From: Hemicentrotus pulcherrimus
Lineage: Eukaryota; Echinodermata; Echinoidea; Camarodonta; Strongylocentrotidae
DNA: 64,000 nucleotides
Assembly (NCBI GenBank): GCA_003118195.1
Contig: BEXV01000050.1
Span: 159,795 to 223,794 of the forward strand
Reading direction: 5' to 3'
In this document: one piece after another, positions 1 through 64,000 of the stretch
Layout of the letters: the number at the start of each line of letters is the position of its first letter
How positions within the stretch are numbered: the first letter of the stretch is position 1
Notes under the pieces: generated by a model
Seen by the model: the letters and a program-made list of their open reading frames with translations, nothing else
What the model was told of the DNA's origin: nothing
Database searches by the model: none
Program-made: the position numbers and the translations under genes

Positions 1-609
1 CCCTGCCGCATCATGCACGAGGACGAGGCAAGACCAACACAGTCGTGTGTACAGTCAGGAGTACCTGGGTTTGACCATCAATTAAAACAGGGCTTCAGGG
101 TACACTCTAGATCCAAGACTGTCACTCATCTCATACCCCTTTGACTAAATAACAGGACCCTGTTTGAACTAGGCTCCCCTGCCTAATGGAAAATAAAGAA
201 TAAGAAACGTTCCTGACCTCGTGTTTCTGGCAAATTTTGTTGTTCCGCCCGTTTCTTTCTCATAAGCAATGGAATTGACCCCTCTTGCTTGGCAGCAGGA
301 AGACCTACCTTGTAGTAGGCTACATTTACTACAGAGACTTGTTTATGGTGATGGGTGGATTTTTTTATAAGTTGTAGGTGTATGCTTTAGTTAGGTTTTC
401 AACAAGAAATTTTATGATATTTCATACAAGGTTTATAGGAACTTTAACTTCTTGTGTGGTACCTGTGTTTTCGCCATTAAATGCAGTGTATCCATACGGG
501 ATCCTTGTTCTGTATTTAAAGAATAAGAAGTACAATTGCCCACACATTGGAATTTATATATCTTTAGCATTTCCCCTCATTGCTTTTATCAATAATTTCT
601 TTTGGTTGC

Positions 610-1120
610 TTAAAGGTAATACAAAGTTTTGGGAAATTTTGAAAATTTGGTGGATAATGATTCTTTACAATTCTGATATATTTGGATGCCCCTGTGGATG
701 TATAATAAGCACTAAAAAATATTAGCCCCTAAAACACTTCTGTTTTCGAGAAAAAATGCAAATAAAAATTTATAGGTACTCCCGATAAATTTTGATAAAT
801 TTCAAATAGCGCATACGGCTGTACAATGGTAGCTGCGACCCTGAAAATTTCAGAATATGTAGTTGTGATATATACCTACCAAACGGAAATAGCTTATCGG
901 TCAAAAATAGTCAAGAAACATTGTTCTATAGCTTAATTAATATCTTGACCTTGAGAGGGTGCTATACAATATAAAGAGTTTGTTATTGATAATTTCATAA
1001 CTTCAGACTCGATTTCAACCGCGACAACGATCACTGCATATTGTAGGATCGCATATGCTTCCAATATGTTCATTTGAACCAAATTCATGACCCCATACCA
1101 AAACTTTGTAATACCTTTAA
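610..1120 (+). mobile_element. MITE-like element with 22 bp terminal inverted repeats, copy 1
   Basis: Begins TTAAAGGTAATACAAAGTTT and ends with its exact inverted complement (1099-1120). The outermost TTAA on each side could be a TTAA target duplication (piggyBac-like), or the element could use TA. It has no coding capacity. A second copy in the opposite orientation lies at 60814-61299; they share, for example, the stretch around CGCAAC/GTTGCG-type motifs near 1020 and the GTATGCGCTATTTGAAAT segment. Confidence 0.8.
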
Positions 1121-4100
1121 ATACAAGGATTGATTTCAATTTGAGGTTTTCACAGATATTATAGATTGAACATTTGCCAGTATGTTTAACAGTGTGTGAT
1201 GGAAATTATGGCAAAAAACTGTTAATAAGTGAATAAGTTTTTTTTAAATTAAGATTTAAAGCTGTACATTTGCCTATCAAATTGATGACTTTGAAATTCT
1301 GTGTATTTCATAACACTACATTCATGATCCCCAAAGTGTCTTGCCATGCAGCCCTTCTATGACATATGGTATCTTGAGATCTTCAGATGGCTGCAAGCAG
1401 TTCCTTGAGGAGTGAATGACCTCCTTATAATTGAAAGTGAAAGGTGTACTGAGAGAGAAGAAAAACATTCCATATGTGCCGAAAGGAAATTGAATCTCGG
1501 TGGTCGTGAAGCAGCGCAAGGAGAATGAATACCCCTATCTCTTTGATCTCCTACACCCTCATCCAAAAAACGTGGTGTAAAGTGAACACCTGAGCAATCT
1601 GGAATCCTCATTAGAGAGTGGTTAGGTGACGAAAGCGTTTTAGTCGCGATGAACTCTTGTTCTTGTTCCCAAAGGATTAGACAAGTAGCGAGAGAGATAG
1701 GCCTCTACAGTTTTGAGTTAGATCAGAGATGCTAAGTTGAGCAATGAATTTTAGATTAAACTTGAGATTAGAAATTATAGAAATTTATATGGACATCATG
1801 CAGTATATCTCTTAAACTGGGAGTATAGGCTTATATGAAATAGTTTGTCATAACTATTAATATTATCCCCATACATCTGGAGATTTCCAAATTCCATAAT
1901 CTCTATCATGGAAAAAAAGTATTGGGCTAAGGCGGAAAATGATAGGCTCCAGCTTCATTACAATCTAGCCATGTTTTCACTTTCAATCCCCGTATCTAGA
2001 AGACCGGAATGAATATAGAGAAACTTACCTTGCGGTAGGAAACAAAAGGGGAGTGATCTCATCCATGTAATTCCCTTGTTTAGGGTGAAAACAGACGGTG
2101 TTTATGAATACCACATGAAGTCAACAATCATCAGGTTATCATGGAGAAAGAAGGTGAGCTGGAGAAATCTGGTCATTAGCCTTTAGTCTACCTGTACCAG
2201 ACTAACCCTTTCACATTCATCTAGTAATGCTAGAGAACGTGCAAAGTTTCAAATTGCATTTATAGTGCATTTTTTTATGAAGGATTTTAGTTTTATGCTT
2301 CCTTTTTGTTAAACAAAGACACACAAGCCTATATCCATAACATACAATAGTAGGCCTATACACTGAATGACATATTTGATTAAAGCTATAAATTGTTAGG
2401 CCTCCTTAATTGAGAATATTAGTGCTTCGAGCTTGTTAAACTATGTATGATTTTATAAGAATGGGTTAAAGCCATTGCTGTTTTGGTAGTGTTGATTTGG
2501 TTTTAAAAAATTTTGAAAGAAAGGAAAATAAAGTTGAAATACATTAGTTTTGATTTGCATTTTAAAGACTTAGGTTGATGTCTAAAGGCACGAGACCTGA
2601 TATAACCTCTCTTCACACATGAGGTGCCTGTGGAAATGAAGATTGTAACCCCTCTGAGAGGTACTCCCTAAGAAGTAAAAAGACCTGAAATGTGTGAGCC
2701 CGTATCAGTCCCATACCATTGGGATTCATGTGAGGTCATTGCCATTTCAATGTGGGAACCCACTCAAAGTCATATCTATTTCTGTGAATACAACTTGCAA
2801 ATGGATATTCTTGATTTTCACTGTGTTTTGCAACTGAATTTTGACATCCCACCCCCCCCCCCCCCCNGTATTTATGGCACGATTCATGGCCCAGTGCTCA
2901 ATGCTGCCTTTCTAATTATCTAAGGTGGATACTTTCTTTCGCATTTGCAATTAGGCTTGATGGATGCATATACCTGTAATGTGAGATTAGTTAGAGGAAG
3001 GAGTGATGGCATAATAATGGGTGATTTTAGCCCATGTTCTGGTGTCCATTCCCAGTCTCCCTTGCCTTGCCCAACACTGTGACTAACCTTCAGTGGTCGT
3101 TCACTCAGCACTGGCGTTTTCCCTTCAAGTGCCCTGTTTGGAGTGTGTCATTCAGTGCGGGATTGAATAATGCATGAGTGCTTCTCAAAAGCACCCCATA
3201 ACCTCGCGACCTTTGTATTGGCCAATTGGCCAATTGGATGGGGGCTGTGTGAAACACACAAAAGGTGATTTGCTTTCATGGTTCTTCAGAGGTGAGAATG
3301 TGGCAGGCTAAATTATGTCTTTGTGCCGTTCAAAACGTTGGCGATCAAAACAACTGAATAGGGAGTGACCTCTCTCCTCCTAAAGCCTTCCTTTCAGAAC
3401 GGTTTGGGAACATGAAAAGTTGTTGTGTGCGCTACCTTGAAACGGGCGCTGCCTGGGCCCATTGCTGCCATTCTCAACGATTTTATGTCGACATCATAAA
3501 TTATTCACTCCTTGGAGCAATTTGTCTCATTGACTTTCAAACGACATGTATGTTATGCAGGGCATGGTGCCTGAGTGAATGAAGCAGTGATTACACACCT
3601 CTATGTAGGCATAGCAGGGTCACTCTTGGATGAGGCACAAGATATTCAAGCAGGCTTCTCAACGACCATGAATAAAACAAAAACAAAACGTTGCCTGAGA
3701 ATAAAACATGGGCAAACACATCATCGGGCTTTTTATCTTGAGAATGACTAGGATTTCTTTACTCCCATCTTATCCTCTTTTACTCTGCCCCCCTCTTGTC
3801 TCTTGAGAGCATTTTCACACAAGACCCTTGGTTTGCAATTTCTCTTCTGCATTTATTTCTGCTGTGATTTCCAACCCGTCACCTATTGCTACCTCTACCT
3901 TTTTAATCTTTATTTGGCTGCATTAAATTTTAAAAGATAAAATGAATAGATTTTTGAATGTAGATCAGTTGCTTATAACTTTTTTGTAAGACTAAGAAAA
4001 CACGCAAAATGCCTTGTGTACCTCAAAGTGACTGTTAAACTGTGGGAATACTGAAAATATAGCTTGTAATAGAATTACCCTTCAAATTTTAATTGCTTAA

Positions 4101-7100
4101 TTGAATATGAGGAAGTGTTAAGATATGAAGGTTTGTAAATATATATTCTTCATATTTTACCCAATTTTCATAAGCATATTTATGCATACATACATTTCTT
4201 ATCAAAAGAAAGAAAAAAGAAAATGCCCATGTACTGCTGAAAGTATGCATGTACAGATGTATTGCGGCATTGTCTGTCCTCTTTCCCCCAATCCTCTGTA
4301 TTGGGTCCCTCTCAATTCCAAACACACTTTATCACAATGAACTTTACATTGGAGTGGGAGGTTCACCTAAATGGACAAGATCACTCTTCTGTCCTCCACT
4401 CCTCTGTTTCCTCTCCCATTCCCTGCAACCCCAGCCAGCTCTTATACCCTGCTCTTGTTGGGGACTCATTTTGCATCCTCCCCATTTGGCTGTTTTATTC
4501 CGCCCATTGCCTTGACCCAGCTTTTAGTAGGACTCTCCTATTTGTGTTCATTGACGGTGCTGATTGATGCTTATTGGAGAAGACATATCTTCCTCAAGGA
4601 AGGCTATGTGTTGTTCCTGAGTGCTGCCCGGTGAGATGTGCTTCATCATTGTGCTTTCTGCACTTTAAAATTTGAAGTGAAAGCACTGCTGGACATTATG
4701 TACTACACCCTCCCTTTCATTTGCTGAGGTACAGGACAGATAGAGATCTTTCATTAGAATGATTGGGAAGTGAGAGGGGGATTAGGTCAAAGACAGATTT
4801 TAAGTCATTTTTTAGTTTTCAGTTGTTTTATGCAATGAATTCTCTATTGCTCTAAATCTTCTTACCCCATTGAATAATTGAAAATTAAAAATTCAAGAGA
4901 AGTTTTGAGAATATTTAGTTTCCTATTGCCATGTTTTATATGGAATCGTGAAATAGACTTGGATTGAACCTATTATAGAGGCTACACATAGAGTATGATA
5001 TGAATTAAAATGATGTTAAACTGCATGATTAAAAAAATTTCCCATCAGGCATGAAATGGTTTAGAACTTAAGATCCACCTCATGGTATTCCCTCTACCGG
5101 CGGATCTTTATCTAGCCTTGTCAGCTCCGCTGAGTCACACTTCCTAGGCTCTTTGCAGGGGCACCACTTTGCTTAGCACCATCTTTAACCCATCCATTCT
5201 GCACCCAACTCGTCCATTGTTCCTCTACATGTACATACATGTATAAAGTCATGTCGATGTGTGTAAATTGCTTCATTTATTGAGGCACTTTGAATGTCAG
5301 AACCCTGGACCTGTAACAGAGGAAAATCTCATTTTCACTCATTTATGATAGGCTTATGATAACAAGATTGCATGCCTATGCCAAGATTTGCTTTGATACT
5401 TCAATAAAATGTTGCGACTAGTGTGTCACCGGGTTCAGATCCGTTCCTCTTTATGTTATAGAGCTAATACAGAAAACTTAGATTGATCATTAAATGTAGT
5501 TGAGGTTATAATACAAAATTTAAGATTTAGTGAGTAAAAGAATGATTTTAGTCCATAGGGGTGGATGAAAGCTTGCCTACTAAATTTTAAGGTTGATTGA
5601 AGCTTAAATTACATGCTTAGAGCTGTAATTTGTCCGTGGGTGAAGACTAATCTTCAGGTGCAATGACACACCTTGTTAACGATGATCAACTGTTTTATTT
5701 TTCTGGCGGCATCTGTGAGAGTGATGCAGCATTTTTTGGCGCTTGTGTTAACCAGCGATTAGCCGTGTTGTCGGTAGACGGTGTTGGAAGTTCAAAGATT
5801 CACAAATAATAATAGCTAGACAAAATTCCGGTCGACATGTATTCCCTCATGATTGAATGTGAACAATTGCATTCCAGTTCTAGAAAAAGATGAGTTAAAT
5901 TGATAAGACGCTTGATAATGAAAACAAGTCTCATATATGGATTTACTCTGTGGCATGTGACAAAGTTCATGTACATATTGTAAGGTCACGCATTCTGAAC
6001 CCATTGCCTACAGGAACCGGGTGGTCCCTGTACTAAGCCTATGAGAATTAGAACTTTAGTAATCAATGGATTAATAGCAGATTCTTGGAAGTCTGGCTTC
6101 AAACTGGTGTGTGATTTTTGTGCTTTCCTTTCCATGCAAATAGGCACAGGTAGTACAAATAGAAAAGCATCCGATAGTCCATTCCCATTTTATCGTTCTG
6201 TTTGAAAACCCTGAAATTATATATTTCTTCAGTTTATCATTGGGAAATTTCAAAAACAATGTTTTAATATGAGCATCTACATGTACATGTACCCTAGTAT
6301 GTACCGGGTATGATATAATCTGCAAAAGGAAATCTTGTAGACACGGGAGGGGGAATGCACTTTGGATGACACCAGAAGTAGCGCCCTCGTCTGTCCAAAA
6401 CTTGTTATCGGTGATGATGAGCTGGCTTGAAGTAAATGCAAGGAAGCTTAGTCAGATTCAGTTGTCGTCACTTTGTTTACATCAATAAGTAAAAAAAGAG
6501 GCTAAAGGTGGTAGGCCCATAGTGAAGCGGAGATTTCTCAAAACTGATGGACTCTTTAAGTTTCCTGTTTGTCACATTCATGCTATGGAGTTTGTAGTTT
6601 GTGGGGGAGTTCTGTTTTATAAGGACTATATTTAACTTTCCTGTTACATTCATAAGTAATTTTATGCATATAAACAAGTTTATGATTTTATGTAACATAC
6701 TTGAGGTGTATTTTCATTGCATTTGCAACAAGCAAAAATTATAACTAAAACTTTACCTTTTTATTTATTTTTTTTTTTAACCATTTTCCCATTATTTCAA
6801 TTTGTTTTCTTCTTTGAAGTTTAATTCATGTAGAATGGGAAAACATCTGGATTAAGATATGTTAACTGCAAGAGGAAAAAGGTAGAAGGCTTGATTTTAT
6901 ATGAGAAATTTTGAAGGATGATCACTTCATATCATTGATTAGTGGATTACAATTTGTCATCCGGTGATAATTCGAATCACTAATCCTTGTAATCCCACCA
7001 CCTAAATTCACTTTCTCTTGCACTTCATGGGAATGAGTTGTGGCTGTCGGTGATAAATACATTTGAATTAAGTACTCTACGGCTCAAGCTTTTCAGAGGA

Positions 7101-7408
7101 GATTTGATAAAATGGAAAAAAATGTAAATGTCATTTACATTTAAGTGATTATGAGACAGTATTAATCATTTCTAAGTTTGTTAGTATGTGCTTTCTTTTA
7201 ATTTGATATCTGTTTTGGAGCAGAAAAATTATGGTAAATATGAGGGGAAATTATTTTGCCTCTTTTATTAAATGTAGGTTTTATTTTTGACAGCCAGAAA
7301 TTCAAGACTAATACCAATCTAATTTGTAATGATAAAGATGCTGGAAAATACTGTATCAATTTTTGATTTAGATGACTGTATAATGTTTCTTTGCTCTTGT
7401 TTTTTCAG
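1121..7408. other. Non-coding, presumed LRIG intron or upstream region
   Basis: No exon with family similarity was recognised, although the LRIG N-terminus must lie here or further upstream. 24-codon LRR exons could be missed by eye. The same holds for 1-609. Open frames here have no recognisable product. Confidence 0.5.
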
Positions 7409-7546
7409 ACATCACAATCGGATAACGAATATCAGTCCAGCAGCACTTCGTGGCCTGACGTCATTACGAACCCTAGATCTGAGCTACAATCGTATCGGCC
7501 ATCTGCGGACGGACACCTTCCCGGCAGAAAATCGGCTCCAATTCTT
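7409..7546 (+). CDS. LRIG: LRIG exon: first visible LRRs
   Basis: A polypyrimidine tract and TTTTTCAG precede the exon, and GTAAGC follows it. It enters on the third codon base and leaves after the second, the usual phase for LRR exons. It encodes HHNRITNIS and LDLSYNRIGHL repeats and matches about LRR4-5 of vertebrate LRIG, so earlier exons must exist upstream. Confidence 0.93.
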
Positions 7547-9553
7547 GTAAGCAACATTTAAGGTTTTGATCAAAGACAAAAGAAAATGCAAAACAGAGAT
7601 CTGAGCATGTGGCGATGTGAAGAAGATAAAAGGAGAAGGGTGAAACAGAAATCTGAACTTGAATGATCTATAGAATATCCTGGGTTGGGTTTTAAGGCCA
7701 CTTTTATCAGTAGTAAGTCTTGAATTTATTTCTGATTTCCCTTGTAACTGCTTAGTAACTCATTGGGTGAAGAAAAGAAAACATCAGGTTACCGTATTCA
7801 ATCCAAGGAAAATAGCAGAACACTATATTAGTGTTAATGGCCTTCAGAATGTTGCTTTCCTTAAACTTTTTGTCAGGAGTATTATTTAATTGAAATTGTA
7901 TTTTGATTGAATAAGGGTGAAATTGATTCTTCACAGTTCCTAAATTCATTTTTAGGGACAAATGCACATTTCTTACAGGCAAATTTTAATTCAGACTAAA
8001 GTAGGGTTACAAATTAAATCAAATAACCGTAACCCTCTTCCACACATGAACGGCATATAACCTAGGGGTGCCTTTTAGCATGTCTCACCTCTAGCCAGCT
8101 TCCAATCCATTTTTATATTTACTCATCTTCACCTTCTCCCATTCTCGTTAAATTGAAGTGCTGTTTCATCCTCTAGTGGGGATTTGTAGGCTAACAAAGG
8201 TAGAGATGCACATCACCCATTTCCGATTCGTAATGGATTAAAACATTTGGCGCACTGCAACTATTTGTATAAGACCCGTATTTGGTGACAAGAGTTTTAA
8301 CTTTCCCGCGGGGTGGTAGAATTCGTGATTACTGTTTTCAGTGTTAATTCAATCTCCTCCAAACTTAGTTGAAATAGAGAGATTAGAATTACATGTGAAC
8401 AGTGGGAAATGAAAGGAGATTTCTCGAAACTATAGATAGATTCTGTCCTCATCACATGCTTTAAGTTTTGCTATAAATTGAATGTGCAGGAATATTGAAA
8501 GGGTCAGATGTGGTATTTACAATTTTCTGAGCAAATTCTGATTTTAGATTCATTGAATATAAACACCTTGGATTTTTTTATTGATGCTTTAAAAAACCAT
8601 ATGAGATTTTGAAAATAAATATAGTTAAAATACTTCAGCAATATTCTGATATACTGGTAAACCTTGGTAAAATTCTATCATGAAAACAACTAGCGAATTG
8701 TGATACCTTGTTTCCATACCATTTTTTTGAAAGAGAACAAAAGCAATACTTTTCATTGGTGACATACGTTTTATAATACAACACATGTACATACAGTTAG
8801 AATTAAAAATAAATTAAATCTGGCCAGTTTATTTCTTCCTCTAAACTTGCTGAGAGCCCAGTTTTTGTGCGATCCTCAGAAGAGCTGACCAAATTCATTA
8901 AAGGGTAGTCCAAGGGATAGTACGATAATACCTGAGGCAAGTGGGTTAGAAAGCGCAGGCAAGATTGATGCACTGCAGGAAAAGGAGCTTTGCCTTTGCT
9001 GACAGCAGTGTATCAGACCAATGTCAGGAACATTTTGGACTGACAAGAAAATTATGTCCTCCAATTAAATCCAAAAAAAGCATCCAGGTATTTTCCATTT
9101 TTTTTTGGTAGATGGTTGGAAACTGAGCATTGAGAGGCTATTGATGTTAGAAATGTATTGTTATTGTTATTATTAGATTTGGAAATCAACAAATATGTTA
9201 ACAGTACATCTGTATTCTGTAATTAGATGGGAGGGTATTTGCTACATATTAACTGGTTACTTAACAATAATCAAAGGGAACCTAATACAGTACAATGTAA
9301 CTCACAAACTTTGTAAGAGCATGCAGATTTTTGTGCATTAGGCCTAAACTGTATAGGACATGATTTCTTTGGCTGTGGCCATTCTTTACCTAACTGGGAC
9401 CGGATGAGTGATGGCGCAGAGTTAAGACGATTGTGGCATCACAGAGTGGTGGAAAGGGGGTTTAATACGTAGCCTAACGCGGGACAGGCAGGCTGTGGTG
9501 GTGCTACTAATTAAAGTGGTTGCGGTGGGCACGGGGGTAGGGATGACGATGTA

Positions 9554-9585
<32 letters not shown>

Positions 9586-10112
9586 AAGGATGCTTGATGG
9601 AGGGATGAGGGGGTAAGAGTGATGTGACTAATGGATGATGACAGCAGCTTTGGTTCTATGATGGCAATGTCAATGTAGTGGTCATGTATCTGTTGATGGT
9701 TATTGGTTGGCAATGACCATGTTGACATTATCATACTGCAATGACCATCAAGGGCATTAAGGTGGAATGATTGCACATTGACAATGCACAATGAAAACAG
9801 ACGAAAGAGTTATTAGATTGGCATTTCCAATAAGATGGAGCCACCATAAAAGAAAATGAAGTGATGTTTATGTTTAATTACATTCCCTTTCGCCATAAAA
9901 TTGCAAGAAAGTCAAGATTATAACTTCAATCTGATAACAAAATATAGTAGGTTAGAGCTTACCTCACAATTAAACAAACAAAATAACACAAATGTGCAGA
10001 CTCACATTGTCTTATTTAATGAAAGCTTATTTTAAAAGTGGAATGTTATTTATTTATTTCTGTTCTTTTTGTTCTTCTTTATATTCCTGCCCCCTCCAAT
10101 CTCTTCTTTCCT

Positions 10113-10149
<37 letters not shown>

Positions 10150-13100
10150 CCACTGCTATCTGCCATCTCTTTCTGTCATGACAGGCTGTTGGAGAACAAC
10201 CGAATCAACACACTACAGCAGGGTTGCCTCAACAACCTTCGTTCCTTAGAGATCCTCAAGCTCAACCGTAACCGCATTGCATCGCTACCCCGTGATCTCT
10301 TCACCCACCTTGAGAGTCTGAACCTCCTGTAAGTACACCTTCCCTCTACTAACTGCATAAAAAAAGAAGGGACCTTTGAATTTGTTCTTGATGGACTTGC
10401 ACTATGGAGAGACCTTATAGGGAGCTGTTACCTAAACTCATCCTTTCCAGTAGCCTAAGATTCTTTCAGACTACCTAATTTCTCTCCTTGAAACACCTAT
10501 TTTTCCACCCCTATTCCTTGTCCCTCATAATGCTTTGTTCTATGTAGATACTTGCAGGAATCTTTACGAGTCACTAATCTGTACAATAATTGATCATCTG
10601 TGTGGGGTGTTGAGTGATCACTGGAAGCATGTAATGGATACTTGGTGAACAAAACAACAATTGATTTTAATTCTTTAGAAGTTGTTTTCCTGAAATGCTT
10701 ATTCACCCCCTATCCCAGCTGTCTGTCTCCTAATTAGCTCAAAAGTCTTGCCAAACCTTTCCAATTGAGTTACGTAATAAAATTTACCTCGTGAAAACCT
10801 GTCATTCCTGGAACGACGACGAGTAAACCTTCATATAGTGTATTACAAAAAACTACAGTGCAAACCCGTTCATCTTTGGATCTAGTTTGGATGGAATAGC
10901 CAATTGAAAGTGCATGGCCCCTGCAATTTTGCACGATCTTAGAAGTGATATATTGGAAATATTCATTTAGAAGCCATTATAATATATCTAGAGGTCAAAT
11001 TGTAGTAGCCTGTTTTTAATTATGTTTTGAATCATGCTGCAGAAATATTCCAGACCTGCATTCATTTGTAAATGTATTATAGCTTTGAAACAGAAATTAA
11101 TCTCAAAGATTGTAATGCTTACTAAGGTTCATCAGATCAACAAAATTTAAAAATTATTTATTATTTATTCATCAAGAAGTATAATGTTTTCCCTCTATGA
11201 TCTGATGATGACAGTCTTATCTCTAGTAAAAACGAATCAGAGTAATAACAATTAATTCTAGCAATATTTAGCTGAAAGGAGAAGTGTAAATCTTTCGCTT
11301 GTATTTCATCAAATGGCAGAATTGTATGCACCAACTGGAATAATGGGAAGGGAAATTGCTGATGTCTCCTCTACAATTATTTATTACGTAACATCAAGGA
11401 AATGCTTTCACATAAGTCACCCTTACTGGGCAGGCAGACTGCAATCCTTTCCGTTCCCTTGGTTTGGTTAGCTGTTGTTTTTGTTTCTTTCTTTTTGTTT
11501 GAGTAATGTGGCTATTGATTTCTGCAGTGCTTAGAATGAACAGTTTCATTGAAATGTTCATGACAATTAATGTTATAGTTTTTATAACATGGATCTTTCT
11601 AGATGTTGAATTCAATATCTCAAAATTGTAAACAAAACTTTCATTCTCATGAATGTATCCAAGAGATATTTGTAGAGTTTCACAGTATATGATATCCTGT
11701 GGGCAAATATATGAATGATGAAGTAACTGGTTTTGTAAATGGTGTTGTTTTGATTCAGGTAGACTATGTGAGGAAACATAAATGGAATTCTCAATATGAT
11801 TGCATGCATGGCTTTTCTGCGCTTCCAACAAGAGCCAATGTGAAAAATAGTGTGAAACAACAGACAGGAGAGGAAAAATCACTCAGCTTGGAGTTCCGAT
11901 GACAGTTTGAAATGTCACGGCTATAGGGCACGTCTGCCCCCCCCCCTTTGTTGCTTTTGTTGTTGCCCCCATCACTTATTTTGTAAGCCTATACGCAGCC
12001 ATCTCTCCTGAGCACAGGGAAATGAGACATGTACCATTCCATTTGGCAGCAAACTCTACAAGTTGTGAATTCACTTTTCATGACATCATGCCAAGTTGTC
12101 ATGGTTTCCCCTTGTCCAAATCATTAGTCTGATATTCAGCCACACTGGAATCCTTCTTCTTGTCATGCCTCGGTTCCAAATTGCCGTTTCTTCTCACCAC
12201 CAACTCAACAGTGAATGCTGTCTTAAATTTGATCTTGATTCATGTTATTTTCAATACAAGCATAATTACAACACAAGTAGGCAGCCTGATCAATTTAATA
12301 ACCCATACCTGAAGAGCCAAAGTAAATCAAGAGTATATGGGTAATATCACACATCCAATTAAAATTGTTGTGGGTCCCATCCTAAGATTTTATAGCTGTT
12401 GTTTAGGAAAACACAATAAGTAACTCACTTACAGTGCATGACCATATGATTGTAGTCTCGTCCACCAAGGAACCGTTATTCCCACTCGAGTCCTTTGGGA
12501 ACCCCCCACCCCCCCCCAAGAACATCATGAACATATGAGGTAATACATTCTCTAAGGACTGGATAGAGAGATAAGGGGAACTCTCCCTCCCTCCCGCAAG
12601 ATTTACAGAGGATGGCTACCACATATATGTGTGTTGCATTTCATGATGTGTCTTGCACGTGGGGATGTGCGCCCAACTCTCAACTTGGAAGGGGAAATTA
12701 TTCAATTTTCAGTGTCTCCATGATGATAAGTGTTGAAACAAGGTGTCTGATGAAGAAGGAATCACATGTCTGACACCATGGGAGTTTAGAGGAGAAAGCT
12801 AATCAAACAGTTTAAAAGGGTTTATTTCTCAAAAGGGAGAGCGACTAGAGTAACATGCAGAAAACATCTCTGTCAAAGCAAAGAGAGAAAAAAAAAATCA
12901 TTCTATTTTCCAGCAGGATTTGAATTATGATTTACTTTTGTAGGTCCATGTAAAACAACTAAGGTTATACAGTCAAACCTGTCTACAGCAACTGCCCAAG
13001 GGAAACACAAAAAGTGGTCTTGGTAGACAGGTTCCTTTAGCACATACAGTATTTCAGTGAAAAAATATTTTCAAGGGAAACAAAAAAAGTGCTTCTTGTA

Positions 13101-16100
13101 GACAGGTGATCACTAAAGCAGATTTGACTGTAGTATGTAGCCACCAATTTTTGTTTCGAATGGAAAGAAGTCTGGAATGGAAATCATGGATGATTTGAGA
13201 AAATTGTTAGATGGTTGAAAAATGGATATGTGCTATCAGTAGACCCATCTTCTATCAACGCAGCCGCTGTTTGAAGGTACCCCTTACTCAATCCAAAGTT
13301 TCCCAGGAACAACGTCAAATAGCTTGGCCAATTTCCTTGCAGCTCTCCAGGAAAGAAAAAACCCACATGAGCAATGTAGAATTTCCTGAGGTGTTTCAAG
13401 TTCAGTGGGGTTGATCAAGATCGCAAAAAAACCTTAAAAATGTTATCGTAATCTGCTCAGCACAGGCCGAAGAAGGGGGAAATGTAGCGTACTCTCAAAG
13501 GGCCTGATTGGTACATAAGCCATAGGATTAGGACCTGTGTGACTTTCATGAGATTAATTTGTTTTGATTGCTGATATAACGGTGGGATTCTTTAATTCAT
13601 CAGGGATGCGATACCAAATAAAATGAAGATGTGACTGATAGAATTTGGTTTAAATTGCTTGGTATGAAGTCATCTGTTACCCGCTTATATCAAGTTCGTA
13701 ATCAGTGACATTTAATTTTTCGGATTTGAAAAAAAAATCAGATCTTCTCCCATCCTTGTTGCCTTCATATGTCTAAATCTGTCTCTAATCTATTTAAATA
13801 GATTATTGATCATGTCTAGAAAATTTCAAGTTGAACTGTCATAGCACTTTTCCCCCTTTTTTAATACTCAATACCATGTAATGAGAGTATTTGTGGCATT
13901 CATGACATGCATAGTACCCTTTTCTTAAGAGTAAAAAAAACTCTCCATCTTTAAAAAAAAGAGACAATCAAATAGTATTTCACAAATCCTTGCTGTGATA
14001 GTACTGAGCAGGGAAAGACGAGAGGGGAGAACTATTTTGAAGCATATGCCCTGAGAATGCTGTGCCTCTGTAGGAAAACATTCCACTTTGTTTGTAGGAG
14101 CACATGGGTCACAAGTTAAGAAAACAATGGTGTCTCTTTTTAGCCACTACCGGTATACTAAGCACAAGACACTTCATCAGTGTGGAAGTGGTGTTTTTCA
14201 TGAACCAAGTTTGGAAAGGTTCTTGTAAAATTGACCTGAAAAATAGGGCATTCATTGAAAGAAAGCCCAAAGTAAGTCAACAACTAATGGAATAAAACCA
14301 TTACAGTATCGGTGCGCAATGGTCATGCAAGAAGTAGGCAATGAAATTACATCTCGCTATATTTCTTTAAATAGTACTCTCCCCATTTCTCCTGATAATC
14401 CAGGCTTTTATTTTACTCTGAAAATCGAATTGATTCCCTTAAGATTGTGCTTGAAATGAGAGTGAAGATGGCCTTATATATTCTCATAATACTGTTCATA
14501 ACCATATATAATCTTTGCTAAGATGCAAGTCACCTGAGGGTATTATGGTAACCCTTCTTTTCATTCTCGCTCTTCTCCTTTCAATTATCCTCCTGCGTTC
14601 TGCAAGCCCAGGCGGGCGGCCATGCCTCCAACACCTCATCCAGATACGCAAGCCAAAATGCATGCATTAGCAATGTGTGAATTTGTATTTTCACAGACCG
14701 AGTTAGTCACCCACTACGCTTGCACGAGGGCGCTGTGTAGAGCAGCATCATCGATCCGAGCCGTGTTATTGTCCCAAATTATCTGTGCTATTAGGTCAAT
14801 TGGGGTGTGCAGCTTGTCATAAATTACCGAAGACATTACTGTCTGACAAAAGCCTAGGCGACAATACTGGAGATGTCATTGCCTGCCTGCATCAAGCACA
14901 TACATGCTCAAGCAATCCTGAAATTACAGCTTTTCATAAATCCAGAGCAGTGTGCATAAATCAGTCTCATTCTTTTGTGTAAGGAAAATGGAATTTGGGG
15001 GAACTAAACTCCTGCTAGCTAATAGTTGTTCACGGGACTCTGGTTTATATCTGATAACCCCCAAATCAGCCCCCCCTTATTTTCTCTTCACCTGCATCGG
15101 GAACAGTTGTGAATCACGCATGAAAATGCATCCTTGAGAATGATGTGAATAAAATCAATTTTGCTCCGGGCAGGTTTGTTTGATACATGTCCAATTCCAA
15201 TGCCACTTTACCCTTAATACATTCTAGAGGTGGAGGGATGATGCAGATTGAAAAGTCATGAAGCAGCGAGTACACCTATCTACGCTGTGATGTCCAGATT
15301 ATATCCATACCTAATTGAAAGAAATCATGTTGCTGAGTGAATCTTCAACAGCTGCAATTGCTAGTGATTTAGCATTCTTTGAGAGGATAAGATCTTTATT
15401 CAAGTGACTCAGTTTCCTTTTCCTTACCAGTTTTATTACAGTGCTACATTAAAGAAACTTTCTTTGAAATCCCAACAAAGATTTCAGATTATGCGCAGCA
15501 AGGCAGCTACAAAATCACTCAAGAATCAAGAGTGATTTGGATCTGTGAATTTCAAAAGAGTTCTTTAGAAGAAGAAGGAAAAAAACACCTTCAGAAAATT
15601 TACCCTGAGGAAATCTGAATTTTCTAAGAAATTCCTAACAATGTTGATGTTAAATTTCATTTTTGCATGAACAGGTATTGCATTTATGAAATTGTAATTC
15701 TCAGTGTTCTAATTCAATCTCATTGTTTCAATAGATCTACTCAAAATTCCCCATTTCTGTGTTTGAAGGATTTTCTTTTACCAGCATTTGAATTGGTTCT
15801 TGATTTCATTCCACCCTGAAGCGATATTGTTTGGAATGGGTTGTCATTGAATAGAGAGAGCTGATGACTTCATCTGTGACTTCATCAATGGTGAATCAGT
15901 GGCAGAAGAAGTTGTTGAGTGATCCAATTCTCTTTCCCAACTCACCATAAAGGTCACTGTCTCCCTCCCTGGGAAGGCCTCAGAAGACAAAAAGATAGAA
16001 GACTTTTTTTTTTTTGCTGTTGCATGGATCAACAGAATTAATAATTCTCCACGGACCACGGATTAATTACTTAACTTCCCAGACTTATCTCATTGGTCCC

Positions 16101-19100
16101 TTGTTTGTTGTTGAATGTGTCACTGTCTTGCAGGAATCCTAGACACACTCCTGACTGAATGTTTCATTGAGTTATAATAAATCTTATCTTACAATAAAGT
16201 TTTTGATCATAGTGGTCACCAATGGGTAGAATTGAATTCCGACAGTTAAAAGTGTTATGTGATCAAAAGGGGAAACTATAGGGAGACATAATGTAGGAAA
16301 AGAGAAAGGTAGCTGAACAAATAGTATTTCATTGAAACCCTAGTAACTAAGAACCTCTGCCTGGCGCCCTGTAGTAAGTGAGAATAAGCATATATAACAG
16401 GAACCACAAAGTACAACCATGATATCAGACATCAAGATCTAAAATAGTACCACCCCAAAAGGGAAGGGGTGAATTTGCAGAAAGAATTATTTTTGAACGG
16501 TCCTGTGTCTGACATTTCATGGCTGATGGTGGCAGGAGGGAGGAGAAGTTGTCCTGTACTTTTTTAATTTGGTCCTGGCCCTCCTGATCCATGGGCCGGC
16601 TATTTGTGGCTTACCTGAGTGCACCTTGGACGCTGAGGAACCCATTTGCGCACAACCTGTGCAAATAGTGCACGTCCTGTGAGGAAATTACGGTATCAGG
16701 AAGCTTCATTCTTCACCACTCCACCGTACCCCTGCGCTTGATTAGACATGGTTCTCACGCAACTTCCTGAAGACAAAAGAAAGAAAGAAAAAGCTCCAAA
16801 GCCAGTCCCCTGGTAACCCTCTGCTTTGTCTAGTTTGGTTTCATTCGCACTGACCTTCCAAGTTCCTTTAAATTCAAAACAATACAAAATTCCATTGTCT
16901 GGAAATATTACATGACCGTGCCTTAAAGTCAAAGGCCTGATCGAATTCCCTCAATGATAGATATAATTTTTACAATATTTTGAAATGAGGAAAGTTACAA
17001 AATATATGCGTGCCAAATTAATAAATGCACCTAGCAACTTGAAAAACATCAAAGATACAGTGAATACGTGAACCAAAGGACCTTTCCCTAATTATCTCTT
17101 AAAATGGCTAGATATTAAACAAGGTTTCATCAAGTTCACTCATTCTACTACGATTTTCTTGCATTCTGGAAATGGCTTTTGTGGCTTTTGATACCATTAC
17201 TTTATAGACAATGCTGAAAAAAAGAGTAGTGGAATGAGAATGAGGCAAAATGTTGTTTGTTTCTTTTTTTTATTAAGATAGCATGCATTTCAAATAGACT
17301 TGTAAGAAAGAGAACTTGTGGTTTTAAACTCAAACTTCCTCCTTAGTATGAAAAAATGTGCCACATTTTTAGTTTGTAAAGCAAATATCCATTGATTCGT
17401 TTGAACCTCTGATAATTCCCCTTAGTGGCCATTTTTCTATCCATTATTTTTATCCATTATTTCGGATTGAGTAATATTTGGAAGACTGTCATGAAAATAA
17501 TCAGAATTGAAAATCTAAATTTACATGATCACACAAAGACATATGAAATTACAGTGGGAGACAAACAAAACGTTTCAGTTCTTCTCTTAGTTTAATGCCA
17601 TCTCTGATGAATAAAATAGCACAGGGGATGTTTTCTGAGATGTCGAGAGCAGCGCTCACATTGACCTGTAGCTCTCAAGACAGATATAAGGTGCATCCTC
17701 TCCAGCTTCTACTCTCATTAGAAATGCCTATTCATATTCTCCTTTCCCCCACGCAAATCACTATGAGTACTGAATCTAAGAGTAGTGCGGCTACATCACC
17801 TATGCTCAACTAGAGAGGCGATAGTCTCGTCCTTGCAGAACCTGTTCTGAATCAACAGTGTTATGTGTCGGTGTATTTATGGCGTAGGGATAAATGTCCT
17901 TTTGTGGATGACATTCAATTTAAATCTTTATAAAATTGAAATGAAAAAGCTAAATATATGCCTTACATCTTAATATGTGTGGCTAGTCTGAGTAATAGGT
18001 GATGCACTGCTGTATGGTGAATTGTTACAGAACTATCCGTATATGATCACAAAAGGTTTGAAATGCGGAGACTATTTGTAGTCAGCACTGATGTCCCAAT
18101 CAAGTTGACAAACAGAGGGCCGAGCTTCTCTGCCGGTTTGATTACGATTATGCGCAGCTTTGTGGCCCTGTACTGGAGGTGACTCAGTCAGTGGCCGGCT
18201 TTGGTTACCCTCCCTCGATGGGTCCCACTGTTGCCATCCATTGCTGTTCTTCTTGTACATGTAGTTATTCCCTCTTTTCACTGTTTATCTACATGCCTAT
18301 GTTTTATCCTGAAAAATCTCATTCATTTAATGTTTCTTCCCTCGAAGTTTGAATTCTATACACACAATAAGAAGAAGTAAAATCAAGACTGTCATCTCAT
18401 TTTGCTATTCAGGAAATGGCTTTGTTTGATGAGAGAACGATTTTTGTGCATTCAGTCTCTTTATCTTATCCACCATCATACTGATGTCCATCTATTTATA
18501 TTTTCCAATTAGATTTTTTAGTTGATATTTTGTATGAAACTTTGCCGTTATTCCAGAAAGTGATGTTTAGGGATAATGTTCTTGTTAGTATTCTTTCTGA
18601 ACGTTAGAAGCTCATTTTTCCTTGTAGTTAATGATTTTCACACTGTATCGAGCTCAATAAATGTAATTTCTGTTTTTTGAGAGTTATACGCCATTTGTGA
18701 ACTAGGATTGCACTCAAAAGTTCATGGTTGCATTCTATCAAGAAAAACATAAAGTTGGTACATAGTCCTTCTGTGTTTTATATTAAATTGCTGATATCTG
18801 CTTCCAAGCACATCTCCTAACTTCCAGTGGTTTTTCTAGTGTGTGTATTTCTCTCTCACACAAGTGGTAATCAAGAAATGCATCCATCTCAAGTTTTTTC
18901 TCAGGTAAAGGGATATCTCAATTTGCAAACTTGTTCTGTAGGTATAGGGTATGGTTCTCCTAAACTGGGCTACCTGGAAATCCCTCCTGCAAGCATTTGA
19001 ATAAGCTTCATCTCCTGCCTTGGCATTGCGGAGGGTTGTTTGAGTGTGCTCCAAGTTGTAATGATATTCCTCTTTCTTCCCACTTATCCACCCATCACGG

Positions 19101-22100
19101 GGCCCCCGTCCATCCCCTCTCGGGCCAATTGTCCACGCAATCTTCGCAACACTTTCATAAGGGAGAATAAAAGGAGAAAGGCGAGGGGGGGAAAAAAGCG
19201 CCCAAAAGAGAGCGCGCTTGAAACAGGAACCGACCACGGGCACTCAAGCTCTGCGGTGACTAATAGATGATTAGCGTAGATGACCCATTTATCAGGTTTC
19301 GCAAGATAAGATGTTCTTGGTGCAAGAACAGGGGAAAAGAGAAATCCTCTCATTCGCCATCCCAGAAAATTGGCTGGTTTCACCATGGACTTCATAGTAG
19401 GTTTCACCCAGAATTGAAGCAATTTCTTTTGAGGTACACTTCAGTTGGATGGGCAGAAGATCTTCAAAAGGACTCTGACATTTTCAACCTCTACTTATTT
19501 TCAAGTTTTGATTAAAAGTTTTTTTTTTTAACCCTTTATATATTTATTTTTTACTTTTTTGCTTCCTAAACTCGTGAAGCACTCTGGAGTGTTATGACAT
19601 TATGATTGATTTGTTTTTTCTTCCGTAAAGTTTGTTAGATGTGTAACAAGTTCTGTGAAAGCTCACATAACGTGTATGTATCTGAATAGTTACATGTACA
19701 TGTCGGTATAGTGGGATAATGATAAGAACAAACGAGATGGTAAATGAAAAATTCCCCTAATGTAATGATTTTCATACTGTTCCTACATATCCCCATGATA
19801 GGACTCACAGCAACCTCTAAGGTGCTTCTCTCAGAATTACTGCTACAAATACTTATTTCAAACTAACAACAGAGAACACATTTATCATATCATGACCAGA
19901 CTTTTTAGAAGCTTGGCAACATTGTTTTAGAATTACTGGTACATTTTTTAATTTAATACTACTGACCTTTCAAGGTTCAAGTGAAAGAGATGTAAGCTAT
20001 ACTAAAATCTGGAACTTTAAAAAAGAAAAGTTAGGTAACTCACTATACTCCGTACTGTACCTAACCCCCTCCCTAAGATGAAAATGCCATATCACATTAA
20101 TGCCATAAGGTAGTGAGCATGGTTGCAGCATTCAGCCCGACACCCCAAATGAATTTCAAGTGTCCCCAGTATCCTCAAACCGGAGACATTGCCATGGTAA
20201 CTTCCTGTCACCTGGGGTAAGAAATATCCTACTCCTAGTTGAGTTGCAATTTTAGATTTGCTCTCTTTCGTACATCCAGGCTGCAATATTAGGTTTTGCA
20301 GCAGGTACATGCATTATGTCACGCAGTCAATACCCACTGGCTGTAGCTCATGTAATTAAATCGTTAGCACATCTTTCCTTTTCTTCTTGTCCCCGTCTGT
20401 CTGGGGCTGTTGATAGGACCTTGTTGTTTTTATTTGTTTCAAAGTCTACTTGCTCTGACTTTAGTGTCACCAATATCCATTAGCCTCTCGATTAAAGTCG
20501 TATCCTTTGAGATAAAGTGGATGTGAAAATTACATTGTATAGAATATTGATCATCCTATAATTTTGTTATTAAAAGCTATATGGATAGTTTAATAAATTT
20601 TTATGTAATGGCTAGCCAGATGGAATTGATGACAAAAATAACATTATATTTACAATCCATTTTGTTATCATATACCAGGTTTAGCCAAAAGAATTGTCAA
20701 TTATTTGTAATGAAAAGACATATGTGTTGTTTAGTATTCATTCCCATCAAGTTGCATTGTATGAAATCATGATGTTGGAAGAATAAAAATATTGTTGCTC
20801 CGGCTGCTTCAGAACTTGGTGTTTTCACTGTTTCTCTCACCTCTGTGCGAAGGCCGATGCTTCAGAGGTACAATTTCCAACACCTGCTTGCCATGGCTTG
20901 GCAGAGACTGCCAAAGGCATGGCTCGCTCTCAAACTGAAAGAAATTAAGAGAGATAATCCGCTGGAAGGACACATGGGCCAAGTTTAGCTCACTTGAGCC
21001 TTGCAGCATGGACTCTGCTTACAACACTACACAAAATGACCCTTATTTTCTTGGGTTTCTTTACACAGCGAAGTGACCTCCTAATTCTCCTCTCCCAATC
21101 TCCTCCTGGCGTGTTTTCAGAGCCACAGAAAACATGCAAACAATAAACTCTCAAGGAAAATAAAAGAAATCTTGCTTGTTCTCTTTCTCCCGTGCTTGCT
21201 CCCTCTCTTGTGCATTTTTTCTTTTCTGTTATGGAATATTTTCAGGGATGATGTGGTGAACTTGTTCAAGGCCTTCTCCTGAAAAAAAGTGTTAGAAGTT
21301 GTTGTTTTGAATTACTTTCTAAATCCTGAAATTAAGTCCACTTTATCCTTGGATATACTGGAATATTTTCTATTATTCTTAAGACACACAGCTTATTTGT
21401 GAAATATTAATGCCATATGGTGCTGAAGAAACAAAAAAATGTTGTTTCTTTTCCTTTATTATGTACCTTATACCATATACGATGAAACTGGAATATAAAG
21501 ATAAATACAGGTCGTTCAATTACATCATGGAAGAAAGTGTAATGAAGCAATTGGGAAAAGTTGAATATGGATAACCAAACAGTTATTATAGACCATGAGG
21601 TTTTTAAATAAATTTGCTGAAAATCATATGCAATGAACACAGAAATGTGTTTTTGGAACTTCAAGCTGTGGCATGAAAGTAAGGTCCAAACTTTTCTGCT
21701 ATTTTTGTTCAATAAGAGGACAAATTCAAACGCATTTCTTTCAGGGGAGGGAAGAGAAGGGGAAGGGTTGAAGGTGAAACGTACTGGGGCCTGGGCTCGC
21801 TTGCTGACTGCCATATTTCAATTTCTTTTATTTCTCCTCCTCGCACATTCCTTTCACACATGTTCCCGGGATTAGAGACACCACCCGTTGCACTTGATCT
21901 CCAATCTTGATGATAGCTGAGATTCCTTCCAGATATGACTTTGAGACTCAGGTTTCATATCCCTGCTCTTGTCTTGATATTCTCCCTCTGAACGATGTCT
22001 CTGCTTGTCAGGCATTCATCCATTGTTCATATCTTGTTTGCTTGTGTAGGGAGCAGGACTTACAGCAAATGTATTACATAGGAATAAAGAGAACTTGTTG

Positions 22101-25100
22101 ATTATTCTTCCTTCTGTCATATTCTCAAAATCAGTAATTTGATGATTTTCAGATGAATGTAATTCTCCCTCATAGGCTTTCCGGTAGTTATTGTCAGGGG
22201 GAGGGGATAAAAATAAGAATGATATCTCTTTTGTTTTTCTGTACAGTACATAAATTTGCACTAAACAAAACAATCATTTTACCAGCAAAGAAATCAAATA
22301 CCTTTTTCTTCATTCTTCTCACAACATTTTGAATTGTACCATGTTGTGAGCTCATACAATCTTTGATAACTTTAAGTTTTATCTCTGTTGTAATGAACCC
22401 CAACATGTACAATATCAATCATATGAATTAGGCACAGAACATCAGTTGACATGGGTGCTAGACTACCCCCATGAGCCCACCCCACCCATCCCCGTACACA
22501 TACCGGTAGAACAAAGTAAGAAGCTTGGTCGTTCACGATTCTATTTTTCTTTCTTTCCCGGACTACCATGGTACATTCTCTGTAGGGGATGGTAATACAA
22601 GGTAGTTGATAATCCTCAGGTGCTAATGATGCAGAACAACCCATTTCCCTCACCAGATGGTACTCAATTGATTTTGATGAAAATCTCTTTTCGCCAATGT
22701 AGCAGTGTCCCCTCCCTTCCAGGAATTCAACTTGTGAAAGTACAAAAAGTGTGAATGATCCTCCTGTTGTTATAGGCTTTTACGTTCATGACTCATTCAA
22801 GCTCGAAATTATGTTACTTCAATTTTCATGAATGTTTTTCCTTTGTTTCTGTGACCATTTTATAATGCTTCTATATTCTAACAATTACATTTTGACTACT
22901 ATCGTTTTGATATACAACGATATATCCAGAAGTTCCAGAAAATCTTATATTGGTATGCTGCATTTTATGATACTTAATTTTCTGTCTTCTTTGGTATGAT
23001 TGCTTCGCATTATCAAATCTTTAAGTCATTAATTTCTTATATATCATATTAATTTTTCTCTCTTTGTTCTTTTTTTTTTTTTTTGTAGTGAACTGAGTCG
23101 CAATGAGCTGACCACAGTGGACAGTCTGGTCTTCAGTGGCCTAGAGTCTCTAGAGGAACTCAGCCTTAGTCGCAACCAGCTCACCGACCTGATGGATGGT
23201 GCCTTCTACGGGCTCAACGCCATCCAACAACTAGAGCTGGATGGCAACGAACTGACCACCATCAGCCGCCGGTGGCTCTTTGGTCTCAAGTCCCTGCTCC
23301 ATTTGACGGTCGCCCACAACCGCATCAACGAGACGGAGGCCTCCGGCTGGGAGTTCTGTCCCAACCTGGAGTACCTGGACCTCTCTCACAACAGGCTCAC
23401 CACCCTGGAGACGGAAGAAGAGAGCGTCGGAGAGAGCGGGGGTCCTGCTGCTCAGGGAACCAATGGAGGTGCTCCAGGGTCTGTAGGGGTTCCTCCTTGG
23501 CCGCCTCTATTGAGGGAGCTCTACATCAATCATAACAGGATCACTCAGGTGGCAGATGGAGCATTCATCCAGCTCAATCTCCTCCAAGTTTTGTAAGTCT
23601 GAGCTGTATTTAGAATGCTACCATCTTTTTTTAAAGTATATAATAGTATATATTTGATCGATAAACACAGTAAAGCACTGTGAAACCTTGGAATAATAGC
23701 ATTATAAAGTCTATTGTAGAGTATATATATTGTATTGGCATAGACCTTCAGCTCCTCCTTCCATATTGTCACTACCAGATCCATGAGTCAAGACTTGGCT
23801 GGCTATATTTGCTGTTATCATGCATATCTTCCAGCATTGGATGTATTGTAACACTACCCTAAAGAGATTCACCTAGAGACGAGATGCGTTGAAGTGTTCC
23901 TTTTTCACACTTTTCTCTTTCTTCAATGGCTTTACCTTGCAGGGACCTGAGCGATAACGTCATTGCCTGGACAGTGGATGACATGACGGGTGCCTTTGAG
24001 GGTCTTGAATCATTACTTAGATTAGGACTGGCCAACAACAACATCAATTCCATCTCCAGGAGAGCATTCAGTGGACTTGTCAATCTCCAGTCTCTGTAAG
24101 TCACATCAATAATGTCTCTGTCATTTAAGGTTTTTTTTGGGGCGACGGTGGAGGGGGGGGGGGGGGNNNNNNNNNNNNNNNNNNNNNTTGATTCTACATC
24201 ACTTGCGAAAAAACCCTATACTTTTACAACTGTATATTGTTATCATCTCAATTAAGAAATCATTTCAGATAGCATCCTGCATATAATTAAATGCTCAGCT
24301 TAGAAGAGATATCTGTTCAGTTGTCAGTCACAAAGCTGTTTGTATGACGGCCGAATCGGAAGCTGGTCGGCGCTCCGACGAGACAATGCCATTCTCAATG
24401 AATGAATCATACTGCACTGTCATGTACAGTGTTACCGGTCTTAAGTGGTTGCACATGTTAAAACTTCAAAATCTCTAGATTGTATGTAGGTCAAACTATG
24501 CAAAGAAATGATAGAATACCATCAGAACCCAAGTTAATAACCAACTTCATACGCTAGATCCTGAATTCGTACCTTTGGGATGCTACGCTGAAGTTTGTTC
24601 CTTTGTTAGTGGTTTTAAGAAGGGAATTTATTGAAACGTTGACGAGCTACGTTTTCTTTTTCATTTTCATTTCTTCAGGGACTTTGCTGGGAATGTTATC
24701 ACCACAGTGGAGAACAATGCATTTGAAGGCATGCCCCAGCTCACCCAACTGTAAGTATAAGCATAAAAATAGAACTGTATTGCATTCTGGAACAACCATT
24801 ACTGCATTCATATGAAGTAACCTGACAATGTTGATGCCATTATAAGCATGTAAGACTAATCTCGGTAATACAGAATCAAGCTTCTCTGGTTAATGAAAAT
24901 ATAGAAAGATTAATAGAGCAAGCTGTACCTAGATAGTGGAATTTTACTTTCTCAAATCTTTTATTAGTTTATTTTGCCACTTTGCTAAGATTAGCCATCA
25001 TATCTAATCCCCTTTTCTGTACACCTTGCCTCTTTCAGACTGGTGAACAGTTCTAGCGTGGTGTGTGACTGTCAGATGGCATGGTTCCCAGTCTGGATAA

Positions 25101-25477
25101 AGGAGAACAATCTTGGTGAAGGAGTGGATGGACGCTGCGCACATCCAGATACTCTCCAGGGCTTGGATATCTTCAGTGTCGATCCGGAAGTGTTTACATG
25201 TGGTAAGTAGGTCCCACAAGGGAAATTGTATGTGATGTTGATTATGTTGGGGGTTCGACCTACCCATATGCAGCTCCCTACTCTTGCTCACTTACTCACT
25301 CTCCCTCTCTCTTCCTCTGTATCCTCTTTGTCTTCTTCATTTCTCTCCCTTTCTGTTATTTCTTTCTCTCTCTCCCCCCCCCCCTCCCCTCCCTCATCCA
25401 TTTTTGCCATCACATTGTTTCCTTCCCTTTTCTCGTTTACCCTCTTCTCTCTCCCACTCTCTCTCTGTCTATCTCTC

Positions 25478-25508
<31 letters not shown>

Positions 25509-28500
25509 TTCTTCTATCTTTGTCCGTCACTCTCCTAGTTTGTATCTGTGACATTGGCCCACATTCCCTTTCCTCTGCCCCTCCCATGCTGGCCCATATC
25601 AGTCTCCTCTAACCTTTATCATAAGCCATGAGATAACCTACTTTCACCTCCAGGAAACTTTAAGTCGAGCTGACAAGTTACAAATTGTTGCAACTTGCTT
25701 TGCCATGCCCCCACATCCTTTAGCTGACATAGTTTTGTAAGACAAATAAAGAGTGATGTTGAAAGACCAGATTATAGGTTGTTGTATTCTAGTCGCTCGC
25801 TCTCCCACTCTCCTTTTTAACTATTTGTTTTTTATGCAGTGTCTCATCTTTTCTGCTATACATCTTCTACACTCTCCTCCTTTCTGTTATCTTTTTTGTA
25901 TAGGTCTCACATCTTAATTTGTTTTTGTTCTCTCTCTCTCTCTCTCTTCCTCTCTCTCCTTTCCTCACTCCCTTATGGATATTATATAAAATATGTTCTG
26001 CCTTCATCAAGTGTTTATCCCTCTGTCCTGTAAGATTAAACATTTAGCAATCAACCTGTCATATTTGTGCATCCTCGTTGGCAGGAAAGGGGCAATATTG
26101 GACCTAAAAGATACTTGAACTCAATATTGCTGTTAGTGATGTTGTAACTTTTGACAAATGGCCAATTACCCTGTCATGCTCCTCATCCAGAGTTACCTGC
26201 TAGAGGGTTTAGCAAATGTCAATACCATCAGCATGCGTTAAAAACATCATGTTCGACATGGAAGTAGCAAAGTCTTGTTTTGTTTACCTCTGAATTGTTA
26301 TGTTTCTGCTACAGTTTTTGACAGAGAAAATTGATGTTTTTGCTAAATCCCTTTGGTTTATTATCATTGTTACCCTTCTTTTTCTTGTTGCAGATGATCG
26401 CCTGAAACCTTTCATCATCCGTGAACCTGAGACAGTGACATCACTGAAGAATGACAATGTGTCTCTGATATGCACAGCTGGCAGCACAAGCGATGTCCAG
26501 GTCACAATGCTATGGAAGAAAGACAAGGTATGTTACCTTCTCAACTCCCTGTTACATATTTTCTCAGCCACTTCTCTTCAGATCCATATATCTTTCCATA
26601 CCCTACCTTTAATGTTGTCCTGCGGCATCTCTATAAATCACTTGTGGTGGATAGACATAAATCCCGTACACACCATCCTCTCTTGATTTCAATGTTCACA
26701 TCTCATACAGCGACCAGTAGCAAAGATAAGTAGTAGAAAATATATTTTTTTTGTCTGGAAGATCTGAATATCACACTTCAAGTAATAGCCATTTTTCTGT
26801 GGTAACGCCCAAAACTGATTAAACGAAAGACGTTTTTAGAAACTTTAGAATCTTCTTGATGAGATGCTACTTCCACTCTGTGAGTGAACACCTATACCTC
26901 CAGAATTATAAGCACAATGGGAAAATAGTTAATATAGTCTCTGGATTCCTGATGTGCATTACGTCCTAGATTTCAATTGATGTTGTGTTCTAAAATGACA
27001 GCGCCAAGCTTATCATTGGCAAACACCAACCGTATGACTCTTCGATGCTGCTAATAAGTATCGCCTGACAAGTGTTTAACCCCTCTGTCCCGTAAGATTA
27101 AACATTGAGTATGACTCTTGATTAGTTTTGATGATTTTCTTTCCTTGTTTTCATCATCTTCAGGCAATCATGGAGGATGCGAACCCTATCTACTTTGAGA
27201 GGCTGAACCCCAGCGGTGTGAACGAGTACACCTCTGTGCTCAACCTCCCTCACATCAAGGAGGAAGACCAGGGGAGGTACCAATGCATCATCTCAAAAGA
27301 GTTTGGCGTCACATACTCCAAGAAGGCCAGAGTCACTGTGCACAGTGAGTATCTCATTCCAAATACTTCTGTGTTTTAGTAGCCTAACCATCACATGTCT
27401 CTTATGTTGGCCATCTTCTATATATGCTTTGTGGGAATATTTGGTGTAAAACTTTGGTGGTCATTGAAACACTTTTTATTTTCTTAGTGAACATTTAAAC
27501 AGATTTTGCTTGTTTTATTATATTGTAAAGGAGAAAGTAATTTTCTGCCAATTGTAGTTTAGATTTCGTAATGATTGTGATTACACTTTTGTTCACTCTT
27601 CAGTTTACCCATCATTCACTGTCACTCCACGTCATGTCAGTGTACGTGTTGGAGGGATCGCTGAACTCCCCTGTGCTGCCACAGGACAACCCACCCCAAA
27701 GATCGCTTGGCAGAAGGACGGAGGCATCAACTTCCCTGCTGCCCGCCAGCGCCGCATCAAGGTCAAGACTGAACTTGCAGAGTTCTACATCGACAACGTT
27801 CAGATAAGTGACACGGGTGTGTACACATGTACCGCCCTCAACGCCGCAGGGACCATTAGCACCAATGCTACTCTGACCGTTCTGGAGCCGCCTCTCTTCA
27901 CCCGTCAAATGAAGGACCTGACCGTCGAGGTCGGAGAGCCAGCAGTTCTGGAGTGTAACGTTGAAGGAAGTCCCCGTCCCAGTATCAGGTGGTTCAAGGA
28001 TGAGGAGCCCTTCACATTGTCCGATGGCATGCACCTGACTGACTTTGATCGCTACCTGATCATCATGAATGCAGCAGGCAGGGATGGTGGCACATACACA
28101 TGTGAAGCAACAAATTCCCTGGGTGTACGGACAGACACTGCAAAGCTTGTAGTTACTCAGAGTAAGTTTCCTTCCTCGGATCTTATTATTTTTCATAAGA
28201 TGAATGTATTTAAAAATTGATAAGTAAAAAGTATCCATCTAGATTTGAGAATGATATTATGTAATTCACTCAATAATGGCAAAGGCATATTGAAGATGCA
28301 ATCACATCCATCTTGTTTAAGTCTGTTTGTGTTAATCCATTTAGAAACAATATTCTTGATACATGATGAGCAATCAGCCTGAATGTAATCAAATTGACTG
28401 CACAAGTATCTTTTGTTCTTCGAAACACATGACTTTGATTGGTCAATAAGTATTCTTACCAAGCATCATTCCATAATGTTAATCAAAATGACTTCTTTGT

Positions 28501-29874
28501 TTTGTTTAGACTCTGGTACAGTATGGAACATGACGACCACCAGCATCATCATCGTAGTGGTCATCTGCTGTATACTGGGTACATCTCTCATCTGGGTTGT
28601 CATCATATATCACACTCGCAAACGCACAAGCAGATACAGAGGTAAGGCTGCCCTGAATTTAAAAAAACATATTGACTATTCTACAAGAAGATTACTGTTC
28701 TACATAAAATGTTGTTTTAACTTTGTATCTGTTAGTTTCTCCACTCCTGTGTCTTGTGCTGAGATCCATGCATAGTAAAAAGCCTGCATGGTGTACTTGG
28801 TTTTTTTTATCCTTCTTATCTTTTAGATGAATAAGCTCTCAATCGGTCCCTCTGTTCAGAGTCAGAAGGGCATTGACTCTATATAACAAAGTATGTTAGT
28901 TAACTCCCTTTGAGCTCTGAACAGACGATGTAATGCCTGTAATATATTTCTTGCTCATTAGTAAATGGACAATCCAAAATGTGGCACATGACCATTGATT
29001 TTAATCTCTAGATAGTATGCTATTATCGTATATGTTTATTTACCATCACAGTGGAAGAATCCCATCATCACGTGGTACCCCCAGAGATTCCCAGCTCCAC
29101 CCTCAACGGATCATCAGAGGGTACCATCCATCAGGAGACGAGCAGTGGGGTCTCAAGTGCAGGTAGGTAACGAGAAGAGAGATGTAGAAGAGGGGAGAGA
29201 GAGAGATGTAGAAGAGGAGAGGGAGAGAGAGATGTAGAAGAGGAGAGAGAGAGATGTAGAAGAGGAGAGAGAGAGAGGCACAAATCAAGATGGAAATATA
29301 AACATGACAAAGATGTGCAGGGCAGATGAGTTAAGCAGGAAAAGTTATGAAATTGTTGAACATGAAAGCGTTTGAGATGTGAAAGAAAATATGAGAGAAA
29401 AGAAGAGAGAGGGATAGAGAAGGGGGAGGGAGAGATGCATATATGTCCATAATTAACAAAGGGAAGTAGTACAGTGGAAATATTAGGGGGCCGAATCAGT
29501 TTTCCCTAGTCATTGAAGAAGTAAAATGAGGGAAATTTAACTTGTTTAGACTTGAGAGAAGTATACTAGAATGAAAAACAGAGAAAAGATTAAACTTTTG
29601 ATGAAATACAATGGAAAGATATTCATTATTCAATGCAGGTGAAAATATCATCATCATCATTTGAACTTTTTACCCCTCTTCAGCCACCGACAAGTACCAA
29701 GATGACAATGCCAGTGACTGTGACTCTCTAGACGGACCTGTAGGAAAGCTCAGTACCTTCAGGTTCTCCAATCAGGTCCGCATGGCAGCCATCTTTCCCA
29801 GCGAGACAAAAGTCATACAGCCACCAGAATTAGCACCCTGCCCTCGTCAACATCACTGCAATATGCAAGGTACA

Positions 29875-29916
<42 letters not shown>

Positions 29917-31158
29917 CACTCACTGCCCACACTCTGTCTCTTTCCGTGTAACTTTCCATCTTCAGAATATTTGTCTTGACTTTTCAAATTGAAGTTGCAA
30001 TAGGCCAGTTGACGAATGAATTCAAATATATGAAAGCTACTTGGGAACATTGTCAATGAACTATTGCATTTACCTCTTTAAGTAAATTATATTTCAATAG
30101 TCAGAATGCAGATTGCATGCATTAGGTGTTGCTATGTTAGACACACCATCTGGAAAGCTTTTGGATCATCTCTAGTAACTGTTTTAGGAAGAAGCTTGAT
30201 AACATTTTCAGCTAATTTATGAACTAGTCTGTTCCTAGTGAGAAATATCCTTGTCAATAAGAAGCATAAAATATTTCCTTTGATGTTGTGTATTTCAGAT
30301 GGGCCTCACCAAGGCGGCATGGAGCGGTACTGCCCTTCAGACTCACTCAGTGAAGCTGATCGCACCACCTTAGAAAGACGTGGCCAGCTCACAACCCTGC
30401 CATGCTGCAAAGGGACAGGTCGCTCTCTGGACAGTGCAATCAACAAACACATGTATCTCCACCATGGGGGTGGAGGCCGTAACCATCCACTAAGGAAGGG
30501 AGGAAGCGACGGTGAGGAGGGAGAGATTGAGGAGGAGGAAGAGGATGAAGTATTTATGGATGAGGCAACAAGGGATAGGTTGCAGAGAGAAAGACTCTTG
30601 ACAAACTCGGATGAGGGTCTGGGTAGTCAGACAGCCTCACCAGTCAATAGACACAATTATCGGAGGAGCAACCACCCACCGCCCCAGTGCTGCCATTCCT
30701 ATACCTCAGTGTCATCACCGGAGGGGCGATGTACATCACCCAGCAGCTTTAACATACCTCATGGTAAGGCTCATGCTTGTTTGCCTACAGGGAGTCAGTA
30801 CCTTGTAAGATCCCCACAGAGAAAATTGGGTAGTTATGATATATTGTGCATTGCATGCATGAATATTTATTGTAGTTTAACGACACTCATGTATATTTGA
30901 CACAAGTTAGTAAAATGCTTCATATATGTGTCTTTGAAAGTACCTTGGAATTTCTCACAAAAGGATGGTCAAAGTTATTCCTGTAGTAAAGGTTGAAACT
31001 TGTATGGAAGTGAAAAAGAAAATTGGAATGTGATTAACCTTTTGTCCTTTTTGTTATATTTTTCAGAAAATGCACAAAGGGGAGACGCATACAGCAGGAT
31101 GGCAATGTCATCATCTTCACTCCCCTGCAATGGACGGATTCCCAACGTACACCTCTAA
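7409..31158 (+). CDS. LRIG: LRIG family receptor (LRR and Ig transmembrane protein), 5'-partial gene
   Basis: Single-pass membrane glycoprotein; vertebrate LRIG proteins modulate receptor tyrosine kinase and BMP signalling (family knowledge). Exons: 7409-7546, 10185-10328, 23089-23592, 23943-24095, 24679-24750, 25039-25202, 26394-26527, 27164-27344, 27604-28161, 28510-28641, 29052-29162, 29684-29869, 30299-30763, 31067-31158. All junctions are GT-AG with matching phases and join into about 1010 residues. Counted from the first visible residue: 13 LRRs (1-338), LRRCT with a CDC motif (about 339-391), Ig1 (392-496), Ig2 (497-590), Ig3 (591-681), transmembrane helix (694-716) followed by HTRKR, then a tail of about 290 residues. 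The LRR number from this point equals my recollection of human LRIG1, so no internal exon seems to be missing. The N-terminus is not in view. The VPPEIPS stretch of the tail resembles VPPDVPS in vertebrate LRIG. Assignment to the family is secure; the paralogue is not. Confidence 0.95.
10106..10150 (+). repeat. CT microsatellite before LRIG acceptor
   Basis: CT run ending about 35 bp before the exon at 10185; it may extend the polypyrimidine tract. Confidence 0.9.
10185..10328 (+). CDS. LRIG: LRIG exon: two LRRs (144 bp)
   Basis: The exon is exactly two 72 bp repeat units, phase 2 at both ends, with acceptor ACAG and donor GTAAGT. It encodes LLLENNRINTL and LKLNRNRIASL. The acceptor is preceded by a long CT microsatellite (about 10106-10150). 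Confidence 0.93.
10329..23088 (+). other. 12.8 kb LRIG intron
   Basis: LRR counting shows no exon is required in it. It contains the element at 12968-13132 and scattered short G+C-richer stretches (about 14590-14830 and 19020-19260). Nothing else could be supported. Confidence 0.7.
12968..13132 (+). mobile_element. 165 bp MITE-like element (CAGTCAAACC ends)
   Basis: Ends TACAGTCAAACCTG and CAGATTTGACTGTA are imperfect inverted repeats flanked by TA, compatible with a Tc1/mariner-type target site. The interior holds related GTAGACAGG motifs. Non-coding; lies in the large LRIG intron. Confidence 0.6.
23089..23592 (+). CDS. LRIG: LRIG exon: LRR block with Gly/Pro insert (504 bp)
   Basis: A T-rich tract and TTTTGTAG precede the exon and GTAAGT follows. 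Phase is 2 at both ends, and 504 bp equals seven 72 bp units. It encodes LELSRNEL, LSLSRNQL, LELDGNEL, LTVAHNRI, LDLSHNRL and LYINHNRI repeats. One repeat (about 23395-23515) carries roughly 24 extra residues rich in Gly, Pro and Glu. Confidence 0.95.
23943..24095 (+). CDS. LRIG: LRIG exon: LRRs with the VDDMTGAFEGL segment
   Basis: Acceptor TTGCAG, donor GTAAGT, phase 2 at both ends. It encodes LDLSDNVIAWTVDDMTGAF followed by LGLANNNINSI. The longer repeat corresponds to the diverged LRIG LRR that contains an E/D-D-x-x-GAF motif, which is a family signature. Confidence 0.94.
24167..24187. other. Assembly gap (21 N)
   Basis: Follows a G homopolymer in LRIG intron sequence. Confidence 0.99.
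24679..24750 (+). CDS. LRIG: LRIG exon: single 72 bp LRR
   Basis: This is a single LRR unit of 24 codons, phase 2 at both ends, with acceptor TTCTTCAG and donor GTAAGT. It encodes LDFAGNVITTVENNAFEGM. It is too short to stand out as an open frame and was placed by phase and homology. Confidence 0.92.
25039..25202 (+). CDS. LRIG: LRIG exon: C-terminal LRR cap (LRRCT)
   Basis: Acceptor TCTTTCAG, donor GTAAGT. It enters in phase 2 and leaves in phase 1. It encodes the cysteine cap: SSSVVCDCQMAWFPVWI, then the later cysteines in GRCAHPD and VFTC. A CT-rich tract of about 230 bp starts roughly 80 bp after the donor. Confidence 0.94.
25290..25525 (+). repeat. CT-rich polypyrimidine tract
   Basis: About 235 bp of CT/CCT/TTCT with interruptions, between the LRRCT and Ig1 exons of LRIG. 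Open frames across it are compositional. Confidence 0.85.
26394..26527 (+). CDS. LRIG: LRIG exon: first half of Ig1
   Basis: Acceptor TTGTTGCAG, donor GTATGT, leaving in phase 0. It encodes DDRLKPFIIREPET and the first Ig cysteine in VSLICTAG, ending at LWKKDK. The DDxLKP start is typical of the LRRCT-Ig junction in LRIG. Confidence 0.93.
27164..27344 (+). CDS. LRIG: LRIG exon: second half of Ig1
   Basis: Acceptor CATCTTCAG, donor GTGAGT, phase 0 in and phase 1 out. It contains the DQGRYQCIIS motif (second Ig cysteine) and FGVTYSKKARVTV, the closing strand. Confidence 0.93.
27604..28161 (+). CDS. LRIG: LRIG exon: Ig2 and Ig3
   Basis: The 558 bp exon carries two complete I-set Ig domains and is phase 1 at both ends. 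Ig2 has AELPCAATGQPTPKIAWQKD and DTGVYTCTALN. Ig3 has AVLECNVEGSPRPSIRWFKD and GGTYTCEATN. The GQPTPKIAWQKDGG segment is nearly identical to vertebrate LRIG. Confidence 0.96.
28510..28641 (+). CDS. LRIG: LRIG exon: transmembrane segment
   Basis: Acceptor TTTGTTTAG, donor GTAAGG, phase 1 at both ends. It encodes a short stalk with an NMT sequon and a hydrophobic helix (IIIVVVICCILGTSLIWVV). The stop-transfer sequence HTRKRTSRYR follows, close to HTRK/QTRK at this place in other LRIGs. Confidence 0.94.
28851..28926. repeat. Hairpin repeat A in LRIG intron
   Basis: Left arm TCTGTTCAGAGTCAGAAGGG, right arm CCCTTTGAGCTCTGAACAGA. They are near-perfect inverted copies around a loop of roughly 35 bases. 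Its AGAAGGG core is shared with the hairpin at 48420-48485. Confidence 0.6.
29052..29162 (+). CDS. LRIG: LRIG exon: juxtamembrane cytoplasmic tail
   Basis: Acceptor ATCACAG, donor GTAGGT, phase 1 at both ends. It encodes VEESHHHVVPPEIPSS and a Ser/Gly/Thr-rich stretch. The VPPEIPS core matches the conserved VPPDVPS element of vertebrate LRIG tails. A GA minisatellite begins within about 10 bp of the donor. Confidence 0.88.
29165..29276 (+). repeat. GA-rich minisatellite after LRIG exon
   Basis: Repeats of GATGTAGAAGAGGAGAGAGA with variable GA length, about four units, starting within a few bases of the donor at 29163. Confidence 0.85.
29684..29869 (+). CDS. LRIG: LRIG exon: cytoplasmic tail
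   Basis: Acceptor CTCTTCAG, donor GTACAG (weaker), phase 1 at both ends. It encodes ATDKYQDDNASDCDSLDGPV and FRFSNQVRMAAIFPSE. A pure CT microsatellite starts about 10 bp after the donor. Confidence 0.85.
29878..29911 (+). repeat. CT microsatellite
   Basis: Pure CT run of about 34 bp, starting roughly 10 bp after the LRIG donor at 29870. Confidence 0.9.
30299..30763 (+). CDS. LRIG: LRIG exon: cytoplasmic tail with acidic run
   Basis: Acceptor TATTTCAG, donor GTAAGG, phase 1 at both ends, 465 bp. It encodes a hydrophilic tail with cysteine pairs (LPCCKG, PPQCCHS) and an acidic run around EIEEEEEDEVFMDE. No catalytic domain is visible. Confidence 0.88.
31067..31158 (+). CDS. LRIG: LRIG terminal coding exon
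   Basis: Acceptor TTTTTCAG. The phase-1 entry gives ENAQRGDAYSRMAMSSSSLP and ends NGRIPNVHL, then TAA at 31156-31158. The same frame stays open for 154 more codons after this stop. The other two frames are also open for a stretch here, so the exact C-terminus needs transcript support. Confidence 0.7.
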
Positions 31159-31623
31159 GAGAATCCCACCAGTTCCGCTCAAGACAAAGACTTGATAAAC
31201 GGCCATCTATGCCGTAGCAACAATCATGTAAATAATGTTAATAACAACAGCAACACCAATCACTCTCCCGTTGCTGATCCCATCAGACAATCACATAGCA
31301 TTCCCACTGCAATATCTTCCACGGGCAACGTCTCGCCCGGAATCGGGGCGCTGCTATCGCCAACGACGCCGACAACCCACCAAGTGCAAAATGGCCACCT
31401 GCACAGCCATCACCGCCCCCACCACGCGAATCGTCACAACGAGAAACCGACCCACCAAAACTCGCGAAAGTCGGGTCGCCATCCGGAGAAGCACCATGTG
31501 AAAAGCAAAACGTCACCCAAATCGGGGCAATCGATACCAAGGACTTCTTATTTACCATCGTCTAATGCTCATCCTGCTCATCACGTGACATCACCCACGT
31601 TAACATCACTAACAGAAGCCTGA
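31159..31623 (+). other. In-frame open extension downstream of the LRIG stop
   Basis: After the TAA at 31156-31158 the LRIG frame continues for 154 sense codons to TGA at 31621-31623. The conceptual product is rich in His, Asn, Ser, Pro and Thr, and many codons end in C or G, unlike the surrounding AT-rich sequence. It could be a readthrough extension, a C-terminus reached by alternative splicing, a sequencing error near the stop, or ordinary 3' UTR. It is listed as a candidate only. Confidence 0.4.
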
Positions 31624-34591
31624 TGGGTTGGCTTAGGATGCATACCTTGGACTATCAAGAGTGACGATGGAAATATGCTCATTGTGTGTGCAAACAACTA
31701 GATGTCTAAATGGAATACATAATCTGTAAATGGTTGCTAAATATTTCATGTAACTTTTTACTAATGTGGATGCAAATCTCAGTTATTTTTGCCTGTGTTA
31801 TTTGAGCTGTATATCAGAGCTGGATATTAAATGAAACATTTAATTTATATGATATGTTACTAAGCACCACCGAAGGCAAGTCATCACCTCCTCTACCGCT
31901 TTGTGTTATCTGCGCGAAACAAGATGCATCGATGTTGCAGCACCACCGAAACAGCTAGATGTGCCTATGTAGATGCTATGGAGTGCCAAACTTTTTTTTT
32001 CTTCTTCACAACTCGATTTTTGACAGTATATAAATCTTGTTTTACATGTTAGGTCTAGTCATTCACCCTCTTTCCTGGAACTGAACACCAAGATGATCTA
32101 CCAGTAGAGTTAGCTTTCTAGAAATTCGTTTGCATGTTATTAGTTTGAAATCAAATTTGTGTAGGATCTGAAATACTTTGTAAGTGCTTTGAAGGTGTCC
32201 CCCTGTGAATTTTGTGGCGATTTTCATGAGATGCTCAGTTATTTGTGTGTATGCATCTCATGTACATCCAGTAAAAATGTTGGGTATTTCTGGCCTTTCC
32301 ATTTGTTTAGCATGATTAATCTCACTGTGGTTTCTTCACATAACCTTTTATGCAGTTTGCATAAATCTATGCATCGAGGCCCTATGTAATGATTTGTTTC
32401 AGTTTAAAGCTATGTCTCTCGAAAATCCATCAAGGCAGTTCTTGTCAAAAAAAATATTACCCGATCTCCTCTTGGGTAAATTCATGAAAACTGCAGAGAT
32501 TCAAAGTCACATTGATTATTTTTTTGATAAATCATCAAAGCATAAATTCTGACCAAAATTATGTCATAGAACCCAACCATTGTTGAAGAGCAAACTCAAT
32601 GAAAAAAAGAAGTATATTTTTGTCAGCTAAACAAGGACGATTGTGTTTTTTTGTAATATGTGGTGTGACTTTTCCTGTTATTGTTAAGTGAAGAAAGAAA
32701 AGCTTTAAAAACTTGATCTTTGTCATATTGTTTGCAGCATGTGTTATTATTTTGAAGTGCAATGATGACTATCAGTCATATTTTTTTGTAAAATGTCTCT
32801 TTTATTCGGTTATGTGATAGTGCTAACCATGGAGTCTTGTTATTTACTATCTATGTTCATGAATCGAAGAGACAGTATTTTTGTTTATATTTTGAATGAA
32901 AACCTAAATTATGCAGTTAGGTGCGTTCACTTTATGCTCTTCCCACCGCATTTATTTAATTCAATCATTTGTGTCTTCTTTACTTTTGATGCATATAACA
33001 TGACTGAGCTCATGTCTTTATTCTATTTCAAAACTATGCTAATTTATTTTGATATCAAATCAAATCAGTCTAGACGCATGTGGATGCTATTATTTTTTCT
33101 TTTCGAACTCAAGATGTGATTTGATATTCTGTAGATGAACAGGGATATGTGATATACTTATAAACGGGTTATGAATTCAATGATGATTGAAATGCATTGT
33201 ATGTACAGACTTGAACGAAGAGGCGGTTGATGAGGTTTCTATGGATGTTGTTATAGTAGAAACCGAGACGTTTCGTAGGAAATGATGGAAAAAATCTAGT
33301 CATGAAGTCAGGGCTAAAAAACAAATATTCTTACTTCTTAAAGATAGTTTTATCAGTTTCATATTTCAAATTGTCCCTTTCTTTAATCCATACATCAAGG
33401 AGTTTTATTTAAGTACCGTACTAAATCTTGAACTCTACATCGTCAAGTTACTAGCCTTATAAGTTATCTGAGAAAACAAGGATAGGATATACATGATTTA
33501 AGTTTGTAGAGACTAAATGTTTCTATCTATTTAAGGAATAACATTTCAAAATGGGTACCAAAGCTTACATCATATTTGTTGTCAAATTATGTTATCAGTA
33601 ACAAACATGTTAAGATCATAATGAGATAAGATTCCATGTTTTTCCCCTTTCAACCATATTCCTTGGTTTACCTGAAATCGAAATACATTTTTAGAAACTA
33701 TAGGACACACACCTTTTCTATCAAGTCATCGTATTGTATTACTCCCTTAAACTTTTTTCATGATTATCTCAATACCGGTAGTTCATATTTTCACACATGG
33801 GTGCACATGGAGTTCAAACCAACAACAGAAGTCTCTGACTTTATGACTAAGTTTATTGTATGAAAAAAGGTTATATGATCTGTGTACATGTGAAATGTGT
33901 ACATAAAGAGAAGACTATGAATATGTGGAAAGTTAAAATCAATGTGTGATACAATCTATGTGGTTTGTATGTTGTAGATGGATGGAGATGAGGAATATTT
34001 AACTCTGATGGAAGGAAGTCTATTGAATTTTGTGTATTTTTATTCTACCTCTGTATGTGTAAGTTTGCAAGTGAGTGCTGACTTGCCGAATATTCAATAT
34101 GAAGAAGAAAGAAACGATGAAAACAAAAATAATTTAAGTAGAGTACCGGTTTCTCAAGAGAAAAACCATCAAAGAGAATTTGAGCAAAGTGTATATTATA
34201 GAAAGTCAGTAAGTGTATGGCTATAACCAAAGCAGTGCAGTTGTAATGAAAGAAAAAAATGGAGATAAAGCAACGAGTAATAGATATTTCTATATGTGGA
34301 ATTTGAAGTGCATTTGTAGTGCTTGCTTGACAGGAAGCAATAGCACTACCGGTATGCACATTACTATTTCTTATATCTTAATTAATTTTTCTCTTTTTTG
34401 TTAAATCTGCTTTTTTCCTGGTCCCCTTCCCACACATAACAATATTTTGAATGGGTACCGGTATGCTTTAAAACAATGATTCTATAATAATGCATCACTT
34501 GTACACGTCTTGTGAATCTATTCATCTGTACCCTGCAATGTCCCTGTTAGGATGTGTAGTAATTGCCAAATTATTTACTGCCAATTATATC

Positions 34592-34597
34592 AATAAA
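34592..34597 (+). promoter_or_regulatory. Candidate poly(A) signal for LRIG
   Basis: AATAAA lies about 3.4 kb after the LRIG stop in AT-rich sequence without recognisable coding. A second AATAAA lies at 35136-35141. Which one is used, if either, cannot be told from sequence. Confidence 0.25.
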
Positions 34598-36046
34598 TGT
34601 GCCAATTTTTCGATCTACCAGTAATTTTTTTTTTTTTCTTAATTTTGTTTTTTGTTTTGCCAAAAGAGATGAGCATTTTCCTTGAACTCAGAAAGAATCA
34701 GGTACATTCATGTTTTATCTCATGGTCTCATTAAACATGATGTAATTGTGTGGATGACAGCCCAACAGGTCAATTACAGGTCAAGTGTGACATGAGGATG
34801 TCCTCAGGTCATTCCAGAGGTCACAAAGCCCACCATATTTTCTTTGAGCGCATTATACACTCGTCTTCAAGAGCCTGCCCACCATTCTTTTGTCGTATCA
34901 AATTTTATTGGTCACTTTTTTTCTGAGATACAGGTCTCAGTCACTGCCTCTATCTTCCTATGAGCAGGAATTATTCATTTTGAAATATGCAAAGTTGTTG
35001 GATGGCTTATTCTATGCTTTCCTTCTTTTTATTTCTTTATTTGCCAAAGTATATTTATATCTCCTTTATGTCACTCAGTATTTGTATTTTCCTGTAATGT
35101 TTTCATTTTCTTTGAGTTACCCCTTCGTCTTATGCAATAAAGTATTAATATTTTTCACACATGAGTTTTGTTCATGGGATTGGTGAATGAGAACAACTTT
35201 GTTCAAATTCATGTGTTATGCCATAAACACTAATGTCATAGTGTTTTTTCTTTTTTTTTTCTCAAGAATTTGCCACAAAATATATGGCCAAAATATGTCC
35301 AAATGCTTAAAATGACATACCTACCCACTTGGCCATATACACACCGCTAATGGCATGTATTTTATTCCATTCATTCATTAGTTTGACAATCGGGTGACTG
35401 CTAATTAAGACATAAATCCAAGGTTATTTTAAGTTGTTTTCATGTGAATAGTTAATATATCGCTTCTAAACGTGTTGTCTTTAGAAGCATAATTCCTAAT
35501 CCTGTTGCATAGTTTAAAAGTAGTGCCAAACCAAAATAATATGCATGCATTGGTTTTTATCTCTTAATGTTACAAACAAAAGTTGTATGTGAGTAATATA
35601 TTTCTGTCATTTTTTCAGAGAGAATTGTTATTTCCATTTTTGTTTGGGAGAATGGAATGAATGTTAAAGTTGCAAATATTGGGAACATTTAAATTCTGTT
35701 CTTGCTAAATATTATTTGTACAGTGTTGTGTATATGAAAAAGATGCTATCATTATTAAATGCAAGAAAACAATGAATTCTATGGTATCACGTTTGTGGTT
35801 TTGGTTGTGAAATGAAATTGAGAAGTAAAAGTAGCTGAATAGCATGAGTGGACAGTGTGCATTGAAAGGCATATGATATTTTAAACAGCTTGATTTGGAC
35901 TGTATTTGTTAAAAAAACGAGCCATCTGAAGTCAATATGCAAATCCCGCCTTTTGAATTTCAACAGATTTAATGGTGTAAAATGTCAACCTCTTCATCCC
36001 GCTTGGAGCACTATAATTGTGTAACTACATGATTCCCACCCCACCT

Positions 36047-36077
<31 letters not shown>

Positions 36078-37769
36078 ACAAAAATAAATAAATAAATAAA
36101 TAAACAAATCTATTATGCGTTACTTTCTCACTGATGTTCACATCTCTACCACGATAATTTTGTTCATTTTCTGTTACTTAACTAATTATTAGTGATTCTT
36201 AAGGAACTTAACACTTAGCCTTCCATAGGCCATTGGACAAAGTTCAATATGATTTAACTTTGGGGGCAATTTCAAGAATATGTGCCAACTAGTTTAAATG
36301 GAGAGAAAACAAACATACCGATCATGTCGCAGTTAATTCCTGATGAACTCTCTTTTCTTACGGATAATTTGTTAGTGGTCATGGCAAAAATATCCATCCA
36401 AAGTGATTGGAAAACTAAAATGAACCGGATTAAATATTTCGTCTATAAATGTAACATTTTATAAAGACCTTAAAGGGATCCGGCAACTTTGATCAGATCC
36501 TAAAACAAAATCCTTGATTTAGCTCATGCTGCAATCATAATTATAAACCTTTAGGTCATTCAGGAATCCCATGACTTTTAGAAGCCGACCGCCTCTCTGA
36601 TTATCAAGATATTTATGATTGAAAATCAAAATTTCTTTTTGCGTTTTCCGAACGGTATTCATAACATTATTGGGGGAAACAAGTATGGTAAAACCGGTTA
36701 TTCAAAGATTTTTACTTTTCTGAGGCACTTCATGATCATTTTGAAGCGCAATTCTTTGTTTAGGGCTTCAATTTTACACCATATCACAGACACTGATAAC
36801 ACGTAGGGCCATGCATCTCAGATTTAACATTGTTAAACGATGCCTTTAAGCTCTGCCCCCCCCCCCACAAGTAGGCCTATATGCAGTCACAAAATTAAGA
36901 AATACCAGTGAGAAACATTTCACTTATCACGCATGACTTTTCGACAAACTCCCCATATGATTTTTTGAGCACTTTCTAATAGATCTATATGCATACAATT
37001 TCAATTCATTTCCTTTCATTTTTAGTGAAAAGTGTGAAATACCAGTGCATTGTAATAAATTTAAATTCCCCTATACTGATTTATAAAAATTAAAAATCTA
37101 TTTCCTATAATGTGGATTAAACAAATATAAAATCGTGAACAATAATTGTAATAAGTGAATCTGTAATTCATAACTTCTACTTGAAATAAAGTGAGTGGAA
37201 TTGATAAGTGCTTTTTTTGGAGGTCGTGAGACATTCTTTCATATTGACACTTTCTCAATCAAAGCAATATTCAAAGACTATCGCATCGACCAATGTGATT
37301 ATATCGTCCATTTATTATCAAATGAATTGCAATCCAATAAAACGATTTATCCGAAATGATCGGTTGTGGTCAAATTTAAGGAATTCTGATTTATTAATAC
37401 TATTTCTTTCCTTTTTCACGATCAAAGCTTTATCATCACATTTTATTCTTGTCATTTTCCATCTCAATCAATGTAATATTTTCTGTAAAATATGAACTCA
37501 TTATCACGTTTCCCACGTTAAATATCAAGCTTTTGTCCTTCAATAGCCCATGTCTTTTTCCCCCGCATTACTGGAAATTAAAAGTATTGCGCAGGTCATT
37601 AGTTTTATGTCCCCCTGTAGTACTGTACGCGTAATTAAGCATTATAAGTTGACAAGGTGACGAATACAGTCCGTACAAGGACAGTCCAATATTCCTTCCG
37701 AATGTCATATTTCAAATTAAACGAGGTAGATGACTGAGTTGCTCGGCTGGGAGAAAGAAGGACAGAAAG

Positions 37770-37828
37770 AGATTGAAAGAAAGAAAGAAAGAAAGAGAGG
37801 GGAGGGAGGGAGGGGGAGGCAGGTCGGA

Positions 37829-37880
<52 letters not shown>
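37770..37880. repeat. GAAA and GA microsatellites
   Basis: GAAA units followed by GGGA-rich sequence and a pure GA run of over 40 bp, in the intergenic region between LRIG and the Tctex1 gene. Confidence 0.9.
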
Positions 37881-37883
<3 letters not shown>

Positions 37884-40207
37884 ACTGACACACAGAATTT
37901 GCAAAAATCAAGTTGGTAACCTACGAGGAAAAAAAAAAAGAATATGGAAGTATAGACATCATATCATTCAGGAGGGATAAACCATAAGTCTGAGAACACA
38001 TACATCATACATGGCTGTATAAATGAAAAATGTCACACAAAGATCATTATAAAGCAATCATATAAAACATTTAATTGACTTCAGATTTCATGATATCAGA
38101 ATCAGAATACACAATTTACTGTTATGTATTTTATATTGTTGAACAAAAAAGGGGGAATGATTATCATAATTATAACAGAAGGAACGCATTTCCTATTGTA
38201 TTTGATTATTCGAACAATAGTCATAGAAGCATAGGATGGAATGGCATGCACATTATTGTGTAAATTGTAAAATGAATGTAAAATGAAATATTCATAAATT
38301 ATGAAACTACATGGAACAAACTATAATTACTAATAGGTCAATTTTTGACCTTTTTTGTTTTTATACATATTATTAATTAAATACTTCACTATTTCATAAG
38401 TGTCCTTCACAAGGCATTTTACATGTATTCCCTTGTAATGCAAACACTTTATAATAAGATTACAATATCATCAGGGCTTTGTTCCAAAGGGTAACATGAC
38501 ATATTACACGTTCCGATGATTGTTTTTAGCGATTTCGGATATCTTGGCTTGCCAACATTTGCTTACATTTATCACATAAACAAACGAAAAATTACATAAC
38601 ATTTGTGATTAAAGATTAAAACATGAAAAACATGACTTTGCATCAACCTACACAAGACGAAAAGTGTTCACAATATCAAACGATCTAAAATACTGACTTT
38701 GAATCGAGTAAATAATTAGAAAATATAAATATTGACGATACAATTAAATGTCAATGGTGTTTCATTCAATCTTAAATTAAACTAAATGACGTATTATGAA
38801 ATGTTGTCAATGTTCTATATCCTTTTCTAATAATCATACATTATAATGAAAACCCTTGGAAGGTTCAAGCTTAACTGGAGATCATTTAAATCATAGTTGA
38901 ACATCACTGTCAGTGTTANCCCCCCACCCGCGCGGCCCAATCGAAATGACCAAATTTCACCACTTCATGTTTAGGTAGGCGGTCTAATTACGGTGAATAC
39001 ATTACACATTTACCACAATATTCAACACTTTTATTCTACCCCGATTCGCTCGATTGCAAAACTGAGAAACTGACAAATGAATATTCTGGTAAAAGACCTC
39101 CGTCCGACTGGCGACAATGAGCTCGTTAGCCTACATTCCTTATGCAGGACAACTTGCCGTTTTTGTTGACATCCGATTGTAGAGTGGACTAATTAAATTC
39201 GATAAGTCATGTGATTGCTTGTTTAGTTTATTGCCATAGTTACTACCTAATCTGTTGGTGTGTAACAATTCAATAATTTCGAATACGGCGGTCTCATACT
39301 AATTGACGATAATATTGTTAAGGGTAGACCCTTTAACAATTACATTTAACTTTTGATTATATCTTCTTTAGTTTGGCCACTTATAAGGGTCCCTTCTTTT
39401 CTGGCTGTTACCTTTCAAATAACTTCTATATTTTTGCATCAATGTATACATTTTTTTCTTGTATTTGTGTACTTCGATTTTTGTTGATGAAACAATGTAT
39501 TATATCTTGGTAATTGGTGAAATAAAATTGAATTTAATTAAAATGCACAATTCAAATAATAATAATATGGCAAATTTAAAAACAAAATAAACCCAAGCTA
39601 TGAATATAGATATTCATTACGAAAGTACTGTTTAGTTGGTGAACTATACAAGTTGAACTTCTGAGGTGCGCAAAAGAAGGAATTTCTCTCTCTCCCTAAA
39701 CAATAACCATGTTGTCCGTATATTTCCAGTACAGTACATTATCAGCAATTTTGTATATGCATAATTATGTCGGAGAAGCTTTTAGTGTAAAATATGACTT
39801 TTATAATTATGAACACCTTTTCTTCATTACCGGATAATAATTTTGTCGTCAATAAGCGCTGTATAATGGTCACTGATGAATATTTTAGTTGGATTATTAG
39901 TTTGGTGTTTTTAAAGATTACAATATAGAGATTTAAAACTATAAATAATTTCATTCCAGTAGTTACTTAAATTTTTGTATATAGGGAATAAAATGATGGC
40001 AAACTTTATACCAATAACATAGAAAAATGATTTAAAAAACCCACCGTCAGAAGCTTGGTAAATTCAACTCCACCCGGTTGAAATCGACCATAATTATTTA
40101 AACCATAATTATTATAAATCTAGCCATATTTATTAGCAGTTATTTCAAGAATTATTTCTTCACACTTTCAACTCATGAATACTTGGGAAATGATTAGATA
40201 CAGTTCT

Positions 40208-40213
40208 TTTATT
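40208..40213 (-). promoter_or_regulatory. Poly(A) signal for the Tctex1 gene
   Basis: AATAAA on the minus strand, 27 bp past the stop codon of the Tctex1-domain gene. It fits a very short 3' UTR. Confidence 0.5.
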
Positions 40214-40240
40214 GAATTTAATTGGTGAGCAGGGGTCATT

Positions 40241-40960
40241 TTAATCCATATAAACACCATACACTGTTACGACAGCATACATGGTTCGATTCTGACTGGA
40301 CACCGTCGCGAACCCATCCGTGTCTGTGTTCCAAAGATACCGACTCGCGATCACCACTTCCTGACCAGGCACTCTCGATCCGATGTCGACATTGACTACC
40401 AGACGATACCGGTCGAAACTGCACAACATTTTCACTTTCTGTTTAACCGTGTCGGATATAGCTGCTGCCAAGACTGCGGCTCTCTTTGGGTCGTAATCCT
40501 CATGCTCAAAAAGGTACCCCAGAACTTCTCGAATGCATTCCTCAACTTTACCCGGCGTGAATTTGTGTCCCGAATTCGGTTCGAGCTGGTACGAGTTTTC
40601 ATATTCCAATGTCCCATCACGGTGATCACCTCGTAGCGCCCCGACACCGCCATGAATCTGACGGTATTTCCACCACATAGACGTCGTGATGTCTTTGCCA
40701 AAATAGAGCGACGCCCCTCGCTTCAAGTTCATAAGACTCGCCGCACGATCTCGATGAAGCGCCGGTGGTCGTCGTTGCGTCGACGTCGAAGCTTCGCTAT
40801 CGCGGTCGCTCGGGGCATCGCTGAACGTCAACGCTCGAACTCGTGTTGATGTCACGGATAAATTGGTTTCAATGAGTTGACTGACCTTGCGTGGTTTAGC
40901 GACCACTATCTCTCCGGTTCGAGAGCCACCTTCCATTGAAATGCTGTCACCTTTCTTCAT
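40241..40960 (-). CDS. Tctex1-domain protein (dynein light chain Tctex-type, DYNLT5-like)
   Basis: The protein has 239 residues if started at the ATG at 40958-40960, the first ATG in this frame; the upstream open frame to 41080 has only a GTG. The C-terminal 120 residues form a Tctex1 domain: ENSYQLEP, PGKVEECIREVLGYL, ISDTVKQKVKML, RYRLVVNVDIGSRVPGQEV, ASRYLWNTDTDGFA and the ending VVTVYGVYMD. Family members are light chains of cytoplasmic or axonemal dynein and bind the intermediate chain. The N-terminal half is Ser/Arg-rich and looks disordered. The whole frame is uninterrupted, unlike the neighbouring genes. A splice acceptor-like CTACAG ends just before 41013, so a 5' exon is possible and the start is uncertain. 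Resemblance to DYNLT5/TCTEX1D1 is by memory of motifs only. Confidence 0.87.
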   Translation of the reverse strand: MKKGDSISMEGGSRTGEIVVAKPRKVSQLIETNLSVTSTRVRALTFSDAPSDRDSEASTSTQRRPPALHRDRAASLMNLKRGASLYFGKDITTSMWWKYRQIHGGVGALRGDHRDGTLEYENSYQLEPNSGHKFTPGKVEECIREVLGYLFEHEDYDPKRAAVLAAAISDTVKQKVKMLCSFDRYRLVVNVDIGSRVPGQEVVIASRYLWNTDTDGFATVSSQNRTMYAVVTVYGVYMD

Positions 40961-41080
40961 CAGATGCTGATTGTTCTCTATCGCCACTCTATCACGTTTT
41001 ATCTCATTATCCACTGTAGCTATAATAATGTGCCAAATACTAAATCTTTCCCCCGATGCTCCAAACTGATGCTTTTGCAC

Positions 41081-42948
41081 TACGACTCATACAGTTCCTG
41101 TCAAATTTAGTTGTTAATTTGACATCATTTTTCCATCAACAATGTTTTCTCCATGCACAATATTTTGGTCCCAAGTTTCCAGGGTATGAAAACAGACTTA
41201 CTCTTACACGAAAGGCGCCAATTAACTCCAATTTGGAACTATGATGAATGTATTCGGCTATTTCCAATCCATGCACTACCGCCATTCACGTGTAAAATAC
41301 CTTGTGCACCAGTTGATGAGTAAACATAACAGAAAATACGATTTTATTTATATACTGTTGTGAATTACCATAAACAAAAGGCATTCGTCATGCCTGCAAA
41401 GAAATAAAACCTCCAATTCGTCCTCTTATTTTTCGATTCGGACACTCCTAAACGACCACCACATTTTACTGCCGCTGTATATTTTGGAACAATGCCATAT
41501 GGCCTTACTGAAACTGGGTCTTTTATGATCATCACATATGTGTTTCCACTGAGTATATTTGAACAGTCCTTAACACGGAATATTCCGAATAGGTAATCGG
41601 CCACTTGAGCTCAGTCAGTTACGTTGTCACGCATATGTTTGGCCTGATTACGATCAAGAATAAACAATTAGCTTGACTTGGCCCAAAGAATAAACACACT
41701 CATGCTTTCGAGTTTTATCCACGATACAATTACAGTTTCAAACACAGCAGTAGTGAGTTCGGTGGGTTAGTTTTACAAACATTCAAACAGAGGGATGTTG
41801 GTGTTATAAAAGTGATGGTAAGGTATGATTTTCAACGAGGTTGGTCTAAGAAGGTATATGTTACATAATCTGAATAAATAAATAGTAATTTTTGTGCCCT
41901 TATTTTCGTCACCAGAAATTTGAAAGGATACAAAAGTGAAAGAAAATTCAAATTCACAATGATTTCAAAAATTGGGAACACTGGCGACAATTCAGGCCTA
42001 CTTGACTGCTGTAGGCCGAAAACTGAGGAGCTAAATGACACTATATAGTGCAATACAAATTATTCTATTTGAATTACACTCCATAATGTGTACACAATCT
42101 TCATACAGGTGCAGTTATGATATGCATACAGTACATATACTTTGCTGTTTCTCCCAAAGGACAAGGATCTTCTTGAATAATTTCAAAATAATCTTTAGTT
42201 TTATTTTGAATTTCCAACTGCGAGTATGCATCTATTGTGATATTTAATAGGCTCATCAGCAAATATTTAGCTTTAAATATTATCGTAATGTTACCACTAG
42301 ATCAGTTGACTTAATAAACAATCAACTCCATTCACCAGGCCAAGCGAGTAACTATAAAAATACAATCAGGCTTAACGAGCCTAAAAGTTCAAGTTTAAAG
42401 TTCAGATTTTTATTACGATGAATCTAATAAAAGGGTAATTAAAGCTTGTAAATATTGAACCTATTATAGCACCGATCGATTCGAGATTTATTACAATCTA
42501 TAAAAATGTATCACTCAAACTTTACACCAAACTAACAAAATATCTGGGTTGGACTGATCCAGGGGTGGGAAGGAGGTACGTACATGATCGTACCTTGAAA
42601 TATTTAAAGATTATTATTTATTTTTGTTGATTAGAAAGAGCTTTTGCGTGTTTTTAAAAGAGTTTTATGATTTACGTGTACATTTAATTACAGTACAAAA
42701 AAAAACTTGATCTAAAGGCAACTGCTCTCTAAGTTTGAAACAAAAATCTAGGATCCATAGATAGTCAAAGCAAAAATCTTCTTGTTAGACAGAAGATAGG
42801 AAGATAGTAATCTTTTTTGTGTACCATAGATTTTTGTTGTTGTAAAGATTTAACATATTATAGATTTGATTTTTTTGAGAAAAAGCCCTTGTGTTTTTGA
42901 TGAGCTTTCCGACGTTGGTGTCCTTATCCTATCTTTCCAATTGTGTTC

Positions 42949-42950
<2 letters not shown>
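41081..42950. other. Intergenic sequence upstream of the Tctex1 gene
   Basis: Possible promoter or 5' exon territory of the minus-strand Tctex1 gene. No coding similarity recognised. CT-rich sequence lies at 44300-44500 further right, before EEFSEC. Confidence 0.5.

Positions 42951-42952
<2 letters not shown>

Positions 42953-42989
<37 letters not shown>
42953..42989. repeat. AT dinucleotide microsatellite
   Basis: An uninterrupted run of TA units of nearly 40 bp between the Tctex1 and EEFSEC genes. Confidence 0.9.
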
Positions 42990-42990
<1 letters not shown>

Positions 42991-43029
42991 ATAATTTCAT
43001 TTACATTTCTATAACATTTTATTGTGTGC

Positions 43030-43290
43030 AGAGCATGGTTTGATCCACCTTCAAAAGAACAAATGTTGCTGTCTAGTGAGTTCAATAAAATCACTAAGAT
43101 AAAACTATTTCCAGCCTTACCCTTGCTGGATTATCAATGATGTCGACACAAGTATGTCGTAACCTCGGTGTGTTCTTTGATACGAATATGACTCTGTCTG
43201 CTCAAGTTCATCCTGTTTCAAAATCGGTCAGATATCAGTTGCGTAAGTAATTTGGGTTTCATACGAAAAAAATTAAGTGGATTTGGCGCC
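43030..43290 (+). mobile_element. LINE reverse-transcriptase remnant (CR1/L2-like)
   Basis: Positions 43158-43244 read RNLGVFFDTNMTLSAQVHPV and then SKSVRYQLR. This matches the RNLGVxFDxxLx...HI..V....YQLR block near the end of non-LTR reverse transcriptases. A frameshift after this leads to NLGFIRKKL in another frame. Stops and frame breaks make it a dead fragment. Class assignment is by motif only. Confidence 0.6.
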
Positions 43291-43570
43291 TTATAAATAT
43301 CATATGTAGTAAAGGAAGGGGATAGGAGGGGTCGAGAGGCTGTATCATCCCCTCGAGGGAAGAGGTTGAATGTTCATAGGCAGCTGCGTGTGTCGAACGT
43401 GACTTGGATCGAGACTGTGTTTTAAAGGCTGGATATATACGCAACTGGATACGCCATTGATATAGAACGAATATGGATCTATTCAAGTCAGGGGCGGCGC
43501 CAGGTCATTTCGTTAGGGGGCGAATGGGCGCGCCACTCAGGGGGTGTCGGAGGATGATTTTTTGTTGTTG

Positions 43571-44042
43571 AACTAACAGGGAACAAGAACACAGGGGAGT
43601 GTCTGAGGGGATGTGCCCCCCTCAGAAGTTGAAGATTAAAAAAAAAATGAAAATTGATGCATGAATGGCTCGATTTGGTGCATACTTTTTGCCAAATTAA
43701 AAAAAGAAAACGGTCTTTCGTTCAACTAACAAGGAACATGAACGCGCAGGGGAGTGTCTGAGGGAATGTGCCCCCCTCAAAAGTTGAAGATTTTTTTTAA
43801 TTGATGCATAAATGGCTTGATTTGGTGCATAATTTTGCGAAATTAAAAAGAAAACATTCTTTAGTTCAACTAACACGGAATCAGAACGCAGGGGTGTCTT
43901 AGGGGGATGTGCCACCTCAGAAATTGAAGATTAAAAAAAGATATATATGCATAAATGGCTCGATTTGGTGCATACTTTTTGCCAAATTAAAAAGGAAACA
44001 GACTTAAGTTCAACTAACATGTACAAGAGCGCAGGGGGTGGG
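43571..44042. repeat. Tandem repeat, unit 144-153 bp, about 3.2 copies
   Basis: Units start with AACTAACA at 43571, 43724, 43868 and 44012 (spacing 153, 144, 144). Each contains a GGGGAGTGTCTGAGGG-like box, CCCCCTCAGAAGTTGAAGAT and GGCTCGATTTGGTGCATA. The array follows a GGGGCGGCGCCAGG sequence at about 43491. No coding capacity seen. Confidence 0.85.
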
Positions 44043-44891
44043 TGGGGATGTCAACATATTTTTTTAGAAGGGTTGTTACAGATGAATTTGTTGTTACCAT
44101 TGAACAATCAGACATAAGGTTCAAGAGATACAAGGGATTAATTATATTTTTTTTTCATTTGGTGAAAAGTTTTTCATCGTAAACCAATGTTTGAACTTCC
44201 GTTAATGTGAATGATGACGCGACTATTAATACAATCTGATCGCCCGATTTGGCTTTTTTAAAAATTTCTTTTTCTTTATTTTCTCTATCTTTATTTTGTC
44301 CCCCTCTCCCCCCTCCCCCCGCCCTCCTTTACGTCATAATTTACATTTTATAACTGTTCTCTTTCTCCTGGCCTTCCTCCTTCTCGTCCCCTTCCTTTTC
44401 TTTTCTTTTCCTTCTTTTCGTTTCTTCTCCTTCTTTTCCATTCCTTTTCCCTCTCCATTTCCTCTTTCTCTTTCCCTTCCTCTTCTTTTCCCCCCAAAAT
44501 GATAGAGGGTGCGGCCCCCGATTCAAGTATACTAGATAGAAAACTCACTTCATGTATAAATGTAGAATACTGTGGCATAGGCCTACTTTATATTTTAAAA
44601 AAAAGCTTTTTTGCCTTTATTCAGATTTTCATATAGAAAATGATAAAGAGGAACATAATTGTTCTTACAGTATAAACATAGTACATTGTCTCAAAGATTA
44701 TAAACACAGACATATTTTATATAAATTACAAACTATTTCCAAGTATCCAAACTAATCAAGTACCGGTACGTTTTGTGATAAAATTCTACAGTAGCAGACG
44801 ACAGTACAGTGCGTACGCCCTCTATTAAAAGATCTATGAAATGTTTATTTAGTTGAGCAGAAATCAGAGAGAGATTCAACTTTAACAAAAG

Positions 44892-44964
44892 ATGGCCTCA
44901 TCAAAGTTGTTGAATTTCAACGTTGGTGTTCTTGGCCATGTTGACAGTGGGAAAACGTCACTTG
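44892..44964 (+). CDS. EEFSEC: EEFSEC exon 1 (start, P-loop)
   Basis: Starts MASSKLLNFNVGVLGHVDSG, the G1 P-loop. Donor GTATGT in phase 1. The ATG context is strong. Confidence 0.96.
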
Positions 44965-47900
44965 GTATGTTTTCAATCATTTTGTGTATCTTTTTATATT
45001 AGATCTAGATCTAGATCCATAACTAGTCTTATGTACAGTCCCATTGCGATATATTTGTGTAAGTTGAAGCGCGAATGGACAAATACAAATTATTAACATG
45101 AATACGTTGAACCATTTTGACCACTACTAGTGTTTACTTGAGTTATTTGAATCACCTGTACCTGTCACATGGGCCTTGATAAAGTTAGAAGATGCAAATA
45201 CTCATGACATTTTATTTTAAAGTCATCAGCATCAGCATCAGTTCGGAAGTGTTGGGTGATCCTGTTGAAACCAATACGCATTAGCATTGACTCTCTATGC
45301 TTTGCTGGAGCGGTTGAAACTTCCGATCGTTATTGAGTGGTGCTTCATTCTAACCTGAACTCCTTTTGCTTGCATGGTAGGTGGAGGCACATGTTTAATT
45401 TTATGGAGGCATTTCGTGCTGTCTCGTTTCATTTAAAATAAATCATATATATATACATATAAGTTTAGCTGGACTACGCTACGACTAGTCTACTCAACTC
45501 TTGAAGAAAGAAGAAAACGGGCACGATTGTCGATGTTCTACAAGATGGCAAATAACAAAATTGCGATACCAATATAATACCGGATTACATCAAACTGAGG
45601 GAGCAAACTACAAGGAGAAGCAACAACAACGATATATGAGAATAGGCTCTTCGATGGACACTTACAAATTTAGTTATTTCCCCAGGACACTGAAGGACTG
45701 GGACGAGCTACCTCAGATCATCATCGAACTGCCTTCTTTGGAGCAGTTCAAGGTGGCTCTTGAAACAATTTAGTTCCCTTTTCAGGAACTGTACCACATA
45801 GAGCTGTATATAACAACTCTATGCTTTACCCTCATCTAGATGCTGAACAGGCGTTTATGAGTATTACCATATAAGTAGAAGTAGAAGTCTACAGCTTGCA
45901 ATATATTCTGATAATGCTAATAGTGATACAATATATTATTGATGAATTATGATTGTGATGTTTTGTTATTCTGTTTCACAATTTTCCAAGTTTTAGAGTT
46001 GTAAAAAAATAAAAAGCAATAACAAATAGATCTATGTTAAAAGACGGTCAAGACCTATCAAGACATTGGGAAATTTACCAAATAATTTCAAGTTATCTGT
46101 ACAAGATTTACATTTAAAAGTTTAACCGAAGTGCAATATTAAATCCCTGATCCAAGTCAAAATAGACAAGTTCAACAAATGCATTAATATAAGTAAGTTG
46201 CTTGATGAAATTCTAAGCATAAAGTCTATTGCTTTGTTAAATCTTGCTGTCAAATCCACTGTAGGTCATGAATCAATTTAGTTAAACAGAGTAAGTCATA
46301 TTCTAATTGCTAAGTCTGTAAACATACCATCGAAATACTTGCCATCATTTGGAAGATCACTATTCTCTTTTGTCTTTCGGTCAATAAAAAAAAGATGTGT
46401 GAGGTAGAAATACCTGACTACTATTTGGTATTTGGTGGGTACACCGTATTCATTTTACGTCGCTTTACTGATCATGATTTTGAAATATTTTCATCATCTA
46501 TTCATCATCCATTATTTATGCAGCCAAGGCACTCAGCACAACAGCATCTACAGCAGCTTTTGATAAAAATCCACAAAGTAAAGAGAGAGGGATCACATTG
46601 GATCTAGGTAAGTTTAGGGAAACCAGGAAGGGTCTACTCTTTAAAAACACTCGCATGTTTGAAGACTTGCAAAGTAAAAATGGAGAAAATGCACGAGGAA
46701 GAATAAAGATACCACCTACAGTTGTGCGAAATATCTCTTGAACAAACAATTTCAAACAAAATTGAAATAGACTCACAATGAATGCATATTCCTTGCTCAA
46801 AAAGAAGAGAAGAAAGATGATGAAGTGATGGTTGGGCGTTTCATATATCAAATTTATTTTCAATAATCATTCTTGCATTGAGTTTTAGTCTCAAAGAGAT
46901 TAAGGATACCTCTGTATGTTTTGTTGTTAATATATTGGTTCGAAACATTTTTTTTCTTGTTGGTTTTATTTTCATTCCGCAGGATTTTCTTCATTTTCTG
47001 TTGATGTTCCTGATCACATACCGGCCAGTGATTATGACAAACTACAGTTTACCTTAGTGGATTGCCCAGGCCATGCCTCTCTCATCAAGACCATCATTGG
47101 AGGTAGGGAATACCCCAAAAGTTTTGCTTTTGTCATATTTATGGCAGTATCTACCGGAATCCAAAAGATATTACAATTCAGAGTATCTTTTTAACCCACC
47201 AAGATGCATTTTGTAGTTCTTGAAGGAAAAAGCAGTTTGGAAATGGGATTGTATATATATCTGTCATCATTTTGTGTTCGGATTTCATGGGGTGAATAAA
47301 GTTTATAAACTTGTGTATCATTCTGTTATATGTTGCTGTTTTTCTCTTGTTCTCTCCCCTCTACGAAACAGATGAATGTTGTTTTTCTTTCTCTCTCTTC
47401 AAGCTATAGATGATATCAAATACACTCTTTTATTAAGATTAGGATATGACAGAAAAATCATTATCTTTTAAGACCGATTCACTTTGGTGGCACTTATGAA
47501 ATAAGAGTTTTAGAAGAGTACAAATTTATTTGAAGTTTGATGATGAGTAGATGTCTTAAGTGAACGCTATATTTTTGCATACTATTCTATTGCAGGAGCA
47601 CAAATCATTGATCTCATGATGTTGGTCATAGATGTAACAAAGGGAATGCAAACGCAATCAGCAGAGGTAAGTTTGACAAATGGTTAACCTTTTGCATACA
47701 GTAATGATTCCTTTTAGATGATAATTATCAAGTCTCAATTTTGAAAAAAAATCCCCCTGTAGAAATATATAAGATGACCCCCTCCCCCTCCCTCCAAAGA
47801 AAAGAAGAGAAAACACACAGGCACACACACCTATCAGTAAGATTCTAGTATCTAGACTAATGTGTTAACTGGGATTTTCATAGGAATGTGTCTCCTCTCT

Positions 47901-50900
47901 AGAATTGCAGAAGTACCCTTTATTATCCATGCCAAAAATACCAACTTGCATTTTGGTTCCCTTAATAAACCAGCAATTTGTCATTTTTATGAGCTTTCAT
48001 GTAATGTTGAGTTGTGGATATGTTTGATTTGTTTATCATTTTTAACAATTTAGAATGTTCATTTGATAAAACTGAATTTGAAATGATTGAGATTCCTTCT
48101 ATTTGTCATTTTCACTCTCTCAATCTTTTGTATGCAGTGTCTGGTGATAGGTCAGATTGCTTGTGAGAAGATGTTTGTTGTCCTTAACAAAGTGGACCTG
48201 CTACCTCCAGAAAAGAAAAAACAGCAAATTGAAAAGGCAAGTAGCAGGAGGTTAAGTGCTCAGTCAGTCAGCTTTTAGAGGCCTTAAAGATAAAGTATAC
48301 AGTAGTACTAGTCGTGCAATTGAATTGCAAAAGAAACTGTCAAGAAGGTATTGGGGATTATGTAGTACGTTCATTAATTTTTTTTTTTGTTGAGGTTTAG
48401 AATCATTCAAATGATTTCCTGAGAGCCAGAAGGGTGTCAACTCTGTGTAAAAGTACATGAGTAACAGTAACGCCCTTCTGGTCTCACCAGGCGATACATG
48501 CAAACTGATGCACTGCATATAACAACTCTCGAAAGACAAACCTAAAAATAATTTTTTACAAATACAGTCTCATTATGATTTTATACAACAATTTTCCTTC
48601 CAGTTTCATCTGTTTTTAACAATGCCGCTGAAGGTGAATATGAACTTCCATGTAAAATGAAAATGCACTAACAATGAATAAACATTTTCACTCCTGCAGA
48701 TGACTAAAAGGATGCTGAAGACGTTGGAGTCTACCAAGTTTGCCAATTGTCCTGTGATCCCTGTAGCAGCTAAACCAGGAGGACCTGATGCACCCGATGA
48801 AGGAGCTGAAGGAATACAGACTCTTATTGAGGTGAGGTTGCAGAACTACTCCAGAAAACCCTAATACACATATTCACCTAGCCATGACCTTAGTTCCTGA
48901 CCCTGATCCTGATACTAAATTTGACCCTAAACCTGTACCTTAGCCCTAAACCTGTCCCTGACCTTAATCCGAACCCTAACCTTAATGATGACCCCAATTC
49001 ATTATGGGGTATAACCGTATTCTGCAGTTACAATCAGGTTACAGATCTTCTTTTTTCAAAAGATATCCTTGGAATGAATTCCGTAAGATTTTCTTCATAT
49101 ATAGATAATGGATACAAGAAATGTTGATAAACTGCTGTCTCCTTTTTAACACTGGTCAGAAACTGATGTAACTGCACAAGAATTATATCAGGATTTTCTT
49201 TCTGATTATAACTTGCAGTTATAACATTGTCATCATTTTTTGTACAGGAGCTGAAACGCCAGACGTACATCCCCAAGCGTGACTCCTCTGGTCCCTTCCT
49301 TTACTCTGTTGACCATTGTTTTGGTATTAGAGGTCAAGGCACTGTGATGACCGGTACAGTACTCAGTGGAAAAATCAACATTGGTGATGTAAGTTCAACA
49401 GTAACCCATTCACCTTCAGATTTTATTTGACTAACATTGATTTAACTTCTATTAAAAATTGTCGGCCATAGTAGGGTTTTTACATATGAATAGAATGTAG
49501 ATCTGTGATACATAGTTAATTGTATTCCCTCTATCTCAAAAGACAATAGAATATTGCACTTGCATGTCTATAGGTAATATTCCATTGTAATAACATGATT
49601 TCCATTTTTTATACGATATGATGTATAATTCTCTTTGAAAATTTATTTACCACCAAAAGATGGCCTTGTTGCTAAACATGCCAAGATGAGATATACACGA
49701 AGTTTAATCTTAAATTTTTAATTTTTAATTTTAGGTCAGTAGACTTGGATTATGTTTTTCACAACTTAATATGAGAATTGATAAATCAATTTCTGTTATT
49801 TGTTCATATTTCATGAAAGTTATCAATCTAGGTATAACAGATAGTAAATAATTTTTCTGATGATTCTTAGTCAAATTCACTTCATAATGCTGATTATATT
49901 CAGAGTATTTTATATTTTGGGGCCTGCTAATGGGCCACCCTGCCTATAAATAATATCCAAACCTCAATTGTTCATCATATTGACTTGCATAAAGCAGGCG
50001 AGACCGCCGAGAGTGTTTCCCTTGTTTACTTTTATGAATAAATAGTTGTCTTGAAAATTATGAACTATAATCACACGTACCGTATTAGAATTTATGTTAT
50101 AATTTTGTGTTTTTCTTTGATCGATGAAGCATTTGATAGTCATTGGAAAATCTTCTATCATATCTTCTCTTCTATATATTCTCTCAGAAAGTTGAAGTGC
50201 CGTCACTGCAGATCACACGTAAAGTCAAATCCATGCAGATGTTTCGCAAACCTGTCAACTCGGCCATCCAGGGTGATCGTGTAGCTCTGTGTGTTACTCA
50301 GTTTGACCCTAAGCTATTGGAGAGGGGTTTAGTGTGTGCTCCAGGGATACTGCCCATAATAAGCGGTGAGTGTGTCTCATTGAGAAAAAGGATGACGAGA
50401 CAATGCTGATAGGCATTTGGTCGATTGATTGACATGTATGTATGTATTTATGTATTTGTGAAGGCAGTTCTACAAGGATTGTGAAAAGCTAAGTGTCGTT
50501 TCTTTGACTTGCTCTCTCATTTGAAAATGTTGCATTCATCACATTTCTGTGTCTATCCCTACATAACAGATATTCAATGTAAATCCATGCTTTGCTTTAA
50601 ATTTTATTTTTATATATTTTACAGCTCTTGTGATTTTTGAGAATAATTTCCAGTCATTGACTGTGTGATTGTTTATTACTTGATTTGTTATGATGGGATC
50701 TGTAGTAAAATATTTGTGAACTTTGAATAAGATCCCATCTCCAAAATAAAATCAAAATAGGCAATCATAATTGCTGCTTTGTTTTAGATGGACTTCATAA
50801 TACTGTATGTCCCACGTTTAGTAATTATAGGTAAATTTAATTCCAGATAGCTCATAAGTTATAGAATTGGTTGCAGTCATGAGGAAATGATGATTGATTT

Positions 50901-53762
50901 TCTTCTTTTTTTTTCTTCTTTTTTTTTATTCCAGCTGCCATTGTATCAGTACACAGAATACCATACTTCAAAGGAACATGTGCAACCAAGGCAAAGTTTC
51001 ATGGTATATGTTCTATTGATTTATATCACACTTTAGAGAAACTCAAATGATCACATATTCAGACTGTCAGATATATTTGAAACATGAGATGAAATTTAGG
51101 TTCAGATTCTCTTATGCATAAAAGTATTTATGATTGAGTGAAATGTATCACTATTGTATTTTATGCTGGAGATTTTTAAAGAAGTTGTCTATGAATAAAG
51201 CTAACAGCACTCACAAAGAATACCAGCAATTATTGATGGTCTGGCACAATTTGGAAAGGTTAATATTTCATATGTACCTCAAAAATTTAGACAGACAGAT
51301 TTCCATTAAAAGCAAAAAAAGCGTAAAGAATACAATTACCTTTGTATCTTAAGTTTAATTTCATATTTCCTGAATCGTTTGATATAAAGTAACTCTTTTA
51401 CCATATCACTTTGTGCCTGTGGCTTGTTAATTGATATCATGGTGTATTGCAAGTGCTATTCAGTACTATTATTCCCTTTGGGATGCCAAGTCAGCCTAAA
51501 GGTGTAAATTGTACTTAGCTGTAAACAATTTCTTTTTAGGAAGCACTGTTTAACTATTCTGTATTCTGAGATGAGTTTGTATCTTCTATGTTTGTATTAC
51601 AGTGACCATGGGCCATGAGACTGTGATGGGGAAGGTATCTTTCTTTGGACCAGCCCCGGGTCATCAATATCAACCACATCATCAAGAATCAGGTATGCAT
51701 TATTTGAATTGAAGAAATGTGCTCTTTCAGAGGCTTTGAAATCTAGGTGATGTCAGGCCAGAGGTAGCAATTTTCCAACAAGCAAAAGTCAAACATGATA
51801 AGATTTTATAATTTGCCAACAGGGATGAAAGTTGCTCATCAACACATGATCAGGCATTAGATATGGATTATTTAACCATAAAAAGTATACCGGTATGCTT
51901 GTTTGGAGGCTTTATATCTGAGGGGGTGGGTGGTGGAGGGGGTTAATCCATACTCTCAAGATGAAGATCTCTGCCTTGAAGCAACCAGTCGCCACAAAAC
52001 TTTGCACCCATCTCCAAAGTCGTGTAGGAACATTTTCTTACAGGGAGGGCTTGACAGACCCCCTGTCTTTTTAGGATTATATGTATTCCAATCATTACAT
52101 CATACTATTAAAGCATTTCCAGAGTTCATTGTGGGAAGCAAGTATCTACATTGAAATGTCTGGTCAGATTTATACAACAGATTTTCCAACTAGTTAGCAA
52201 TTTTCCAACAAGCAAAAGCCTAACATGCTCAAAATTTTATAATTTGCTGACAAAGATGAAGATTGCTCCTCAAATTTGAAAATTTGCCCTGAGATGTTTA
52301 CAATTTTTTTCCAACAAGTATTAAATTTGCTTTTATTTTTATAAAAATAACTGATTTGCCGACAAAATTGTAATAGGAGTTTCAAACTGCTGCCCCCTTT
52401 TTTCAGAGTTCAACTTTGAACCAGAGTACCTGTACGAAGAAGAACTCCACACGGCGGACAGTACCAGCAAGCAGGAGCATAACAAGGAGAACATTCCAGG
52501 AGCCGCCAGTGAAGGAGAGAAGGAGAAGCCAGGGCCAACTCAACAGTGGGCCTTGCTGGAGTTTGAAAAGCCACTAGCGTGTCCAAGGAACTGCTTAATC
52601 ATTGGGTCAAAATTAGATACAGATATTCATATCCTTTTAATCTTCCAATGTTTTTGACAATCTATGTATTTTTAGCTGTTTTTAATTATGACTGCCATGA
52701 ATAGAATTTCTATATGGCTGTCTTGTACACTGTTTGAAATTTGTCTTAATGTGTATATAGACATGTTTTGAATAATGAAGATCAACTGTAAAATCCATAA
52801 ATGTTAGCTTCTGGAACATTTCTACAAATTTTAGATTTAATTGCTGATACTTGGTGATAAATGTACTTGTTGGTGTTTTTAGTGTTTGAACCCAGAGTAT
52901 TTTAATCATTTTTAGGACAGTATTTTGTTCAAATGTCTGGCAAAGTGGTCATCATGAAACATGTTTCATAGGTCTGTGTTCACTTTTATTCCTTGACTAC
53001 ACTCCTGCACATACCAATACTTGTAGATTAGCATTCCATGGTAAACTACTACATGCAATAACAGACAAGGTAGGTACTAGTATTTGTTTTGAGATTCCTA
53101 CCAAGAATTACATAATGTGCAAATTAATGTATTGTTAATCATCAGTGGAAACTGGAAAGGGGGATTTTTTACTACTTTGTCATCTGTAGGCATGATTTAT
53201 TATTCCCTGTGAAAATGTCATGTCATGGGAGTTTCAAGTGAAGGGAGCATTGTATTTCAACATGTCTTGTGCTTCCAACAGGATGGTTCCAGGTTTGTGT
53301 TTGAATTAAAGTATCACAAAATAATGTACCTGACCTTCATTGAAGCATTAACTTTCTTGATCACTATAATAATTTTGGTAGTCTTCATTTTGTTTTGTAC
53401 AAAAGATTATGCATAGTATTCTTTATGATGACGGCATCATTTTTTAAGGAAGGAATTTTAAAATGAAAACACATAGAACGTCTAATGAGTTTCTGAATTT
53501 CAATTTAATTCCATAAGGTCAAAGAACACAAAAATACAATTTTCGTCAGAATTAGTTATTTTGTAGCAGATCATAAATGACAAGACTATGTTTAGATTTT
53601 ATGTTGTATGTATCATACTATGTCACAATGTTTAATTTATTTTTGCAGAATTATGTTGAAACAGTGCTACCACAACTGAAGATCTATAAAACAAAACTAA
53701 GAGAAGGACTTGTAGACAGGGTAAGTTTAATTACTTGTTTCTCTGTGTTTTTATGTCTTTCT

Positions 53763-53799
<37 letters not shown>

Positions 53800-55306
53800 T
53801 CCTTTATTTCTTTCTCTCTTTCACATGTTCTCACTTTATCTGCCTCTGTCTTAATGAATATGGTTATGGAGTTTGGGTTTAAAATTTATTTTGCAAAAAG
53901 TCATCAGTAATTTGGCCCTGTCTTATGAAGAGTTGCGATTGATCCAAATCAATAGCAAGTTTGCACTCTGCTATCTCTTATGTACATAATGGCGATTGAT
54001 ATCAATCGCAATTAAGTTGCGATTAATATCAACTTTTCAGAAGACGGTATTATACTTGTCTTCAACTCTATACCTAATCCATGACAAAAGAGGTAAAAAC
54101 CATTTTAATTGTTATAATTCAACAGATGACAGATGAGTATAGTGTGATTGGGAGGTCATTATTCAAGAAGGAGACCAACCTACAAACATTCACCAATCTC
54201 AAGGTTCAACTCTCGACAGGAGAGGAGGGTACCATAGAGGGAGGATTCGGACAGAGTGGAAAGTTCAAAGTCAGGATACCAAGTAAGAAACTGATTTTAC
54301 TTATGTAACCTCTTTTGATTGAATATCTGTCCTATTTTAGATTTAATCACATATTAAAACTGTAATTTTGCTTGTGAGTGCTACATTGTTTGCTTTTGCC
54401 TAGACAGTTAATATCATAGACAGAAAGTAGATTATTATCTTGTAATGGCTTGATTTTCTGAAGCTGTGTTTTATCATATATGAAAAGGATTTATTAAAAA
54501 AAATAGCCACTAATCATAATTCCTTGAATTGTCACATTTGGGAATAGACCATTAAAATATGCCTGAACTCTGGTTTGGAACTTTAAAACAATTTTACTTA
54601 AAAAATGAATTTTTATTTTATTTCAACAAAATCATATAATGGTAGCACAGTGATAACAGGGAAAACGTTTTGAATTATTATTGTTATGAAAACAGATCAT
54701 AAATGTTATACTCGTCAGCCATTACTGTTTTAGTTTTGGGTTCCACATTTTGATATACTTCTATTGGACAATCAAAGGAATGTTTTTACATAAATTGTGT
54801 TTCATTTTGTTTTTCATTGTATCACTTTCTGTTTTGTTTTGAAACACAGATGGATTGCAATCAGAAACAGTGCAGATGCTCAGTGCATTAGGAGGAAAGA
54901 AGAAAGGAAGAAAAGCAAAAGCAGGTAAATAAAGTGAAAGTATACTTGGCTCTTTATGTTAGGAGTTCCATATTGCTACACCATATTCAAAATATGAGCT
55001 TCAAATTCACTTCTATAAAGAGATATTCCAAGGTTATGTACATCTCATGAATCTTTATCAGATCATTGGAATAACTGTTATTAAATGATTTCCTTTACTC
55101 TGTTTTACTTCATTGTACTTTGTTATTAAAAAAAAAAGTTGTTATCATTTTTCTTTCATTTTTTCTTTCCGTTGCTTTGATTGACAGAATCTGGCCAAGA
55201 ACCCAGTGCAGCCAAAGAGTCACATGAAGAGCATCAACCAATCAAAATCAGCCTTAGATTCAAGAGATACATTTATGACACAAAGAAACAGATGATCCAG
55301 AAGTGA
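44892..55306 (+). CDS. EEFSEC: Selenocysteine-specific elongation factor eEFSec, complete
   Basis: A cytosolic GTPase that delivers Sec-tRNA(Sec) to the ribosome at UGA codons with SBP2 and SECIS RNA (family knowledge). Exons: 44892-44964, 46524-46607, 46983-47102, 47596-47666, 48138-48236, 48700-48831, 49248-49388, 50188-50365, 50935-51003, 51603-51692, 52407-52628, 53011-53069, 53649-53720, 54126-54282, 54850-54924, 55188-55306. They join in phase to 586 codons plus TGA; the human protein is about 596. GTPase motifs: GHVDSGKT (15-22), RGITLDLG (46-53), DCPGH (79-83), NKVD (133-136) and PVAAK (170-174). Domain IV and C-terminal matches include FGQSGKF and the ending FKRYIYD. The ATG context (A at -3, G at +4) is favourable. 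Intron 5 is GC-AG and intron 11 is U12-type AT-AC. Intron 1 holds a LINE remnant. Confidence 0.97.
45480..45776 (+). mobile_element. LINE 3' end: reverse-transcriptase C-terminal remnant
   Basis: Lies in EEFSEC intron 1. Reading across frames gives LEERRKRARLSMFYKMANNK, then FSYFPRTLKDWDELPQII and LPSLEQFKVALETI with a stop at 45774-45776. This is the typical tail of CR1/L2/jockey-like reverse transcriptases (FFPRTxxDWNxLP...SLxxFKxxL). At least one frameshift separates the parts. A GTAGAA short tandem tail follows near 45872-45890, as such elements often have. Confidence 0.75.
46524..46607 (+). CDS. EEFSEC: EEFSEC exon 2 (switch I)
   Basis: Acceptor TTATGCAG, donor GTAAGT, phase 1 at both ends. 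It encodes AKALSTTASTAAFDKNPQSK and ERGITLDL, the G2 element shared with EF-Tu-like factors. Confidence 0.95.
   Translation, partial: PRHSAQQHLQQLLIKIHKVKREGSHWI
46983..47102 (+). CDS. EEFSEC: EEFSEC exon 3 (switch II, DCPGH)
   Basis: Acceptor TTCCGCAG, donor GTAGGG, phase 1 at both ends. It contains QFTLVDCPGHASLIKTIIGG, the G3 motif. Confidence 0.96.
47596..47666 (+). CDS. EEFSEC: EEFSEC exon 4
   Basis: Acceptor ATTGCAG, donor GTAAGT, phase 1 in and phase 0 out. It encodes GAQIIDLMMLVIDVTKGMQT, the segment between G3 and G4. Confidence 0.95.
48138..48236 (+). CDS. EEFSEC: EEFSEC exon 5 (NKVD, GC donor)
   Basis: Acceptor TATGCAG. It encodes CLVIGQIACEKMFVVLNKVD (G4) and ends QQIEK. The following intron starts GCAAGT, a GC-AG donor with otherwise ideal consensus. 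Reading to the next GT would not give the conserved MTKRMLKTLE junction. Confidence 0.93.
48420..48485. repeat. Hairpin repeat B in EEFSEC intron 5
   Basis: Left arm TGAGAGCCAGAAGGGTGT, right arm CGCCCTTCTGGTCTCA. One-base bulge, loop of roughly 30-35 bases. It resembles the repeat at 28851-28926 in its CAGAAGGG core and following G/T-AACTC. Confidence 0.6.
48700..48831 (+). CDS. EEFSEC: EEFSEC exon 6 (G5 region)
   Basis: Acceptor CTCCTGCAG, donor GTGAGG, phase 0 at both ends. It encodes MTKRMLKTLESTKFANC and PVIPVAAKPGGPDAPDE, closely matching human eEFSec. Confidence 0.96.
48881..48996 (+). repeat. Degenerate CCCTAA/CCTGAC hexamer array
   Basis: EEFSEC intron 6 contains loosely repeated units such as CCCTAAACCTG, CCCTGACCTTAA and AACCCTAACCTTAA. 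They resemble degenerate interstitial telomere-type repeats but are too diverged to be a true telomere tract. Confidence 0.6.
49248..49388 (+). CDS. EEFSEC: EEFSEC exon 7 (domain II)
   Basis: Acceptor TTGTACAG, donor GTAAGT, phase 0. It encodes SGPFLYSVDHCFGIRGQGTV and MTGTVLSGKINIGD, the start of the domain II barrel. Confidence 0.96.
50188..50365 (+). CDS. EEFSEC: EEFSEC exon 8
   Basis: Acceptor TCTCTCAG, donor GTGAGT, phase 0 in and phase 1 out. It encodes RKVKSMQMFRKPVNSAIQGD and CVTQFDPKLLERGLVCAP, nearly identical to the human protein. Confidence 0.96.
50935..51003 (+). CDS. EEFSEC: EEFSEC exon 9
   Basis: A long T-rich tract with CCAG precedes it and GTATAT follows; phase 1 at both ends. 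It encodes AAIVSVHRIPYFKG and ATKAKFH. Confidence 0.93.
51603..51692 (+). CDS. EEFSEC: EEFSEC exon 10
   Basis: Acceptor TATTACAG, donor GTATGC, phase 1 at both ends. It encodes VTMGHETVMGKVSFFGPAPG; HETVMG is conserved with human eEFSec. Confidence 0.94.
51764..51842 (+). repeat. 79 bp direct repeat, copy 1
   Basis: Shares TAGCAATTTTCCAACAAGCA and following sequence with 52194-52272, about 430 bp apart in EEFSEC intron 10. About four in five positions match. Confidence 0.7.
52194..52272 (+). repeat. 79 bp direct repeat, copy 2
   Basis: Partner of 51764-51842; ends about 135 bp before EEFSEC exon 11. Confidence 0.7.
52407..52628 (+). CDS. EEFSEC: EEFSEC exon 11 (U12 donor)
   Basis: Acceptor TTTTCAG. 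It encodes the variable acidic linker, then QQWALLEFEKPLACPRNCL and IIGSKLDTDI. It ends after the first base of the His codon, and the intron begins ATATCCTTTT. Confidence 0.93.
53011..53069 (+). CDS. EEFSEC: EEFSEC exon 12 (after the AT-AC intron)
   Basis: The upstream intron ends in AC at 53010. The joined codon gives D-I-H-T-N-T-C-R-L-A-F-H-G, identical to human at this place. It leaves in phase 0 at GTAGGT. Confidence 0.93.
53649..53720 (+). CDS. EEFSEC: EEFSEC exon 13
   Basis: Acceptor TTTTGCAG, donor GTAAGT, phase 0. It encodes NYVETVLPQLKIYKTKLREG and LVDR. A CT microsatellite begins about 40 bp after the donor. Confidence 0.94.
53768..53818 (+). repeat. CT microsatellite in EEFSEC intron 13
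   Basis: CT run with small interruptions about 45-95 bp after the exon 13 donor. Confidence 0.88.
53926..54052. repeat. Dispersed inverted-repeat element in EEFSEC intron 13
   Basis: TTGCGATTGAT (53933-53943) is repeated inverted at 54001-54011, and a diverged direct copy TTGCGATTAAT follows at 54017. The ends GTCTTATGAAGAG and CTTTTCAGAAGAC look like mutated inverted ends. Probably a short non-autonomous element. Confidence 0.5.
54126..54282 (+). CDS. EEFSEC: EEFSEC exon 14 (domain IV)
   Basis: Acceptor TTCAACAG, donor GTAAGA, phase 0 in and phase 1 out. It encodes EYSVIGRSLFKKETNLQTF and FGQSGKFKVRIP, the conserved core of domain IV. Confidence 0.95.
54850..54924 (+). CDS. EEFSEC: EEFSEC exon 15 (basic segment)
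   Basis: Acceptor AACACAG, donor GTAAAT, phase 1. It encodes NGLQSETVQMLSALGGKKKG and RKAKA; the basic run corresponds to the Lys/Arg-rich stretch near the human C-terminus. Confidence 0.88.
55188..55306 (+). CDS. EEFSEC: EEFSEC exon 16 (C-terminus)
   Basis: Acceptor TTGACAG, phase 1 in. It encodes an acidic linker, then ISLRFKRYIYDTKKQMIQK and TGA, matching LTFKRYVFDTHKRMVQ of human. Confidence 0.95.
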
Positions 55307-55518
55307 CAAAAACTGTTTAACAGAAATATAATTTCTATATGTAGTAGCCCCCTTCAGAGCCTTTATTCTTTTTAAAGACTTGTTTAAAAAAATATATTTT
55401 TCATAATTTTACGATTTTTATTTTCTTTATTTTTTATCATAAAGGTGTTTTTTATCAGTAGGGTTTGAAATTGCCTGCCATTTACCAAAGATTGCATGGT
55501 AATACAGTTTAATCTGAC

Positions 55519-55803
55519 TAATAATAATGATAATAATAATAATAATAATAATAATAGCCTAATAGCCCACTCCAAATTTCATTAAACAGAAACAGAATTT
55601 TTTTTTGCCCAATTGATCGTGAGCTCGGCAGCCACTGAGCAGCGCCAGATCGACGTTGCTCTATCCCTTATTGTTGAACGCGAAACAAGGTAGCAACAAC
55701 TCCCATCTTTTAACATCTTTTGGTATGACGCGGCTGGGGTTCGAACCCACGACCTCCCGGTTGTGAGGCGGACGCTCTACTGACTGAGCCAACACTCCGA
55801 TCT
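55519..55803 (-). mobile_element. tRNA-derived SINE
   Basis: On the minus strand, a tRNA-like head starts near 55803. It has an A box TGGCTCAGTCAGTAGAGCG (55773-55791) and a B box GGGTTCGAACC (55738-55748). A non-tRNA body of about 170 bp follows, and the element ends in an ATT microsatellite (55519-55556). The anticodon stem does not pair well, so it is not a working tRNA gene. It lies 200-500 bp past the EEFSEC stop. Confidence 0.8.
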
Positions 55804-57500
55804 ATCCAAGTGAAACAGAAGAATAAAAGCTGCCACTATAAACATGGGACCTCTATATACAGGGACCACTATAGACAGATTGACACTAAGAAAATCTGTG
55901 TCTGACTGTATACTACCGGTACTCAGCATTATTTGTGTTGCTATACACTCTGTATTTCAAGACCCGGGTCAGAAAATAAGAATAATGAAAATAATTCTCA
56001 CATTTCAGAAAGCAAGACTGCAATATTTTTCTTTTAAAGAGAAGGTCGAGTTCTGGGAAGAGGTGAAAAATAATTTGTGAACTTTATCATTTGTTATAAT
56101 GTAAGTGTGGAAGAACATCAGATAAGACATGTTCCCTGAAAAGCATGGCTCTTCAAATGCCTTCATATTATTCTAAATATGTCATGTTTAATATTCTAAA
56201 TATGTCATGTTTATCGTAAAACTCGGGGGGGGGGGGGGTGTTTTTTTCGCCACGGGTTCGTGTAGTCCCATATACATCTTTCTGTGTACAGTGTTTGTAA
56301 CTTTACCAAATTTCTTATCATTTTGATGATTCCAGAACCTTGCAATACACACAAATTGTTATATGCTAGGTGATCAACCTTTTCTGGTCGATTCCACACC
56401 GTTTCTTTCACAATGCAATCGCATGACCACTACTCAACTTCATCTTTAATTAATACTTGTAGATGCTAACCTATATGTAATCTAACCTAGGCTCTCATGA
56501 TTGAAGTTCATTTAGTCATGTTCTTATGACATTATATATGATATTCTTCCAAATTTGAATTATAAACAAATAAAGTTCATAAAATGTTCAGTTTGTGCAC
56601 CTATACATGATGTTTGATGTATATTCTATAAAGAGAGTCATCAATGAATATGTAACCAATGAATTTACCACTATCATGCAATAACTAGCTTGTGGAAGAA
56701 ATGCATTATTTTACACTGATTTTTTTTACCAAATACCTTTAGATGAACCTGATATTTTCTGACATTGGGAGATGAAGTATGACGTGATTCAGGTCCCTTG
56801 AAACAAAGCCTTTGCGAATGTTTTACCAACAATTTATATTGTTCCCATCTCGTTTAGTATTTGATCATGCTCTTATGAATCTGCCAATAAACTTTCCATG
56901 AATAAGAAAATATATTTGCCTTACAAGTGATCGGTGCAATTTGTTTTTGATATATCTTTGTTTAAAACAAATTGATTTCCTTAAAATTGTAGAATGTTTA
57001 TACATGTTTGTCATACATGTAACTTGTCAAATAATGTTTAGCATCAGTATGTTTGAAATCATGGAATATATGTTTTGTGAATTAAAATGTGATATATTAT
57101 ATAAAAAGAATTGTGACCGTCATTTTGAACTATGATTGTACCTTATCATGCAGTATGCTCTTAACAGATAGACTGCCAGAAATATATTACTGAATTATTT
57201 GGCAACATCAGAATATGAGAGAGACAGAGAGGGAGAGGAGAAGGAGAAGGAGAGTGAGAGAGGGAGAAATATGGCCATGGGGTATATACTTTTTTTTTCT
57301 TTCTCCCCCTCAAAGATCAAATGCCCTAACATATTAAGAGTGTCAGCTCATATAGCTTTCAGATGAACTCGGTTTAATATTATGTCTAATGCTAAATATA
57401 TTACTCTTTGCGGATATAGTATCAAAAATAATATCGCTAGTAACATTTGTTTGTCCCTCAATGTTAAGGTCAACAAGGGATCTCAAAGATCACGACATTT
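55804..57500. other. EEFSEC-GEMIN2 intergenic sequence
   Basis: AT-rich, with AATAAA at 55822-55827 and 56569-56574 as possible EEFSEC poly(A) signals, the dispersed repeat at 56226-56400 and a GA-rich run at 57217-57266. No gene recognised. Confidence 0.5.
56226..56400 (+). repeat. Dispersed repeat, copy 1
   Basis: From the G run to about GATCAACC. It shares the order GTCCCATA-CAT, CTTTCTGTGTACAGTG, ACTTTACCAA, TTTTGATGA-TCCAGA, CCTTGCA and GATCAAC with 61930-62076. Low complexity G at the left end. Confidence 0.65.
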
Positions 57501-57504
57501 CGTG

Positions 57505-57594
57505 CGCTGCTGCTACACTTCGTCAGGTGATAAAAAATATTTTAAGCAAGTGTCTTTACAATAATTTTGTTCACCTGACGAAGTAGCAGCGGCC
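57505..57594. repeat. Imperfect palindrome upstream of GEMIN2
   Basis: GCTGCTACACTTCGTCAGGTGA (57509-57530, 22 bases; first 20 GCTGCTACACTTCGTCAGGT) and TCACCTGACGAAGTAGCAGC (57571-57590) are inverted copies except for a two-base bulge. The loop is 40 bases. It lies about 280-360 bp before the GEMIN2 ATG. Confidence 0.7.
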
Positions 57595-57866
57595 CAGTGT
57601 GAAAAGTGTGAAATCAGAATTATTTGCTGGTTGGTTGATGAATTAAACTAAACTTGCAAGAACAAATGACAAAAATAAGGCTCAAACGTTGGTTACACTA
57701 AGAACTCTTGTAGCTATAAAGAAAACAAAGGGGTTGGGAGCCTTTACTCCTCCATACAGCAGTGATTACTGTACTGACGTCGCTAGCTAAATAGCAATGC
57801 TGTCTGATATCAAGACTAGCAGAATTATTTAGGAAAAGCAGGAAAAGCTAGAAAAGCGTGATCGTG

Positions 57867-57982
57867 ATGGATGAACTTCTTCCCGTAGCTTTACCGATTG
57901 GACGTCCAGGTATTAATAGTGATCTCGAAGAAGACCATGGGAGGGCACCAGCAACTGCTGAAGAATATTTACTACGTGTTAG
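57867..57982 (+). CDS. GEMIN2: GEMIN2 exon 1
   Basis: Encodes MDELLPVALPIGRPG and ATAEEYLLRVR, then donor GTAAGG in phase 2. An in-frame stop upstream fixes the ATG; G at -3 and +4. Confidence 0.92.
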
Positions 57983-60900
57983 GTAAGGTAACTGAAATAA
58001 TTGTGGAAAAGTTTGTGTGAAACCTGGCGCGTGTCCCGCGTGTTGATTATTGTGTTTGTTAATATGATCAGTGTGTATGGTGGTGCGACCAAAGTTCGCT
58101 TTCTCAAAAAAATCATTAAGATTTCGAAAATCTGATATTACCAATGGAAAAAGGAACATAAAATTAGACAGAGATGAAATTTTCTTTGGAATTGGGTACG
58201 ATATTGTAACAAAATTGACAAAAGACCGTCAAATTTTGCAATTATTTGCGCGTTGTGTCTGTTCCAAAAAATTATCAACTTGCCAATGACTCGGGTCTGA
58301 AATTACTGAAAATCTTCAATTTGAGAGCAGATTTTCTCAAAATTGTAAGTTAAAAGTGGTACCAACTGATTGTATGATATCTTGCCTTGCAAATTATGTA
58401 TGATACTACTTTATTTTTGATGGATCACATCTTTTGATCAACTGTAGTCTCTAAACCTGTGTGTGAAGTTAGGTCTCATTGTTTTTATGACTTTTTTTTA
58501 GATGCAGCGCGCATGTAGGATCGGACATCACATTTGTAGATCGCGATATCTCTGAAATCCTTTGACAATGGATTTTCTAGTTGAACCAATCTGTAGTACA
58601 AAACTTTGCCGTCCATTTGGTAATATTTGAAATAATAAATTTGTGTAGAATATGAAAAATCATAGATCGAATATCACATTTTGTAATATGTTTTAAAATG
58701 TCCGAGAACTTTGATCACACCTTCATACGTGTATGCAACATAATAATTTGTTTAAAAGAACACCAAAATCTGTGTGGGTTTAACTGGCTGTATCATGGGT
58801 TATCAAGTCTAATCTGTTGTGAACAGGAGAGAATGTATTGAAACCAACCTATTACGTATTAAGTTAACATGACGAGGGCCAAGACTCAAATTGCCAGCCC
58901 ACAGATAATTAAATTTGTTATACCTTAGATCTATGGGATAGTAATGCAACTGCAGGCCAGTTGGCTTTAGATTAAGTAATTTTAAACAAGGATGACAATT
59001 CCAGCACCGCCTTTAAACTGTTGTGTATCAATCGGGTCCTTATAAAAATGTTACTTTTCCTCCAAAGTGCGAGTTGAGTTTCAGAGACAGAGACAATGTT
59101 TTATTCTTTTATTTCTTTGATAGTGTACATGGGCAGGACATTTGAAGAAATGTATTTCTTTGATTGTCAAGATGTATCTATCTATTATGGATTGTTTCCA
59201 GTCCCAAATAAGACATTATTTTGTCTGTATTGATGTCATAAAGTTGAAGGGCAGATAAAATATGGGGGAATAATGCAGTTGGAAGAGAATTGGGCAGGAG
59301 GGAAGAGTATAAAAAAAAAACATAACAGACAAATAAAACAAGTAAATAAACTGTAGTATCTTTTTTCATGATTAACATAAGTTTGTTTATAATGATATTG
59401 GAATTAATACAAATACTAACAAATATCTCAAGATTTCTATTCATTCATTTATTATTTTCAAATCCAGAAATGAAGCAAGACAAACCCCAGATGTTGTAGT
59501 AGCACACCTTGACCGGGATACCTTGAAAAGCAAGCAGACAGTTGTTGTCTCAAATGTAAGTATTACTTAGTGATGAAATGTTAAAAACTTTCTGATTGAG
59601 TAACATGAAAATAACAATAGAAATCCTCGTTTCTACTCGACTTAAACAGCTCCATTGGCTTCATCTTACAGCCAAATTTTGTCAAATTCATCTGGCTATA
59701 GGCCTATTTAGGTTGTTGTTGTGGAAAAGCTCTTCATGTGCAAGATTTTGCCATGCCATCCTTGAACTGGATGCCACATCTACTGGACTGTGTCAAGGTC
59801 TAAACAATCATTCACCAAGCTGAAAGGTCATTACTAAATCCAAACTAATTTTATTAAGAAAACCATACCACATTGGAAGTTGACTTTACAAAGATGCTTT
59901 GAATAGGTATCTTCTTTGTTCTATTTCAGACATTGAACTAATCATTGGTGAAATTTGGTGTAAAGTCACTACTGTATCTTGCAACCCTTGCAGACAAAGC
60001 ATTGAGTAAGGGAAACTGACAAGGGGGATGAGATATTGACATAAGGAGGGAGAACACTCAAGTCACTCTTTTACAAATCTAGCCAATATGGACCTGTCAT
60101 AATTCCGTCTTTGTTTTTGCTATGCCATCCCATCGAAAGATGGTTAATTGTTGCCCATAAACAAATTTGTTTTACTTTTCTGTTTTTTTTCTATGACTGT
60201 TAATCTTTCAAGTATTTTATCTTTTTGTTCCCTCTCAAACTAATCGAATACTTCTTATCTCTATGACATTTCTTAACCCTACCACCCCCATTTGTTTTGG
60301 TAGTCTACAGGTTTTAGCCCTGCTCCTCGAGGATTTGCTCCCACCACAATGTGGCAGCGTCGGCAGTCTGCATCCTTCTCAGAACTGCGTCAGAGGCTAG
60401 CTGGAGTTACGGCTAGGATAGCGGGAGAGAGAAAAGAAAAGATGGCATTGGTTTGTAGACTTAATTCAAAATTATATTCAAGCTTCATTCATCAAATATC
60501 ATTAAACTGGGATGTCAGAAAGTCAACTATGTTTTGACAGACCATTATATATGCTATATATCCATCAATCAAATTCAATCAAACATACAGGTCGGTCAGT
60601 ATCATTCAGTTTGTCAAACAATCAAACAGTCACTCATTTCTTTCAGTCAGCTTGTTATTAAGCCACTTACTCAGTCAACCAACCAGTTGTTGATTAGTCA
60701 ATTAATCAACAAATTGGTCAGTTAGTCAGTCAATCTATCAATTATTAATTATTATTAATTAACCATTAAATCAATCAACACATTTATTCAACAAATTCAA
60801 TAAGTTAATAACCTTAAAGGTAATACAAAGTTTTGGTATGGGGTCATGAATTTGGTTCAAATGAACATATTAGAAGCATATGAGATCCTACAATATGCAG

Positions 60901-63059
60901 TGATCGTTGTCGCGGTTGAAATCGAGTCTGAAGTTGTGAAATTATTAATAACGAACTCTTTATGTTGTATAGCGCCCTCTCAAGGTCAAGATATTAATTA
61001 AGCTATAAAACAATGTTTCTTGACTAATTTTCACCGATAATCTATTCCTGTTTTGTAGGTATATATCACAACTACATATTCTGAAATTTTCAGGGTCACA
61101 GCTACCATTGTACGGCCGTATGCGCTATTTGAAATTTATCAAAATTTTATTTTCATTTTTTCTCGAAAGCAGAAGTGTTTAAGGGGCAAATTTTTTTAGT
61201 GCTTATTATACATTTAGGGACATCCAAATATATCAAAATTGTAAAGAATCATTTTCCACCAAATTTTCAAAATTTCCCAAAAATTTGTATTACCTTTAAG
61301 AAAACAATTTTTTAAACTAACATGGTAATTTCCTTGGTTGGTACTCAACATTTTGTTATGATGTGGTTCCACTGTGCTTTCATCTCAATTATTCAATCAA
61401 CTAATCAGGTAATCACTTATTGATCGGTTATTCAATTAACCAATCACACACTTATTCTGTCACTTCTTTGCAGCCAAAGTACAAAGATGAGGACTCGTGG
61501 TGTCAGTTCTGTTTGGGGCGGACATTCCTGGATAGGATGAGAGCAAAGCAGGGGAGACCCCCTGTAGATGATGAAGAAGAGGAGATATGCAGTCAGGTGA
61601 CCATGACCACGCCCGTCCCACCTTTGGTCACCGTCATCAGTTCCCTTGACCAGGTACATGCATGCATTGTATGGTCAATATGATCAGGGAATTCATGAAT
61701 CTTTGTATGTGTATAGTATTGCTGATTGGGCATTGTCAGTTGTGGTCAAGAATTTTAAAGAGAAACTCCAGTACTGGTAAAAAAAGAAAATTAATTTTCA
61801 CAGAATCTAACAAAACTTACACTGAATGTTCAAGATTACAAATAAATAACATGTGCCAAACAATTTTGGAAGAAAATGTATACTGGCTGAGTAATGAGCA
61901 TAGAAAGACAAGGAAATCAAGGTAGTACCAACCCCGGCACCATGTGTGTTGTCCCATACATAGCTTTCTGTGTACAGTGCTTGTTACTTTACCAAGACTC
62001 GGTCAAATATATTATAATTTTGATGACTCCAGACCCTTGCAGTGCACACCAATACTTACATGCTACATGATCAACTNNNNNNNNNNNNNNNNNNNNNNNN
62101 NNNNNNNNNNNNNNNNNNNNNNNNNNNNNNNNNNNNNNNNNNNNNNNNNNNNNNNNNNNNNNNAACAAAAAAAAACCTATACAAATTATTAAAATGATTA
62201 CCAGTACAGATATGGAGCAGTAATGCTCGTGAAAAGGAATTTAGAATGAAATATGTTATACATGTATCTAGTAATACACATTTTGTAGATTGAAATGCAC
62301 AAATACGAAAATTGTTCTATTTGTATCAAAAGATACGTTTGAGTTTGAGATGTTAATATGTTCCATCTGTGATTTCCAATTAGTTTACGGTATTTGAAAT
62401 TTCTGAAAAGAATGCCTGATTGTATTATATAAGGCCCTAGATTTACCTCTTTATTTGTTTAACTGCTAGGAGCTGAGCTTTGCAAAATCTTGCATCCATC
62501 AACAAATTCAAATAAATTTGATGAAAAGTTTGGGGGCTTGCCAAAATTGAAAATAAGGGTTAACATTAATTTTGTGAGCATGTATGTACAGGCCCTTTCA
62601 CCAGTCGACACACATGTTGCTATGTATTTTCCTCTCATTCTTGTTATCATCCTTATACTGTCTCAGACCATATAAGGAGGCCATATTTATTTTACATTAC
62701 TCATATACTATTTAACAACATGGCAATCAGTAATAAAATGTCAATTTTATGAGCAGACATCATAATCTTCAAACTGACATGTCCTTGAACAGACGATTGT
62801 AATTGTTTGCACCAGCTACCCTTTATGATTCTATAGATATTGTTTATTCAAATGTTTATTTATTTTTATTCATTAAAAGGCAATGGTACAGAAGTTGCTG
62901 GAATACCATGTAGAGTGGTTGGAAATGCTGGGTTTCTCTATAGCGCAGGGGTGCTGGCTGTTTGCACTCCTGTCTTGCTTTGAGAAACCTCTTTTAGCCG
63001 ACTCTACAGCTACCATACGAACACTCTCCAGGCATTGTGCTACCCTCAGAGCTGTGATG
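57867..63059 (+). CDS. GEMIN2: Gemin2 (SMN complex core protein), 3'-partial gene
   Basis: Gemin2 binds SMN and the Sm protein pentamer during snRNP assembly in the cytoplasm and nuclear gems (family knowledge). Exons: 57867-57982, 59468-59555, 60304-60450, 61474-61653, 62880-63059; phases are consistent, 237 codons. Matches: AEEYLLRVR and PDVVVAHLD near the start, GFAPTTMWQRRQ, DEDSWCQFCLGR, and the C-terminal helical part GCWLFALLSCFEKPLLAD. The start is the first ATG after an in-frame TAG at 57849-57851. Human Gemin2 has 280 residues, so about 40 remain; the last exon(s) were not found before 64000. Intron 3 contains an inverted-repeat element (60814-61299) and intron 4 an assembly gap. 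Confidence 0.95.
59468..59555 (+). CDS. GEMIN2: GEMIN2 exon 2
   Basis: Acceptor AATCCAG, donor GTAAGT, phase 2 in and phase 0 out. It encodes NEARQTPDVVVAHLDRDTL and KSKQTVVVSN, aligning with PDVVVAQID of human. Confidence 0.94.
60304..60450 (+). CDS. GEMIN2: GEMIN2 exon 3
   Basis: Acceptor TTGGTAG, donor GTTTGT (weak), phase 0. It encodes STGFSPAPRGFAPTTMWQ, then an Arg/Glu-rich helix. The donor was chosen because it joins in phase to the next exon; the weak site makes this end less sure. Confidence 0.85.
60560..60812 (+). repeat. TCAA/TCAG-rich simple repeat in GEMIN2 intron 3
   Basis: Imperfect tetramer array (TCAATCAA, AGTCAGTCA, TTAATCAA). It resumes at about 61385-61452 after the inverted-repeat element at 60814-61299, so the element probably inserted into it. 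Confidence 0.65.
60814..61299 (-). mobile_element. MITE-like element with terminal inverted repeats, copy 2
   Basis: Same family as 610-1120 but inverted. Left end TTAAAGGTAATACAAAGTTT, right end AATTTGTATTACCTTTAA. It sits in GEMIN2 intron 3, inside a TCAA/TCAG-rich simple repeat. Substitutions and small indels against copy 1 suggest old insertions. Confidence 0.8.
61474..61653 (+). CDS. GEMIN2: GEMIN2 exon 4
   Basis: Acceptor TTTGCAG, donor GTACAT, phase 0, 60 codons. It encodes PKYKDEDSWCQFCLGRTF, an acidic stretch (DDEEEE) and PPLVTVISSLDQ. Confidence 0.93.
61930..62076 (+). repeat. Dispersed repeat, copy 2, cut by assembly gap
   Basis: Same family and orientation as 56226-56400. The copy runs directly into the gap at 62077, so the missing part is probably the rest of the repeat. 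Confidence 0.65.
62077..62163. other. Assembly gap (87 N)
   Basis: Lies in GEMIN2 intron 4 at the edge of a dispersed repeat. Single N positions also occur at 2867 (after a C run) and 38919. Confidence 0.99.
62880..63059 (+). CDS. GEMIN2: GEMIN2 exon 5
   Basis: The acceptor CATTAAAAG has a poor pyrimidine tract; donor GTAAGT; phase 0. It encodes LLEYHVEWLEMLGFSIAQGC and LFALLSCFEKPLLADS, matching LARWLYALLACLEKPLL-type sequence of vertebrates. Confidence 0.93.
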
Positions 63060-63415
63060 GTAAGTATGATGAAACAAAAAACTGCTCCGACATTTCCTCC
63101 TGCACCAGTTGTTCCAGGTTTTATTCTGTCAAAGATAAATAGTTGGGGTTTGGGTGGCAATTGGATTTTAATTATGGTTTGGGAACTTCAGGTTTCTGTT
63201 GGGTTTTTGGTTTGAGGTTATCGACCCTGAAGCAATTGTCACTGGAGCCTGTGTTGTACAGATAATGGAATGTTTTATCAAGAAACATACTGAATCATCT
63301 ACATAAAGTAAATAGCCTAGGGCTGCACAATATTGCATTTTGGGCTTTTTAATTACCGTTAGCTCTAATATAGCTGATGTGGCAATATATTGTTATCCTC
63401 TTTAAAAAAGTTTTC

Positions 63416-63477
63416 CCTCTCTCTCTCTCTCACTTTCTCTCATTCACTATCTCTTGTTTTCTCTTTCTCTCTCTTAG

Positions 63478-63515
<38 letters not shown>
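63416..63515 (+). repeat. CT then TA compound microsatellite
   Basis: CT run with interruptions ending in a short TATA run, about 360 bp after the last visible GEMIN2 exon. Confidence 0.88.
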
Positions 63516-63516
<1 letters not shown>

Positions 63517-64000
63517 TTTCCAATATATAGCTTTACATAACACCAAAAATGGGTTGAAGCCAATGTGATGTTTTTATTGATTTGTACACCTATTTACTTG
63601 CACTTTGACTACCGTATATTTACACTGTTATAGTTAAAAGTGAATAATCCATCTTTGTATTTATGGTCCAATGCATTTAGGTTTATTTCATTTTGTTTCT
63701 TCTTAGTGTTGTGTGTTCTTATCAATAGACACATAATTCATAATTTGTTTGATTGCTTCAATGCTATTTTAAAATTCTATGTATTTGTATTACTAGGGAT
63801 ATATTTATTGTTACCCTCTTTCAATCAACACTCTAAATTCTTTCATGTAGGGTATGTTTATGTTCTGTTTACCATGATATATATCAGCAAAATTTTGCCT
63901 TACCAGTACATTGAAAAAAAGTGTCTGGTTTTAATATAATGAAACTCCAAGATGTAGGCTACAGTTCACATGTCAGCCATATACCTGTAAACAAATAAAA

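What the first reader, a model, noticed from the sequence alone, without database searches (positions are those of the whole stretch)
52629..53010. U12-type AT-AC intron in EEFSEC
The intron starts ATATCCTTTT, the canonical AT-AC minor-spliceosome donor. It ends in AC, with TTCCTTGAC (52989-52997), an exact match to the U12 branch-site consensus TTCCTTRAC; the branch A is 14 bases before the intron end. Only these boundaries restore the conserved DIHTNTCRLAFHG of eEFSec, and no GT-AG solution does. AT-AC introns are rare, so finding one in the selenocysteine elongation factor raises the question of how old it is and whether it is shared with vertebrates.
Basis: partly seen in the sequence, partly recalled or inferred. 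Interest (0 to 1): 0.78.

Follow-up and report, generated by a model that had tools for sequence, protein, structure and literature searches.

The report
Minor-spliceosome intron in sea-urchin EEFSEC
One intron in a sea urchin's gene for the selenocysteine elongation factor carries the exact signals of the rare minor (U12) splicing machinery; it looks real and is of a well-known kind, and whether other animals share it could not be checked here.

Summary
Window 44892-55306 (+) encodes a 586-residue eEFSec in 16 exons. The closest listed proteins are Lytechinus variegatus (89%) and Strongylocentrotus purpuratus (85%), so the animal is very probably a sea urchin. Intron 11 (52629-53010, 382 nt, phase 1, in the His427 codon) is AT-AC. 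Its first nine bases match RTATCCTTT 9 of 9; TTCCTTGAC (52989-52997) matches TTCCTTRAC 9 of 9, its A 14 nt before the last intron base. The other 14 introns are 13 GT-AG and 1 GC-AG, none above 7 of 9 at either motif. Position +5 is C, not the G of U2-type AT-AC introns. The genome holds a full U6atac snRNA gene (134 bits) and exons matching two U11-protein families; U12, U11 and U4atac snRNAs were not found in the searches that were answered. Corrections: six boundary registers give the same protein, of which only AT-AC has usual termini; one GT-AG pair stays in frame but adds 20 residues. No transcripts or orthologous gene DNA were available: splicing is inferred, age is open. Verdict: new member of a known kind.

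The parts
44892..55306 (+). EEFSEC coding region, 16 exons, 586 residues, 15 introns
   Evidence: Spliced alignment to human eEFSec, corrected by hand
52407..52628 (+). Exon 11, ends after the first base of the His427 codon
52629..53010 (+). Intron 11, U12-type, AT-AC, 382 nt, phase 1
52629..52637 (+). 5' splice site ATATCCTTT, 9 of 9 to RTATCCTTT
52989..52997 (+). Branch site TTCCTTGAC, 9 of 9 to TTCCTTRAC; putative branch A at 52996
53009..53010 (+). 3' splice site AC, 14 nt after the A at 52996
53011..53069 (+). Exon 12 (59 nt), resumes with (H)TNTCRLAFHG

Best explanation
Intron 11 of this sea-urchin EEFSEC gene is a genuine U12-type AT-AC intron removed by the minor spliceosome. Inferred mechanism: U11 and then U6atac pair with ATATCCTT, U12 pairs with TTCCTTGAC, the A at 52996 attacks the 5' end, and exon 11 is joined to exon 12 within the His427 codon. 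Shown: the sequence signals, the protein continuity, the contrast with the 14 other introns of the gene, and a U6atac gene plus exons of two U11-protein families in the same genome. Inferred: the splicing itself and its dependence on the minor spliceosome. If the intron is kept, the frame stops after 435 residues inside domain III and the C-terminal domain is lost, so full-length eEFSec would depend on minor splicing.
For: 9 of 9 donor and 9 of 9 branch site with the A 14 nt from the end; 14 other introns at most 7 of 9 at either motif. Protein junction matches human eEFSec and 119 of 120 listed homologues. Perfect pair in 4 of 300 shuffles. C at +5, whereas U2-type AT-AC introns of sodium-channel genes have G (PMC2831892 section 16). 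Phase 1, in line with the bias of minor introns away from phase 0 (PMC7367187 passages). U6atac 134.4 bits; PF16021 E 3.9e-9; PF18036 E 1.1e-6 and 1.8e-4. Kept intron: stop after 435 residues.
Against: No transcript evidence. U12 snRNA, U11 (24-base pattern) and U4atac were not found in this assembly, although the same family search does find U6atac. The 3' end does not lack pyrimidines: 10 of 15, against 8-14 in the other introns then modelled. An in-frame GT-AG alternative exists.
Confidence: 0.93

Rival explanations
1. A U2-type intron with AT-AC termini, removed by the major spliceosome, as in some sodium-channel genes.
For: AT-AC termini do not by themselves settle the type (PMC2831892 section 3); the 3' end has as many pyrimidines as the U2 introns of the gene.
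Against: Known U2-type AT-AC introns have G at +5 (PMC2831892 section 16); here it is C. Donor and branch site match the U12 consensus 9 of 9 each, and the donor matches GTRAGT at only 2 of 6.
Confidence: 0.03
2. The true intron is GT-AG at 52650-52971, and this species carries a 20-residue insertion.
For: The frame stays open.
Against: 119 of 120 listed homologues have no insertion there; the donor GTTTTTGACA is a poor match to GTRAGT (sequence); the two perfect U12 motifs would then be coincidence.
Confidence: 0.03
3. An assembly error makes an ordinary intron look unusual.
For: The assembly holds one copy of this stretch, so there is no second copy to compare with.
Against: The whole 586-codon frame is open across 16 exons; an error would hardly create two 9-base U12 motifs at the right spacing.
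Confidence: 0.01

Closest known systems
U12-type (minor) introns, AT-AC subtype
   Same: Donor ATATCCTT, branch site TTCCTTRAC, AC end, short branch-to-end distance (review optimum 11-13 nt; here 13 nt after the motif, 14 after the A; PMC3584512 passages), phase 1
   Different: Nothing in the sequence; only the host gene was not found named as a minor-intron gene in the held papers searched
U2-type AT-AC introns (sodium-channel genes)
   Same: AT-AC termini
   Different: Those have G at +5 (PMC2831892 section 16); this intron has C at +5 and perfect U12 motifs
EEFSEC of other echinoids and deuterostomes
   Same: Protein 89% identical to Lytechinus variegatus and 63-64% to the two Branchiostoma proteins listed, continuous across the junction
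   Different: Their intron positions and types could not be read with these tools

Membership tests
U12-type intron, AT-AC subtype | 5' splice site RTATCCTT | tested here: met
   ATATCCTTT at 52629-52637, 9 of 9 to RTATCCTTT
U12-type intron, AT-AC subtype | Branch site TTCCTTRAC close to the 3' end | tested here: met
   TTCCTTGAC at 52989-52997, A 14 nt before the last base; review optimum 11-13 nt from the branch-site sequence
U12-type intron, AT-AC subtype | AT and AC ends at a real exon junction | tested here: met
   Only register with usual termini among the six that give the best protein
U12-type intron, AT-AC subtype | No distinct polypyrimidine tract | tested here: inconclusive
   10 of 15 pyrimidines, against 8-14 in the 13 other introns then modelled
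U12-type intron, AT-AC subtype | Minor spliceosome present in the organism | tested here: inconclusive
   U6atac snRNA and exons of two U11-protein families found; U12, U11 and U4atac snRNAs not found
U12-type intron, AT-AC subtype | Splicing depends on U12 and U6atac | not testable with these tools
   Needs RNA work
U2-type AT-AC intron | G at position +5 of the donor | tested here: not met
   C at +5; criterion from PMC2831892 section 16
EEFSEC (eEFSec) | EF-Tu-like GTPase with eukaryotic SelB domain III and the eEFSec fourth domain | tested here: met
   PF00009, PF03144, PF21208, PF21131 above cut-off; human eEFSec E 4.6e-222

The most novel reading that the evidence does not exclude
The AT-AC intron at His427 is ancestral to bilaterians and still minor-type in several phyla, so that making eEFSec, and with it every selenoprotein, has been tied to minor-spliceosome activity since early animal evolution, perhaps as a regulated brake. 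The evidence does not exclude this, but no orthologous gene was examined.
Probability: 0.25. Interest if true: 0.45.

Novelty: new member of a known kind. Interest (0 to 1): 0.2.

Why it matters
A minor intron in the one elongation factor that delivers selenocysteine would make selenoprotein synthesis depend on the minor spliceosome: keeping the intron ends the protein at 435 of 586 residues. If orthologues share it, defects of minor splicing could lower selenoprotein levels, which is testable. As a single catalogue entry it is ordinary: a survey reports, for example, 330 minor introns in Priapulus and starfish densities comparable to vertebrates (PMC10639083 section 24).

Tried and rejected
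Gene model. The first spliced alignment gave a false intron 10 (ATCA...GGAG), probably because human lacks residues there. A script with a wrong search string for that donor gave meaningless values from intron 10 on and was discarded. The donor was then read by eye and the intron set to GT-AG 51693-52406. A 75-nt exon (54850-54924) was missing from the 15-exon model; comparison with other urchin proteins showed it and it was added. The homologue and Pfam searches and the junction count used the 561-residue model without it; residues up to 523 are the same.

Age of the intron. No orthologous gene DNA was reachable: the genome has no held relatives and the genome collection is bacterial and archaeal. 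As a proxy I looked for protein predictions broken at the junction: 1 of 120 listed, P0022 of the sea cucumber Apostichopus japonicus. It differs from the intact P0005 of the same species here and also at the QSAE|C junction, which is GT-AG in this urchin, so it is weak evidence at best.

Minor snRNAs. U12: Rfam family search 0 (its controls rang nowhere); 30-base pattern with up to 3 mismatches 0; 17-base pattern with up to 1 mismatch 9 places, of which three (L021, L022, L027) were given to Rfam without a match; all nine were read and look like repeats or unrelated DNA. U11: 24-base pattern with up to 3 mismatches 0; the U11 family search did not complete. U4atac: family search 0 (controls rang nowhere). 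U6atac: a 20-base pattern with up to 3 mismatches gave 22 places, fewer than its reversed control (41), but one is exact; five of the 22 were given to Rfam and two matched; the family search found three places. So the family search works for U6atac, and the U12 and U4atac negatives carry some weight.

The genome-wide excess of ATATCCTTTT over its reversed control (963+902 against 603+546) was not used: base composition could explain it.

Literature. No held paper has EEFSEC with 'U12-type', 'minor intron' or 'AT-AC'. EEFSEC with 'U12' and 'intron' gave 2 papers: in PMC4244043 I saw passages and the terms are in unrelated sections; PMC3628982 was seen only in the listing. EEFSEC with 'minor spliceosome' gave 1, PMC9019238, listing only. 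EEFSEC with exon, intron and selenocysteine gave 24, listing only except passages of PMC4244043 and PMC3965025, which say nothing on U12 introns in this gene. PMC4291461 (passages) was not useful. U12DB, IAOD and supplementary tables could not be searched, so this does not show that the intron is unreported.

Full report
What is there. The window lies in an unnamed 414-Mb assembly. A spliced alignment to human eEFSec, corrected by hand, gives a 16-exon gene at 44892-55306 on the + strand that encodes 586 residues with no internal stop. The best listed homologues are sea urchins: Lytechinus variegatus 89%, Strongylocentrotus purpuratus 85%, Diadema setosum 73%. Pfam places domain III (euk_SelB_III) at residues 302-437 and the C-terminal domain at 454-556 of the 561-residue model searched.

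The intron. Intron 11, 52629-53010, begins ATATCCTTTT and ends CTCCTGCAC. TTCCTTGAC at 52989-52997 is the only TTCCTTRAC in the window on either strand. The junction splits the His427 codon after its first base (phase 1); this corresponds to human His438 (counted by hand on the alignment, with the tag offset recalled). Among the donor/acceptor pairs tried, six registers yield the same best protein, and only the AT-AC register has usual termini; the best GT-AG pair adds 20 residues.

More than chance. Each motif alone is expected about 1.4 times (TTCCTTRAC) or 6 times (RTATCCTT) in this window. A perfect donor with a perfect branch site, correctly spaced within 3 kb, occurs at this one place (two possible ends, of which only 53010 keeps the frame) and in 4 of 300 shuffles. 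The neighbouring introns are the internal control: of 14, 13 are GT-AG and one is GC-AG, and none exceeds 7 of 9 at either U12 motif.

Which spliceosome. Donor and branch site, not the terminal dinucleotides, define U12-type introns (PMC3584512 passages), and both are perfect. The known U2-type AT-AC introns carry G at +5 (PMC2831892 section 16); here it is C. The genome has a full-length U6atac gene (134.4 bits), whose AAGGA can pair with the UCCUU of the donor (read from the alignment), and exons matching PF16021 and PF18036; that these families are the U11 proteins 59K and 25K is recalled. Against this, U12, U11 and U4atac snRNA genes were not found in the searches that were answered, although the same family search finds U6atac. 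The assembly may be incomplete, so I count this as inconclusive. The 3' end is no poorer in pyrimidines than those of the other introns.

What it does. If intron 11 is kept, translation adds eight residues and stops after 435, removing the end of domain III and the whole C-terminal domain. Exon 12 is 59 nt, so skipping it would break the frame too. Removal of this one intron is therefore needed for full-length eEFSec. That minor introns are often spliced slowly and may limit expression is from a review (PMC8199999 passages); it was not tested here.

Age. Not settled. The protein is continuous across the junction in 119 of the 120 listed homologues, which says nothing about introns. One sea-cucumber prediction is broken there, but also at another junction. 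Four-eutherian and eight-vertebrate comparisons found no insertion of a minor intron, and loss is held to outweigh gain (PMC2831892 section 11), which favours an old intron; conversion of AT-AC introns to the major type is the rarer kind (section 15). On the other side, 194 of 267 vertebrate genes with a minor intron lacked that intron in their invertebrate orthologues (section 11), and minor introns are on average less conserved than major ones (PMC10639083 section 26). [quoted passage not shown]

Verdict.

Noticed in passing
48237-48699 (+): Intron 5 of the same gene is modelled as GC-AG (GCAAGT donor), a second, milder departure from GT-AG.
   Followed up: partly
23033-28220 (+): Open frames with leucine-rich repeats (23033-23593) and immunoglobulin I-set domains (27558-28217), suggesting an LRR-Ig membrane protein gene.
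   Followed up: no
40241-41086 (-): Single long open frame with a Tctex-1 (dynein light chain) domain, E 1.9e-23.
   Followed up: no
55726-55798 (-): tRNA-like stretch just after EEFSEC: Rfam tRNA 36.7 bits, but ARAGORN calls no tRNA in the window; perhaps a tRNA-derived repeat.
   Followed up: no
L010 1413-1531 (-), and G000:C465:7914-7984 (-): Besides the full U6atac gene there are a diverged copy (70 bits) and a partial one (37 bits) in the genome, perhaps pseudogenes.
   Followed up: no
L021, L022, L023, L024, L025, L028: GGCACTTAT-rich degenerate repeats that contain matches to a U12-like 17-mer by chance.
   Followed up: partly
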